This document shows, in pieces, positions 1 through 51,948 of a stretch of 51,948 nucleotides of DNA. Position numbers and translations under genes: made by a program. The DNA is from Acidobacteriota bacterium (GTDB lineage: Bacteria > Acidobacteriota > Terriglobia > Bryobacterales > Bryobacteraceae): positions 1 to 51,948 of the forward strand of contig JAPKZA010000286.1 of the NCBI GenBank assembly GCA_026394015.1. Reading direction: 5' to 3'. The notes under the pieces were generated by a model. That model had not been told where the DNA came from. It did no database searches and saw only the letters and a program-made list of their open reading frames with translations. Position 1 is the first letter of the stretch. Every line of letters begins with the position of its first letter.

Positions 1-312
1 GGCGTGCTCTACTTGGTTCGCAACGGCGGCATCCTGCAAACGTTGGACCCATCCACGGGCAAGCTGCTCAAGCAGGGCCGCCTGCCGCAGGCGTTGGATG
101 AATACTACGCCTCTCCGGTCGCCGGCGACGGCAAGGTCTATTTCATCAGCCGCAACGGCAACGTCTCGGTGCTCGAAGCCGGTGCCCAGTGGGGCGTTGC
201 GGCCTCGGCCGACCTCGGCGAAGAGGTCTTCGCCACCCCCGCCATCGCCGATGGCCACCTGTGGGTTCGCACGGCCGGCCATCTCTACAACTTCGCGTTG
301 CCCCGCCCTTAG
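1..312 (+). CDS. PQQ-like beta-propeller protein, C-terminal fragment
   Basis: Only the last 103 codons are inside the window; the reading frame is open at base 1. The visible part has the rhythm of PQQ/quinoprotein-type propeller blades: LDPSTGKLL, then ASPVAGDGKVYFISRNG, then ATPAIADGHLWVRT, that is, a strand pair, an A/S-x-P turn and a D-G-x-hydrophobic-aromatic strand. Proteins of this kind in acidobacteria are usually exported dehydrogenase-like or assembly-scaffold (BamB-like) propellers; which one this is cannot be decided from the tail. Its TAG stop shares four bases (TTAG) with the stop of the convergent LRR gene. No terminator is visible between them. Confidence 0.7.
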   Translation, partial: GVLYLVRNGGILQTLDPSTGKLLKQGRLPQALDEYYASPVAGDGKVYFISRNGNVSVLEAGAQWGVAASADLGEEVFATPAIADGHLWVRTAGHLYNFALPRP

Positions 313-1127
313 CGCTTCACGGTTTCGAACTTCCCCGCCTCGATCCGAGCGTTGGGCAGCGCAGCCTTCAACTTGGCCACCCCGGCGTCGGTCAACAGCG
401 TGTTCATCACGTTCAAGTGCTTCAGCCGCTGCAATCCGAAAAGCTGGTCGATGCCGGCATCAGTAATCTTCGCGTTCCGCAGATCCAGCAGCTCCAACTC
501 CTTCATCGTCCCCAAAAGCTCCAGCCCTCGGTCCGTAATCGTCACCTGCCACAAACCCGAGTCCGTCCTCTGCTGCCCGCCCAAGTCGAGCTCGCGCAAA
601 GTGGAAATCAACTTCAACGGGCTCAATCCTACGTCGGTCATCTTGTTGCCGCCATAGGCAATGTGCCGCAGCTTCGGCATGGACGCCAGATACTCGACGC
701 CGTTATCCGTAAACAGCGCGAAGCCCACGTCGATCGAAGTCATCGCCGGGTGCCCGGCCAGATGAGCGACGCCAGTGTCCGTCACCTTCGTGCCGCGCAT
801 GTTCAGCGTCTCTAATTTCGGCCAAAGCTTCATCACCGCGCACGAACCATCGCCCACCAACTCCGCGTAGTACAGGTTCATCGAAGTCACGTTTCGCAGC
901 TTTTTCAAATGCACAAAACCCAGGTCCGTCACCCGGGTATGCGAAAGGTCTAAACTCCGCAACTCGGTGAAGGTGCCCACCCGCTGCAGGTCCGAATCAT
1001 TCACCCAGGTCCGGCTCAGATCAAGCGAAACGATCCGCCCCTGCGCATCCGCCGTCGCCGTCCCGCCCAGCTCTTTTACCCAATCGAGCGGCCCCAGCGC
1101 CGCCAGTAATACGATCATCGCCCACAT
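309..1127 (-). CDS. Leucine-rich-repeat protein (272 aa)
   Basis: The protein begins with a short hydrophobic stretch (WAMIVLLAALGPLDW) that may be a signal sequence. It continues with about eight repeats of roughly 24 residues with the pattern L-x-x-L-D-L-x-x-T-x-V-T-D-x-G-L, for example LRSLDLSHTRVTDLGFVHL and LELLDLRNAKITDAGIDQL. This is the bacterial LRR type with a conserved T/D-x-G turn, a curved protein-binding scaffold without catalytic residues. The ATG overlaps the TAA of the upstream LRR gene (TAATG), so the two are probably translated together. The repeats match those of the neighbour closely, so the pair probably arose by duplication. The ligand is unknown. Confidence 0.8.
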   Translation of the reverse strand: MWAMIVLLAALGPLDWVKELGGTATADAQGRIVSLDLSRTWVNDSDLQRVGTFTELRSLDLSHTRVTDLGFVHLKKLRNVTSMNLYYAELVGDGSCAVMKLWPKLETLNMRGTKVTDTGVAHLAGHPAMTSIDVGFALFTDNGVEYLASMPKLRHIAYGGNKMTDVGLSPLKLISTLRELDLGGQQRTDSGLWQVTITDRGLELLGTMKELELLDLRNAKITDAGIDQLFGLQRLKHLNVMNTLLTDAGVAKLKAALPNARIEAGKFETVKR

Positions 1128-3088
1128 TAGCTTTTCCTCCGACGGGGAATCGAGGACTCCCGGTCAAACACCACTTCTAGCTGCGGCTTGGCTGCCTTTA
1201 GCTTGTTGTATCCAGCCTCGGTAATCAGCGTGTGATAAAGATTCACGCTCTTGAGCTTCGGAAATTTCGCCAGTGTCTCCACCGCCGCGTCCGTCAGGTC
1301 GGCCGTATCCAGCCGTAACTCTTCCAACTCCGGAAGTTGCAACGCGGCCAAGCCTTTGTCCGACAACCCGGTGTAGTCCAGGTTCAACCGCCGCAGCTTC
1401 GCGAAGCCCACCAGGTACGGCACGGCCTTGTCGTCCAGCCGCGTGCGCACCGATTCGAACACCCGAAGATTCGTCAGTCCTTTCAAGTCTGCCAGCCCTT
1501 TACTCGTGTGCCGACAGTAGCTCAGCGATAGCTCTTCCAGCGTCGTCATCTTGCCGATGAACACCATCGCCTCATCGCCGATGTCGTTCGAAAGAATGTC
1601 CAGCTTTCGCAGCGGCAGCGCGCTCAGCGCCTCTAGGCCAGCCGCTGTAATGTCGGTGTAAGCGAGCCGCAGCGAACGCAACGTCGGCATCTTCGCCAGC
1701 GTCGCCGCGCTTCGATCATCAAAAAGTGTATTCGAAATCTCCAGCTCCTCGAGCGGCATCGTCAGTGGCAGGTTTCCCTTGCTCAGCGTATGGTTCAGCG
1801 TCAGCCGATGCAGTTCCTTGAGCCCGGAAAGGGCCGCCATGCCCGTGTCAGAGACCATCGCATGCCCTAGGTCCAGATCCTCGAGCGTCTTGATCTTGCC
1901 GACGTGGACCATCCCCCCATCGCCCACTTCTGTCGTATTCAGCCGCAGCCGCGTCAGCGCCGTCAGCCCGCTCAAATACCCGAGCTGCGCGTCCGACACC
2001 GGGGTCCGCGACAAGTCCACCGACCGAATCTTGCCCCCCTCCAGCGAACTCCGCCCACCCATCTTTTCCACCCATCCAGCAATCGCCGCATCGGTCATCG
2101 CCGTCGGCTTCGCGGTCCGCAGCGCCGGGTCCGACGTCTGCGGCGCGGCGTCTTGAAACTCCACCCGCACCCGAGGATTCGCCGCCACCAAATCATCCAC
2201 TCCGCCTCGCGTCACCCGCGCATACCGCACGTCCAGCGACGTCAGATTCTTCAGTCCCTTCAGCTTGCTCAACCCCGCATTCGTAATCTGCGTCCGATAC
2301 AGATTCAGCTCGGTCAGCTCTTTCAGCGGCTCCAGCGCCTCCACCCCGGCGTCGGTCAGCGCCGCACCCAGAATGTTCAACCGCTTCAGCTTCGTCAGAC
2401 CCCGCAAATAGCCCACCCCGCGATCGGTCAGCCGCAGCCCGAACAGGTCCAGCGTCTCCAAGTCTTTCAACTCCGCCAACTGCCGCAGCCCTTCGTCCGT
2501 CACGAACGTATCCCGCAAGCTCAGATAGCGGAGCTTCTTCATGCCGGCCACCTGCTTCATCCCGTCATCGGTCATCCGCGTGTTGTTCAGGTCGAGCTTC
2601 TCCACGTTGACGAACGAAGCCAGCCCGTCCCCCTTCACCCGGGCCATCGCGATGCGCAGCTCCCGAATCTGCGTCAGGTTGGCAAACTCTTTCAACCCCT
2701 TATCCTGCACGTTGATGTTCTCGAGAAAATGCAGCGAAAGGCCGAACTTCTCCAGCTTCGTCAACGGCTGCAAAGCGGCCAGCTCTTTGTTCGCATCCAG
2801 GTTGGAGCCCGCCCCCGGATTGAATATCGTTCCCGGCAGAATCAGCTCCCGCAGCTCCGTACAGCTCGAAAGCAGCTTCAAGTCTTTGTGGTCGATGATC
2901 GTCCCCGCCAGGTCCACCCCATCCAAACGGAGTGGGCCCACCGGCAGCGCCTGCACGTCGACCAGCCAAGGCGCGCCAGCCAGCCGAACCCGGCCGCCAT
3001 TGCGGAGAGCCCATTCGGCAGTACTGCGGTCATCTCCCTGCGCCCAAACGGCGCCGGTGGTCAACAGAAAAAGTACAAGTTTTAACAC
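1127..3088 (-). CDS. Large leucine-rich-repeat protein, exported (653 aa)
   Basis: The frame stays open upstream to 3352, but that part overlaps the end of the permease gene. I chose the GTG at 3088, which gives a signal peptide (MLKLVLFLLTTGAVWAQ). The mature protein is almost all LRRs in two blocks. The first (about residues 60-300) and the second (about 340-640) are separated by a proline-rich linker and a restart that resembles the N-terminus of the smaller neighbour (IAGWVEKMGGRSSLEGGKIR here, LDWVKELGGTATADAQGRIV there). This suggests one ancestral LRR unit duplicated inside this gene and again as the downstream gene. It lies 26 bases after the permease stop, so one transcript is likely. 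Confidence 0.8.
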   Translation of the reverse strand: MLKLVLFLLTTGAVWAQGDDRSTAEWALRNGGRVRLAGAPWLVDVQALPVGPLRLDGVDLAGTIIDHKDLKLLSSCTELRELILPGTIFNPGAGSNLDANKELAALQPLTKLEKFGLSLHFLENINVQDKGLKEFANLTQIRELRIAMARVKGDGLASFVNVEKLDLNNTRMTDDGMKQVAGMKKLRYLSLRDTFVTDEGLRQLAELKDLETLDLFGLRLTDRGVGYLRGLTKLKRLNILGAALTDAGVEALEPLKELTELNLYRTQITNAGLSKLKGLKNLTSLDVRYARVTRGGVDDLVAANPRVRVEFQDAAPQTSDPALRTAKPTAMTDAAIAGWVEKMGGRSSLEGGKIRSVDLSRTPVSDAQLGYLSGLTALTRLRLNTTEVGDGGMVHVGKIKTLEDLDLGHAMVSDTGMAALSGLKELHRLTLNHTLSKGNLPLTMPLEELEISNTLFDDRSAATLAKMPTLRSLRLAYTDITAAGLEALSALPLRKLDILSNDIGDEAMVFIGKMTTLEELSLSYCRHTSKGLADLKGLTNLRVFESVRTRLDDKAVPYLVGFAKLRRLNLDYTGLSDKGLAALQLPELEELRLDTADLTDAAVETLAKFPKLKSVNLYHTLITEAGYNKLKAAKPQLEVVFDRESSIPRRRKS

Positions 3089-3114
3089 GACAATACCTAC
3101 CGCTATTGTATTCC

Positions 3115-5589
3115 TTACTCGTAACGCAAAGCAGTCATCGGATCGATCTTCGCTGCTTTCGCCGCTGGCAAGTATCCGGCCAGCAGCGCCACCGCCGCCA
3201 AGGCTACCGTAGCCGCTCCCATTGTCATCGGATCCTGTGGCTGCACGCCGTAAAGCTGGCTCTGCACGTATTGGGAGGCAAACCATGCCAACGGCAGGGC
3301 GATCACCAAGCCCAATCCCACCATCGTCACCACCTCCCGCATCACGAGCCACACCACGTTCTCCGTCTCCGCGCCCAGCGCCATGCGAATTCCGATCTCC
3401 CGCGTCCGCCTCGCCACGGTGTAGGCCATCACCCCATAAAGCCCGATCAACGCCAGCGCCGTTGCCAACAGCCCGAATAGCGACGACAACATCGCCACGA
3501 GCCGCTCATTCGCGAGTGACTGGTCCAACTGCTCCTCCAGCGTTCGCATGTCATAGATCGGCAGCTTCGGATCGAGGTCATGGACGATCGACCGGACGAC
3601 GTTGAACATCTGCTCCGGCGGCAGCGAGGTCCGAACGTACCCCGCCATATCGGACGCCCAGCCTTCCTGGAAATATCCCCGGTACACGATCCGCGGCGTC
3701 TCGTCGCGGAAGCCCTCATACTTCGTGTCCGAGACCACGCCGATAATCTCGATATCGGTTTTCGTCCCCGGATCTCCGCCCCACCCAATATGCCGACCCA
3801 ACGCATCCCGGCCCGGAAAGTATAACTTCGCCATCTTCTCGTTGATCAGCACTTTCTTGCCCGAAGTCTTCGAATCCCGCTCGTCGAAGTCGCGCCCCGC
3901 CAGCAGCTTGATGCCCATCGTATTGAAGTAACCCGGGGCCAGAATATTGACGTGCGGGTTCATATCTTCTCCTTGCTTCGCCTGATGGCCTTCAACCGTC
4001 ACCGTCGAATCCCACTCCCAACCGCGGAGCACAGGCACCACCGCCAACGATGCGGATTCCACCCCGGGCGTCGCGTTCAGCCGTCGAAACAGATCCCGAT
4101 AAAACGCTTCGGCACGCTCGTCTTTGTAGCCGCTCAGCCCGGGGTCGATCATGAACGTCACCAGATTCGACACCTTAAACCCGGGATTCAGCGACTTCAG
4201 ATTCTGCAAGCTCTTCAGGAACAGCCCTGCGCCGATCAGCAGCAGCAGCGACAGCGATACCTGCGTCACCACCAGCGCCTTCCGCAGCCACACTGAGCTA
4301 CTGGGCTTCAGCGCAAGGGTCTGCCGCGTCGCCTGCAGAGCCGGGACCAACCCGAAGGCCAGCCCCGCCGCGAATGCAATGGCGAAGTTAAACGTCAGGA
4401 TCCGCCAGTCCGGATCCGCGCTCAGGTTCACCGAATCGCTGCCTTGCGAAGGGAGCATCGCCAGCAATCCCTTCACGCCCCAACGCGCCAGGAAGATACT
4501 CAACAGAGCTCCCGCCCCCGCCAGCAACGAGCTCTCCACCAGCAGCAACCGAACGATCCGCCCCCGCGTCGCCCCGATCGATAGCCGGATCGCGATCTCC
4601 TTCTCCCGCGCACTCGCCCGCGCAATCAGAAGGTTCGCGAGGTTGGCGCAGGCGATCAGCAACACCAGCCCGACGATGCCCATAAGCACCTGCAACGGCC
4701 GCTCCATTTGCCGTCGCAAATTGTTCGCCCCTTGCGCCCCCGGCATCACCCGAATCGTCATCTGCAAGAACTTCTCCCGGGTGAAGTTCGACGCGGTCGC
4801 AAACTCTTTCTCGCCGACCTCCATCCCGATCACCTGACGGAAGACCGTCTGCAAGTTCGCCTTCACCTGATCGTTCGTCACCCCGGCCTTCCGCCGCCCG
4901 AAGACCTGCACCCAGCGCGACCGCCTCTCTTCCAACTGCCCGCCCCGCGGGTTGATCTCCTTCCGCATCGCGAGCGGCATCCGCAGCTTCGGCAGCACGC
5001 CCGGCGACAGCCCCGCGAAGCCCGCGGCGCTCACACCCACCACCGTCATCGGGTAGCTGTTGATCAGGATCTTCTGCCCAACCACCTTCGGGTCGCCGTT
5101 GAATCGACTCTGCCAATAGTCGTACGCGAGCACCGCCACGGGATGACCGCCCGGTGTTCGGTCATCCTCCGCCGTCAGCACGCGACCCACCGCCGCGCCC
5201 ACGCCAAGCACCTGGTAGTAGTTGCCAGATACCATTTCGCCTAGGGCCCGTTCCGACTCGTTCCCCAACGAAACAGTAACCGAGTCCTCGCGCCGCGCCA
5301 CCATCCCGGAAAGCGTTTCATTCTTATCGCGCAGGTCCCGATACATCGGATACGACAACATATCCCGCCCTTGGTTGTTCCCATAGTGCGACCCGCTCGA
5401 CGCCACCTGCACGATCTCTTCCGGGTTTTGAATCGGCAGCAGTCGCAGCAGCAACTGATCGAGCAAGGTGAAGATCGCCGTATTCGCGCCAATCCCCAGC
5501 GCCAACGACAAGACGGCAATCAGCGTAAACAGCGGACTCCGGCGCAGCGACCGGGCAGAGTATTGAAGGTCTTGCCAAAGGAAGGACAT
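3115..5589 (-). CDS. ADOP-type ABC permease (MacB/FtsX family, no ATPase partner)
   Basis: The 824-residue membrane protein has the acidobacterial duplicated orphan permease layout. An N-terminal signature (LRRSPLFTLIAVLSLALGIG, then ANTAIF) contains the first membrane helix. A large MacB-type periplasmic domain follows, then an FtsX core (about residues 290-420, with ANLLIARASAREKEIAIRLS), a second periplasmic domain and a second FtsX core at the end (ARRTREIGIRMALGAE). MacB permeases normally have an ABC ATPase next to them; none is present here. Family members are thought to act in efflux or in mechanical transmission across the membrane, but their substrates are unknown. It is followed closely by the two LRR genes. 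Confidence 0.9.
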   Translation of the reverse strand: MSFLWQDLQYSARSLRRSPLFTLIAVLSLALGIGANTAIFTLLDQLLLRLLPIQNPEEIVQVASSGSHYGNNQGRDMLSYPMYRDLRDKNETLSGMVARREDSVTVSLGNESERALGEMVSGNYYQVLGVGAAVGRVLTAEDDRTPGGHPVAVLAYDYWQSRFNGDPKVVGQKILINSYPMTVVGVSAAGFAGLSPGVLPKLRMPLAMRKEINPRGGQLEERRSRWVQVFGRRKAGVTNDQVKANLQTVFRQVIGMEVGEKEFATASNFTREKFLQMTIRVMPGAQGANNLRRQMERPLQVLMGIVGLVLLIACANLANLLIARASAREKEIAIRLSIGATRGRIVRLLLVESSLLAGAGALLSIFLARWGVKGLLAMLPSQGSDSVNLSADPDWRILTFNFAIAFAAGLAFGLVPALQATRQTLALKPSSSVWLRKALVVTQVSLSLLLLIGAGLFLKSLQNLKSLNPGFKVSNLVTFMIDPGLSGYKDERAEAFYRDLFRRLNATPGVESASLAVVPVLRGWEWDSTVTVEGHQAKQGEDMNPHVNILAPGYFNTMGIKLLAGRDFDERDSKTSGKKVLINEKMAKLYFPGRDALGRHIGWGGDPGTKTDIEIIGVVSDTKYEGFRDETPRIVYRGYFQEGWASDMAGYVRTSLPPEQMFNVVRSIVHDLDPKLPIYDMRTLEEQLDQSLANERLVAMLSSLFGLLATALALIGLYGVMAYTVARRTREIGIRMALGAETENVVWLVMREVVTMVGLGLVIALPLAWFASQYVQSQLYGVQPQDPMTMGAATVALAAVALLAGYLPAAKAAKIDPMTALRYE

Positions 5590-5623
5590 CGTCCCTAATA
5601 CGGGCGAGTCCCGCGACAGTTAC

Positions 5624-6772
5624 CTAAGCCAACAGCAGATTTCGCAACCGCATCGCGGTAGCTGAAAATGGGTTGGCCCGGGCAAACTCCCGCGCCGCCC
5701 GGCCCATCTCGCGCAGCCGCGCCCGATCCCGCACGAGCTCCCGCAGCGCCGGCAGAAACGAATCCGCCGAAGCCATCCGCCCAAACTCGGCCCGCATCAG
5801 GCTCTTGGCCCCCGCATGGTCCAACGTCAACGCCGGCAGCCCGGCCTGAAACGCCTCCATCAACGTCAACCCATACGACTCATGGCTCGACGGAAAAACA
5901 TACAAATCAGCCTCGGCGAATTGCTCCGCCTTCGCCTGCCCCGTCACGTGTCCCGGAAACTCCACCTCGACCTGCCGCAGCCGACCCGCCAGCTGCTTCA
6001 GCTTCTCAGCATAAGCCCGGCCCTTCATGAAAGCCGGCTCTCCGCAAAGCCGCAACCGTAACTTCGGCACCTTGCCCTGCTGCTCCCATTGGAGCAGCGC
6101 CTCCAACAACACATGTTGATTCTTCTCCGGCGATATCCGGCTCAGCGTCAACAGCGTAGTCCGGTCATCGGCCGGTATTCGCTCGCTCGTGTGCGTCGCG
6201 GGAGGCGTTCCCCATGGCAGTACTTCCACTCGCACCGCCGGCCCATAACAGCGATGAATCACGTCCCGCATCTCCGGCGAAGGCACGATGCAGGCCGTGG
6301 AATGCCGCACACAGTCGAGCTGCTTTTGAAACACCAACTGCAGCACGTCCGGATAAAACGAACCCAGCCGCCCATGCCACCCCACCAGCGTCTCCGGAGC
6401 CACCCAGCCCCGGCCATAGATCGCCGCGACATACGCCACCACGTCCACATGGAAAATCGTGAAGAGGCGATACCCCGCCTTCGCCAGCCGAGCGAAGTCC
6501 GGCCCCTCGGAGATATCGTTCACCAGCACGACACACTCGTTGGGTTCGTATCGCAAAATGGCCGCCGTCGACTCCGCCTCGAACCGTCGGCAAAAGGCCG
6601 CGTACTCCATCTCCGAATATGAGACGAGCTCCCGACCCGTCACCGACCCGGGCACAATCGGCTCGACCTCTGGCCACGCAGCTCGAAGCAATTCAAACAC
6701 CGCCGCGCCGCCGCCCAGCGGCACCCGCTCCCGCGCGAAGCCCCCGTGGGCAGCCGTGTAAAGGATCTTCAC
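5624..6772 (-). CDS. Glycosyltransferase family 4 (GT-B fold)
   Basis: A 382-residue cytoplasmic glycosyltransferase. The C-terminal Rossmann domain carries the family 4 marks: LLTLSRISPEKNQHVLLEAL at the start of the donor-binding half, then ADLYVFPSSHESYGLTLMEA, which contains the E-x7-E-type nucleotide-sugar motif, and QAGLPALTLD. The N-terminus (MKILYTAAHGGFARERVPLG) is the usual first strand and glycine loop. Its ATG overlaps the cupin stop by four bases (ATGA), so it is the last gene of an SDR-cupin-glycosyltransferase operon. The sugar and acceptor cannot be read from sequence; a small glycoside or a surface polysaccharide are both possible. Confidence 0.88.
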   Translation of the reverse strand: MKILYTAAHGGFARERVPLGGGAAVFELLRAAWPEVEPIVPGSVTGRELVSYSEMEYAAFCRRFEAESTAAILRYEPNECVVLVNDISEGPDFARLAKAGYRLFTIFHVDVVAYVAAIYGRGWVAPETLVGWHGRLGSFYPDVLQLVFQKQLDCVRHSTACIVPSPEMRDVIHRCYGPAVRVEVLPWGTPPATHTSERIPADDRTTLLTLSRISPEKNQHVLLEALLQWEQQGKVPKLRLRLCGEPAFMKGRAYAEKLKQLAGRLRQVEVEFPGHVTGQAKAEQFAEADLYVFPSSHESYGLTLMEAFQAGLPALTLDHAGAKSLMRAEFGRMASADSFLPALRELVRDRARLREMGRAAREFARANPFSATAMRLRNLLLA

Positions 6773-7245
6773 CGGATGAACTGATCAACGAAATCAGCCC
6801 CTAGGCCGACCTCGATATAGTGCTTGCGGCACATGTCGATCTTCGTGAAAACGTCCTCGAAGCCGGTGTGATTGCCGTCGGCGTCCACGTAGTACATGCA
6901 CCCGGAGATGTTGAAAAACGTGATCATCTCGTCGGCGGAATCTACCGTCAACGTATGCGTCTCCCCCGGCGGCTCGAACACGTAATCGCCCGCATTCGCC
7001 ACCCAGTCATGCTCCAGGTAATGCCAACTTCCCTTGATCACGTAGCCATGCACCGGCGCCGGATGCCGATGCCGACTCAGCACCCCAGCCTTGCGCACGC
7101 GCAGCAGATTGCACCATCCGCCGGTCAGCGTGTTCAACATCAACGGCCGGAACCAAACGTCCTTGGCCTGCGGCACCCAGACGCGTTCATCGTCCGGTAC
7201 CGCCGTCACGACAATTTCAGGGGGAGATAACGGATGAGTCGACAT
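6769..7245 (-). CDS. Cupin protein of the 2,4'-dihydroxyacetophenone dioxygenase-like family
   Basis: A single-domain cupin of 158 residues. The metal site is visible as two histidines in SRHRHPAPVHGYVIKG (H-x-H with a later H) and a glutamate and histidine in EPPGETHTLTVDSADEM. The overall pattern fits the 2,4'-dihydroxyacetophenone dioxygenase-like group, non-haem iron enzymes that cleave C-C bonds. I used ATG 7245 because a GTG at 7269 would run into the SDR gene; neither has a strong ribosome site. It lies four bases after the SDR stop and overlaps the glycosyltransferase start. Family membership is fairly clear, but the actual substrate is not. Confidence 0.75.
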   Translation of the reverse strand: MSTHPLSPPEIVVTAVPDDERVWVPQAKDVWFRPLMLNTLTGGWCNLLRVRKAGVLSRHRHPAPVHGYVIKGSWHYLEHDWVANAGDYVFEPPGETHTLTVDSADEMITFFNISGCMYYVDADGNHTGFEDVFTKIDMCRKHYIEVGLGADFVDQFIR

Positions 7246-7249
7246 AAAG

Positions 7250-7930
7250 TTAAGCGGCCGAGTAACCACCGTCGATCGGGACTACCGCCCCCGTCATAAA
7301 GCTGGCCGACTCGGAACATAAGAATAATACCAGCGGAGCCAACTCCTCCGGCTTCCCCCACCGTTTCATCGGCGTCCGATCAATCAATCCCGCCGACCGC
7401 GCTGGATCATCCTGCAACGATTGCGTCAACGGCGTTGCGATCCACCCCGGCGCAATGGCGTTCACGCGAATCCCCTCCGCCGCCCATGCCACCGCCAGCG
7501 ATTTCGTCAACTGCACAATCGCCCCCTTGCTCGCCGCGTACGCCGGAACCCGCGGCCCGCCGAAAAAGCTAAGCATCGAAGCGACGTTCACCACCGCCCC
7601 GCCCGACTCCGCCAACTTCGCCTTCGCCGCCATGCAGCAGCGCATCGTCCCCAGCAGATTCACGTCCATCACCTGCGCAAACACCGGCAGTTCGTATTCA
7701 GCGTCGCGCCGAATCACCCCCGCCGCGTTCACCAAAAAGTCGACGCGATCCAGCCCCGCGAACAGCGCTTCCACCGCCTCCGAGTCCGTCACGTCCAGTG
7801 CCGGCAGACCCGCCGCCACCACCTTCGCCCCCGCCGCGGCGAACGCCGCCCCGATCGCGGCACCGATCCCGCTCGTCCCGCCCGTCACCACCGCAGTTTT
7901 TCCGCTGAAATCAAACATGGAAACATCCAT
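7250..7930 (-). CDS. Short-chain dehydrogenase/reductase
   Basis: A classical SDR of 226 residues. The cofactor loop TGGTSGIGAAIG sits near residue 16, the NAAG motif follows (LVNAAGVIRR), and the catalytic Ser and YxxxK are in VASMLSFFGG and YAASKGAIVQ. The ending GGYSAA is typical of NAD(P)-dependent sugar or acyl reductases. The segment after the second strand is short (VVAAGLPALDVTD), which makes the protein smaller than the usual 250 residues and leaves NAD versus NADP preference unclear. ATG 7930 is used; ATG 7918 (MFDFSGKT) is also possible. It is the first gene of the operon and faces pdxH only 17 bases away. Confidence 0.88.
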   Translation of the reverse strand: MDVSMFDFSGKTAVVTGGTSGIGAAIGAAFAAAGAKVVAAGLPALDVTDSEAVEALFAGLDRVDFLVNAAGVIRRDAEYELPVFAQVMDVNLLGTMRCCMAAKAKLAESGGAVVNVASMLSFFGGPRVPAYAASKGAIVQLTKSLAVAWAAEGIRVNAIAPGWIATPLTQSLQDDPARSAGLIDRTPMKRWGKPEELAPLVLFLCSESASFMTGAVVPIDGGYSAA

Positions 7931-7947
7931 TATGGGGTAAGAACATC

Positions 7948-8592
7948 ATGCAAACATCGGACCACATCCAAGGGATTCGCAAGAGCTACGAGACCGGCAC
8001 CCTCGAGGAGCAGGACCTGCAACCCGATCCCATCCACCTCTTCCGCGCGTGGATGGATACCGCTGTCCAGGCCCAACTCGAAGAACCCAACGCGATGACC
8101 CTCTGCACCGCCTCCGCCGACGGACTGCCCGATGGCCGCATCGTTCTTCTCCGTGGCTTCGACGAACGCGGCTTCGTGTTCTTCACGAACTACGAAAGCG
8201 CCAAGGGCAACGATCTCCTCGCCAACCCCCGCGCCACGCTCGTCTTCCTCTGGCACGCCCTCGAACGCCAGATCCGCATCCAAGGCACCGTCGCCCGCGT
8301 GGGCGCCGAAGAAAGCACCGCCTATTTTCAAACCCGTCCCCGCGGCCACCAACTCGCCGCCTGGACCTCTCCCCAAAGCCGTCCCCTCGGCAATCGCGAC
8401 GAACTCGCTACCCGCCTGGCCGAGCTCGAAGCCCGCTTCCCAACCGAAGTACCGCTCCCCGATTTCTGGGGCGGCTACCGCCTCGTCCCCCAACGCATGG
8501 AGTTTTGGCAGGGACGCAAAAACCGGCTCCACGACCGTTTCGCCTACACCCTCGAGGCCGGCGCGTGGGCCATCAACCGCCTGGCACCCTAG
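7948..8592 (+). CDS. pdxH: Pyridoxamine 5'-phosphate oxidase
   Basis: A flavoprotein of 214 residues that oxidises pyridoxine or pyridoxamine 5'-phosphate to pyridoxal 5'-phosphate in the cytoplasm. The FMN-binding segment is GRIVLLRGFDERGFVFFTNY followed by SAKG. The substrate and FMN region QTRPRGHQLAAWTSPQSRPL and the C-terminal dimerisation block (FWGGYRLVPQRMEFWQGRKN, then RLHDR) are complete. Length and order match the family. GGGGTAAGA upstream of ATG 7948 is a fair ribosome site. The gene faces the SDR gene across 17 bases and ends in a CTAG shared with the stop of the convergent DUF2959 gene. Confidence 0.95.
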   Translation: MQTSDHIQGIRKSYETGTLEEQDLQPDPIHLFRAWMDTAVQAQLEEPNAMTLCTASADGLPDGRIVLLRGFDERGFVFFTNYESAKGNDLLANPRATLVFLWHALERQIRIQGTVARVGAEESTAYFQTRPRGHQLAAWTSPQSRPLGNRDELATRLAELEARFPTEVPLPDFWGGYRLVPQRMEFWQGRKNRLHDRFAYTLEAGAWAINRLAP

Positions 8593-9227
8593 TTCGTCGG
8601 CAGGGTCGCCAAAAACGCATCGGCTTCTTTGGTGGACGCCTCGATGTCCGCCACCAACTTCGATACTTCGACGTCCATCTTCAACACGGTCGTCTTCAAC
8701 GACGTCACCGCCTCCGCGTTCAGGTTGTGCTTGATGAACAGCACCTGATCTTCAAACGCCTTTAGCACCGGCTTCGCTCGCAGTTCCACATCCCGCATCC
8801 GCTTAATCAGCGGCGCATAGCGGCTCTTGGCATCCCGCATCAACCCTCGGCTCTTCGCCTTCAAGTCGCGATTCCCCATGCCGTCAATCTCCTGCTGCCA
8901 TTCGCTGAACATGTCCCCGCTCACCTGTTCAATCGATGCAATCCGGTCGCTCACTTTTTTCGTCCGGCCGGTCGCCTCGTCGAACTCTTTCTTGAGCTTC
9001 TTGTAGATCTCCTCCGTCTTCCCACCCTGAAAACCGGTGACCGCCTGAAACGCTTCGAGCGTCGTCTTGTACTGCTCCTTGGCCTGCTCCTGCTCCTTGC
9101 GGCCCTTCTTCACGCGATCAATCAGAATGTCGCGCTTCTCGTTGCCCAGCTTCTCCTGCGCCTTGTAGTAGAGGCTCGTGCAGCCCCCCAGCAGGCAGAT
9201 CAGGGAAAAAAGAAGAAGCGCGCGCAT
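8589..9227 (-). CDS. DUF2959 family lipoprotein
   Basis: The 212-residue protein has a lipoprotein signal (LLLFSLICLLGGC, lipobox Cys at 16). It is otherwise mainly charged helix: a long lysine/glutamate-rich heptad-like region (residues 25-110) and a second helical region to the end. Order and composition (YKAQEKLGNEKRDILIDRVK near the N-terminus) match DUF2959, a family of predicted coiled-coil envelope proteins without known function. It lies five bases downstream of the ATG of the receiver gene's operon on the other side and shares CTAG with pdxH. Start ATG 9227 is fixed by the signal peptide. Confidence 0.85.
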   Translation of the reverse strand: MRALLLFSLICLLGGCTSLYYKAQEKLGNEKRDILIDRVKKGRKEQEQAKEQYKTTLEAFQAVTGFQGGKTEEIYKKLKKEFDEATGRTKKVSDRIASIEQVSGDMFSEWQQEIDGMGNRDLKAKSRGLMRDAKSRYAPLIKRMRDVELRAKPVLKAFEDQVLFIKHNLNAEAVTSLKTTVLKMDVEVSKLVADIEASTKEADAFLATLPTN

Positions 9228-9232
9228 AGGAC

Positions 9233-9592
9233 TCAGGATAGCGCCCCAATCGCCGCCAGGAGTCGCCGACGCGTCAACGGCTTCGTCAGATAGCCCGTAA
9301 ATCCCGCGTCGAGCCCCTTCTGCGGATCGCCCTCCATCGCGTAGGCCGTGATGGCAAAGATCGGAGTTTCGGCCAGCGCCGGGTGCTGCCGCATGGCAGC
9401 CACGGTCGAGTACCCATCCGCGCCGGGCATCTGGATATCGAGCAGCACCAAGTCCGGAGTCCGCTCAACCGCCATCGCCAACGCCTCCAACCCATCCCCG
9501 GCCTCCACCACTTCCCACCCCTCGTGCTCCATGATCGTCGCCAGAAACTCGCGGTTGCTCGCGCTGTCGTCCGTCACCAAGACGAGGCTCAT
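9233..9592 (-). CDS. Single-domain response regulator (CheY-like receiver)
   Basis: A stand-alone receiver of 119 residues. The acidic pair (VTDDSASNRE), the phosphoacceptor Asp in VLLDIQMPGADGY, the Thr/Ala switch (FAITAYA) and the conserved Lys (YLTKPLTRR) are all present, so it should be phosphorylatable. It has no output domain. Its ATG overlaps the TGA of the hybrid kinase by four bases, so the two are coupled and the kinase, or its C-terminal receiver through a relay, is the likely phosphodonor. The relay is an inference; a His phosphotransfer domain was not seen in the window. Confidence 0.92.
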   Translation of the reverse strand: MSLVLVTDDSASNREFLATIMEHEGWEVVEAGDGLEALAMAVERTPDLVLLDIQMPGADGYSTVAAMRQHPALAETPIFAITAYAMEGDPQKGLDAGFTGYLTKPLTRRRLLAAIGALS

Positions 9593-12177
9593 CGTCCCGC
9601 CCCCACCAGGGCCCGGCGCAGACTCCGCAGCAACAGATCCCTCGCCACAGGCTTGGTTAGCGAAGCAAACGCTCCTTTCTCAATCGCCGTCGCATCCGCT
9701 GCCACTGACGTCACGAGCACCGGAATCTGCGCGGTCTCCTTCAGGTTCTTAAACGCCGCCAACGCGTCCCATCCGCTACCCTCGGGCAGATACAGATCCA
9801 GCACGAGCGCGTCGGGCCGCAGCTCCAACGCCTTCACGAGACATTCCCGCACCGTCGCCGCCGCCACCAGTTCAAACCCTTCCGGCTCCAGATACTCCCG
9901 CAGTAAGTCCAGCGCGGAAGGATCGTCCTCCAGCGCCAGCACCAGCGGGTGGCCGCGCAACGCCAGCGCTGCCTGCTTTGCCCGGGGAAGCGTGAAGGCA
10001 AACCGGCTCCCGCCGCCCGGAGCCGTCTCCACCCATATGCTCCCGCCCTGCCCTTCTACTAAACGCCGCGCGATAGCCAACCCCAATCCCGTCCCTCCAC
10101 TCGTCGCCGGGCCTTGATAAAAAACGTCGAAAATCGTCTCCCGCAGCGCCACCGGCACTCCCCTCCCGTTATCCACCACTGCTATCGATCCAAACCCGTT
10201 CTGCGGCTCCGCCTCCACCTGCACCCGCCCACCTTCTCCCGTAAACTTCACCGCGTTCGTCAACAGGTTCAACAACACCTGCTTCGAGCGCAGCCGGTCC
10301 GCCTCCACCTGCAAATGGGGATCCGCCAGATTCGCCAGCGTAATGTTCTTCGCATCCGCCTGCGGCCGCACCATCGCCAATGCCTCGTCCACCAGATCCC
10401 GCACACCGAAGACCTCGGTCCGCAGATCAATCCTCCCGGCTTCAATCTTGCTCAAATCCAAAATGTCGTTGATCAACGAGAGCAGATGCTGCGAATCCCG
10501 CTGGATATGGGCCGCAAACCGCTTCTGTTTCTCGTTCAACGGCCCCTCCAACTCATCCACCAGAAGCTCGGTAAAGCCGATGATCGTATGCAACGGCGAT
10601 CGAAGCTCGTGGCTCATGTTGGCCAGGAATTCGCTCTTCGCCTGGCTCGCCCGCTCCGCCCGTAGTCGGGCTTCTTCAATTGCTTCCTGCGCCCGTCGTT
10701 GCTCCGTCACATTCTGCGCCACCATCAATCGCGCCGACCGCTCCTGATAACGCAACTCGTGCGAACGAATCTCAAAGTCGAGCAATTGACCATCGCCGCG
10801 CCGCAGTCTCACCGGGCCACTGCTTTCGTTCTCCGCCAGCAGGTCGCCGACCGGCATCGCCAGGAATTCGGCCTCTCCGTATCCCAAATCCCGCAGCGCT
10901 TCTTCATTCACAGCGAGAAACCGCTGCGTCAATGGATCCAACACCCAGGCCGCCACTGGGCTCTTTTCAAACAGTAACCGCGATTGCTCCGCACTCTCCG
11001 TCACCGCTCGCGAAAGCCGCTCCCGCTCGGTCACGTCCCTTACCACCGCCGCCGTATGCATCGCCGGCCCCACCCGCAACGGGCTCAACGTTATCTCCAC
11101 CGGAAACACGGTCCCGTCCTTCCGCAGTGCGCTCAAAGGCAGTCCCGCACTCATCGGACGGATCACCGGGTCTTCCGCATACCGCTCCCGCAGCCGCTCG
11201 TGCCCCGGTCGGGCTGCCCCGGGCATCAGCATCTCCACCGGCCGTCCCAACAGTTCGCTGCGCTCGTAACCAAACATCCGTTCACAGCTCTGGTTGACCA
11301 GCACCATCAACCCGCCCGGATCCACCTCAATCACGGCGTCCGCGGCCGCCTCCAGCAAGGCGACCTCCTTCCGCGAGCTCTCCACCTCCGCTTGCGCCGT
11401 GATCAGGCTGGCCGATTGGTCAAACCGATTCGTCACGTCGGCGATCACCAGCACCGACCCCGCCCGGCTGCCCCCGTTGTCCAGCAACGGCGCTGACCGC
11501 ACCCGCGCCACATACGGCGAAGCGTCCTGTCGTCGCCACCCGAACTCCGCCTCGTTGAACTCTCGCTGCGCTAGATCCTGGCCCAGAAAGCGGAACTCCA
11601 AGGCGCTTACCCCCGGCATCCGCCGCCCCATCACCGCCTCTTCCTCCCAACCCGTAATTCTCGCCGCCGCGGCCGACCAGAACATCACCCGCTCTCCCGG
11701 GTCCAGCGCCACAATCCCATAGGGGCACCCCTGCAGCACCGCGCGAAACACCTGGATCGTCTCCACCAAATCCGGCTCTCGCTGTCGTCGCAGTTCGTTC
11801 TGTCGGCGTCGATACAACGCGTGATAACTCGCCGCCGTCAGCTTCTCGCTCTCCTTGCTGAACAGGCAGTCGAGCGCGCCGTCCCGGATCCACCGGGTGG
11901 CCAGCGTCAAATCCTCCGGACCGTCGCTGAACGCCATCACCGGAACCTCCGGCGCACAACGGGTCAAGACCTCCAAGGCCCCCAGCCAGTTCACATCGGC
12001 CAAAGCCAGATCGAACCCAGCGCCCGCCAACTCCCGCGCCGCGCCTACGGCGTCCAGCACCTCCACCGTATCCACCGCAAAGCCGGAGGCGGCAAACGCC
12101 GCCGTGAACGCCGCGCCGTCGCCCGGTCGCACCGCGAAAACCAGAACGCGCAAGGGAGACAACATAGCAACTGTCAT
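9589..12177 (-). CDS. Hybrid sensor histidine kinase (receiver-PAS-PAS-PAS-HK-receiver)
   Basis: A soluble multi-domain kinase of about 862 residues. Domains in order: a degenerate N-terminal receiver (LALADVNW holds the Asp position but the surrounding motif is lost); a PAS domain (CPYGIVALDPGERVMFWSAA); a second PAS (AVIEVDPGGLMVLVNQSCER); a third PAS (SPVAAWVLDPLTQRFLAVNE); a HisKA domain with the phospho-His in FLANMSHELRSPLH; an HATPase domain with N, G1 and G2 boxes (LLTNAVKF, VVDNGRGVP, GGTGLGLAIARR); and a C-terminal receiver with Asp in LVLDLYLPEG. No membrane helix is seen, so it probably senses an intracellular redox or ligand signal. I chose ATG 12177; a TTG at 12201 would collide with the divergent gene. 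Confidence 0.9.
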   Translation of the reverse strand: MTVAMLSPLRVLVFAVRPGDGAAFTAAFAASGFAVDTVEVLDAVGAARELAGAGFDLALADVNWLGALEVLTRCAPEVPVMAFSDGPEDLTLATRWIRDGALDCLFSKESEKLTAASYHALYRRRQNELRRQREPDLVETIQVFRAVLQGCPYGIVALDPGERVMFWSAAAARITGWEEEAVMGRRMPGVSALEFRFLGQDLAQREFNEAEFGWRRQDASPYVARVRSAPLLDNGGSRAGSVLVIADVTNRFDQSASLITAQAEVESSRKEVALLEAAADAVIEVDPGGLMVLVNQSCERMFGYERSELLGRPVEMLMPGAARPGHERLRERYAEDPVIRPMSAGLPLSALRKDGTVFPVEITLSPLRVGPAMHTAAVVRDVTERERLSRAVTESAEQSRLLFEKSPVAAWVLDPLTQRFLAVNEEALRDLGYGEAEFLAMPVGDLLAENESSGPVRLRRGDGQLLDFEIRSHELRYQERSARLMVAQNVTEQRRAQEAIEEARLRAERASQAKSEFLANMSHELRSPLHTIIGFTELLVDELEGPLNEKQKRFAAHIQRDSQHLLSLINDILDLSKIEAGRIDLRTEVFGVRDLVDEALAMVRPQADAKNITLANLADPHLQVEADRLRSKQVLLNLLTNAVKFTGEGGRVQVEAEPQNGFGSIAVVDNGRGVPVALRETIFDVFYQGPATSGGTGLGLAIARRLVEGQGGSIWVETAPGGGSRFAFTLPRAKQAALALRGHPLVLALEDDPSALDLLREYLEPEGFELVAAATVRECLVKALELRPDALVLDLYLPEGSGWDALAAFKNLKETAQIPVLVTSVAADATAIEKGAFASLTKPVARDLLLRSLRRALVGAGR

Positions 12178-12200
12178 TCTACCGGAACCCCCGGAGTACA

Positions 12201-13586
12201 ATGACAGACAGAATGACTGGGGTCAGACCAATCTCCGTGGCGATAATCGACGATCGTCCGGCCAGCTTGGAGCTGCTGGCAGCCGCTCTGCGCCGCGACG
12301 ATCTGCAACTGCACTGCTTCGCCGATCCGGAGCTCGGCCTCGAATTCATCCTCGACCGCCAGCCGCAAGTCGTGCTCACCGATATCGTCATGCCCGGGCT
12401 CTCCGGCATGGAGCTGCTCGAACGCGTCGTCGAGTTCGACCCGTCCATCGACGTCGTCCTGATGACCGCGTTCTACTCCACCGAATCCGCCGTCGAGGCC
12501 ATCCGCAAAGGAGCCGCGGACTACCTCGATAAGCCGATCGCCCCCCACGCCCTGCGGACTCGCCTCGCCCCCCTGTTCAGCCGACATCGCGCCCGTCTGG
12601 CGGCTCTGGAACTGGAAAAGCACGTTGCCGAGAATGCGGTCTTCGCCGACATGGTCGGCAATAGCCCGGCAATGTGGCATCTCTACTCCCAAATTCAGCG
12701 CATCGCGCCGCACTACCGAGCCATTCTCGTCTCTGGCCAAACCGGCACCGGAAAGGAGCTGATCGCCAAAGCCCTCCACCATTTCGGACCGGGTACCCAA
12801 GGTCCACTCGTTCCCTTGAACTGCTCCGCCCTCGTCGAATCGCTGTTTGAAAGCGAGCTCTTCGGCCACGTCAAAGGTGCCTTCACCGGAGCGACACAGG
12901 ACAAAGTCGGCCTGTTTGAGCACGCCCACAACGGCACTCTCTTTCTCGACGAAATCGGCGACATGCCGCTGGCGACGCAAGGCAAGCTGCTCCGCGCCCT
13001 GCAGGATCAGGAAATTCAACGCCTCGGTTCGCTGCAATCCCGCAAGGTCAACGTCCGCGTCATCGCCGCCACCCATCGTAATCTCCGCGCGATGATCGCC
13101 GCCCAGCAGTTTCGCGAAGATCTGTTCTATCGCCTTTCGATGATCGAGCTCAAGGCCCCCAGCCTGCTGGAACGCGATGGAGACCTGCCGCTGCTCACCC
13201 GCCATTTCGTGGCCCGCTTTGCCAGCCAGTTCGGCAAGTCGATTACCGGCCTCACCTATCGGGCGCAGTTGCTGCTCCGCCAGCACGACTGGCCCGGCAA
13301 CGTCCGGGAACTCGAAAACGTCATCGGCCACGCGTGCATCATGGTCATGGGGTCGCTGATCGACATCGGCGATCTCCCCGAATTCATTCGCGGGAAACAG
13401 GGCCAATTCCCGGTTGCTGACCAGCCTCCGCCCCCCGAATTCGGCTCGCTCGAGAAACACGAACGGCGCCTGCTCGCCGAGGCCCTGGCCAAGGTGAACG
13501 GCAATCAATCCGGTGCCGCCCGGCTCCTCCGCATCAGCCGCGACACCCTCCGCTACCGCATGAAAAAGCATGGCCTGTCGTCCTAG
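12201..13586 (+). CDS. NtrC-family sigma-54-dependent response regulator
   Basis: A 461-residue activator of sigma-54 RNA polymerase. Receiver domain: acidic pair in AIIDDRPAS, Asp in VVLTDIVMPGLSG, Lys in DYLDKPIAP. AAA+ domain: Walker A GQTGTGKELIA, the sigma-54 contact loop GAFTGA complete (HVKGAFTGATQDK), Walker B FLDEIGDMP and the sensor arginine region (FREDLFYRLSMIEL). A Fis-type helix-turn-helix ends the protein (NQSGAARLLRISRDTLRYRM). GGAG stands four bases before ATG 12201. It diverges from the hybrid kinase over 23 bases and converges on the cytochrome operon, sharing CTAG with the beta-barrel gene. Control of the cytochrome operon is plausible by position only. Confidence 0.94.
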   Translation: MTDRMTGVRPISVAIIDDRPASLELLAAALRRDDLQLHCFADPELGLEFILDRQPQVVLTDIVMPGLSGMELLERVVEFDPSIDVVLMTAFYSTESAVEAIRKGAADYLDKPIAPHALRTRLAPLFSRHRARLAALELEKHVAENAVFADMVGNSPAMWHLYSQIQRIAPHYRAILVSGQTGTGKELIAKALHHFGPGTQGPLVPLNCSALVESLFESELFGHVKGAFTGATQDKVGLFEHAHNGTLFLDEIGDMPLATQGKLLRALQDQEIQRLGSLQSRKVNVRVIAATHRNLRAMIAAQQFREDLFYRLSMIELKAPSLLERDGDLPLLTRHFVARFASQFGKSITGLTYRAQLLLRQHDWPGNVRELENVIGHACIMVMGSLIDIGDLPEFIRGKQGQFPVADQPPPPEFGSLEKHERRLLAEALAKVNGNQSGAARLLRISRDTLRYRMKKHGLSS

Positions 13587-15427
13587 CGGCCCATACGAAA
13601 CCCGACCGTGACCTGCTGTACGCCAAACGCTTCGAACGCATAGAGCGACTGCCCCATCGACACCTGCCGCCACTCGCCCAGAAACTGCACCTGCTTCCGA
13701 ATCGGCACGAGCACCCGCACGAGCGGCTGGTAGTAGCGCGTCGGCCGCGATCCAGCCGACCGGAACAAGCTTCCCCCCAACGTCAGCACCGCCCGGTTCC
13801 GCGGCAACCGCCAATCCGCCGCCAAGCTCGCCGTATGCGCGTTGTCGCGATAGAAGCTCAGCAGCGAACCGTAGGTGACCGGATCCACAAATCGCAGATC
13901 ATTCCATAGCGTCGACCGCGTGTAATCCGCCGTCACCGACACCGCCTGCCGCGTCCACTCCACCGAAGCACCCGCCTGCTGCGCCGAGAAGCTCAGGTTC
14001 ACCCCGGGCGTCGGATTCGAGTTGTTCGTCCGCCCGTAGCGGGCGCTCATCTGCCAGGCGTCCGAGAGCCGATACCGAGCCCGCACGCGAAGCTGCTCGT
14101 AGTTCTGCAGGCTCGTCCGGAAGTACGTCTGGTCGCCCCGGCCGACCTCCGCGTTCGCGTTGATCGTCAGCTTCGCTATGGGCCGCAAAACGAACCCGGC
14201 CAAACCCACGTGGCGACGCAACAAACCCGCCTCCTGCGCCGTGCCGGTCGACAAGGTTCCCCGCCGCACCAGCGCATGGCCCCACACATACCGATGCCCG
14301 CCCTGCAGCGTAAGAAATTTCGTCACGTCCAAAAACGCCTGCACCTGCTGCTCGCTCTGATTCCACACCAGCCGATCCGCTGCCCGGTTCAGAGTCGTTA
14401 ACGACGCCACCGAGCCCGGGTTGTGGGTCCGCTCCGTCTGCCACGATTCAAGCACCCGGAGTCGCGCAAACGGCCGGACCTCAACGTTGAACGCACCGGA
14501 AGTCCGCGGCTGGTTCGCGTACCCTGAAATGATCGACTGCTGCCCGTTCACAAACCGCAACGTCTCCAGCCAGATCAGCGTCCCTTGCGCGCTCTCGTTG
14601 AATCGAACATCGCTCTTGGGCTGCGAGAAGAAGAACTGCCCCGTTAGATCCACCCACTGCCAAGGCGAGAACGTCACCTCGGCCGACGAGTAGAGATTCT
14701 CGCCGGTCACCGCATAGGCCTGCGTCGCCTTATCCAGCGCCAGTTGACGACCCAGATACGGCAACATTCGATTGCCTAGATTTCTGGCATCCAGGCTCAA
14801 ACTCGTGTCGTCATGGAAGCGCCCGCCACCCTGTTCGAGCGTCACGTGCCACCGTTCGGCCGCGTTAAAGTGTACGCCTCCCCGGTACTGCATGTAGCCA
14901 TAGTCGATCCCCGAGGCCGCCGGGTAGCTGTTTTCGTCTACCACGATCGGGCTCACACCCAACCCATTGCCGGACTGCCGCGCCACGCTGAAAAACGGCT
15001 GCAACCGCTTGCCGGGCCGCAGGTCCAAGTCCGCGTTCCAGATCCGCTGCCGCGTGTCGAACGACCGTTGGTTGAACGTGTTCAACGGATTCGCAAACGA
15101 AGGCAGAGCGTTGAAATACGCCATGTTGCGATAGGAGAACGTGAACCGATAAAGCTCCGCTTTGTCCATCGTGAGATGGACCGAGTTCATCGGATCGCCC
15201 CAGTTGGCTCCGTTCAGCCGCAGCGCGTCGAGCCACCGACTCGCCTTCGGTAGCAGCGCGCTCCTGAACTGCAGCAGCCGCGGCCCCTCCGCCAGATTGT
15301 CCACGCTCCGATAAGTCCTCCAATCACCCCGCGTCGATGGCAGAAAGCGATAGCCTACGTCCGCCGAAACCTCCGGCGTTTGCCCCCCAGCCAGCAGCGG
15401 TACCGCTAACAGTAGCAAGCGTCTCAT
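13583..15427 (-). CDS. MtrB/PioB-like outer-membrane beta-barrel of a porin-cytochrome conduit
   Basis: A predicted 614-residue outer-membrane barrel with a signal peptide (MRRLLLLAVPLLAGG) when started at ATG 15427, which overlaps the TGA of the decahaem gene (ATGA). The rest is a run of alternating amphipathic strands rich in Tyr, Trp, Arg and Gln with polar turns (for example WHVTLEQGGGRFHDD and LRVRARYRLSDAWQMSARYG). A barrel next to MtrA-type and OmcA/MtrC-type cytochromes fits the MtrB/PioB family, which sheathes the periplasmic decahaem protein so electrons can cross the membrane. No N-terminal CxxC like that of Shewanella MtrB is seen. The identity rests mainly on fold pattern, size and operon position. 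Confidence 0.78.
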   Translation of the reverse strand: MRRLLLLAVPLLAGGQTPEVSADVGYRFLPSTRGDWRTYRSVDNLAEGPRLLQFRSALLPKASRWLDALRLNGANWGDPMNSVHLTMDKAELYRFTFSYRNMAYFNALPSFANPLNTFNQRSFDTRQRIWNADLDLRPGKRLQPFFSVARQSGNGLGVSPIVVDENSYPAASGIDYGYMQYRGGVHFNAAERWHVTLEQGGGRFHDDTSLSLDARNLGNRMLPYLGRQLALDKATQAYAVTGENLYSSAEVTFSPWQWVDLTGQFFFSQPKSDVRFNESAQGTLIWLETLRFVNGQQSIISGYANQPRTSGAFNVEVRPFARLRVLESWQTERTHNPGSVASLTTLNRAADRLVWNQSEQQVQAFLDVTKFLTLQGGHRYVWGHALVRRGTLSTGTAQEAGLLRRHVGLAGFVLRPIAKLTINANAEVGRGDQTYFRTSLQNYEQLRVRARYRLSDAWQMSARYGRTNNSNPTPGVNLSFSAQQAGASVEWTRQAVSVTADYTRSTLWNDLRFVDPVTYGSLLSFYRDNAHTASLAADWRLPRNRAVLTLGGSLFRSAGSRPTRYYQPLVRVLVPIRKQVQFLGEWRQVSMGQSLYAFEAFGVQQVTVGFRMGR

Positions 15428-16296
15428 CGTAGGAAATCCCGGTTGACGTGCGACCCATGAATCCGGGTATGGCACGTCGTACAGTTCCGATAGATCGGTA
15501 AGCGCAGATCATGGAATCCAGTCGCGACCGAACCCAGCGTCCCCGTCTTGTTCGCCGGCGCCGGCAGGTTCGAGTGGCATTCCAGGCAAAGGTTCTTCAC
15601 CTCGGCTCGATTGAGCATCCGAGGATTCGCCGAACCATGCGATTCGTGACAGCTCCCGCAGCCTTCCAGCCGCATCGGCGCGTGCTCAAACGCAAACGGC
15701 CCGCGCTTATCGGCATGGCAGTTCAAGCAGCCCGGCTCGTTGTTCCGCGTTCGCGCTGTGCCCCGTAGCCCTGCGTTGCGCAACGTTCCGTGGGGATTGT
15801 GGCAATCCACACACTGCACCGCACCCTTCGTCAAAGCGTGCGTATGCGGGCGCAGAAACTGCGCCGTCACGTCCCGATGGCACGTCGCACACAGCGCGTT
15901 CGCCGCTTTCGGTGTCGTCTCCGCATGGTGCACCGAATGGCAACTCGTACACCCCACTTGGCCCGCACTATGCGATCCGTGCAGCCGACCCGCGTGGGTC
16001 GCCTGATTCTTGTGGCACGTCAGGCACGAAGTATCCACTTCCCGCGGCGACGCCTTCGCATGGTTCAGAATGAACTTCGCCTCAGCCGCCTCGCCATGCT
16101 GCTGCCCTGGGCCGTGACACCGTTCACAGGACTGCCCTCTCTGTTTTTCGATAGATCCATGCCGCGTCTTCAGGAACGCCTTGCCCATGTCCTCATGGCA
16201 CACGAGGCACGCCTCCGTCCCGACATACTCCACCTTCTTGGCCGGGGCCCCCGCCGCCAGTCCGGCAAGCAACGCAAATAGTATCAAACTCCGCAT
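15424..16296 (-). CDS. DmsE/MtrA-type decahaem c-type cytochrome
   Basis: A periplasmic cytochrome of 290 residues with a signal peptide (MRSLILFALLAGLAAG) and exactly ten CxxCH haem sites, at about residues 30, 57, 91, 116, 136, 162, 190, 213, 237 and 272. Size, haem count, even spacing and the opening KKVEYVGTEACLVCHEDM match the DmsE/MtrA decahaem family, elongated haem wires that insert into an MtrB-type barrel. It starts one base after the OmcA/MtrC-type gene and overlaps the barrel gene, so the three are almost certainly made together. Electron flow is probably outward to the surface cytochrome, though PioA relatives run the other way. Confidence 0.93.
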   Translation of the reverse strand: MRSLILFALLAGLAAGAPAKKVEYVGTEACLVCHEDMGKAFLKTRHGSIEKQRGQSCERCHGPGQQHGEAAEAKFILNHAKASPREVDTSCLTCHKNQATHAGRLHGSHSAGQVGCTSCHSVHHAETTPKAANALCATCHRDVTAQFLRPHTHALTKGAVQCVDCHNPHGTLRNAGLRGTARTRNNEPGCLNCHADKRGPFAFEHAPMRLEGCGSCHESHGSANPRMLNRAEVKNLCLECHSNLPAPANKTGTLGSVATGFHDLRLPIYRNCTTCHTRIHGSHVNRDFLR

Positions 16297-16297
16297 A

Positions 16298-18319
16298 CTA
16301 CTGCGCGTGAACCTTGCTCACGGCAAACTCCGAGTTCGGCCCGTGACAAACATTGCAGCTTTCTCCCAACGGAGCCGTGTTCAACTGCACATGCGCCGCC
16401 GCGTCCTTCGACGAATGGCAAGACAGGCAGGCAGCCCCCGCCGGTCCGGGATTCGTCAGCCAGCCCCGTGGGTCGGTCACCGGCAACAGATTTGGAGCCA
16501 TTGGCAGCCGCTCCGTGTTGTTCACATGGCAAGCCGAACAGTTCCGGGCGTCGGTAGGCAGCGCGACATCGCTAAAGTCGTTCGCCGTATTCCCAAAGCC
16601 ATAGATCACGTATGGCCGACCCTGCTCCTTCGCCGTATGCAGCCGATGAATCATCGTCGAGAAGTTCACGCTCTCGGCCGGCAAGGCGGCCGCTGGTCGC
16701 CGCGCTACGTCCGTCACCGTCGGGTTGTGGCATTCCACGCAGTGTTCAATCTGGTTCCGATTGCGTCCATGTGCTTCCAGGTTCGTATGGCAGGTGTTGC
16801 ATTTGGCCAGACTCACAATCGCCCGCCGCTTCTGTGCCGCCTTGCCGTCAACGCTGAAAGTGGTCGTAACGTTCTTTAGCGCATCCCGCACCGTCACCGG
16901 TTGCCGACCCGGCCCGTCAAACGTCACGTTCCGGTAGCCCTCCGCCGAAATCGAAAACGAACCCGTCGCCCCCGCCGGAATCGCCCGCGCAAACCGGTGC
17001 GTCGCCGTCCCTCCGGGGTTCGGAGGATCCGTCCGCGCCGCTTCCGACCAATACGCGTTGTAGTCCGCCGTCGGCCCAGCCAGCACGAACGAAAGCGACG
17101 TCAGCTCCAGCGGCGTCAAGGCGTTCCCCTTCCCATCCTTCAGCCGATACGTGATGGCCGGTTGTTGACCCGGATTCGTATCCCGAACCTCCACCACTTC
17201 AATCGAGATCCCCGTCAGGTTCCGCGAGTTCTCCGGCCGCGTATGCGCCCCCGCAACGGACAGGTCGAACTCGCGCTCTCCCTCCGGCCGGTGACACTGC
17301 GAACAACGCGAATCGTCCAGTTGGACCAGATGGCCTCTTCCGGTCGCGAAGTCCACGCCATCGTGGCAGGATCCGCACGCCGCTCGCGAAGGTCGATACA
17401 CAGCCATTGCCTGCGAAGCCGCGTTCGGCCCTTCCTGCACGTGACACGCCGCGCAGTTGCGCGTATTGGCCGGAAACCCAACTTTCGAAAAGTCGGTCTC
17501 TCGCTGCCCGTTGCCGATGATCGAATACTTACCGCCCGCGATCACGCTCGGCAACTCCTTGCCCATGTGAATCTTGTGTGTCATCACGGTCATGTCCACC
17601 GTGTTGCCCGTATCCGGGTCCATCGTCTGCGGCGTATGGCACAGCACGCACATCTCCAGTCCCCGCCGAGACCCGCCGTGCGCGCTGATCTGCGTATGGC
17701 AGCCATTGCAACTCGCCGTCTTGATCACGTCCCGCACCTGCGTCACGGCTCCTCCGCCGGGCACGAAGTCGAACGTCGCGCTGGCGTAGCTGACGCCTAG
17801 TTCGAACTCGTTCAAATTCCGATTCGAGTACACCCCGATCGTGTGCGTCGCCGCCGGATCAAAGCCGGTCGTAGCTTTCGTCCGAAACGTGTATCGATAC
17901 TCGCCGTCCGCCGTCTTCGTGAACGTTCCGCCCGCGTCGGCGCCAGCCTGCGTTGCCGATACCTTCGTGATCGGGCTCGTCTGAACCCGCGTCGTGTACG
18001 ACGTGTACACGGTCTCCCCTCGGGGAATGTACGCCGCCACAAAACTCAACGCCACCACCCCGGGCGTAGTCAGCCCCTCCCGATCGAGCGGCTGCCCCAC
18101 CGGATCCGTAACCCGCACCGTCACGCTGATCTTGCCGTCTGCCGCCACACCCGCCGACAGGACCTTCAACGCCAACCCCGGCCGCACAAAGTTCAACGTC
18201 CGTTCGCTCGCATAGAAGGCCTTGTCGCCCGGAGTAAAGCCAAACTTTCGCACGCCACCCGCGATGCCCACCACCGCCATCACGGCGCCCACCAACCAGA
18301 TTGAAACCTTTCGACTCAT
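16298..18319 (-). CDS. OmcA/MtrC-family decahaem c-type cytochrome
   Basis: The 673-residue protein has ten CxxCH motifs in two groups of five: residues 204-343 (CNGCH, CVLCH, CAACH, CGSCH, CSQCH) and 507-659 (CNTCH, CVECH, CSACH, CLSCH, CNVCH). Each group follows a beta-rich, Ig-like segment (about 45-190 and 365-490). This is the barrel-pentahaem-barrel-pentahaem plan of OmcA/MtrC terminal reductases, which pass electrons to minerals, humics or other acceptors at the cell surface. The N-terminus (SIWLVGAVMAVVGIAGGV) is hydrophobic but has no lipobox Cys, unlike the Shewanella lipoproteins, so its anchoring may differ. Its ATG overlaps the stop of the membrane cytochrome gene (TGATG). Confidence 0.94.
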   Translation of the reverse strand: MSRKVSIWLVGAVMAVVGIAGGVRKFGFTPGDKAFYASERTLNFVRPGLALKVLSAGVAADGKISVTVRVTDPVGQPLDREGLTTPGVVALSFVAAYIPRGETVYTSYTTRVQTSPITKVSATQAGADAGGTFTKTADGEYRYTFRTKATTGFDPAATHTIGVYSNRNLNEFELGVSYASATFDFVPGGGAVTQVRDVIKTASCNGCHTQISAHGGSRRGLEMCVLCHTPQTMDPDTGNTVDMTVMTHKIHMGKELPSVIAGGKYSIIGNGQRETDFSKVGFPANTRNCAACHVQEGPNAASQAMAVYRPSRAACGSCHDGVDFATGRGHLVQLDDSRCSQCHRPEGEREFDLSVAGAHTRPENSRNLTGISIEVVEVRDTNPGQQPAITYRLKDGKGNALTPLELTSLSFVLAGPTADYNAYWSEAARTDPPNPGGTATHRFARAIPAGATGSFSISAEGYRNVTFDGPGRQPVTVRDALKNVTTTFSVDGKAAQKRRAIVSLAKCNTCHTNLEAHGRNRNQIEHCVECHNPTVTDVARRPAAALPAESVNFSTMIHRLHTAKEQGRPYVIYGFGNTANDFSDVALPTDARNCSACHVNNTERLPMAPNLLPVTDPRGWLTNPGPAGAACLSCHSSKDAAAHVQLNTAPLGESCNVCHGPNSEFAVSKVHAQ

Positions 18320-19701
18320 CAGTTACCTCCCAGTTCCTTCAACGCGGCAATCTCTTTTTCTTCCACACCCAGCACCTTATGGCAGCTTTCACAGTCCTGC
18401 GAGATCGTCTTTCCCGCCTTGGACTTCAGTTCTTCGCCATGGCACCGGAAGCATCCCGGCGAATCGGTATGACCCAAATGCAATGGATAGTTGCCCCAGC
18501 CCAACTTCATCTCCGGATAAACATTTTTTTCATAGAGCGTCCGCAGCATCGGTCCCGCACGCTCCAGTTCCGCCCGATTGGCCGCCAGCGCCTCCGGCTT
18601 CTTCTCGCCGTAGAATGCGATCAGCGCTCCCGGTATCTGCGCCGCCGCCTCGGCCCGACTCGTATAGGGCTTCGTCAACACCGCCAACGCCGCCTTCCGA
18701 AACAGCGGCAGCTTCTGCGGCAGCACCCCCGCGGTCATCTCGCGATCCACCGCCCGCTCCGCCGTCTCAAACGTGTGTGCCGGCCGATTGTGGCAATCCA
18801 GGCAATTCATCTCGCGCTCAAACACGACCTTCCCCGTCCCCGTCCCTGCCCCTGCGTACTCCACGGCGTCGGTGCCCTTCAAAACGTTCACGCTCAGAAT
18901 GGTCTTCCGCTGCGCGTCCGCTGCCCCGTAGCGAATACTCACGCCCTTGCCCATATGCGCACCGTGAATGCGGCCCACCTTCATCAGCAGCGCCGTATCC
19001 AACTTGTCCCCGGCATCGTCAAACTTGCTCCGCCGCCACAGGACGTTCCCAAAGTCATGCCCCCGGTTGTGGCAGTTCTCGCAGGTCTCCGCCGAAGTCT
19101 TCAACGCATGAGGCGGCGAAGGAATCGGCCGACTGTACTGATTCGTCATCAGCAGATAAAGCTGCCGCGTCCCGTTCAGCTTCGCCTGCACCGCCGCCCC
19201 AGCCCCTTCTCCCACGTGGCAATCCACGCAACGCACCTGAGCATGAGACCCCGCAATGTGGGCCGCATACTCCGGTCCCATCACCTGATGACACGCCGTC
19301 CCACAGAAGTTCGTCGTCTCCATGTAGTGCACCGTCCGATACGTCAGCGCCCCTCCGATGATCAAATTGAACCCTGTCGCAATTCCCACGAAAAGGAGCA
19401 GTCGCCGAATTTTAGGATTCGCCAGATCAATTTTTTCCGGCAAGTGAAGATGGTGGTCCGGTGCCTCCCGCTTCCGCTGCAAACTGATCCCAATAGGGAT
19501 CAGCACCAAGCCGGCAAAAAACGCCACCGGCAACGCCACGAATTGCAGAATGCCCAGGTAACCGGACGCCGCACTAGCCCCGGTCAAAAAAATGAACAGC
19601 ACAACGGCCGACAGCACAAGCCACAACCCCGCCCGACTGATCCAGTTGTCGGTCAGGTAGAGGACTGGAAGGATCCACCGCCGGGTCAGGTTTCCGATCA
19701 C
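18319..19701 (-). CDS. Membrane-anchored multihaem cytochrome, NapC/NirT-like quinol oxidase
   Basis: The 460-residue protein starts with three predicted membrane helices (about 24-46, 50-74, 100-122) followed by a periplasmic haem domain. Five CxxCH motifs (residues 158, 207, 300, 417, 437) are preceded by an unusual CGTACH at 133, a CX3CH followed by Met (HQVM), as in the first haem of some NapC/NirT relatives. Such proteins take electrons from menaquinol and pass them to periplasmic carriers, the role of CymA in Shewanella and of ImcH in Geobacter. Three helices rather than one set it apart from classical NapC. It lies seven bases after the monohaem gene and is coupled to the OmcA/MtrC-type gene. 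Confidence 0.85.
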   Translation of the reverse strand: MIGNLTRRWILPVLYLTDNWISRAGLWLVLSAVVLFIFLTGASAASGYLGILQFVALPVAFFAGLVLIPIGISLQRKREAPDHHLHLPEKIDLANPKIRRLLLFVGIATGFNLIIGGALTYRTVHYMETTNFCGTACHQVMGPEYAAHIAGSHAQVRCVDCHVGEGAGAAVQAKLNGTRQLYLLMTNQYSRPIPSPPHALKTSAETCENCHNRGHDFGNVLWRRSKFDDAGDKLDTALLMKVGRIHGAHMGKGVSIRYGAADAQRKTILSVNVLKGTDAVEYAGAGTGTGKVVFEREMNCLDCHNRPAHTFETAERAVDREMTAGVLPQKLPLFRKAALAVLTKPYTSRAEAAAQIPGALIAFYGEKKPEALAANRAELERAGPMLRTLYEKNVYPEMKLGWGNYPLHLGHTDSPGCFRCHGEELKSKAGKTISQDCESCHKVLGVEEKEIAALKELGGN

Positions 19702-19708
19702 ATTCGGC

Positions 19709-20023
19709 CTATGACTTCAGGGTCCGCAGGAACGCCACGATGTTGGCCGCCTCGGCGTCCGATATCGCGATCGCCTTCATCTTGCCCACGCCTTCCAAAG
19801 TCTCCTTCTTCAGCACGGCGTCGCTCTTGCCCTGAACTTCCTTCGAGCTCAGCGCCTTCATCTCCACTTTCATCATCTTGGCGATCGTCGGATTCGGCGT
19901 CCCGTCGCCCCCGTGGCACTTCTTGCAGGATTTTTCGTAAGCGGCTTTCCCCGCCGCGACATCGGCAGCGTTGGCCGTACAACTCAGCACAAGAGCAATA
20001 AAAATAATTTGAGTCAGTTTCAT
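19709..20023 (-). CDS. Small periplasmic monohaem cytochrome c
   Basis: From ATG 20023 the product is 104 residues with a signal peptide (MKLTQIIFIALVLSCTANAA) and one haem site (CKKCH, near residue 34). GVGKMKAIAISDAEAANIVA near the end supplies a probable axial Met and the final helix of class I cytochromes c. Small soluble carriers like this shuttle electrons between inner-membrane and periplasmic partners. It is the first gene of the five-gene cytochrome operon, and its upstream region holds palindromes and a sigma-54-like element. A longer frame open to 20092 lacks a sensible N-terminus. Confidence 0.88.
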   Translation of the reverse strand: MKLTQIIFIALVLSCTANAADVAAGKAAYEKSCKKCHGGDGTPNPTIAKMMKVEMKALSSKEVQGKSDAVLKKETLEGVGKMKAIAISDAEAANIVAFLRTLKS

Positions 20024-20038
20024 GGCACGGTTATCCAC

Positions 20039-20054
20039 TGCAATCGAATGCCCA
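20039..20054 (-). promoter_or_regulatory. Sigma-54-like -24/-12 element before the cytochrome operon (weak)
   Basis: Read on the minus strand, the 16 bases are TGGGCATTCGATTGCA. They keep the invariant GG and GC ten bases apart and the full TTGCA of the -12 half, but match poorly in the CACG part of the -24 half. A start about 12 bases downstream would lie only some six bases before ATG 20023, an unusually short leader. It is listed because a sigma-54 activator is encoded next to this operon. Confidence 0.25.
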
Positions 20055-20094
20055 CCCGCCAACCTGTTGAAAACGGTTGCCGCTTGCCCCAAGT

Positions 20095-20135
20095 TGGGTC
20101 AAATCACCCAGTCCAAGTGGGGCATATCCCCCACT
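20095..20135. promoter_or_regulatory. Two adjacent inverted repeats in the divergent cytochrome/deacylase promoter region
   Basis: The first repeat is TGGGT-6-ACCCA (20095-20110) and the second AGTGGGG-6-CCCCACT (20116-20135), both perfect with a six-base centre. Each is flanked on the left by CCAAGT, giving a direct repeat of CCAAGTTGGG and CCAAGTGGGG. No T-run follows, so they are not terminators. The second overlaps where the -35 of the deacylase promoter would be. Best read as operator sites for an unidentified dimeric regulator of one or both divergent units. Confidence 0.45.
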
Positions 20136-20144
20136 CAACCGATC

Positions 20145-20150
20145 TATAAT
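20145..20150 (+). promoter_or_regulatory. Consensus -10 hexamer of the deacylase gene
   Basis: TATAAT, a perfect sigma-70-type -10, ends eight bases before ATG 20159. A start about seven bases downstream would give a practically leaderless mRNA. No good -35 is present; the place is taken by the 20116-20135 palindrome, which could make this an activator- or repressor-controlled promoter. Confidence 0.5.
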
Positions 20151-20158
20151 TACGGGCA

Positions 20159-21688
20159 ATGATCCTGCTCCACGGCGGCACCCTCATCGACGGCTCCGGC
20201 TCTCCCGCCTACAAGGGCGACCTCCTCCTCGACGACGACTCCATCCGCGCCGTCGGAGCCATTCCCGCGCCCACCGACTGCCTCAAACTCGACTGCGCCG
20301 GCCTCGTCATCGCTCCCGGCTTCATCGACCTCCACAGCCACTCCGACCTCCAAGTCCTCGCTCGCCACCGCGCCAAAACAGATCAGGGCGTCACCACCGA
20401 AGTCGTCGGAAACTGCGGCTTTTCTGCCTATCCCTGTGGAACCCACCGCCACGAAGTCCAGGAATTCGCCAACGGTATTCTCTTCGGCTACGACCGCGAT
20501 TGGGCCTGGCGCAACGCCCAGGAGTATCTCGCCGAAGCCGAAGCCCAGGCCGAACTCGTCACCGTCCGCTCCCTCGTCGGCCATGGCACGCTTCGCGTCG
20601 CCACCATGGGCCCCCGCCAAGGCCCAGCCACCCCAGCCGAGCTGGACGCCATGGAACAAAGCCTCGCCGAGTGCCTCGCCGGAGGCGCCGCCGGCTTCTC
20701 CACCGGCCTCATGTACGCCCCCGGCTCCACCGCCCCCACCGACGAACTCATCGCCCTCTGTCGCGTCACCGCCCGCGCCGGCAAGGTCTACGCCACACAC
20801 ATGCGTAGCTACGGCGATGACCTCCTGAGCTCACTCGACGAGCAGTTTGACCTCGCGCGCGCAACCGGTTGCCGTCTGCAAATCTCGCATCTCCAGGCCG
20901 TCGGCCGCCGCAACTGGGCCAAGCAAGCCGAGGCTCTCGAAAAACTCGAAGCCGCCCGCCACGAAGGCATCGACGTCGCCTTCGATAGCTACCCCTACCT
21001 CGCCGGCAGCACCGTCCTGACCCAACTCCTCCCCGCCTGGGCCCTCGATGGCGGCACCCCCGCTCTTCTCGCCCGCCTCGCCGACCCCGATCTATGCCGT
21101 GACATGAAGGCCACCATGATCGAACAGGTCCCCCAGCAATGGAGCGATATCTTCATCACCGCCGTCGGCTCCACCGTCAGCGAACACTTCGTCGGCTCCG
21201 ACCTCGCTTCCATCGGCGAGACCCTCGCCGAACACCCCGTCGACGCCATCTTTTCCCTCCTCCGCGCCGAACACGGCAACGTCAATATTCTCGCCTTCAA
21301 CCAGTGCGATGAGAACCTCCAGAAGCTCCTCACCCACCCCCTCTGCTCCGTCATCAGCGACGGCTTTTACGTCAAAGGCAAGCCCCATCCCCGCCTCTAC
21401 GGCACCTTCCCGTTCCTGCTCGGCGAGATCGTCCGCGAACGCCGCTGGATGTCCCTCGAACAAGCCATCCACAAGATCACCGCCCAACCGGCCGCCCGCT
21501 TTTCGATGGCCCGCCAAGGCGTTCTCACCCCGGGCTACTTCGCCGACATCACCGTCTTCGATCCCGTCCAGATCGCGGCCGGGGCGACCTACGCCGCCCC
21601 GGAAACCGCCCCCACCGGCATTGTCCACTGCTTTCGCCGTGGCGAACTACTTTCCGGCACTCATGTACTTCATCAGCACCGCGGCTAA
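20159..21688 (+). CDS. N-acyl-D-amino-acid deacylase (amidohydrolase family)
   Basis: A 509-residue metal-dependent amidohydrolase of the D-aminoacylase group, which removes the acyl group from N-acyl-D-amino acids. Features in order: the small beta-sandwich start (ILLHGGTLIDGSGSPAYKGD), the metal motif GFIDLHSHSD at about 55, the Cys ligand region TTEVVGNCGFSA, the active-site stretch STGLMYAPGS, HMRSYGDDLL and LQISHLQAVG with metal histidines, and a closing amidohydrolase tail (GYFADITVFDP). No signal peptide, so cytoplasmic. Its last 42 bases overlap the 3' end of the convergent flotillin-like gene. D-amino acids from peptidoglycan turnover are the likely substrate source. Confidence 0.9.
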   Translation: MILLHGGTLIDGSGSPAYKGDLLLDDDSIRAVGAIPAPTDCLKLDCAGLVIAPGFIDLHSHSDLQVLARHRAKTDQGVTTEVVGNCGFSAYPCGTHRHEVQEFANGILFGYDRDWAWRNAQEYLAEAEAQAELVTVRSLVGHGTLRVATMGPRQGPATPAELDAMEQSLAECLAGGAAGFSTGLMYAPGSTAPTDELIALCRVTARAGKVYATHMRSYGDDLLSSLDEQFDLARATGCRLQISHLQAVGRRNWAKQAEALEKLEAARHEGIDVAFDSYPYLAGSTVLTQLLPAWALDGGTPALLARLADPDLCRDMKATMIEQVPQQWSDIFITAVGSTVSEHFVGSDLASIGETLAEHPVDAIFSLLRAEHGNVNILAFNQCDENLQKLLTHPLCSVISDGFYVKGKPHPRLYGTFPFLLGEIVRERRWMSLEQAIHKITAQPAARFSMARQGVLTPGYFADITVFDPVQIAAGATYAAPETAPTGIVHCFRRGELLSGTHVLHQHRG

Positions 21689-23557
21689 TCCATCGAGCGA
21701 CGAAGCGTTCCCGCCTGTCACCAGGATGTTCGGCACGATCGGCATTCCGCTCTTGGCAATGGCATCGATGCCGTTCACAATCGCCGTCGCATTCGCGCCA
21801 AACGCCTTCACCTGCGCTTCGTAAGCCTCCGCTTTCGCCAGGCCGATCGCCCGCACTTCGGCACCTTTCGCCGTGCCGGTCTGTTCAATGTAGAACGCTT
21901 CGCCATCGGCTTCCGCCTTCCGCGCATTCGAGTTGTTGGTCTTGATCGTCACCCCAACCTTCGACTTCGCCAGCTCCGCTTGCATGTCTGCCGTGCCCCG
22001 CGCTTGTTCGGTCTCAATCCGCTGCATTTGTGCCTGCTTCTGCTGCTCGAACGTCGCAATCTCCTGCTTGGCAATCTCCCGCTCGGTCAGCACCTTCACC
22101 AGATCCTGCGGCAGAATCACGTCCTGGATGTAGACCCCGCGCGTCTCCACAAAATACGATTCAATCTGCTCGCTGATCCGCGCAAACGCCTCCCGCTGCA
22201 CCTGCTGCCGCGTTTCGACAAACCGCACCGCCGGCATCGATTGCAACGTGTCGCGGAAATGGTTCCCGACCGCCGCCTGCAACACCTCGTCCACCAGATT
22301 CCGAATCGAACCCACGGTGGATATCACCCGCGGTGCCCGCGTATCCGGAATATGAATCTGCACCTGCAAGTCCATCTTGAACACGAAGCCTTCCGAGCTT
22401 TTGGCCACAATCTGTTCGAGCTTTGAATCCAAATTGTGCGCCGCCGAAACCCGGTCCGCCCAGTTCAGCGTCAGGATCGCCGTCGGCACCAATTCCGCCT
22501 TGTAGCAATAAGGGTTGATCGGGTACTTGCCCGTCCGTAGCGGCTCCTGCCAAATGCCTCGATGCCCCGGCCGCACCAGCATGCCGAATTTGAAATCAGC
22601 GCCCGAAGTGTCCGACGGCACCAGGCCCACATAGGCCTTCACCACCGCCACCTGGCCCTGCTCCACAACGAGCATTGGAACCTTCTCCACCCGAACCAAA
22701 AACGGATTCAGGATGTAGGCACCATACAGCAACGGGTCATGTTGCAACCCGATCCGCCCGCCGTGGTCGAGAAAACCCTGGAAGTCCTGGTAATTGTTGT
22801 GCAGCTCGTTCTTGTTGCTGAATAGGCGTTCAATCATCTCGGCGTCACTGGCCGCGCCGTCCCGCTCCATTTCGGCAATATCTTCGAACTGGCCCAGCCG
22901 ATTGGCAATGTCACCCGACGAAAGCGGATTGCCCTCCAGCGTCGAAACAATGCCCACCATGTCCGCCTGCGAGTTCGCATCCCGCGCAATCCGAACCACC
23001 TCCAGGTCGGCATGCGTCAACCCGAAGGACATCGGCGTCAACGGCTGTTGCCGCAATAACTCTTCCGATACGGGCCGACCGAAAACACGGTCCCGCGTAA
23101 TCACCAAAAAAGCGATCGGATGCAGCGGCAACGTCGTGCCCGGTCCCAATACAGGACGCTGCACACCCTTCTGACCGCCGCCATTCACAAACGCGTCGAG
23201 CTCTGAAAACTGCCCAAAGGCCGGTTTGTAAATCGCGCTCTTCGCGCCCGTCGGCAACGGCTCGCCCACCTGCGCAATCACCACGCCAAGTTGACCCGCT
23301 GGCACCTGCACCCACGGATATTTATCCACCGCATAAACCAGCCAAAGCTTAAACCGCAGCCCCGGCATCAACAGCTCCGACTGATATCCCGCCTCGCCCG
23401 CAAACGCGATCGCGTTGTCGTTATCCAATTTCTTCGCGGAAAACCTCCGCGTCACCAGACCCACTTCCGTAGGTCCAATCCGATGCAGCGAAAGCAACAA
23501 AACCACAGCCGCCGCCGCGGTCGCTACGAAGAGCGACAGCAAAAAAGCAATCAACAT
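21647..23557 (-). CDS. SPFH/band 7 (flotillin-like) membrane protein
   Basis: The 636-residue protein has one N-terminal membrane helix (FLLSLFVATAAAAVVLLLSL). SPFH-type sequence follows in two parts: an early beta-rich segment (about 30-160) and the main band 7 domain (about 290-460, including VISTVGSIRNLVDEVLQAAV). A long coiled coil rich in Gln, Glu and Ala (about 470-570) precedes a C-terminal Gly/Ala tail. The length and the insert between the two parts are larger than in Bacillus FloT or YuaF-linked proteins. Flotillins organise membrane microdomains. The 3' end overlaps that of the deacylase gene. Confidence 0.85.
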   Translation of the reverse strand: MLIAFLLSLFVATAAAAVVLLLSLHRIGPTEVGLVTRRFSAKKLDNDNAIAFAGEAGYQSELLMPGLRFKLWLVYAVDKYPWVQVPAGQLGVVIAQVGEPLPTGAKSAIYKPAFGQFSELDAFVNGGGQKGVQRPVLGPGTTLPLHPIAFLVITRDRVFGRPVSEELLRQQPLTPMSFGLTHADLEVVRIARDANSQADMVGIVSTLEGNPLSSGDIANRLGQFEDIAEMERDGAASDAEMIERLFSNKNELHNNYQDFQGFLDHGGRIGLQHDPLLYGAYILNPFLVRVEKVPMLVVEQGQVAVVKAYVGLVPSDTSGADFKFGMLVRPGHRGIWQEPLRTGKYPINPYCYKAELVPTAILTLNWADRVSAAHNLDSKLEQIVAKSSEGFVFKMDLQVQIHIPDTRAPRVISTVGSIRNLVDEVLQAAVGNHFRDTLQSMPAVRFVETRQQVQREAFARISEQIESYFVETRGVYIQDVILPQDLVKVLTEREIAKQEIATFEQQKQAQMQRIETEQARGTADMQAELAKSKVGVTIKTNNSNARKAEADGEAFYIEQTGTAKGAEVRAIGLAKAEAYEAQVKAFGANATAIVNGIDAIAKSGMPIVPNILVTGGNASSLDGLAAVLMKYMSAGK

Positions 23558-23675
23558 AGAGGGCTCCTATGGATCGTTGCCGCCCTGTCCTCCCCGGCGG
23601 CGCCGTACATTCCGAGCCCCAGTAATTGCTCGATCCACTTGCGATATTACGCCTGTTTCAATCGTTCGCAACAGA

Positions 23676-23690
23676 AATCGGAAGCCGATT
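23676..23690. promoter_or_regulatory. Short perfect inverted repeat before the DUF3592 gene
   Basis: AATCGG-AAG-CCGATT lies in the 175-base gap between the divergent flotillin-like and DUF3592 genes, followed at once by CACCGATT, a third copy of the half-site. It may be an operator or a small hairpin. Nothing else in the gap is convincing apart from a tRNA-end-like string at 23703-23733. Confidence 0.25.
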
Positions 23691-23732
23691 CACCGATTTT
23701 ATGGCAGGATCTGCGAGACTCGAACTAGACTT

Positions 23733-24233
23733 ATGGCGCTTCTTCCCCGTACCCCGGCCCACCCTCTCCGCACCGCCGGCAAGGTCATGCTCTTCAGTGG
23801 CGTCTTCTTTGTGGGCGTCGCCATGCTCGGCGCCTGGAAGCCGTACTACCAACTCCAGCAGGCTCCCCGCGTCCGCGCCAAAGTGCTCAAGAACGACATC
23901 GGCTACAAAACCGCCACCGGCTGGGCCTTCCAACTCCAGCTCAGTTACCTCTCCGACATCGGCGAACAACGTACCCAGCTCACGACGCCCGTCCCCGCCG
24001 CCACCGAAGACGAAGCCCGCCGCAAGTATCGCGGCGCCGCTATCGTCGTCGGTCAAGAGTACGACTTCCCCGTCGACCCCGATGACCCCACCCGCGTCCT
24101 CCCCTTCCTCGGCTACAACTGGCGCACCTTCGGGCAGTACCTCATCAGCGCCATCGGCGGGTTCATCGCCTTCGGCCTCGGCATGTACTTAGCCAAACAG
24201 GGCCAGGCCCTCCAGAAGAAGCCCCAGATCTAG
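23733..24233 (+). CDS. DUF3592-like membrane protein
   Basis: Starting at ATG 23733 the product has 166 residues. A membrane helix near the N-terminus (AGKVMLFSGVFFVGVAMLGA) and one near the C-terminus (YLISAIGGFIAFGLGMYLA) enclose a beta-rich domain of about 80 residues (RVRAKVLKNDIGYKTATGWA on to YDFPVDPDDPTRVLPF). This two-helix arrangement with a conserved D-P-x-x-P-x-x segment is the DUF3592 pattern; function unknown. Longer frames upstream overlap the flotillin-like gene and lack support. The stop shares CTAG with dut. Confidence 0.75.
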   Translation: MALLPRTPAHPLRTAGKVMLFSGVFFVGVAMLGAWKPYYQLQQAPRVRAKVLKNDIGYKTATGWAFQLQLSYLSDIGEQRTQLTTPVPAATEDEARRKYRGAAIVVGQEYDFPVDPDDPTRVLPFLGYNWRTFGQYLISAIGGFIAFGLGMYLAKQGQALQKKPQI

Positions 24234-24664
24234 CGACCCGAACTCCCGAAGCCACCCTCGCCCCGTACGGTCTCGCTCAAGTCCGTCTCCACCAACTCCA
24301 CGCCCTCGTATCGAGCAATCACCATCTGCGCAATCCGGTCGCCCTTGGCAATCGCGTACGCCGCCTTCCCCAAGTTCAACAAAATCACCTTCACCTCGCC
24401 CCGATACCCCGGATCAATCGTCCCCGGGCTATTCGGTACCGTAATAGCGTGCTTAAACGCCAGGCCGCTCCGCGGCCGCACCTGCGCCTCATACCCTGGC
24501 GGCAGCTCGATCGATAGCCCGGTCGCCACCGCCTGCGGAACCCCCGGCTCCAGCACCGCATCGACTACCGAGCACAAATCCATCCCCGCGTCCTCCAGGG
24601 GACCATGGGCATAAGCGGGCAGAACCGCATCGGGAACAAGTCGTCGAACCTTAAGTTGCATCAT
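24230..24664 (-). CDS. dut: Deoxyuridine 5'-triphosphate nucleotidohydrolase (dUTPase)
   Basis: A homotrimer-type dUTPase of 144 residues that hydrolyses dUTP to dUMP and pyrophosphate, keeping uracil out of DNA and feeding thymidylate synthesis. All five motifs are present in order: DAGMDLCS, RPRSGLAFKH, PGTIDPGYRGEVKV with the catalytic Asp, GDRIAQMVI, and the C-terminal RGEGGFGSSGR that closes over the substrate. Start is ATG 24664 or 24661 (ATGATG). It diverges from thyX, the next enzyme in dTMP synthesis, with only 15 bases between start codons, a functionally sensible pair. The stop is in a CTAG shared with the DUF3592 gene. Confidence 0.95.
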   Translation of the reverse strand: MMQLKVRRLVPDAVLPAYAHGPLEDAGMDLCSVVDAVLEPGVPQAVATGLSIELPPGYEAQVRPRSGLAFKHAITVPNSPGTIDPGYRGEVKVILLNLGKAAYAIAKGDRIAQMVIARYEGVELVETDLSETVRGEGGFGSSGR

Positions 24665-24679
24665 AATGAAGTATTCAGT

Positions 24680-26085
24680 ATGCCAGCCCCTCCCCCGGAA
24701 CGCCGCATTCTTTCCGTCGCGCCCCTCGCCCCGGAAAAGAGCGCGTACGCCCTCGCCCGCTACAGCCGCTCGGCTGACTCCATCGTCGACTCCCTCGCCT
24801 GGGTGAAAACGCACGACTCCTCCAAGTTCCTCGAAAGCTTCTATTTCCAATACGGCCACGCCTCCATCGCCGACCTCGGCCATCTCACCTTCTGCCTGGA
24901 AGGCATCTCCGAACTCGCCGCCGCCGAAGTGGAAGACGAACAGCTCTGGGACGGCCAAGCCAAATCCTCCCGCTATCAGGACTTCGGCAAAACCGGCTTT
25001 GTCGTCCCCCCCGAATGCAACGACGTCCAGCGAACCCAATTCCTCGCCGCCGGCGAGACCCTCCTCGCCGCCTACCGCCTCGTTCACGACGCCGCCTTCG
25101 CCCATCTCGCCGCCCAACTCCCCCGCCCGGAGGAGATGAAGCCCGACGCCTACCAACGCAACATCGCCGCCCGCGCCTTCGACGTCGCTCGCTACCTCCT
25201 CTTCTGGGCCGTCCCCACCAACGTCGGCCAAGTCACCAGCATCCGCACCCTCGAAAAGCAGATCCGCCGCCTGAAGGCCTCGCCCTACGCCGAACTCCGC
25301 GCCATCGGGGCCGAAATCGCCGCCGCCTGCGCCGCCCCCCCCGCCTGCCGCTGGGACGACTCCCAAACCGAGCCCCTAGCCCCCACCCTCGCCAAATACT
25401 GCGATCGGACCTCCGCCTCTGGGCGCAGCAGAACCTCCCCCCCGCCCGGTCTTCGGAAGTCCCCGACGTCGATCTCTTCAAACCCTCCGAAACCGCCGCC
25501 GAAATCGCCGCCACCCTTCTCTACCCCGTCACCAACTGGCCCTTCCGCACCCTCTACGAATGGGCCGTCGACCATCCCGCCCTCCGCCAGGAAGTCATCG
25601 ATACCGCCGTCCGCTCCCGCACGAAACACGACGACCTTCTCCGTGGCTTCCGCGGTGGCCTCTACTGCTACGACCTCGTCATGGATGTCGGTGCCTACCG
25701 CGACTTCCATCGCCACCGCCGCTGCCAGCAGTTCCGCCAGGACTACAGCGGCCAACTGGGCTACGAAACCCCGCAAGTCATCACCCAGGCCGGCCTCACC
25801 GTCGAATACGCCGCGGCCATGGACCATGCCCTCGCCACCATGCAACTCCTCCCGAGCCCGGCGAACGAATACCTCCTCCCCTTCGGAGCCCGCAGCCGGT
25901 TCCTCTTCAAAATGGATTTCGCCGAAGCGGAATACATCTGCCGCGTCCGCAGCGGCGTCAAAGGCCACTTCAGCTACCGTTCCATCGCCTGGCAGATGAA
26001 AGAAGCCATGGAGCGCCTTGAACCCGAACTCGGCCGTCTCCTTTCCGGCACCCCCCCATGGATCGAAGACCCCCTCAAGCGCTAG
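24680..26085 (+). pseudogene. thyX: Two-module ThyX-like FAD-dependent thymidylate synthase, frame broken once
   Basis: The N-terminal half (from ATG 24680) reads FYFQYGHASIADLGHLTFCL, then the SSRYQDF end of a ThyX motif. The C-terminal half, in another frame, has the flavin/dUMP signature as RHRRCQQFRQDYS and a ThyX-like tail (EYICRVRSGVKGHFSYRS). Each half looks like one ThyX unit, so the full protein would be about 468 residues, roughly twice a normal ThyX. The frames join near 25408: the first ends KYCDR and the second continues DLRLWAQQN, so one G missing from CGGGAC explains the break. Everything else is intact, so a sequencing or assembly error, or a very recent mutation, is as likely as a dead gene. 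The signature spacing is longer than the usual RHRx7S. Confidence 0.75.
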
Positions 26086-26753
26086 CCCTTCTCCTGCTGG
26101 CTTTTCCCATTCTCGCCCGCGACGAGAAGGCCCTCCACGCCCAATGGGTCTTCCATTCCGACGCCATCAACTGCGCCGACCCCGCCCGCGCCGACAAACG
26201 TTGGAGCCCCACGGCCATCCCGGACACGTCCCCCGGCTGCTACCGCAAACGCTTCACCGTCACAGACGGAAGCCGCTTCACACTCGAGTTCGACGGCACC
26301 CCGCCCGCCGAGGTCTTCGTGAACGGCCAACTCCTAGCCCCGCCCTACGACCTCCCCATCAAGCTTAACCAGGAAGTCCTCCTCGCCATCATCGCGCCCA
26401 CCGGCCTCTCCACCCCCATCCGCCTCGTCAAAGATTCGCCCCCCGCCGCGGCCGTCACTTTCAAAGCCGGCACCCTCCGCCTCACCGTGCCGCCCGGCCC
26501 CTTCCCCGCCGACCGCACCGGCTTCGCCGTCGTCTCCGCCAACCGCAACGTACCCCTCACCTGGTCCGTCCGCGGCCAAGCCCGTCTCGTCGGCCCCACC
26601 GCCTTCGGTTCCGTCAACATGGTCCGCTCCAATGGCAACGCCGGCAAAATCACCGTCACCGCCACCACCGCCGACGGCGAATCCGCCTCTCTCGATCTCT
26701 GGTCGACCGCCGTGCCTCTCGGCAATAGTTGGCTCCGTGAACCTTCCCGCTAA
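26058..26753 (+). CDS. Exported protein with a GH2-like sugar-binding/jelly-roll domain
   Basis: The 231-residue protein has a hydrophobic leader (ALALLLLAFPILA) and then a beta-sandwich (about 28-130). WSPTAIPDTSPGCYRKRFTV, then RFTLEFDGTPPAEVFVNGQL, is the N-terminal jelly-roll pattern of glycoside hydrolase family 2. An Ig-like segment (about 150-225, ending ITVTATTADGESASLDLW) follows. The catalytic barrel of GH2 enzymes is missing, so this is an orphan binding module or a family remnant kept as a gene. ATG 26058 lies inside the last 28 bases of thyX. It ends just before the recA promoter. Function not assignable. Confidence 0.6.
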   Translation: MDRRPPQALALLLLAFPILARDEKALHAQWVFHSDAINCADPARADKRWSPTAIPDTSPGCYRKRFTVTDGSRFTLEFDGTPPAEVFVNGQLLAPPYDLPIKLNQEVLLAIIAPTGLSTPIRLVKDSPPAAAVTFKAGTLRLTVPPGPFPADRTGFAVVSANRNVPLTWSVRGQARLVGPTAFGSVNMVRSNGNAGKITVTATTADGESASLDLWSTAVPLGNSWLREPSR

Positions 26754-26760
26754 AAAGTAC

Positions 26761-26788
26761 TTGACAGTCCTGCGTTATCGGCTATCCT
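26761..26788 (+). promoter_or_regulatory. Sigma-70-type promoter of recA
   Basis: A perfect -35 TTGACA (26761-26766), a 16-base spacer and a -10 TATCCT (26783-26788). It begins eight bases after the stop of the preceding gene. Transcription would start near 26795, leaving a leader of about 25 bases to ATG 26818 or 120 bases to ATG 26914. I saw no clear LexA-type palindrome overlapping it. Confidence 0.75.
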
Positions 26789-26913
26789 GAAGAAGGCGAA
26801 GAAAGGGCGAAACAAATATGTTTGCAAAAAAAACGGCTGTGAGTAGCGAAAGTTCCCTCGTTGGGGACACTATGGTGAAGGGCTCCCATTCGAGCCTGCG
26901 ACAGGAAAACCTC

Positions 26914-27969
26914 ATGCTGGACGATAAAGAAAAAGTACGGGCGCTGCAAGCCACCCTAGCAGCGATCGAGAAACAATTTGGTAAGGGGTCGGTACTCCGG
27001 CTCGGCTCGAAGGATTCGATAGCGCCGGTCCAAGTGATCCCCTCGGGCTCCATCTCCCTCGATCACGCCCTTGGAGTTGGCGGATTCCCCCGCGGCCGCA
27101 TCATCGAAGTCTTTGGCCCGGAATCGTCCGGCAAGACCACCATCGCACTCCAAGTAATCGCCGAGGCGCAGAAGGCCGGTGGCGTCGCCGCCTTCGTCGA
27201 CGTTGAACACGCCCTCGACCCCGGCTACGCCCGCAAACTCGGCGTCGATATCGACAATCTGCTGGTTTCACAGCCCGACTTTGCCGAACAAGCGCTCGAG
27301 ATCACAAACACCTTGATCCAGTCCGGCTCCATTGACGTGCTCGTCGTCGACTCCGTCGCCGCGCTCGTCCCCAAGGCCGAACTCGATGGCGAAATGGGCG
27401 ACTCCTTCGTCGGTGTCCACGCTCGGCTCATGAGCCAGGCGATGCGCAAGCTCACCGGCGTCGTCTCCAAATCGAATACCTGTTTGATCTTCATCAACCA
27501 GATCCGCGAAAAGATCGGCGTCATGTTCGGCAGCCCGGAAACCACCACCGGCGGTCGCGCCCTCAAGTTTTATTCCAGCGTCCGCCTCGACATCCGTCGA
27601 ATCGGCGCCCTCAAGGAAGGCGAAGAAGTCATCGGCAACCGGACCAAGGTTAAAGTCGTGAAGAACAAGTGCGCCCCGCCGTTCCGGGAAGCCGAGTTCG
27701 ACATCATCTACGGCCAAGGCATCTCGCGCGAAGGCGACCTCATCGATCTGGCCGTGACGAACACGGTCGTCGAAAAGTCCGGCTCCTGGTACAGCTACAA
27801 GGGCGACCGCATCGGCCAAGGCCGCGACAATGCCCGCCAGTTCATCAAAGACAACCCGGACTTCTTCCGTCGAATCGATATCGAGCTCCGTGACAAGTTG
27901 GGCTTAGCTCGAGTCCCCGTCGGCGCGGGAGAACCCGAAAAGGCCGCGGCAGCCACCGGCAAGAAGTAA
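26914..27969 (+). CDS. recA: Recombinase A
   Basis: RecA, the strand-exchange ATPase of homologous recombination and co-protease of the SOS response. From ATG 26914 it has 351 residues. The N-terminal helix ([20 protein letters not shown]), Walker [10 protein letters not shown], Walker B region ([12 protein letters not shown]), loop L1 ([20 protein letters not shown]), loop L2 ([14 protein letters not shown]) and C-terminal domain are all present. AGGA stands seven bases before this ATG, and the start [12 protein letters not shown] fits family N-termini. The frame is open back to ATG 26818, which also has a ribosome-site-like AAAGGG; using it would add 32 residues not seen in typical RecA. 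Confidence 0.96.
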
Positions 27970-27974
27970 CAAAG

Positions 27975-28010
27975 TGTGCGGTTTCGAACACTCGGCGTCG
28001 GAACCGCACA
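27975..28010. terminator. Hairpin between recA and the convergent LssY_C gene
   Basis: Perfect nine-base arms TGTGCGGTT and AACCGCACA enclose an 18-base loop, starting six bases after the recA stop. The T-run is poor on both strands (TTCC after it on plus, CTTTGTT on minus), so termination may be weak. The rest of the 186-base gap to 28156 shows no gene. Confidence 0.5.
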
Positions 28011-28155
28011 TTCCTCCGGACTCGTGCAAAGGGCTCGGCGACGCATTTTCAACAACTTAGAAAGTGGAACCGGGAGTGCATCCTCCTAACGCATGCAGTC
28101 CCCGAAACCACTCTCTTTTTACTTGCTGATCGTTTTCACCATCACGATGGGGTTC

Positions 28156-30201
28156 TCATTTCTGCACCACCTCAGTCTTGGCCAAGTCCGCCTGGACAAT
28201 CCGAACTACAGTTTCCAGCAAAGCCGCCCGCGGGTACCGAGTTTTGTCCATATTGTTCCGGATCGTGGAATCCGGCGATTTATCGAACGGCAGAGCCACC
28301 GCGAAATGGTCCCCTTTCGCTACACCCAGATACTTGCTGCCGGGAATGATCGCATCCTGGCGCGTAAGCTGACCGTCATGGAACGGATCGAACGCATTCA
28401 TCAGCATCCAGGTTTGCAACAGGGCCTTCGACGTATTCTCCTTCGCGCTCGCGGCGACCACGGAATACGTCGGGACGAAGGGATTGGGGAATGAAGCCAG
28501 GAAAGCTTGGCGAACCGCCTTCGCCAGGCTCTTGAACCCCGTCGACATATCCCCTTTGCAAGTCTTGAACTTGAACTGCTGAATCCACCGGTCAGCCTGC
28601 CCCGGCATCGCGTCCGCTATCGGCGACCCCCCGCTGGCCCCCGCCACGCTCACAAACGCCGCCACCTTGTCCCCTAGCTTCTCCCGCGCCAAAGCCTCTT
28701 GAATGTCCGGTGTCCCCTTGCTGTACCCCACCAAAATCCATTTCCGCTGGTCGGTCTTCCAACTGTCCTCGATGTACTGCGCAATCACTTTGGCGTTCAC
28801 TTCGGCGGCATCATTGCCCACCTGCAGCACCTCCGCCGTCATTCCATACTGCTTCCGCAACGCTTGAATCCCCTCGTCAAACGCCGGGCTCTCCGCAAAG
28901 CAAGAGCTCATAAACCCCGGTACCACCAGCACCCGGTATTCCTTCGTCACCGGACCCAACTTCACATCCGTCTTTCCCGGCCTATCGATCCAGTCCTTGC
29001 ATCCGCCCCAGCTCCCGGTGTCTGGATTGTTCTGCGTCAATACGCTACAAAACGTGTCGCTGAACACCTCCGTCGCATCCTGGTCATCGTTCTGCATATA
29101 GATCACCAGCGTCCGACCGTCGGAGAAGAACTCTTCGCCATGCGCCGTCTTGGCCGTCAGCAGCGGGGTCTTCACGGTCATGTACTCCCGAGTCGCCACC
29201 TGACCCGTATCTGCCAAGCTCTGCCCAATGAACTCTCGCTCTTTGTCCGTCTCCGGATCAATCTTGTGCGTGAGCTTACCATTCCGCTGGTCTTTATCAA
29301 ATCCAATATCGTGCGTCCCCGCCCCCGCCCAAACCGTCCGGCCCCCCACCGTAAACGGTGCCTTCCAAATCCGAAAGTGGTGCCTCGCCGCCACCACCTT
29401 CAATGGATCCGCATGCGCCCATCCGTAATCCTGCGGCCGCTCAAACAAATACAATTCACTCATCGGAATCGTTAGATACGCCTGCTTCGAAAAGCTAGCC
29501 AACGCCCCCCGCAGAATCGTGTCCTTAATCGTCCGATCCACCGTCACCCAATCCCCCGCCTGCAGCGCCGCCACCACCTGCACCTCACTCCCCACAATCA
29601 CGAAGTTCACCCGGTCCCCCGGCGTCCCCTCTTTATCGCCTACCCGAATCGGCATCGAGTTCAATTGTTCATCCGTCAACTTCACTACGGGCAGGGAAGC
29701 CCGCTGCTTCGTCGGATCCGCCGCCACGCGCTCTACCTTCACCACAAACGATCCATCCGCCCCGTCCGTCGCCGCGTGGTTGATTCCCAGAAACAACCGT
29801 CCCTTCACCACCACCCGCCGTTCCGCCTGCGGCCCAATCAAAAACGCCCGGTTCGTCTCGTTCGACCCCACCCGGCCCACGAGCGCCCCTCGCTTCCCGT
29901 CCGCCACCGGAAACGCCTTGATCATGTCCATCCAGGTCCGCGCCGTCCCGTCCGGAGGAACCGCCTTTCCGTTCCAGCTCAGCGAACCCGTCGCCGTGAA
30001 ACGCAGCGTCTCCCCAGCCTCAACGTCCAATCCCGTATCCGTCCACTGCTTCGCGCCGGAAACGGTGAATTCCACCGAGCCACCAGGCTTGGCGGCCGGC
30101 GCCGGCGCGGTCACCGGCTTCACCGCATCGTAGCGGCTAGCGGGCGCTTGCGCCGTCCCCACCGCGGAGATCACAAAGAACAAGCCCAAGGTCCACTTCA
30201 T
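28156..30201 (-). CDS. Exported protein with LssY_C domain and alpha/beta-hydrolase domain
   Basis: The 681-residue protein starts with a signal peptide (MKWTLGLFFVISAVGTAQA). Residues about 40-165 form a beta-sandwich of the bacterial PA-IL/lectin-like kind (VEAGETLRFTATGSLSWNGK). The middle (about 215-400) is an LssY C-terminal domain (ERPQDYGWAHADPLKVVAAR, then HHFRIW, and TVWAGAGTHDIGFD). The end (about 425-660) is an alpha/beta hydrolase-like fold with the nucleophile elbow GYSKG (ILVGYSKGTPDIQEAL) and a late His in KGDHFAVALPF. The combined architecture suggests a periplasmic hydrolase with a binding module; the substrate is unknown. Its ATG overlaps the stop of the next gene upstream by four bases (ATGA). 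Confidence 0.78.
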   Translation of the reverse strand: MKWTLGLFFVISAVGTAQAPASRYDAVKPVTAPAPAAKPGGSVEFTVSGAKQWTDTGLDVEAGETLRFTATGSLSWNGKAVPPDGTARTWMDMIKAFPVADGKRGALVGRVGSNETNRAFLIGPQAERRVVVKGRLFLGINHAATDGADGSFVVKVERVAADPTKQRASLPVVKLTDEQLNSMPIRVGDKEGTPGDRVNFVIVGSEVQVVAALQAGDWVTVDRTIKDTILRGALASFSKQAYLTIPMSELYLFERPQDYGWAHADPLKVVAARHHFRIWKAPFTVGGRTVWAGAGTHDIGFDKDQRNGKLTHKIDPETDKEREFIGQSLADTGQVATREYMTVKTPLLTAKTAHGEEFFSDGRTLVIYMQNDDQDATEVFSDTFCSVLTQNNPDTGSWGGCKDWIDRPGKTDVKLGPVTKEYRVLVVPGFMSSCFAESPAFDEGIQALRKQYGMTAEVLQVGNDAAEVNAKVIAQYIEDSWKTDQRKWILVGYSKGTPDIQEALAREKLGDKVAAFVSVAGASGGSPIADAMPGQADRWIQQFKFKTCKGDMSTGFKSLAKAVRQAFLASFPNPFVPTYSVVAASAKENTSKALLQTWMLMNAFDPFHDGQLTRQDAIIPGSKYLGVAKGDHFAVALPFDKSPDSTIRNNMDKTRYPRAALLETVVRIVQADLAKTEVVQK

Positions 30202-30935
30202 CGAACAGACTCCAAAATAGCGTTAGCCAACTCCGGCGGCGCCAGTATCAATCCTTTAATCGCCGTCCACAAAACCGGATCGGCCTCCATTCTGGCATGA
30301 CCGCCCCCAAAAATGCGACGCATGCTCAGCTCCGGCAGGGGATAAGGAACCCAGACCGGGTAGCGAAACCGAACATTGCCCAGAATCTTCGTCCGCCCAG
30401 AATCAACCGCTTGAATATAGTCCTGCCCCCGAACCGTTAAGATCTCCCGCTGGTAGAAGTTCGCCGCCCGCTTCACGTTCGGCGGAATCCACCCGTCCCG
30501 CAGCGAAACACTATCCACCTGAACCGTCAAATCCACCGGCACCCCCATCTTCCGTAGCTCCCGCGCCAGCCGCACCACCTCTCCCCCACCCATGCTCTGC
30601 CCGTAGAGCACAATCTTCACCCGCTCCCGCTCCTCAGGATCGATCTTCCGATTCTTATTCGCATCCAAAGCCAACACCACCAGCCGCTTCGCTTCCCGAT
30701 GCCGGTAATGCGCCAAGGTCTCCACATGCACGTTAGGAAGCTTCATCCGCCGAATCTCCAACGCGACCCTCCGCACTCCCCGCTCCGGATCGTCCCAATG
30801 GTCGAACGCGCCCGTAAACCCCAATATCAACGTCCCGCGTTCCGGCATCGGAGCCGGCACGGAAAAATCCCCCATCGATTGCGCCGCCGCGCCACCGCAC
30901 CAAACGACCAGACAGAGAACGACCTTCAGTGACAT
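30198..30935 (-). CDS. Exported alpha/beta-hydrolase-like protein
   Basis: The 245-residue protein has a signal peptide (MSLKVVLCLVVWCGGAAAQ), an early strand (GTLILGFTGAFDHW) and a nucleophile elbow GQSMGGGEVV near residue 113. Between them is a short Asp/Asn-rich loop (LDANKNRKIDPEE) that resembles a single EF-hand-type calcium loop. A downstream Asp (TVQVDSVSL) and a His (GGGHARM) could complete a triad. It is coupled to the LssY_C gene, whose last domain has the same fold, so the two may act on the same substrate in the periplasm. The substrate is unknown. Confidence 0.72.
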   Translation of the reverse strand: MSLKVVLCLVVWCGGAAAQSMGDFSVPAPMPERGTLILGFTGAFDHWDDPERGVRRVALEIRRMKLPNVHVETLAHYRHREAKRLVVLALDANKNRKIDPEERERVKIVLYGQSMGGGEVVRLARELRKMGVPVDLTVQVDSVSLRDGWIPPNVKRAANFYQREILTVRGQDYIQAVDSGRTKILGNVRFRYPVWVPYPLPELSMRRIFGGGHARMEADPVLWTAIKGLILAPPELANAILESVR

Positions 30936-30975
30936 CCGTGTCTCATAGATGTCGCAAACAATCCCAGCGTTTCTC

Positions 30976-31299
30976 CTAACTGGCGATCACGGCCGTCCCC
31001 GACACCGAAACCATCAGCATCCCCCCGCCCGAGCCCATCTGGATCGTCTCGTAATCGAGATCAATCCCAATCACCGCGTTTGCCCCTATCTGTCTGGCCT
31101 GTTCGCTCATCTCCCCCATTGCGATGTCTTTCGCCTTCCGCAACTCCCCCTCATAAGCCCCCGATCGTCCCCCCACTACGTCCGTGATCTTGGCAAAAAA
31201 ATCCCGAAAGATATTCGCGCCCAGAATCGCCTCCCCCGTCACAATCCCCAGATATTGAATCTTTCGTCCTTCCAGCGTCGATGTCGTAGAAAGCAGAAT
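30976..31299 (-). CDS. ybjQ: YbjQ family protein (UPF0145), probable ATT start
   Basis: The conserved core is unmistakable ([64 protein letters not shown]). The first standard start in frame, GTG 31242, would remove the conserved opening [16 protein letters not shown], which is encoded upstream in the same frame. Beginning at ATT 31299 gives 107 residues, the length I recall for E. coli YbjQ, with Ser at position 4 as there. The ATT lies four bases after the tesA stop, so translation may be coupled. CTG 31296 is the other candidate. The family forms pentameric rings and has been linked to metal binding, but its function is uncertain. Confidence 0.8.
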
Positions 31300-31303
31300 A
31301 ACT

Positions 31304-31981
31304 CTAATTTTTCCTCAATAACGGTTCTAACACAGGCAACACCACTCGGTTCGCCACCATCTTGCATCCCTCGGCCGTCGGGTGAATCTGGTCTTGTTGC
31401 ATCAGCGCCGGCACCGTCGCCACCCCTTCCAGAAAGAACTTAATGCGCGGAATCTTGTATTTCGTCGCCAAGGTCGGATACATCTGCTCAAAGTCACGAA
31501 TATAGTCCGGCCCGTAGTTCCGCGGCAGCGTGATCCCAGCCAGGATCACCTGCGCCCCGGCCGCCTTGAACTCCTGAATCATCCGATCCATGTTCTGCTT
31601 GCTCATCGCCACCGGCAGCCCGCGCAACCCGTCATTCCCGCCTAACTCCAAAATAACAATCGCCGGCTTCTCCGCCAACGCCAACGGGATCCGCTCCACC
31701 CCGCCGCTCGTCGTGTCCCCGCTTATCCCCTGGTTCACCACCCGATACCGGTACCCCTTTGCATCCAGCGCCTTTTGCAGGTAGTCCGGATACGCCTCCC
31801 CGGCCTCCAACCCGTAGCCCGCGCTCAAGCTGTCCCCAAATGCCACAATCACCGGCCGATCATCTCGCTTGGCCTCCTTCTTCGGAACCGGAGCCTCCAC
31901 CGGAGCAGGCGTCTGCACAGGCTCCGGCGGCTTACTACAACCGGCCAACATCACCACAAGCGTTACAAGATAAAAGCGCAT
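31304..31981 (-). CDS. tesA: TesA-like arylesterase/acyl-CoA thioesterase I (SGNH hydrolase), lipoprotein
   Basis: A 225-residue SGNH hydrolase with a lipoprotein signal ([15 protein letters not shown], lipobox Cys 15) and a proline-rich linker. Four catalytic blocks are present: Ser in [11 protein letters not shown], Gly in NQGISGDTT, Asn in [11 protein letters not shown], and Asp/His in DQIHPTAEG. The E. coli relative is a multifunctional esterase, thioesterase and lysophospholipase. As in E. coli, it is divergent from ybbA-ybbP; here only 18 bases separate the start codons. ybjQ follows after four bases. Confidence 0.9.
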
Positions 31982-31986
31982 CTAAT

Positions 31987-31999
31987 GCCATAATAAGGC
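31987..31999. promoter_or_regulatory. Symmetric -10 region shared by tesA and ybbA
   Basis: GCC-ATAATAA-GGC is an inverted repeat that fills most of the gap between the two divergent start codons. It reads as a -10 on both strands: CATAAT (31989-31994) rightward and TATTAT (31995-31990) leftward. Either would start RNA almost at the start codon. No clear -35 was found within the coding flanks. Confidence 0.4.
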
Positions 32000-32719
32000 T
32001 TGGCGACCACAGAAGCTCTCCCCGATTCGCCCGCCATTCGTGTGCGCGGCCTCACTAAGTCCATTACCACCCCTTCCCACCGGGTCGATATTCTCCGCGG
32101 ACTGGATTTCGACGTTCCCCGTGGCCAGTTCATCGCCATCATGGGACCCTCCGGCAGCGGCAAGAGTACCCTCCTCGGCCTCCTGGCCGGGCTCGATAAC
32201 CCCACCGCCGGCAGCATTCTCCTCGACGGAGAAGAAATCGTCGGCCTCTCCGAAGACTCGCTCGCTCTCCTCCGCGGTCGTAAACTCGGCTTCGTCTTCC
32301 AAAGCTATCAGCTCATTCCCACCCTCACCGCCGAGGAAAACGTCCTCCTCCCCGCCGAACTCTCCGGCGCCACCGGCAATCCCGAGCGCCGGGCAAAAGA
32401 GCTCCTGGATAGCGTCGGCCTCGCCGAACGCCGCGATCACTACCCCGTCCAACTCTCCGGCGGCGAGCAACAGCGCGTCGCCCTCGCCCGCGCGTTCATG
32501 CTCGCTCCCCCCATCCTCATGGCCGACGAGCCCACCGGCAATCTCGACTCGACCAACGGCCAACACGTCCTCGAACTCCTCCTCACCATGAACCGCCAGG
32601 AGAAAACCACCCTCGTCCTCGTCACCCACGACACCCAACTCGCCGCCCGCGCCGACCGCCGCCTCATCCTCCGCGATGGCGTCATTGTCACCGACGAACT
32701 AGGCAGCACGCATGACTAG
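32000..32719 (+). CDS. ybbA: ABC transporter ATP-binding protein, YbbA/LolD type
   Basis: A 239-residue ATPase with Walker A (GPSGSGKSTLLG), Q-loop (FVFQSYQLIPTLTAEENV), the signature LSGGEQQRVALARAF, Walker B (ILMADEPTGNLDS) and H-loop (LVTHDTQLA). The NLDSTNGQ stretch and the size are typical of the LolD/MacB/YbbA branch, which powers FtsX-type permeases. The start is a TTG, with AAGG close before it; GTG 32039 is a shorter alternative. The stop overlaps the start of the permease gene by eight bases. Partner and neighbourhood point to YbbA rather than LolD. Confidence 0.92.
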   Translation: MATTEALPDSPAIRVRGLTKSITTPSHRVDILRGLDFDVPRGQFIAIMGPSGSGKSTLLGLLAGLDNPTAGSILLDGEEIVGLSEDSLALLRGRKLGFVFQSYQLIPTLTAEENVLLPAELSGATGNPERRAKELLDSVGLAERRDHYPVQLSGGEQQRVALARAFMLAPPILMADEPTGNLDSTNGQHVLELLLTMNRQEKTTLVLVTHDTQLAARADRRLILRDGVIVTDELGSTHD

Positions 32720-35291
32720 CGGCCTCTCCTACTCCACCGCCCTCAAAATCGCCTGGCGCGAATCCCGCTCCTCCGCCTCCCGCTTCCTCTTCGTCATCCT
32801 CGCCGTCGCCATCGGCACCGGATCCCTCACCGGCGTCCGCGGCTTCTCCCGCTCCTTCCGGTCCATGCTCCTGAAGGACGCCCGCACCCTCATGGCCGCC
32901 GACCTCTCCGTCCGCGTCTTCGAACTCCCCACCGACCCCCAACTCGCCGCCTTCCAGAAGTGGGAAAGCCAGGGCCTGGAACGTACCTGGATCACCGAAA
33001 CCGTCTCCATGCTCTCCGGGGCCAACGTCGCCGTGCCCCAGTTGATCGCCGTCAAAGCCATCAATCCCGCGCAGTATCCCTTCTACGGGGCCGTCACCAC
33101 CGTCTCCGGCATGTCTCTCACCGACACCCTGGCCGGCGATGGCGTCGGCGTCTCCGACGATCTCCTCACCCGCACCGGCCTCCAACTCGGCGCCGTCGTC
33201 CGCGTCGGCTCCCAGGACTTTCATATCCGCGCCGTCCTCGCCCAGGAGCCAGACCGCATGAGCGGCTCCATCAACGTCGGCCCCCGCGTGATGATGTCCC
33301 GCGAAAATCTCGAAAAAACCGGCCTCACCCAACTCGGCAGCCGCGCCAGCCAACGCCATCTCTTCCGCATCCCCGCCGTCAAAGCCGACGCCATGATCCA
33401 ACTCGTCCGCGACGATCTCAAAATCGCCTTCCCCGACGCCGTCATCGCCGACTACCGCGAAACCCACCCCCTCATCACCCGCGGCCTCAACAACGCGACC
33501 ACCTTCCTCAGCCTCGTCTCCCTCATCGCCCTCGTCGTCGGCGCCCTCGGCGTCGCCATGGCCATGCAGTCCCACCTCCAAACCAAGCTCGATTCCATCG
33601 CCATCATCAAAGCCCTCGGCGGCCGCTCCTCCCATATTCTCCGCATCTACCTCTCCCAAACCCTCGTCCTCGCACTCGCCGGCGGTGCCATCGGCCTCGT
33701 CATCGGCATCTTTGTCCAATTCCTCTTCCCCATCCTCATCTCCAAATTCTTCCCGGTCACCCCGGTCATGGACTTCGATTGGTTCTCCATCCTCGAAGGC
33801 CTCGGCCTGGCTCTGCTCTCGACCCTCCTGTTCACCCTGCCCACTCTCCTCGGCATTCGCCAGATTCGCCCCATCGTCATCCTTCGCCGCGACATGGAAG
33901 GCGAACCCCCACCCGCCGGCCAACGCTGGAAGCAATGGCGCGCCTCCGCCGGCGCCGGCCTGTTCATCCTGGTAGGCATGATCGGCATGGCCACCGTCCT
34001 CATCGACGCCAGTTGGAAAGACGCCTTCAAGGTCTCCGCCTGGTTCGTCGGCGGTCTCGCGGTCGCCCTGTTGCTCCTCTCCGGCCTCAGTTGGGTTCTC
34101 CTCCGCGGTCTGCGCCTGCTCCTTCGCGCCCCCGGCCGCAAAGTTCCCGCCGCCCTCCGCCACGGCCTCGCCAACCTCTACCGCCCCGGCAACCATGCCG
34201 AAGCCGTCCTCGTCGCTCTCGGTGTCGGCGTCATGTTCACCCTCACCGTCTACCTTCTCCAAAACTCCCTCCTCGGCCAGATCGCCGCCAGCGCCCCACC
34301 CGGCATGCCCAACGTCTTCCTGATCAACATCACCGATCGCGACCGTCTCGCCGTCAAATCCTTCCTCGACAAAGGCCCCGGCGTCGAAGGCGACGTAATC
34401 GTCTCCGCCACCGCCTCCGGCCGCATCAAGCTCATCGACGGCCGCCCCATCGAAGACATCGCCAAGGAAGGACCCGTCAAACGGTACCTCCGCGCCCGCA
34501 GCCTCACCTGGAATGCCGAACTGCCCAAACAGACCGAAGTCGTCCAGGGTGCCTGGTGGAAGACCTGGTCCCCCGATCGGCCCGAAATCGCCGTCATCGC
34601 CGAAACAGCTCGGCTCCTGGGTCTCAAGATCGGATCCGTCATCGACTGGGAACTCGCCGGTCGCCGCATCCCCATGCGCGTCGTCGCCATCTATCGCAAC
34701 GAAGCCGTGGGTCCCGGCTCCGGCACCGAGTTCATCACGAGCCCCGAAACCCTGCGCCAGGTGCCCATGCTCTACTTCGGTGCCGCCCGCGTGCGCCCCA
34801 CCCTCATCGCCGAACTCCAAAAGCAGTCGTTCGCTAAGTTCCCCGCCATCACCGTCATCAACCTCGCCGACGTCCTCGAACGCGTTCAGGAAGTCATCGA
34901 CCAGGTCGCCCTCGTCGTCCGCTCCATCTCGGCGTTCTCCATCCTCGCCGGCATGATCATCCTCGCCTCCAGCGTCGCCGGCTCCCGCGTCAGAAGAGTT
35001 CGCGAAGTCGTCATTCTGAAAACGCTCGGAGCCACCCGCCGCCGCATCGCCCGGACGTTCACCGTCGAGTTCTTCCTCCTCGGTGCCGTCGCCGGGCTCA
35101 TGGGGAGCCTCCTGGCGAGCGCCTTTGCCAATCTCTTGCTCACCCGCCTCCTCGACGCGAAGTTCGTCTTCTCGCCCTGGCCCAACTTGTTCGCCGTGGT
35201 CGCCAGCGCCCTCATCGCCGTCGTCGCCGGCTGGCTGGCCAGTTTTCGGATTTTGGGCCAGAAACCATTAGAAATTCTGCGAAATGAGTAG
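32712..35291 (+). CDS. ybbP: YbbP-type FtsX-family permease
   Basis: An 859-residue inner-membrane permease with two FtsX cores. An N-terminal helix (FLFVILAVAIGTGSLTGVRG) leads to a periplasmic domain (about 45-250), three helices around 260-400 (SLVSLIALVVGALGVAMAMQ, ALAGGAIGLVIGIFVQFLFP, and a third), two more helices, a second periplasmic domain (about 510-710) and three final helices (AFSILAGMIILASSVAGSRV onward). It pairs with YbbA, whose stop it overlaps. The conserved link with TesA suggests a role in moving lipids or acylated molecules, but this is not proven. A 710-codon open frame on the opposite strand is a codon-bias shadow. Confidence 0.92.
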   Translation: MTSGLSYSTALKIAWRESRSSASRFLFVILAVAIGTGSLTGVRGFSRSFRSMLLKDARTLMAADLSVRVFELPTDPQLAAFQKWESQGLERTWITETVSMLSGANVAVPQLIAVKAINPAQYPFYGAVTTVSGMSLTDTLAGDGVGVSDDLLTRTGLQLGAVVRVGSQDFHIRAVLAQEPDRMSGSINVGPRVMMSRENLEKTGLTQLGSRASQRHLFRIPAVKADAMIQLVRDDLKIAFPDAVIADYRETHPLITRGLNNATTFLSLVSLIALVVGALGVAMAMQSHLQTKLDSIAIIKALGGRSSHILRIYLSQTLVLALAGGAIGLVIGIFVQFLFPILISKFFPVTPVMDFDWFSILEGLGLALLSTLLFTLPTLLGIRQIRPIVILRRDMEGEPPPAGQRWKQWRASAGAGLFILVGMIGMATVLIDASWKDAFKVSAWFVGGLAVALLLLSGLSWVLLRGLRLLLRAPGRKVPAALRHGLANLYRPGNHAEAVLVALGVGVMFTLTVYLLQNSLLGQIAASAPPGMPNVFLINITDRDRLAVKSFLDKGPGVEGDVIVSATASGRIKLIDGRPIEDIAKEGPVKRYLRARSLTWNAELPKQTEVVQGAWWKTWSPDRPEIAVIAETARLLGLKIGSVIDWELAGRRIPMRVVAIYRNEAVGPGSGTEFITSPETLRQVPMLYFGAARVRPTLIAELQKQSFAKFPAITVINLADVLERVQEVIDQVALVVRSISAFSILAGMIILASSVAGSRVRRVREVVILKTLGATRRRIARTFTVEFFLLGAVAGLMGSLLASAFANLLLTRLLDAKFVFSPWPNLFAVVASALIAVVAGWLASFRILGQKPLEILRNE

Positions 35292-35301
35292 CTGGGGCCT
35301 A

Positions 35302-35310
35302 TGGTAAGAT
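35302..35310 (+). promoter_or_regulatory. Extended -10 element before the GT2 gene
   Basis: TG-G-TAAGAT, an extended -10 match, is in the 38-base gap between ybbP and the glycosyltransferase gene. A start near 35317 would leave a 13-base leader to ATG 35330. No -35 is recognisable, as expected for an extended -10. Confidence 0.35.
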
Positions 35311-35329
35311 TCGAATTAAGTTGCCAGCA

Positions 35330-36091
35330 ATGACCTACGACATCACCCACATCTTGCCGGCCTACAACGAATCGAAGCGCATCCGCGAAACGGTCACCCA
35401 AGCCGTCGAATACTTCGCGCGCAAAGGGTGGACCGCCCAGATTATCGTCTCCGCTGACGGCAACGATGGCACCCGGGAGATCGTTCGGGAAATGGCCCAG
35501 TCCAATCCCCATCTCCTGTGTATCGGCGAAGACACCCGCCGAGGCAAGGGCCGAGGCATCCGCGAAGCGGTCGCACTCGCCGCCGGGCGTTACATCGGCT
35601 TTGCCGATGCCGACAACAAAGTGCCCATCGAAGATTTCGATACCATTTTCCCGTGGCTGGAAAAGGGAATTGAGGTCGTCATCGGTTCGCGAGCACTGGC
35701 CAAGTCGAGCATCGAAAAAAGCCAACCGCTCTACCGTCAGCTCGGTGGGAAAACCTTCGGCTACGTAATGCGCTCGCTCACCGGCCTCTCAGTCGGCGAT
35801 ACCCAATGTGGTTTTAAATTTTTCCCCCATCACGTCGCGAAGGCTCTTTTTTCTCTGCAATTGGTCGATGGGTATATGTACGATGTGGAGATTTTGGTCA
35901 TCGCAACCCGTCTCGGTTACCGGATCCAGGAAGTCCCGGTACGTTGGCGAGATGACGGCGATAGCCGCCTCGACTTAATCAGTGGAAACATACGAAACAT
36001 GCGGGATATTCTTCGCACTTCACGATCTCACCGCCACCTCAGCCCTGCCTCGGCACCGAAGGCAGCGACAACAGCCGCGCACTTGCGATAA
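35330..36091 (+). CDS. Glycosyltransferase family 2, dolichyl-phosphate-sugar synthase-like
   Basis: The 253-residue protein has GT-A motifs of the DPM1/ALG5-like branch: ILPAYNESKRI at the start, the second-strand Asp in IIVSADGNDGT, the metal-binding IGFADADNKVPIEDF, then VIGSRAL, GDTQCGFKFF and MYDVEILVIA. These enzymes move glucose or mannose from a nucleotide sugar to a polyprenyl phosphate. No membrane helices follow, so it works at the inner face of the membrane. ATG 35330 is preferred to TTG 35321. The next gene, an epimerase, follows after 17 bases, which suggests joint work on a surface or lipid-linked sugar. Confidence 0.87.
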   Translation: MTYDITHILPAYNESKRIRETVTQAVEYFARKGWTAQIIVSADGNDGTREIVREMAQSNPHLLCIGEDTRRGKGRGIREAVALAAGRYIGFADADNKVPIEDFDTIFPWLEKGIEVVIGSRALAKSSIEKSQPLYRQLGGKTFGYVMRSLTGLSVGDTQCGFKFFPHHVAKALFSLQLVDGYMYDVEILVIATRLGYRIQEVPVRWRDDGDSRLDLISGNIRNMRDILRTSRSHRHLSPASAPKAATTAAHLR

Positions 36092-36108
36092 TCAGGGATG
36101 GTAACTCT

Positions 36109-36975
36109 TTGCGATTTTTAGTCACTGGAGCCGCCGGGTTCATCGGCAGCAACGTCGTCGACCGTCTGCTCGCAGACGGACACGAAGTGGTCGGTTTCGA
36201 TAGCTATGTCACCGGCCAACGGGAATTCCTCGCCGGAGCTTTCGCCTCCCCCAAGTTCCAATTGATCGAAGGCGACCTATTCGACCTCACGAGCGTCGTC
36301 GAGGCCTGTGTCGGCATCGACGTCGTCATCCACTTCGCCGCCAATGCCGACGTCCGCTTCGGCACCGAGCACCCTCGCCGCGACCTCGACCAGAACGTGA
36401 TCGTCACCTGGAATGTCCTCGAAGGCATGCGCCGCAATGGCGTCAAAACCATCGCCTTCTCCAGCACCGGCTCCGTCTACGGCGTCGCCCCCCGCATCCC
36501 GACCCCCGAAGACTGCCCCCTCCCCATCCAAACATCCCTCTACGGCGCCTCCAAACTTGCTGCCGAAGGCTTCATCTCCGCCTACGCCGAAGGCTTTGGG
36601 GTCCGCGCCATCATCTTTCGCTTCGTCTCCATTCTCGGTGAACGCTACACCCACGGCCACGTCTTCGATTTTTACAAACAACTCCTCGAACACCCCGACT
36701 ACCTCCGAAAAGTCGGCATCTTCAACCTCGGCGTCCCCGGCTATTGCCAACTCACCGACTCCATCGGCTGGATCTCCAACCATCTCGGGCTCAACCCCCG
36801 CCTCGAATATACCGGCGGCAAGCAGGGCTGGATCGGCGATAACCCCTTTATATTCCTCGATTGCTGGAAAATGTGCAGCCTCGGCTGGCAGCCCAAACTC
36901 TCCATCGAAGCCGCCGTCCGCCGTACCGTGGACTACCTACAAGCGAACAAGTGGGTTCTCGAGCAGCGCCGGTAA
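36109..36975 (+). CDS. NAD-dependent nucleotide-sugar epimerase/dehydratase (extended SDR)
   Basis: The 288-residue protein has the NAD loop GAAGFIGSNVVD at residue 8, the Asp that holds the NAD ribose (EVVGFDSYVTG), HFAANADVR, the catalytic Ser/Thr segment AFSSTGSVYG and YGASKLAAEG with Tyr and Lys. This is the UDP-glucose 4-epimerase/dTDP-glucose dehydratase family; at 288 residues it is shorter than GalE (about 330), mostly in the C-terminal substrate domain. The start is TTG 36109 behind AGGGATGG. The product sugar is unknown; the neighbouring GT2 enzyme may use it. Confidence 0.85.
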   Translation: MRFLVTGAAGFIGSNVVDRLLADGHEVVGFDSYVTGQREFLAGAFASPKFQLIEGDLFDLTSVVEACVGIDVVIHFAANADVRFGTEHPRRDLDQNVIVTWNVLEGMRRNGVKTIAFSSTGSVYGVAPRIPTPEDCPLPIQTSLYGASKLAAEGFISAYAEGFGVRAIIFRFVSILGERYTHGHVFDFYKQLLEHPDYLRKVGIFNLGVPGYCQLTDSIGWISNHLGLNPRLEYTGGKQGWIGDNPFIFLDCWKMCSLGWQPKLSIEAAVRRTVDYLQANKWVLEQRR

Positions 36976-36988
36976 CATCGATATCAGC

Positions 36989-38005
36989 ATGACCCCGGAC
37001 CAACGGGACCGCTATTCCCGGCAAATCCTCTTCTCCCCCATCGGTGAAGCCGGCCAGGAACGCCTCCTCGCCTCTCGCGTCGCCATCGTCGGCTGCGGAG
37101 CACTCGGCTCCTTCCACGCCGCCGCCCTCGCTCGCGCCGGCGTCGGCACCCTCCGCCTTATCGATCGCGACTACGTCGAACCCTCCAACCTCCAGCGCCA
37201 GTGGCTCTACGACGAAGCCGATGCCGCCGAGGCCCTCCCCAAGGCCGCCGCCGCCGCCCGCGCCATCGCCCGCTTTAACTCCTCCATCACCGTCGAACCC
37301 CTCGTCGCGGACCTCACCCCCGCCACCGCCGACGATCTGCTCGCCGACGTCGACCTCATCCTCGACGGCACCGACAACTTCGAAACCCGCTATCTCATCA
37401 ACGATTTCGCCCTCAGCCACCAAGTCCCCTGGATCTACGGCGCCGCCGTCGGCAGCTACGGGCTCACCATGCCCATCCTCCCCGGCCAAACCTGCTGCCT
37501 GCAGTGCGTCTATCCCGCCCCGCCCACCGGCGCCCAACCGACCTGTGAAACCGACGGCGTCTTAAGCTCGGTCACCACCGCCATCGGCGCTCTCCAGGTC
37601 GGTATGGCCATCAAACTTCTCACCGGCTCCACCCCCGCTTTTAAGATCACCACCCTCGACGTCTGGAACACCGCCCTCCGCCAAATCGACCAACCCCCGC
37701 CCGATCCGGACTGCCCCGCCTGCGGCCGCCGCGAATTCATCTATCTCGATGGCGAACGCCGCGCCCCCATCAGCCTCTGCGGACGCAACGCCGTCCAAAT
37801 CCACGAACGCAACCGCCCCCTCAACCTCCCCGAACTCGCCGCCCGCCTCGAACGCCTCGGCACCGTCCGCCAAAACGATTTCGCCCTCCGCTTCTTCCTC
37901 CCTCCCTACGAACTCACCATCTTCGCCGACGGCCGCGCCATCATAAAAGGAACCCAGGACGTCGGCGTCGCCCGCAGCCTCTATGCCCGCTATATCGGCA
38001 CCTAG
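36989..38005 (+). CDS. ThiF/MoeB-type E1-like adenylyltransferase
   Basis: The 338-residue protein is of the type that adenylates the C-terminal glycine of a ubiquitin-like sulfur carrier (ThiS, MoaD or similar). It opens with the family start RDRYSRQILFSPIGEAGQER, then the ATP loop VGCGALGSFHAAALARAG, the Asp-rich DRDYVEPSNLQRQWL, and the crossover segment TCETDGVLSS that carries the usual Cys. Two CxxC pairs (CLQC at about 172 and CPAC at about 243) form the zinc site. A C-terminal domain of about 80 residues follows. No carrier protein is encoded nearby, so whether it serves thiamin, molybdopterin or another pathway is open. It begins 13 bases after the epimerase. Confidence 0.87.
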   Translation: MTPDQRDRYSRQILFSPIGEAGQERLLASRVAIVGCGALGSFHAAALARAGVGTLRLIDRDYVEPSNLQRQWLYDEADAAEALPKAAAAARAIARFNSSITVEPLVADLTPATADDLLADVDLILDGTDNFETRYLINDFALSHQVPWIYGAAVGSYGLTMPILPGQTCCLQCVYPAPPTGAQPTCETDGVLSSVTTAIGALQVGMAIKLLTGSTPAFKITTLDVWNTALRQIDQPPPDPDCPACGRREFIYLDGERRAPISLCGRNAVQIHERNRPLNLPELAARLERLGTVRQNDFALRFFLPPYELTIFADGRAIIKGTQDVGVARSLYARYIGT

Positions 38006-38081
38006 GATACTCCTGATAGCGGCCTAAGTACCCGAACCCACAAGATTTTGTAGTTTTCCACAGCCTCCCCACAGCAGTCCA

Positions 38082-38090
38082 TGTTATCCT
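38082..38090 (+). promoter_or_regulatory. Extended -10 element before the MerR-HTH/TPR gene
   Basis: TG-T-TATCCT stands 12 bases before GTG 38103. The hexamer is the same TATCCT as in the recA promoter. A start near 38097 would leave about six bases of leader. No -35 was found at the normal distance. Confidence 0.35.
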
Positions 38091-38102
38091 CGACTCTGAA
38101 AC

Positions 38103-39023
38103 GTGGCTACTCAGCAGTCTTGGACCCGCGACCAGGTCCGACGCGTATTGTCGGTAACGGAGCGTCATCTCCGCTCTTGGGAACACCAAGGCCTCATCCC
38201 CCAACAGGATCGGTACGGCCTCGGCGACCTCATCGCCCTGCGCGCCCTCAACACCCTGCGCGAAAAGAAAGTTCCCGTCGGACGCATCAAGCGCAGCTTC
38301 CAGTCCCTCCGCGACCGCCTCCAACACATCGCCAACCCCTTCATCGAACTTAAAATCTTCACCGACGGCAAACGCATCGGCGTCCATCTCGCCGGCCAGA
38401 AGATGGACTCCATCTCCGGCCAACTCCTCCTCGATTTCGACTCGACAGCGTTCGAAAAACTCCGCTCTTTCCCCCGCCACGAAGGCCGATCGATCGAAGA
38501 TCTCCGGAAGAAGCGAGCGGAAGCCGACGAATGGTTCCAACGCGGACTCGACCTCGAACAAAGCGGCGCACCCGTCGCCGACGCCGTTGCCGCCTACGAA
38601 AAAGCGGTCTCCTTGAACCCCCAAGCCGCCGGAGCCCTCGTCAATCTCGGCACCATCTGCTTTCACCAGCGCCAATGGGCCCGCGCCGAAGAGCACTACC
38701 GCAAGGCCGTCGAAGCCGACCCCGACTACGCCCTCGCCCAGTTCAACCTCGGCAACCTCTACGACGAGCGCGGCGACCGCCTTCGCGCCCTCTCCCACTA
38801 TCACAACGCTCTCCGCCTCAACCCCCAATACGCCGACGCCTACTACAACCTTGCGCTGCTCCACCAGTCCTCCGGCGATATCATGCAAGCCTTGCAACAC
38901 TGGAGCATCTACCTCAAGCTCGACCCCTCAAGCCAATGGGCCCGCATCGCCCGCCGCGAACTCACCAAGTTAAAAGAAGCCACCCTCATCAACGGCTCCA
39001 AAGCCATTCCCCACCACGCCTAG
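38103..39023 (+). CDS. MerR-type helix-turn-helix fused to tetratricopeptide repeats
   Basis: Residues 1-70 are a MerR-like winged helix (WTRDQVRRVLSVTERHLRSW, GLIPQQDRYGLGDLIALRAL, VPVGRIKRS), lacking the ligand-binding Cys or dimer coiled coil of classical MerR. After a linker (75-135) come at least three TPRs with the W-x-x-x-G/A pattern: ADEWFQRGLDLEQSG, LVNLGTICFHQRQWARAEEH and AQFNLGNLYDERGDRLRALS, plus a fourth. A DNA-binding head with a protein-binding TPR tail suggests a regulator controlled by a partner protein. The target is unknown. The GTG start is supported by an extended -10 just upstream. The stop shares CTAG with the kinase gene. Confidence 0.85.
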   Translation: MATQQSWTRDQVRRVLSVTERHLRSWEHQGLIPQQDRYGLGDLIALRALNTLREKKVPVGRIKRSFQSLRDRLQHIANPFIELKIFTDGKRIGVHLAGQKMDSISGQLLLDFDSTAFEKLRSFPRHEGRSIEDLRKKRAEADEWFQRGLDLEQSGAPVADAVAAYEKAVSLNPQAAGALVNLGTICFHQRQWARAEEHYRKAVEADPDYALAQFNLGNLYDERGDRLRALSHYHNALRLNPQYADAYYNLALLHQSSGDIMQALQHWSIYLKLDPSSQWARIARRELTKLKEATLINGSKAIPHHA

Positions 39024-40330
39024 CCCCGCAGCGCCACCCCAATCGTAACTTCCAAGCCCGGTTCCACGTTCCGAGCCACAATCTCCCCGTTGTGCAGGTG
39101 CACCGCCCGTCGCGCAATCGCCAAGCCTAAACCCACTCCCCCGCTCACCCGTGCCCGGTCATCCTCCACCCGAAAAAACGGACGGAAAATCGCCTCCCGC
39201 ATCTCCTCCGGCACCCCGGGCCCAAAGTCCCGCACCACAATCACCGCCCGATCCCCATCCCGACTCATCCGCACTCGTACCTCACCATCCACCGGCGAAT
39301 ACCGAATCGCGTTTCGCACCACATTCTCCACCGCCCGCCGCAGCAACTCCGCGTCCCCCTGCACCACCATCGCCCCGGCCATCTCGCGCTCAATCCGAAT
39401 CCCCTTCGTGTCCGCCTCGATCAACAAATCGTCCAACAAATCCTCCACCAAGTCCTTCAGATCCACCGGAGCCACCGTACGCTCCGCCGGATCCCCCTCC
39501 GCCCGCGTCATCTGAATCAACTCCCCCACCAGCATCGAAATCCGCTGCGACTCTTTCTTGATCCGGTCCAACCCCCCGTTCCGGTCCGCACTCGTCCGCG
39601 CCAACTCCACCGCCACACTCAGCCGCGCCAGCGGGCTCCGCAGCTCATGCGAAATGTCTTGCAACAGCCGCCGCTCGGCCGTCAATAACGTCTGCATCCG
39701 TTCCGCCATGTCGTCGAAGGAACGCGCCACATCGCCGAACTCATCCCGACGCTTCGATCCCGTCCGCGCCTCCAACTCCCCCGCCCCAAACCGCATCACG
39801 GTCTCCCGCAACTGCCGCAACGGTCGCCCCAGGTAGTGGGCCAGTAGATAGATCCCCAACACAAAAACGAGGAGAATCGGCAAATAGTACGGCGCGTAGT
39901 TCGGCGATTCGAACCGCGGATCCTCGCTCTGCGCATACAGCACATACTTTCCGTCCCCGCTCCGATGCGCCATGTTGCCCCGCCTCGGCGGCCCAAAAAA
40001 CGGAAAACGCAGCGGAGGACGACCGAAAACAATCCCGGACATGTCCACCGTCTCACCGGTCAACACATCTCTCCCACTCGCCTCCAACAGCGCATGCTGC
40101 CCCGGAAAGCGCTGATCCAGTCGCTGCAGCTCCGCCGCCAACGCCGTCCCTCCCCCCGTCTCCCAAGCCTTCCGCGTATCCTCCAATTGCGCATCCAGCA
40201 CCTGCCGCATGAAGTTGTTCACCGGCGGATCACGGCGGAATAGGTAAATCGAAGTCCACACGAACGCCACACTCGACACCACAAACAGCAGCGCCGTCGA
40301 CAAAAGAATCCGCACGAAAATCGAATTCAT
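39020..40330 (-). CDS. Membrane sensor histidine kinase, CpxA-like
   Basis: A 436-residue kinase with a first membrane helix (LLSTALLFVVSSVAFVWTSI), a periplasmic sensor of about 115 residues, a second helix (YLPILLVFVLGIYLLAHYLG) and a HAMP domain. HisKA follows with the phospho-His in LLQDISHELRSPLARL, then an HATPase domain (NAIRYSP, DFGPGVPEE, GGVGLGLAIARR). The layout and the neighbouring CpxR- and Spy-like genes fit an envelope-stress sensor. Its ATG directly abuts the stop of the regulator gene, so the two are translated together. Its own stop lies in a CTAG shared with the MerR/TPR gene. Confidence 0.93.
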   Translation of the reverse strand: MNSIFVRILLSTALLFVVSSVAFVWTSIYLFRRDPPVNNFMRQVLDAQLEDTRKAWETGGGTALAAELQRLDQRFPGQHALLEASGRDVLTGETVDMSGIVFGRPPLRFPFFGPPRRGNMAHRSGDGKYVLYAQSEDPRFESPNYAPYYLPILLVFVLGIYLLAHYLGRPLRQLRETVMRFGAGELEARTGSKRRDEFGDVARSFDDMAERMQTLLTAERRLLQDISHELRSPLARLSVAVELARTSADRNGGLDRIKKESQRISMLVGELIQMTRAEGDPAERTVAPVDLKDLVEDLLDDLLIEADTKGIRIEREMAGAMVVQGDAELLRRAVENVVRNAIRYSPVDGEVRVRMSRDGDRAVIVVRDFGPGVPEEMREAIFRPFFRVEDDRARVSGGVGLGLAIARRAVHLHNGEIVARNVEPGLEVTIGVALRG

Positions 40331-41008
40331 CTACCCCTCGCTCTGCGGCGCGCTCAGCTGATAACCCACCCCGCGCACCGTCAAAATCTTCGCGCTCAGC
40401 CCTTCCAGCTTTTTCCGAATGTGGCTCACATGCACATCAATCGCCCGGTCAAATGCCGTCGCGTCCCGTTGATAGAGCCGCTGCGCCAACTCGTCCCGCG
40501 ACACCACCCGACCGGCCCCCGCATGCAGCACTTCCACAATCTCGAACTCCACCGACGTCAGCTCCAAGCGGTTTCCGTCCGCCGTTACCGTCCGCGTACC
40601 CGGGTCCACCCGCAAGCCGTACTGCTCGGCCGGTCCACTCTGCACCCCGCTCCGCCGCAGGATCGCCCGCACCCGCGCCAGCAGCTCCATCGGCTCAAAC
40701 GGCTTGGGCAAATAGTCGTCCGCCCCGCCCTCCAAACCCCGAATCCGGCTCGAAGATTCCAGGCGCGCCGTCAACATCAACACCGGTACCTGGCTCTTCT
40801 TCCGCAGCCGCGCCAGCACCGCGAACCCGTCCAGCCGCGGCATCATCACGTCCAAAAGCACCAAGTCGTACCGATTCTCCGCTAACTTCGCCAGGCCGCT
40901 CTCTCCGTCATGGCAAAGCTCGAGCGTCACACCCTGCGTCGCGAAAAACTCCTGCATCAACATCCCCAGTTCGATGTCGTCGTCGACCATCAGCAAGGTT
41001 GGAGTCAT
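40331..41008 (-). CDS. OmpR-family response regulator, CpxR-like
   Basis: The 225-residue protein has a receiver (acidic pair MVDDDIE, Asp in LVLLDVMMPRLDG, Thr in LMLTARL, Lys in DDYLPKPFEP) and a winged-helix DNA-binding domain (LELTSVEFEIVEVLHAGAGR, then DVHVSHIRKKLEG and GVGYQL). It is the cognate partner of the kinase immediately downstream. ATG 41008 is used; a TTG at 41011 is also in frame. It starts four bases after the Spy-like gene, as in CpxP/CpxRA systems where the sensor inhibitor is encoded beside the two-component pair. Confidence 0.93.
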   Translation of the reverse strand: MTPTLLMVDDDIELGMLMQEFFATQGVTLELCHDGESGLAKLAENRYDLVLLDVMMPRLDGFAVLARLRKKSQVPVLMLTARLESSSRIRGLEGGADDYLPKPFEPMELLARVRAILRRSGVQSGPAEQYGLRVDPGTRTVTADGNRLELTSVEFEIVEVLHAGAGRVVSRDELAQRLYQRDATAFDRAIDVHVSHIRKKLEGLSAKILTVRGVGYQLSAPQSEG

Positions 41009-41012
41009 CAAA

Positions 41013-41501
41013 CTAGCGTCCGGGCCGGGCCGGTGCCGTCAACTGCGGAATCATCGCATACAAAGTATCGGCTTTCTTTTTCTGCCCGTCGTTCAACATC
41101 GCCAGGGCTTCACCGTAGATCTTCGCCTCGGCCGCCACCAGCTCCGCCTGAATAGCACCGAAGGCCTGGAACAAGGGAGTAGCGTCGGTTCCACCCTTCA
41201 CCGCGTTCCGAATCAGCGCCCGCGCCTTGTTCGAATCCTGATGAAACGGCAACACCGTCTCCTTGCCCTTATCCAGAATCCCCTTGAACTGCTTCTTCTG
41301 GTCTTTCTTCAAATCGAGCTGATCGCAGACCATATCGAACATCATCCGTTCGCGTTCGGCCGGGCTCATCGGGCCGCGCATGCCGCCGCCCTCGCCCATC
41401 CCTCCCCCGCCGCCCCCGCGGCCACCCCCTCCGCCACCTCCCCCAGGGCCCTGCGCCAGGGCTAGTCCACAAATCAAAAGAGCGGTCGCAATCGTCCTCA
41501 T
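41013..41501 (-). CDS. Glycine-rich periplasmic protein of Spy/CpxP-like type
   Basis: The 162-residue protein has a signal peptide (MRTIATALLICGLALAQ). A low-complexity glycine run with a few Arg and Met (about 18-40) follows, then about 110 residues of charged helix with LDLKKDQKKQFKGILDKGK and SPAERERMMFDMVCDQ. Small size, export, helical content and position at the head of a CpxRA-like operon point to a Spy/CpxP-type chaperone or sensor-inhibitor. The LTxxQ motif of that family appears only in altered form (LDLKKDQ). The Gly-rich segment has no counterpart in Spy that I know of. Confidence 0.7.
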   Translation of the reverse strand: MRTIATALLICGLALAQGPGGGGGGGGRGGGGGGMGEGGGMRGPMSPAERERMMFDMVCDQLDLKKDQKKQFKGILDKGKETVLPFHQDSNKARALIRNAVKGGTDATPLFQAFGAIQAELVAAEAKIYGEALAMLNDGQKKKADTLYAMIPQLTAPARPGR

Positions 41502-41516
41502 GGCTTCCAAGATACT

Positions 41517-41539
41517 GCTATGCCGCCCCGCTGCATAGC
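41517..41539. promoter_or_regulatory. Perfect inverted repeat between the Spy-like and ECF sigma genes
   Basis: GCTATGC and GCATAGC, seven-base perfect arms, are separated by CGCCCCGCT. It lies 16 bases before the Spy-like start and 87 bases before the sigma-factor start. No T-run follows, so an operator or a 5'-leader hairpin is more likely than a terminator. It does not resemble the GTAAA direct repeat of enterobacterial CpxR sites. Confidence 0.4.
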
Positions 41540-41625
41540 CCTCCATTGCAAAGAATTGTGAATGGCCTGCTCCCCTCGGGGGATTTCGCTCCCTCCTCCG
41601 ACTCGTATCATGAAGAGACGTTCGC

Positions 41626-42195
41626 TTGCCGGTTACCCTCCCCACTACGCTCGACTCCGATCTTGCTCTCGCGCAAGCCGTCGTCGCGCGCGACCGCAAG
41701 GCCGCCGCCGAGTTCGTCCAAACGCACTCCGACCCGCTCTATCGCTATGTCCGTTCCCGCCTCCAACCCCGTTTTGAGTTCGTCGACGACATCGTCCAGG
41801 AAGTCTTCTTAACCGCCTGGAAATCGCTCCCCCGCTACCGTGGCGAGGCTCCCCTTCGCTCCTGGCTCCTCGGCATCGCCCGGCATAAGGTCGAAGACCA
41901 CTACCGCGAGCGACTCCGCAACCTCCCCCTCCCCGACGACGCCGAAGACACTCTCCCCCTCTCCGGCCCCGACCTCGACGCCACCCTCGACCAAGCCCGC
42001 GCCCAGCAGGCCGCCGGTAAAATCTTAACCGCTTTGCCCGAAGTTTACCGACTCGTCCTTCTTTGGCGTTACTGGGAGCACCGCTCGGCCGAAGAGATGG
42101 CTGAGCGAACCGGTAAAACGCCGAAAGCAATCGAACGCCTCCTGGCCCGAGCCCGCCAGGAGTTCCGTGTCCTCTGGCTCACCCCATCCGTATGA
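41626..42195 (+). CDS. ECF-family RNA polymerase sigma factor
   Basis: The 189-residue protein has the two sigma regions of extracytoplasmic-function factors. Region 2 (about 25-95) contains the core-binding and -10 recognition stretch FVDDIVQEVFLTAWKSLPRY followed by RSWLLGIARHKVEDHYR. Region 4 (about 128-180, VYRLVLLWRYWEHRSAEEMA, then KTPKAIERLLARARQEF) reads the -35. No domain is added at the end. The start is a TTG. The stop overlaps by four bases the start of a small Cys-containing protein that may control it. It is divergent from the CpxRA-like operon, another envelope-response unit. Confidence 0.92.
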   Translation: MPVTLPTTLDSDLALAQAVVARDRKAAAEFVQTHSDPLYRYVRSRLQPRFEFVDDIVQEVFLTAWKSLPRYRGEAPLRSWLLGIARHKVEDHYRERLRNLPLPDDAEDTLPLSGPDLDATLDQARAQQAAGKILTALPEVYRLVLLWRYWEHRSAEEMAERTGKTPKAIERLLARARQEFRVLWLTPSV

Positions 42196-42518
42196 ATGAC
42201 GACCTTTGGTTGGAACAACTCGCCGATATGCCCCTAGAAGAATCGATCCTCGCCCCCTCGTGCCTCAAATCCCGCGTCTACTCCGCCCTCATCGTCGCCG
42301 CCGAAGCCGAAGGCCCCCTGCTGCCCCTTACCGACACCAAACAAGCCGGACGCGGTCTCTGCGTCTTCGAACACCTCGTCCAGATTCTCCCGTCCCCCGA
42401 CGCTGTCCAGTCGTTTCAGTACTGCAAAATCTGCCACGCCCGCGTCCTCGGCGAACGCGTCGAAAAGGCCCCCATCTTCTGGCCCTGCTGCCCCTACTCC
42501 GAATTCCAAAACCGCTAA
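42192..42518 (+). CDS. Small cysteine-containing protein, possible sigma-factor partner
   Basis: The 108-residue protein overlaps the sigma factor stop (ATGA), so it is made with it. There is no signal peptide or membrane helix. The first half is acidic and helical (MNDDLWLEQLADMPLEESIL). The second holds a Cys near 57 (GLCVFEHLV), a CxxCH (CKICH) near 78 and a Cys pair (WPCCPYSEF) near 99. The cysteines could bind zinc, as in ZAS-type anti-sigma factors, but the order differs from the classical HxxxCxxC. A cytoplasmic anti-sigma or redox switch is an inference; no family was recognised. Confidence 0.65.
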   Translation: MNDDLWLEQLADMPLEESILAPSCLKSRVYSALIVAAEAEGPLLPLTDTKQAGRGLCVFEHLVQILPSPDAVQSFQYCKICHARVLGERVEKAPIFWPCCPYSEFQNR

Positions 42519-42868
42519 CCCAAGCCTCTTGCGGGCTCTCTCTGGGAATCCATCTCCGACACGGCGACCGGTTAGGGAACTGTTTTATGGTCGGCTTTGC
42601 CGTTCATCGTAACCTAATCCTTTCAACTTCCCAGAACGGGACTTCCGGCGCGCTAACTTCCGGATAGCGCGTGATCCGCCCCTGAAGCCATCCGCTTGCT
42701 CCGTTGCCTAGTCTTCCCGCGGTCGCGAGGAGCAGCGGTTCAGAGAGACCCATGATCTAATGAGTCTCTGTATTCCACTTTGTCAGTGATCCGCTGGCTT
42801 TCCGTTCAGCGGTGCCGGTGTCGCAGCCAGAGGACGATCCGTACGAAACTCTTAAGGAGAAGAAACAT
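42519..42868. other. 350-base stretch without a gene
   Basis: No credible coding frame, tRNA or terminator is seen. Base composition is visibly less C-biased than the flanking genes on the left, which marks the beginning of the decayed accessory region. The last 20 bases hold the AAGGAG ribosome site of the next gene. A purine-rich stretch at 42727-42756 is not a recognised element. Confidence 0.5.
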
Positions 42869-44282
42869 ATGAGACGGCGCGAGTTGGTTCGGGGAGCGAT
42901 GGCGGCGGCCGCCAAAAGCTGCTTGGCGGGACAGGCGCCCGCGTCCGGCGCCGCTCGGCTTGACCGATTCGGTGGCTGGACAGGTAGGCGATTCGATGCC
43001 AGCGGCTTTTTTCGCATTGAGAAAAACGAGCGATGGTGGCTCGTAACTCCGGAGGGAAACGCCTTCCTGAGTTTTGGGTTCAATCATTTGACCCCCAACT
43101 TCTGGCAGCAGCCGTACAATCGCGCTGCATGGAAGCGAGTGCTCCGTCTGACGACCCTCGAAGGTCCCAGCTTTACCGCCGCTCTGAAGTCTTGGGTGCT
43201 GAAGACTTGTGGTGAGTACGGTTTCAATACCGTCGGCGTCCACAATGCGCTGGAGGTGATGAATCGCCCCCAAGCGTCGCTACCCTACATGCTGCCGATC
43301 ACTTTCGTCGACATTCCCCATTGGAAAACCGATGTTCCCGACGAAGACTTCGTGGACGTGTTTTCGCCAGAATTCGCTCGGCACTGCGACCGATTGGGCG
43401 CGGAGATGGCCGGTCCCGCAAAGCACGATCCATTCCTGCTCGGCTATACGATGACCGACTGCCCCCTATTTACGGAGGAGGATTGCCGGGAGCGGCCCGA
43501 CACGATTGGCGGGGCCGAGCGTGGACCGCGGATCGGTTGGCCCCGCCGGCTGCGCAACCTCGGCGCGGAAGCACCTGGAAAGCAGGCGTACACCGTGACA
43601 ATGCGAGATCTCTATCGCAACGAGATCGCTGATTTCAATCGCACGTATGGCAGCAGCTTTGACTCCTTCAACGCGCTTGCCTCGGCCAAGCGATGGCGAC
43701 CGCAAACAGATCTTTCCAACGGCAACGAGACCCGTGACAACGTCGAGTTTCTCAAACGCGTCGTCGCACAATACTACCAAACGGCACGCGATGCCATTCG
43801 CCGGCACGACCCGAATCACCTGTTCGTCGGTGACAAACTCAACGCGAATACCGACGCCATGGACACCCTCTTGCCGGTCACCAGCCGGTTCACTGACGTC
43901 GTCATGTACCAAATGTATGGTCGATACGAGGTGCAAAAGCCCGGGTTGGATCGATGGGCAAACATCGCCAATCGGCCGATCATCAACGGGGACGCGGCAT
44001 TCACGATGATTTCGGAGCACATGCCGCGGCCCTGGTCCAATTGCGGACAGCTTCACACAACGGGCGGAGTGGACAGAAGAGTTTTTCCGCGCCGCGTTTG
44101 CACGTCCAGAGTTTGTGGGCTGGCACTACTGCGGGTTGATCGACGCCCCGAACCTCATCCCGCGAAAGCAGGCCCGCCAGCACTCGGGGCTGATCGACCG
44201 GTACGGCGAGCCCTATCCCGCGCTCAAGAAAGTAGTCCAGAAATGCAGCGGGGAGATGTATCAGATTGCGTCAAAGGCCTGA
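42869..44282 (+). pseudogene. Agarase-like exported glycoside hydrolase, frameshifted near the end
   Basis: ATG 42869 follows AAGGAG and starts a twin-arginine-type leader (MRRRELVRGAMAAAA). Then comes a TIM-barrel-like protein with FFRIEKNERWWLVTPEGNAF, LSFGFNHLTP, FLLGYTMTDCPLFTEED, and PNHLFVGDKLNAN, a pattern I associate with agarase-like enzymes. The frame breaks near 44050-44058: it runs HMPRPWSNCGQ, then a different frame continues with QRAEWTEEFFRAAFARPEFV, GWHYCGLIDAPNL and ends at TGA 44282. One extra base explains it. The last 75 residues are therefore lost unless this is a sequencing error. A second, similarly broken relative is convergent at 44638-45790. Confidence 0.7.
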
Positions 44283-44637
44283 TGAGGTGCCGGAACCAAC
44301 CGTCGGGGACGCTCGAATTCGGCGGCCATCCCCAGGTTGACGGCTGCTTTCACGATGCGGATCGGCGCGGCGCCGCAAAAGGGAACATCGATGCCGCCCT
44401 GGTTCGTGAATCGTCCGTGGCGCGTTTCTGTCGAACAGCAGCCGTCGTTCCGGACAAATTCGCCACCATGCGCCGGCATCTCCAGGCTCCGCGGTGGCGG
44501 GCCTGGTCCGGATGCGCCGCTGCGGGAGAAAGGGGTTCGAGCCGCCCCCCTCCCGAAGTCACGCGTGCCGCCCGCAATGCCACCGCCTGGCGGGAACACG
44601 GGTTAGCCGGGAATCCGGCGGCGCCGTTTTCTCGTGC
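44283..44637. other. 355-base stretch between two convergent pseudogenes
   Basis: No gene could be recognised. On the minus strand a short open segment (about 44300-44410) encodes RFTNQGGIDVPFCGAAPIRI followed by VKAAVNLGM, which has a protein-like character. It lacks a start and family, so it may be a fragment of a lost gene. No terminator hairpin with a T-run is visible. Confidence 0.4.
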
Positions 44638-45790
44638 TCAGGCAAGTTCCTTACGGAAACGGGACAGCGCCGCCTGGTTCGCCCGAGCCATCGCCGCAAC
44701 GTGCGGTTCCAATCGGTTCTGTGCGTCCCGGAAGCCATAGCGCCGGGTGTTGTTCTTTAAATAGGCCCCGCAGAGGTGATAGCCAACGCAAGCACGCACG
44801 TCGAGTAGGCTATTGAGCGTCTCGGCATACACGGCCGTATCATGCGTCCGGTCTTCTCGCGGTGGCCAAGTGGGTGTGAACGGCTTGGCCCAGTGCGCCG
44901 CATCAGCCAGCAGCACCGGCTTGCCGGAGAAACTCGCCCAACGCTCCAGCGTGGCGCGAATATCGGCAGGCGGCGAGAAGCATTGGAAGCTCAAGACATC
45001 GACGAATGGCAGTGCGGCGCGCACCACTTCTTCGGGCAACGGCGCGCGGGCCTCGTAGCGATCGCCCAGGATCAGGTGGTTTGGATCGTAGCGGCGAATG
45101 GCCTGATGCAGCGTGCGGTAGTAATGTGTCGCCAGGCGCGCCAACTCAGCGCGGCCCGTTGCCGTAGCCAACTCCTTGGCGTCGAACAGCGCCCCGCGCC
45201 ACGCGTTATCGGGTTTGGTATGCACCCACACCGGGCAGTCTGTGTAGAAGTAGCCGATGAGCCGCGGATCGTCGCGGAAGCGGACACATTGATCGCGCGC
45301 CACGTAGTCGCACCACTCGGCGAACCCCGGTTTGTCGAGCTTCGGGAGCCGGGTCTCGATTTCCCACTGGTGCGATTCGATAAACGGCAGCAGATGCCCA
45401 TACGGCATATTCAGCAGGCGATACTCCTCCGGAGTAAAGCTGCGAGAATGGCGATGGTGCTGGTCACTGATCGACACGAACTCCTGAACCCAGCCCACCG
45501 AAGTTAAAGCCCCAAGCCAGCAGATCGGCGCGCACCGCCTTCAGCCAGCGCTGAGCATCATCGCCGAACTCCCGGTGCCAGGTATCGTCGGTACGCAACG
45601 GAGCCGAATCAATATGATTCATGCCGATCGAGAAGAATGGCCGTCCAGCCGGGTTCACGAAGCATTGACGTCCTTTTACCGCTCCGATGCGATAGAACGC
45701 ACCCTTGCCCATGGCCGCCAGCGGGAGGGTGCCGAGCAGATGGCGTCGGGAAAACCGGTGTATCTTCCTGTGCTCAAATGAAACGTTCAT
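44638..45790 (-). pseudogene. Agarase-like exported glycoside hydrolase, frameshifted near the start
   Basis: ATG 45790 opens a twin-arginine-type leader (IHRFSRRHLLGTLPLAAMG) and then GAFYRIGAVKGRQCFVNPAG, RPFFSIGMNHID, the same opening as the paralogue at 42869. The frame breaks in the CCC run at 45494-45496. The first frame reads AWGFNFGG and stops after VRVDQ, and the second continues WVQEFVSISDQHH to the end (LIGYFYTDCPVWVHTKPDN, PNHLILGDRYEAR, GYHLCGAYLKNN). Removing one G restores a single protein of about 383 residues. Both paralogues are broken by single-base indels, one early and one late. Confidence 0.7.
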
Positions 45791-45945
45791 CCAGCTCAGT
45801 ATATGTGGGCGGCGATTTACTCGGGGTTAGCTCCCCGCCGGCGGCATCGAGTGAGGGCATCCGCCCGGTTTGTCGGCTACCCGGAAGTTGTCCGGGCGCC
45901 GTTCGCAGTCACCGGCTTCTCGAACGGCTGGCCGCGCAAGCTGCC

Positions 45946-46335
45946 GATACAGTCCGCGCGGCCAATGGCGTCGTTGAAGGAACCGCAAGTCCCGCCACCC
46001 AAGTCCGCATGTTCCGCTGAGTTCCTTTCGCGCAGCCTCCGGTGGGCGCCCTGCGGTGGAAGGACCCGCAGCCTCTTCAAAAATGGACCGGCGTGCGCAA
46101 AACCGTCCAGTTCGGGCCGCGTTGCGCACAGCGCCCGGTCTTTGGTGATAGGAACTTCCGTTCGAACGGCATGGGCGAGGATTGCCTGTACCTCAACATT
46201 TGGACGCCGGGCACAAACGCGCACAATGCGGTGTCGATTTGGGAGGGCGGGCCGAACGTCAAGCTCCCGGGGCTTAGCGTCTACCTAACGGGCGTCACCC
46301 CGCTTGACCACACGTTGGAATTCGAAGCGGTTTAA
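45946..46335 (+). pseudogene. Type B carboxylesterase, N-terminal remnant with in-frame stop
   Basis: The segment reads DTVRAANGVVEGTASPATQV, RMFR, then TGA at 46018, then VPFAQPPVGALRWKDPQPLQ, FGPRCAQRPV, FRSNGMGEDCLYLNIWTPG. This is the well-known start of type B carboxylesterases, in which the stop replaces the Gly of FRG-x-PFA. After LYLNIWTPG the similarity is lost; about 40 unrelated residues follow to a TAA. The catalytic domain with the nucleophile Ser is absent, so this is a dead stump. There is no intact start or signal peptide upstream. Confidence 0.65.
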
Positions 46336-46402
46336 TGGGGCGGGCGCACATCCATCGCCGCAAAAGATCACAGTCCACGGTGTGATCGGAAGCGAAGCGA
46401 TG

Positions 46403-46723
46403 CTAGCGGTTGATCGGATGTTGTTCAGACCAACTCGGTTGCCACCGGAGGTCAGGGTGCCGACTCGTAGCGCGTGGTGCGCAAGTCCCCGACCTGACGG
46501 TCACGAGGGAGCTGGACGCGATTGCGAACACCTCATCGCGCACCAAGTGGAGACAAACGCTCGCGGGTGCGGCTTTGTCGAAGTAGAACGCGTTCGCCGC
46601 TTCGACACAGTTCCACCGCAGTTCAGCGCTTGAGTCGGCTTGCGTGAAAGTGCTCTCAGTCAGGCACTCGTCGCACCGTCCGCCAACTGCCTCCTTCACT
46701 ACCTCGAAGACGAGTTCACCCAT
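46403..46723 (-). CDS. HicB-like antitoxin, C-terminus probably extended by decay
   Basis: GGAG stands four bases before ATG 46723. The first 70 residues (ELVFEVVKEAVGGRCDECLT, FTQADSSAELRWNCVEAANA, VCLHLVRDEVFAIA) match the small HicB-like proteins that have a strand-rich half-fold ending in H-x-V-R-D-E. Family members stop near this point and overlap a hicA toxin gene. Here the frame runs on for about 36 low-complexity residues to 46403 through what looks like the ruined toxin gene. It may still be expressed, but with no intact partner. Confidence in the family is moderate. Confidence 0.55.
   Translation of the reverse strand: MGELVFEVVKEAVGGRCDECLTESTFTQADSSAELRWNCVEAANAFYFDKAAPASVCLHLVRDEVFAIASSSLVTVRSGTCAPRATSRHPDLRWQPSWSEQHPINR
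46453..46511 (-). pseudogene. Gutted hicA toxin remnant
   Basis: Downstream of the HicB-like gene, two short pieces resemble the ends of HicA toxins. LPRDRQVGDL (46511-46482) is like the opening L-P-R-D-x-S-G-x-D-L, and in another frame HHALRVGTL (46479-46453) is like the closing HH-x-P-L-K/R-x-G-T-L. The roughly 40 residues between them, including the RNA-binding middle, are missing. The matches are short, so this call is tentative. Confidence 0.35.
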
Positions 46724-46889
46724 ACCACTCCATCGAAACGGCTCTGACCCAACATCACGCCATCGGTAAACCGAAGCACGAAGCCACGCTCGGTGGGTCG
46801 TAAGCCGACGGTCCGTTCGGCGATCAGGTGCCTTCCTCGATAGAAACCGCAAAGTCGCGATAGCAAGAGCCCGGCGGGCGGGCGTCCGT

Positions 46890-47546
46890 CTAGAACTCTC
46901 GCAAAAACCCAAACATGTTCTGAAAGTTCGCCAAGTTCCGCTTCCCCCGCGGAACCAACTCCCGGCTATACGGATTCGCCGATACGTTCTCCCAAAAGCT
47001 ATACCGAAACCGCCAACCCTCTTTGAACCGAAAGTCCATCCCCACCGCCGTCCGCCAATGCACCCGCGTCAACGAAAATCGTTCCGGCGGCAACACCACC
47101 CGCCCCTTCGACACCACTACCTCCCCCGCCGCCGAACTAGCGTTCACCATCCCCAGCCCGCCCAGCACATACGGACGAAACCGGCTGCTCCGCGGCCGAA
47201 AGTAAATCAACCCCTCCCCCGTCACCACGCTCTGCCGACTGCTCCGCTTCTGTTCAAACGTCGCCTCCTGCCCCCCCTCGATCCGCGTGCCCGTAAACTG
47301 CAACGGGTTGCTGTTCCAGGCATAACTCCCCTGCGTACTCAAATACTCCCGCCAATGCCGACCCACAAAGAGCTGCACCGCTGGCCCATTCTCCGGCTTA
47401 TAGAGCGAGATCGCCGTCGAACTCCCGTTAATCACTGTCTGCCCGTCCGCCGAGATCGTCGAAAATCCCGCCGTCCCGCCCGCATACCACTGCCCGTAGC
47501 TCACCGCCGTCACACCCATCAACAAACCAATTCCCCGTAAACTCAT
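46890..47546 (-). CDS. Outer-membrane beta-barrel protein (OmpA/OprG-like fold)
   Basis: From ATG 47546 the 218-residue product has a short leader (MSLRGIGLLMGVTAVSYGQ) and then alternating strands (WYAGGTAGFSTISADGQ, YVLGGLGMVNASSA, WRTAVGMDFRFKEGWRFRYS). It ends in Phe (FLREF), the C-terminal signal of outer-membrane barrels. An eight-strand barrel of the type often annotated as outer membrane beta-barrel protein is likely. GGAG lies only two bases from the ATG. It is divergent from the beta-helix gene; the shared gap carries a palindrome. Confidence 0.72.
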   Translation of the reverse strand: MSLRGIGLLMGVTAVSYGQWYAGGTAGFSTISADGQTVINGSSTAISLYKPENGPAVQLFVGRHWREYLSTQGSYAWNSNPLQFTGTRIEGGQEATFEQKRSSRQSVVTGEGLIYFRPRSSRFRPYVLGGLGMVNASSAAGEVVVSKGRVVLPPERFSLTRVHWRTAVGMDFRFKEGWRFRYSFWENVSANPYSRELVPRGKRNLANFQNMFGFLREF

Positions 47547-47593
47547 TTCTCCATTCTGCGGGGGATTTCTCTCCATGTCACGACCTACTCAAC

Positions 47594-47605
47594 GGAAGCG
47601 CTTCC
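47594..47605. promoter_or_regulatory. LacI-family-operator-like palindrome GGAAGCGCTTCC
   Basis: A perfect 12-base palindrome with the central GCGC and flanking A/T pattern common to LacI/GalR-family operators (compare TGGGAGCGCTCCCA of CelR/CebR). It lies in the 86-base gap between the divergent barrel and beta-helix genes. No LacI-type regulator is encoded in the window, so the regulator would be elsewhere. Confidence 0.45.
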
Positions 47606-47632
47606 AAAATTCTTCCTCCTAAGGCAAACGAC

Positions 47633-48391
47633 ATGACAAGAACTTTCTTCGCGCTTCCTCTGCTCGCCGTAGCACTCCTAGCCCAGCCCCCAGGCATCCG
47701 TACCATCGGCTCGCCCACGGTCATTGACCAGTCCGGTTCCTACATGCTGACGAGCAACCTCTTCACGAACTCGAGCACCGGAGCCGGCATCACCATCACC
47801 GCCAGCGACGTCACCCTCGACCTCAACGGCCAAACCATCACCGGCCCCGGCAACGGCTCCCACGCCGGCATCCGCATCATCGGCGCTCAAAACGTCACCG
47901 TCAAAAACGGCAACGTCACCGGCACCATCATGGGCGTGATGATCAATAACTCGTCCAACGTCCGCGTAGATGGCCTCTCAATTCGCGGCTTCGGCCTCGC
48001 CGTCTCCGCCCCCCCGCCCGAAATCGGCATTCTCATCCTGCAGTCCCGCAACGTCGTCATCTCGCGCAATGCCATCTTCAACGTCGGCCTCGGCATCTTC
48101 GTCCGTGGCAGCCGCGCCTTCGGCAACCGCATCGAAGACAACACCCTGACGGCGATGTCTAACGGCGTCTTCGGCATCTGCTACAACCCCGCCGACGACG
48201 ATCCCGGCGCCCCCAAAGGCGACCTGATCAAAGGAAACCTCATCCGCGGTTTCCCCACCTCCATTCAAATCAACAGCCGCGCCGACTACAACGTCATCGA
48301 CGGCAACACCCTCATCTACCGGGTCGCCGCTCTCGAAAACCCCAACCCGACCAACATCGCGATGAACAACCGCATGGCTCAAATCCAGTAG
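47633..48391 (+). CDS. Exported right-handed parallel beta-helix protein
   Basis: The 252-residue protein has a signal peptide (MTRTFFALPLLAVALLAQ) and repeating coils of about 22 residues: GITITASDVTLDLNGQTITG, GIRIIGAQNVTVKNGNVTG, VMINNSSNVRVDGLSIRGFG, GILILQSRNVVISRNAIFNV, and so on. N/V/I ladder positions are clear. This is the PbH1/NosD-like fold found in polysaccharide-binding or lyase proteins. No obvious catalytic Lys/Arg/Asp set was seen. Six or so coils make a short helix, so a binding role is possible. A LacI-type operator-like palindrome lies upstream. Confidence 0.8.
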   Translation: MTRTFFALPLLAVALLAQPPGIRTIGSPTVIDQSGSYMLTSNLFTNSSTGAGITITASDVTLDLNGQTITGPGNGSHAGIRIIGAQNVTVKNGNVTGTIMGVMINNSSNVRVDGLSIRGFGLAVSAPPPEIGILILQSRNVVISRNAIFNVGLGIFVRGSRAFGNRIEDNTLTAMSNGVFGICYNPADDDPGAPKGDLIKGNLIRGFPTSIQINSRADYNVIDGNTLIYRVAALENPNPTNIAMNNRMAQIQ

Positions 48392-48400
48392 CTAGCCGCG

Positions 48401-48443
48401 CAAAAATAGAAGCCGGTTCAAGGTCTCACCACCACCGGCTTCT
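48401..48443 (-). terminator. Intrinsic terminator of the cyanophycinase-like gene
   Basis: Read on the minus strand, perfect ten-base arms AGAAGCCGGT and ACCGGCTTCT flank a 16-base loop and are followed by ATTTTTG, a usable T-run. The first arm lies within the last codons of the cyanophycinase-like gene. The same hairpin could also serve the convergent beta-helix gene, but there it has no T-run. Confidence 0.65.
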
Positions 48444-49299
48444 GATCCCCAATCCCCAACTTCTCCACCCGCCGCGTCTTCATGTTGTACACATCTCCCG
48501 CCGAAAGCACAAAGTACGATTTCTCCCAGGGTTCATGCACCCGCGTCGCGTCGTGAATCGTCACCTTCCACTTCCCCATCACCTCGAACCGATCCCCCGT
48601 CACGATAATCGCCGTCGCCTCGGATAGCCCAATCCCAATAAACTCCGGCATCTTCTTCATCACCGGAATCAGATCATCCCACCGGTTCCGCGTGTTTAAG
48701 TGCTGGTCAATCGCGGACTTGCGCAAAAACGCAAACGCCTTCTGATGCGACGGCTCCGGAGACATCATAATGTTCGGTCCCGCAATCGCGCCGCGCACCA
48801 GATAGTCGCCCTGGATCGTAGCTCCAGCCGACGATCCACCAATCACCCCGCCCCGCTCCAGCACCTTGTGGAACTCGCGATACGTCAGCGTGTGCGCATA
48901 AGAGTCGACGATGTTCCACTGCCGCCCGCCGTTGAACCATACCCCGCTCGCATCCCGCAACGTCTTGGCGAACTCTTCCGTATCCGCCACTTTCGGATCA
49001 TGCGTGTGCAGCATGTGGACATTCGTGCAGCCGAGCTTCTTCCATGAAGCCAGAATCTGCTCTTCCTTGAACACTTGGATCGTGCCATCGGCATTGCGAT
49101 TCCCCCCGGCCGTCGGCACGATAATGATCTTCGCGGAAAGTCCGCCCGCCTTGTTGATGAAGGTCTCGGAAATGCCCGTCCCATTGTGGTTGCCGCCGCC
49201 AACAATGACGAGGGTGCCCTTGGCCGGTCCATACTCCGGCGCCTCCTGAGCAAGTGCAGTCGTCAAGCAAGCGAGGGAGAGGACCAGGAACCGAAGCAT
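48418..49299 (-). CDS. Cyanophycinase-like peptidase (family S51), exported
   Basis: The 293-residue protein has a signal peptide (MLRFLVLSLACLTTALAQ) from ATG 49299, with GAAG eight bases before it; ATG 49305 is an alternative. The S51 core is present: GTLVIVGGGNHNGTG, IIIVPTAGGN, VWFNGGRQWNIVDSYAHT, and the nucleophile Ser in GVIGGSSAGATIQGDYL. Cyanophycinases cut multi-L-arginyl-poly-L-aspartate; family members with signal peptides are found in non-cyanobacteria and are thought to scavenge this or related isoaspartyl polymers. No cyanophycin synthetase is in the window. It ends in a good terminator. Confidence 0.88.
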   Translation of the reverse strand: MLRFLVLSLACLTTALAQEAPEYGPAKGTLVIVGGGNHNGTGISETFINKAGGLSAKIIIVPTAGGNRNADGTIQVFKEEQILASWKKLGCTNVHMLHTHDPKVADTEEFAKTLRDASGVWFNGGRQWNIVDSYAHTLTYREFHKVLERGGVIGGSSAGATIQGDYLVRGAIAGPNIMMSPEPSHQKAFAFLRKSAIDQHLNTRNRWDDLIPVMKKMPEFIGIGLSEATAIIVTGDRFEVMGKWKVTIHDATRVHEPWEKSYFVLSAGDVYNMKTRRVEKLGIGDQKPVVVRP

Positions 49300-49339
49300 T
49301 TGCATAGCTTCGCACAATGCCCGCGACAGCAACAATTGA

Positions 49340-49345
49340 TATAAA
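49340..49345 (+). promoter_or_regulatory. -10-like TATAAA before the small hypothetical gene
   Basis: TATAAA followed by T lies 16 bases before ATG 49362. It lies between two possible starts of the downstream gene (49317 and 49362), which favours the later one. No good -35 was found. Confidence 0.35.
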
Positions 49346-49361
49346 TAGAGTACGCTCCCCG

Positions 49362-49763
49362 ATGCCCCCTGACTCCAAGGCCGCCCGCCGACGCCTCCCC
49401 ACCATCCGCATCGGCCATCTTTCCATCACGCTCCTCCCCGGCGAAACCGTTGAACGCGTCCAACAACTCACCGACCAAATCTGGGACCGCTGGCAACCCG
49501 CCAACATCGTCGAGCAGTTCGATTGCGACATGATCATCCACGCCCTCTTCAAAATCGAACGCTACGAACGCTTCCGCGATCAGTTCATCTCCAGCGGCAT
49601 CCAAAGCCACGATCTCGACCGCGCCATGAAGTCCTACCAGTCCACCCTCCTCACCGCCGAACGCAGCCTCGCGATCGCCCGCGAAGCCCAACCCCGCAAT
49701 ACCCACAATAAAGTTACCCCCGACATGCTCGCCGACATGGCCCCCGAAGGGCCAATCCAGTAA
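49362..49763 (+). CDS. Small helical protein of unknown function (133 aa)
   Basis: A charged, soluble protein with a short beta-like start (TIRIGHLSITLLPGETV) followed by helices (VQQLTDQIWDRWQPANIVEQ, IERYERFRDQFISSGIQSHD). It ends with an Asp/Met-rich tail. No signal peptide, membrane helix or catalytic motif is visible, and no family was recognised. A frame from ATG 49317 would add 15 residues; the TATAAA at 49340 argues against it. It is divergent from the cyanophycinase-like gene and 36 bases before the DUF2760 gene, with which it may be transcribed. Confidence 0.6.
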   Translation: MPPDSKAARRRLPTIRIGHLSITLLPGETVERVQQLTDQIWDRWQPANIVEQFDCDMIIHALFKIERYERFRDQFISSGIQSHDLDRAMKSYQSTLLTAERSLAIAREAQPRNTHNKVTPDMLADMAPEGPIQ

Positions 49764-49799
49764 GCACCGTTGTATCCTGTTATATTCAGGAGCTTTTCG

Positions 49800-50342
49800 T
49801 TGTCTCGTATTGCTGACGCTTTCTCATCTTTCTTCGGGATCCTCTTCTCTGGCTCCCTCTCGGCGGAAATCGCCAAAACCTACGGCTATGTAAAACCGGT
49901 CGAAAAGAAACCGGAACCCAAAGCCGCCCCCGTCCCCGTCGTGAAGTCCAGCGACGGGGCCCTCCAAATCCTCGGCCTCCTCCAACGCGAAGCCCGGCTC
50001 ATCGATTTCCTCCTGGAAGATATCTCGGGCTACACCGACGACCAAGTCGGCGCCGCCGTCCGTACCCTTCACGAACAAGCCGGCAAAGCCCTCGGCCGTT
50101 ACGTCACCCTCAGCCCTGTCATCGACGGCGTCGAAGGCACCTACTCCGAAACCAAGGCCGCCGGACCCCTCGCCAAAAACAACGCCGCCGTCAAATTCCT
50201 CGGCAACGTCCCCGCCCAGGGCAAGCCCCAAGGCGGCACCCTTCGCCACAAAGGCTGGCACGCCTCCAGCGTCGACCTCCCCGAAGTGAAAGCGGCCATG
50301 TCCGTCCAAATCCTCGCCCCCGCCGAAATCGAAATCGAATAG
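49800..50342 (+). CDS. DUF2760 family protein, Hsp70-associated
   Basis: AGGAG lies eight bases before the TTG start at 49800. The 180-residue product has a hydrophobic N-terminal stretch (ADAFSSFFGILFSGSLSAEI), a Lys/Pro/Ala linker and then the DUF2760 core: GALQILGLLQREARLIDFLL, EDISGYTDDQVGAAVRTLHE, and the closing GTLRHKGWHASSVDLPEVKA. Genes of this family commonly sit directly before atypical Hsp70 genes, and here the Hsp70 gene follows after one base. Its function is unknown; a co-chaperone or client-binding role is inferred from this linkage. Confidence 0.85.
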   Translation: MSRIADAFSSFFGILFSGSLSAEIAKTYGYVKPVEKKPEPKAAPVPVVKSSDGALQILGLLQREARLIDFLLEDISGYTDDQVGAAVRTLHEQAGKALGRYVTLSPVIDGVEGTYSETKAAGPLAKNNAAVKFLGNVPAQGKPQGGTLRHKGWHASSVDLPEVKAAMSVQILAPAEIEIE

Positions 50343-50343
50343 C

Positions 50344-51948
50344 ATGAAGCCCACGCTTGGTATCGACCTCGGCACCACCAACTGTGCCGTCGCCCGCGCC
50401 GAAGAATCCGGCGTCCAAGTCCTCGCCATCCCCCAACTCGTCAACCCCGGCGAAGTCCGCGCGGAGCCCCTCTACCCCTCCAGCCTCTACCTCCCCGGAC
50501 CCACCGAGTTCGCCCCCGGCGCCCTCGCTCTCCCCTGGGACGACGCCCCCCCCTACCTCACCGGCGAACTCGCCAAAAAGCGCGGAGCCGAAAACCCCTC
50601 GCGCCTCGTCCACTCCGCCAAATCCTGGCTCGCCGTCGCCGGCGAAATGCCCCACCTCTCCCCCCTCGAAGCCACCCGCGCCTACCTCACCCACCTCAAA
50701 GCCGCCACGCCCAACTTCGCCGATCACGACGTCCTCATCACCGTCCCCGCCTCCTTCGACGCCGCCGCCCGCGACCTCACCCTCCAAGCCGCCCGCCTCG
50801 CCGGCTACCCCACTCCCGTCCTCCTCGAAGAACCCCAAGCCGCCTTCTACGCCTGGCTCGAACGCCATCCCGACTGGCGCGATCGCATCCAACCCGGCGC
50901 CCTCATCCTCGTCGTCGACATCGGCGGCGGCACCACCGACTTCACCCTCATCCGCGTCGCCGAAGCCAAAGGCGAGCTCACCCTCGAACGCATCGCCGTC
51001 GGCGAACACATCCTCCTCGGCGGCGATAACATTGATCTCGCCCTCGCCCGCGCCGTCGAAGCCGAAATGCCCAAGCTCGACGCCGCCCAGCTCCACGCTC
51101 TCTGGCAGCGCTGCCGCGTCGCCAAAGAAAAACTCCTCGCCCCCGGTGCCACCCAAGCCGAAGAACCCGTCACCATCCTCGGCCGCGGCACCGGCCTCAT
51201 CGCCGGCACCCTCAAAGCCACCCTCCGCCGCGGGACCCTGGAACAGATCCTCCTCGAAGGCTTCCTCCCCTTAGCCACCGCCACCGACACCCCCGCCAAA
51301 CCCCGCCGCGTCGCCCTCCAGGAAGTCGGCCTCCCCTACGCCTCCGACCCCGCCATCACCCGCCACCTCGCCGCCTTCCTCCGGGGCCAACAACCCACCC
51401 ACGTGCTCTTCAACGGCGGCGTCCTCAACGCTCCCCTCGTCCGCGAACGCCTCCTCGCCGTCCTCAATAGCTGGCTCCCCGCCCCCGTCGAAGTCCTCTC
51501 TGGTGAGGACCTCATGCACGCCGTCGCCCGCGGTGCCGCCTACTACGGCCTCGCCCGCCAAGGCCGCGGCCTCCGCATCCGCGGCGGCGTCCCCCGCACG
51601 TACTACCTCGGCATCGAATCCGCCATGCCCGCCGTACCCGGCCTCCCCCCGCCCATGAAGGCCCTCGCCATCGTCCCCTTCGGCCTCGAAGAAGGGTCCA
51701 GTGTCGCCCTCCCCAAGTACGAATTCTCCCTCCGCACCGGCGAACCCGCCGAGTTCCGCTTCTTCTCCTCCACCACCCGCCAAGCCGACAAACCCGGCGA
51801 TCTCCTCGACCCCATCCCTCCCGAAGTCGAAGAACTCGCCCCCATGGAAGTCACCCTCTCCGGTGCTCCCGCCCGCGTCTCTCTCGAAGCTCAAGTCACC
51901 GAAACCGGCATGCTCGAGATCTACTGCGTCGCCACCTCCGGAGAACGC
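50344..51948 (+). CDS. Hsp70 family protein, 3' end outside the window
   Basis: The 535 codons seen open with the Hsp70 phosphate-1 motif (LGIDLGTTNCAVARAE). They continue with a DnaK-like ATPase: VLITVPASFDAAARDLTLQA (connect 1), LILVVDIGGGTTDFTLIRVA (phosphate 2), GEHILLGGDNIDLALARA, and HVLFNGGVLNAPLVRERL (adenosine region). From about residue 430 the sequence leaves the DnaK pattern: TYYLGIESAMPAVPGLPPPM and a beta-rich part replace the canonical substrate domain. This matches the atypical Hsp70 proteins paired with DUF2760 rather than DnaK. The start lies one base after the DUF2760 stop. Confidence 0.9.
   Translation, partial: MKPTLGIDLGTTNCAVARAEESGVQVLAIPQLVNPGEVRAEPLYPSSLYLPGPTEFAPGALALPWDDAPPYLTGELAKKRGAENPSRLVHSAKSWLAVAGEMPHLSPLEATRAYLTHLKAATPNFADHDVLITVPASFDAAARDLTLQAARLAGYPTPVLLEEPQAAFYAWLERHPDWRDRIQPGALILVVDIGGGTTDFTLIRVAEAKGELTLERIAVGEHILLGGDNIDLALARAVEAEMPKLDAAQLHALWQRCRVAKEKLLAPGATQAEEPVTILGRGTGLIAGTLKATLRRGTLEQILLEGFLPLATATDTPAKPRRVALQEVGLPYASDPAITRHLAAFLRGQQPTHVLFNGGVLNAPLVRERLLAVLNSWLPAPVEVLSGEDLMHAVARGAAYYGLARQGRGLRIRGGVPRTYYLGIESAMPAVPGLPPPMKALAIVPFGLEEGSSVALPKYEFSLRTGEPAEFRFFSSTTRQADKPGDLLDPIPPEVEELAPMEVTLSGAPARVSLEAQVTETGMLEIYCVATSGER

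Follow-up and report, generated by a model that had tools for sequence, protein, structure and literature searches.

A double ThyX gene of Acidobacteriota: a frame break and the distribution of active-site residues between two fused domains

Thymidylate synthesis is essential, and in other bacteria ThyX, the flavin-dependent thymidylate synthase, serves as a drug target. The solved ThyX structures revealed one active site that is built by three subunits, as described in the active-site passages of PMC6514825 (M. tuberculosis numbering). According to these passages dUMP is held by Arg95 and Arg199 of subunit A and by Arg87, Ser105 and Arg107 of subunit C, which also provides the lid Tyr108, whereas FAD is held by the RHR motif of subunit A and by Ser71 and Arg190 of subunit B. 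A multi-subunit site is likewise described in the passages of PMC3498832, where Gln75 and Arg182 belong to one monomer and Ser88 to a different one. In the following we use T. maritima numbers; the assignment of the M. tuberculosis residues to R78, R174, T55, R165, S88, R90 and Y91 of T. maritima was made in this analysis.

A 'duplicated ThyX' was reported in Chloroflexi by Valas and Bourne (2009), who called it uncharacterised (PMC3224940). The relevant passages of that paper contain neither residues nor a mechanism nor reciprocal loss, and the proteins described here are likened to it by description alone. In the open-licence PubMed Central literature that we searched the duplication was mentioned in PMC3224940 only, and no description of reciprocal loss in a double ThyX was found. 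Thus the duplication itself is already in print, and the element that appears to be new is the reciprocal residue pattern. The two properties named for duplicated ThyX, two domains in one gene and a genome that lacks ThyA, are found in the lineage studied here, the window's own frame being broken. In a COG table ThyX is listed for 6 of 6 Acidobacteria and ThyA for 0 of 6 (PMC5954106, as far as its table is concerned).

Gene layout and family assignment

The window, i.e. the whole stretch of 51,948 nucleotides that was analysed, is contig C289 of a 7.9 Mb assembly consisting of 574 contigs (97.4% complete). The double ThyX gene and its surroundings have the following features:

24230..24664, minus strand: dut-like gene, divergent, directly upstream of double ThyX (translation judged by eye, and the naming of the sequence-only reading)
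24680..25405, plus strand: N-half of double ThyX (P0001), in the frame of ATG 24680; Thy1 match of 56.1 bits
24857..24859, plus strand: His of GHAS in the N-half (residue alignment), which we take to be the equivalent of T. maritima H53
24965..24976, plus strand: SSRY in the N-half, equivalent of S88-x-R90-Y91 (residue alignment)
25190..25192, plus strand: Arg of DVARYLL in the N-half, equivalent of R147 (residue alignment)
25335..25342, plus strand: eight consecutive C, read in frame as GCC CCC CCC GCC; the run is not conserved among relatives (DNA alignment)
25405..25406, plus strand: break, 28 nt absent relative to the nearest intact relative, -1 frame change (DNA alignment)
25406..26085, plus strand: C-half of double ThyX (P0002), in the -1 frame, stop codon TAG 26083-26085; Thy1 match of 40.9 bits
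25711..25719, plus strand: RHR in the C-half, equivalent of R78-H79-R80 (residue alignment)
25948..25950, plus strand: Arg of CRVRSG in the C-half, equivalent of R174 (residue alignment)

Both halves score above the Pfam Thy1 (PF02511) cut-off of 24.8 bits and the dut-like gene lies divergently upstream, which bears out an earlier reading of the sequence alone (the sequence-only reading) that had recognized two ThyX-like modules adjoining dut. The same reading had correctly noted a partial signature in the first half, where SSRY is present without RHR. The dut product dUTPase makes dUMP, which is used by ThyX. If read without a shift, the frame of ATG 24680 stays open to a stop codon ending at 25999. 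An ORF downstream (26058-26753) begins within the 3' end of thyX, the overlap being 28 nt.

The closest intact relative is L015, which has the same sequence as the named locus L034 and is 89% identical to the window at the DNA level. The L015 protein matched Pfam Thy1 with 95 bits in two stretches. Its score with the NCBIfam thyX equivalog TIGR02170 (cut-off 87.9 bits) was 32.5 bits; P0001 scored 22.9 bits, and P0002 gave no match. The equivalog cut-off was passed by L005, also a double ThyX, with 107.9 bits. In a search by sequence alone the sole match was M. tuberculosis ThyX (E 0.26). For the intact L034 protein AlphaFold2 gave a model of good confidence (mean pLDDT 84.2, 49 sequences), in which residues 8-243 resembled 3gwc_D (Z 10.3, rmsd 2.8, 167 aligned), and residues 271-467 resembled 4gtf (Z 8.8, rmsd 2.6, 138 aligned). 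Among the 50 entries listed by the structure search the first one that is not of ThyX type appeared at Z 4.8, and the best Foldseek match was 3gwc_E (E 6.6e-4). By this model both halves are predicted to have the ThyX fold.

Each half thus shares the predicted fold and the Thy1 profile with single-domain ThyX/FDTS (PF02511, TIGR02170; T. maritima TM0449, M. tuberculosis ThyX 3gwc), and most of the active-site residues of the single-domain enzyme are present in double ThyX if the two halves are combined. Unlike single-domain ThyX, the double protein has two domains per chain, neither with the whole RHR...S-x-R-Y, and a score below the equivalog cut-off, as seen with L015. The one-domain signature (RHR and, a few residues on, S-x-R-Y) is satisfied only by both halves together: the N-half has no RHR, and the C-half has no S-x-R at the aligned place. 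The 'longer RHR-to-S spacing' noted for the second half did not stand up as a motif: a literal HRHR is present in 77 of 80 named relatives (the best 80 of 354), and among these 77 the residue at that S is variable. RHR-X9-S was rejected as a motif: S, T, A, N, D, E, H or R occupies the last position among the relatives listed.

Double ThyX is the only thymidylate synthase found in the window's genome. No second Thy1 locus or intact thyX copy was found in this assembly, and a search for thyA elsewhere in the genome, a check suggested with the sequence-only reading, returned no match at 97.4% completeness. DHFR was found in none of 8 genus genomes, the window's own included; genomes with single-domain ThyX are alike in having neither thyA nor DHFR matches. 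A thyA family match was present in 4 of 61 genomes, with whole-family coverage in G054 only. Weak partial PF00303 (thyA) matches of about 120 positions were seen in open frames of 386-507 aa at G033:C289:890-1264, G036:C58:24514-24915 and G034:C152:686-1081. G049 and G053 (about 93% completeness) had neither a Thy1 nor a thyA match.

The break between the halves

The DNA alignment of the break region comprised the window, eight intact relatives and one further broken gene, that of G001. Compared with L015/L034, the linker between the halves is 28 nt short in the window, the gap lying between 25405 and 25406; the missing stretch is also present in the other seven intact relatives aligned. Since 28 leaves 1 modulo 3, the break mimics the loss of one base. 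The sequence-only reading had placed one missing G at about 25408; the frame break between the halves is real in the sequence, but it consists of 28 nt, and a single-base error is ruled out as its cause by the gap in the alignment. G001 has a different deletion, of 43 nt, further upstream in the linker. In both broken genomes the frame is shifted in the same sense, although the deletions differ in place and length.

Among 61 genomes searched with Thy1, including the window's own, 54 had a match and 52 had two adjacent matches, a recurrence beyond chance. The fused organisation, which had been called unusual, is thus the norm for the relatives covered here. Both halves lie in a single frame in 50 of the 52 genomes with two matches, the exceptions being the window's genome and G001; relatives with two separate genes, which would have argued against the sequence-only reading, are not what the search revealed. 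All 80 named loci obtained in the related-locus search were in frame, but these were the best-scoring 80 of 354, a sample biased towards intact genes. Nearly all of them are labelled as uncultured Acidobacteriota, many as Bryobacterales/Bryobacteraceae, and one as Acidimicrobiia.

The dN/dS ratio between the window (G000) and L034 was 0.036 in half 1 and 0.084 in half 2. For G001 the values were 0.040 and 0.033 against L035, and 0.104 and 0.070 against L038 (halves 1 and 2), and four pairs of intact relatives gave 0.089 to 0.178 in half 1 and 0.027 to 0.239 in half 2. Both halves of the window's gene are under purifying selection. As selection is relaxed in neither half, the 28-nt gap appears to be recent or not real.

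To obtain a baseline for frame breaks, the genes of the window's flanks were compared with G008 and G017. Against G008, 3 of 33 genes were flagged as broken and thyX alone was retained after inspection; the discarded flags were an ORF of 45 to 53% identity that overlaps a better-matching gene, and a G008 ORF that was also split in the G008-to-G017 control. Against G017, 2 of 38 were flagged and again thyX alone was retained, the other one overlapping an opposite-strand ORF with 86% identity. On the G001 contig (28.7 kb) the two comparisons flagged 4 of 24 and 3 of 24 genes. After alignment two genes were kept there, thyX and a further one that has a 32-nt gap, and the flags discarded were one at a short gap just beyond a stop codon and one that was intergenic. 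The control comparisons flagged 0 of 37 (G017 to G008) and 2 of 32 (G008 to G017). The gap in the second G001 gene (L119, G001:C36, about 25084-25115) is out of frame; the window, G008 and G017 all contain the stretch. With two genes interrupted by small out-of-frame gaps, an assembly artefact is plausible for G001; for the window we infer an artefact from one gap.

The 28-nt loss is probably no working feature; most likely it arose in assembly or by a very recent mutation. Of these two we somewhat favour the assembly error, and we place a programmed slip or a separate start of the C-half far below both. A real, recent loss of function in a cell that survives by thymidine salvage is conceivable but rather doubtful. 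In its favour, thyX is the sole break retained in the flanks against G008 and G017, where the local assembly otherwise looks clean, and thymidine kinase (PF00265) is encoded in G000 (E 2.1e-49), and the same holds for each of the 8 genus genomes tested; the latter point says little, because intact relatives carry tdk too. A loss of function is at odds with the dN/dS values, which show relaxed selection in neither half, and with the finding of no second thymidylate synthase in the genome, of which about 3% may be missing.

It is very unlikely that the halves are joined by a programmed -1 frameshift or produced as two chains that assemble in trans. Both reading frames are open over the overlap, the shift has the same sense in both broken genomes, a C CCC CCC heptamer is located at 25336, upstream of the break, and with two chains the active site would in any case form between the halves. 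Yet the deletions of the window and G001 are unlike in place and length, and the heptamer at 25336 disappears with the G001 deletion and shows no conservation among intact relatives. The only other such heptamer from 25000 to 25405, at 25006, is shorter by one C in G001 and in most aligned relatives. The relatives thus contain no conserved slippery site at the shift, which disfavours the programmed slip that the sequence-only reading had listed as an option. As to a separate start, the -1 frame between 25000 and 25709 has ATG 25015 and ATG 25681 as its only ATG/GTG/TTG codons, besides five CTG. ATG 25015 is not preceded by a Shine-Dalgarno-like sequence (judged by eye), and ATG 25681 falls within the C-half. 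Unless it is real, the window's frame break is of little import.

Active-site residues of the two halves

Active-site residues were tabulated in 41 double proteins (9 from this order, 10 from another family of the class and 22 others of the class or phylum) and in 12 single-domain proteins. The halves were defined by S-x-R-Y followed at least 100 residues later by RHR, so that the presence of each motif in its own half is partly by construction; this bias spares the absences from the opposite half and the R147, R174 and T55 columns. One of 42 candidates was dropped from the double set (L139, a single-domain ThyX with an insert). The single-domain set was selected by RHR...S-x-R-Y/F, which retained 12 of the 13 proteins fetched. 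The one dropped, L147 (G087:C1:53733-54732), is a single-domain ThyX with KHR replacing RHR. Seven of eight phage and plasmid proteins were added, giving a table of 48. The protein left out, L179 (Paenibacillus urinalis plasmid, 704-2290), is double ThyX-like with LLRHNRK (RHN) at the place expected for RHR, and may be inactive or a variant.

In single-domain ThyX R78, H79, R80, S88, R90, Y91, R147 and R174 were present in 12 of 12 proteins, in one chain each. In the double proteins S88, R90, Y91 and R147 were each found in 41/41 N-halves, and R78 in 0/41. Conversely, R78, H79, R80 and R174 were each found in 41/41 C-halves, with S88 in 2, R90 in 1 and R147 in none. The 48-protein table had the same appearance: S88, R90, R147 and S/T55 were present in 48/48 N-halves and R78 in 0/48, whereas R78 and R174 were present in 48/48 C-halves, S88 in 2, R90 in 1, R147 in 0 and S/T55 in 1. 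Y91 is not clearly lost from the C-halves, 32/48 of which have Y or F (31/41 without the phage and plasmid proteins), and R174 is still Arg in 28/48 N-halves (25/41 without them). R165 occurs in 30/48 N-halves and 12/48 C-halves. The position of the dUMP-binding Arg87 is Arg in 21/48 N-halves and 0/48 C-halves; members of this order and of the next family have E or L there. Columns near the lost residues were hard to align. The sequence comparison suggests that each half lost a different part of the active site and that this part is retained in the partner half. As to whether the N-half lost its active site, a question posed with the sequence-only reading, the RHR part is absent, but S88, R90 and R147 are kept and it is the C-half that lost those.

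We propose that one old duplication fused two flavin-dependent thymidylate synthase domains, and that each then lost residues kept by the other. The C-half would play the role of subunit A, with RHR holding FAD and an Arg holding dUMP from the A side. The N-half would take the roles of subunits C and B, supplying Ser-x-Arg-Tyr and other nucleotide-side residues; it retains most of the C set, and the B set less strictly (S/T55 in 48/48, R165 in 30/48). R147 fits the N/C split, but the passages of PMC6514825 and PMC3498832 assign it no subunit role. As the retained sets, R147 aside, stem from different subunits of one site, we infer a dimer of fused chains. Two such chains would come together in a pseudo-tetramer that has two composite active sites rather than four, these taking A from the C-halves and B and C from the N-halves, and the remaining two sites would be dead. 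The quaternary arrangement, the number of sites and the activity of double ThyX are proposed here from sequence comparison.

We consider it probable that the gene encodes a double ThyX with composite sites that arose by one duplication, and that the window's 28-nt break is an artefact or very recent. This view draws on homology, on the fold predicted for either half, on the reciprocal loss of residues, on purifying selection and on a tree compatible with one duplication (see below). Against composite sites speaks Arg87 of the C set, which is present in only 21/48 N-halves and has been lost from this order and from the next family. Many duplicated enzymes end with one catalytic copy, the other serving as scaffold or regulator, and the ThyX-like fold predicted for each half would be compatible with such an outcome. 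Nevertheless catalysis by one half, without composite sites, seems unlikely, because the full signature is in neither half and the set of residues retained by each half hardly varies among 41 Acidobacteriota, five phage and two Actinomycetota plasmid proteins. The protein might also have ceased to be a thymidylate synthase and acquired another function, as the score of L015, far under the thyX equivalog cut-off (32.5 vs 87.9 bits), might indicate. This we regard as highly improbable: genomes that lack thyA offer no candidate besides double ThyX (see the thyA counts above), DHFR was found in none of the 8 genus genomes, the neighbouring gene is dut-like, and the double protein L005 does pass that cut-off. 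If composite sites do exist in double ThyX, an active site naturally split over fused copies would reveal which subunit supplies which residue, and single-site mutants would offer a natural way to probe the three-subunit site model.

Origin and spread

A tree was built from 48 N-halves, 48 C-halves and 12 single domains. It united the N-halves in one clade (99/87) and placed the C-halves on one side of a branch (97/80). The groups held when the motif columns were removed (SH-aLRT 89 for the N-halves and 73 for the C-halves). Some very long branches and the drop of C-half support to 73 call for caution, and the tree may be described as compatible with one duplication.

Double ThyX is common in the phylum. 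In a survey of Acidobacteriota Thy1 was found in 178 of 247 genomes, and 126 of the 178 had two matches (counted by hand from the table); a few two-match genomes are not double domains, such as G105 (two contigs) and G157 (an interrupted single domain).

Among phage records 16 had a match, one of which covers at least 80% of the query, and a double ThyX match was found in three plasmids. The phage and plasmid doubles were 22 to 37% identical over the match, among those listed. Seven of eight such proteins show the same residue pattern as the bacterial doubles; half order and reciprocal loss are shared by those of Tunturi_5 (XOB77493.1), BONAISHI (AXH71010.1), Euzebya (WP_164711104.1) and Miltoncostaea (WP_217924789.1). 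They are very divergent from the bacterial form, and some are annotated only as hypothetical protein. In Tunturiibacter phage Tunturi_5 (L172) the double ThyX gene, whose product is 37% identical over 97% of the bacterial protein, lies beside a dCMP deaminase gene. Two hypothetical proteins, of Vibrio phage MS32 (L174, 2872-4257) and a Microcoleus phage (L176, 2821-4332), are double ThyX whose N-half has S-T-R-Y or S-T-R-F and whose C-half has RHR. Recent exchange with phage was rejected, the best phage match being just 37% identical.

On balance we are inclined to see in double ThyX an ancient thymidylate synthase class of its own, whose active sites would be obligately shared. It would have arisen by one duplication, after which the N-half lost the subunit-A set and the C-half much of the subunit-C set, so that a dimer with two composite sites remained; it occurs in Acidobacteriota, Actinomycetota plasmids and large phages. 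Searches with a one-chain ThyX motif or the thyX equivalog under-call it in a large phylum and in phages.

The interrupted protein of G157 (L139, G157:C1:4376400-4379400) is a single-domain ThyX whose motif is split just past KHRIAC by about 400 residues. Judged by eye, the insert is intein-like with an HNH endonuclease. G250, which has two partial Thy1 matches, may resemble it.
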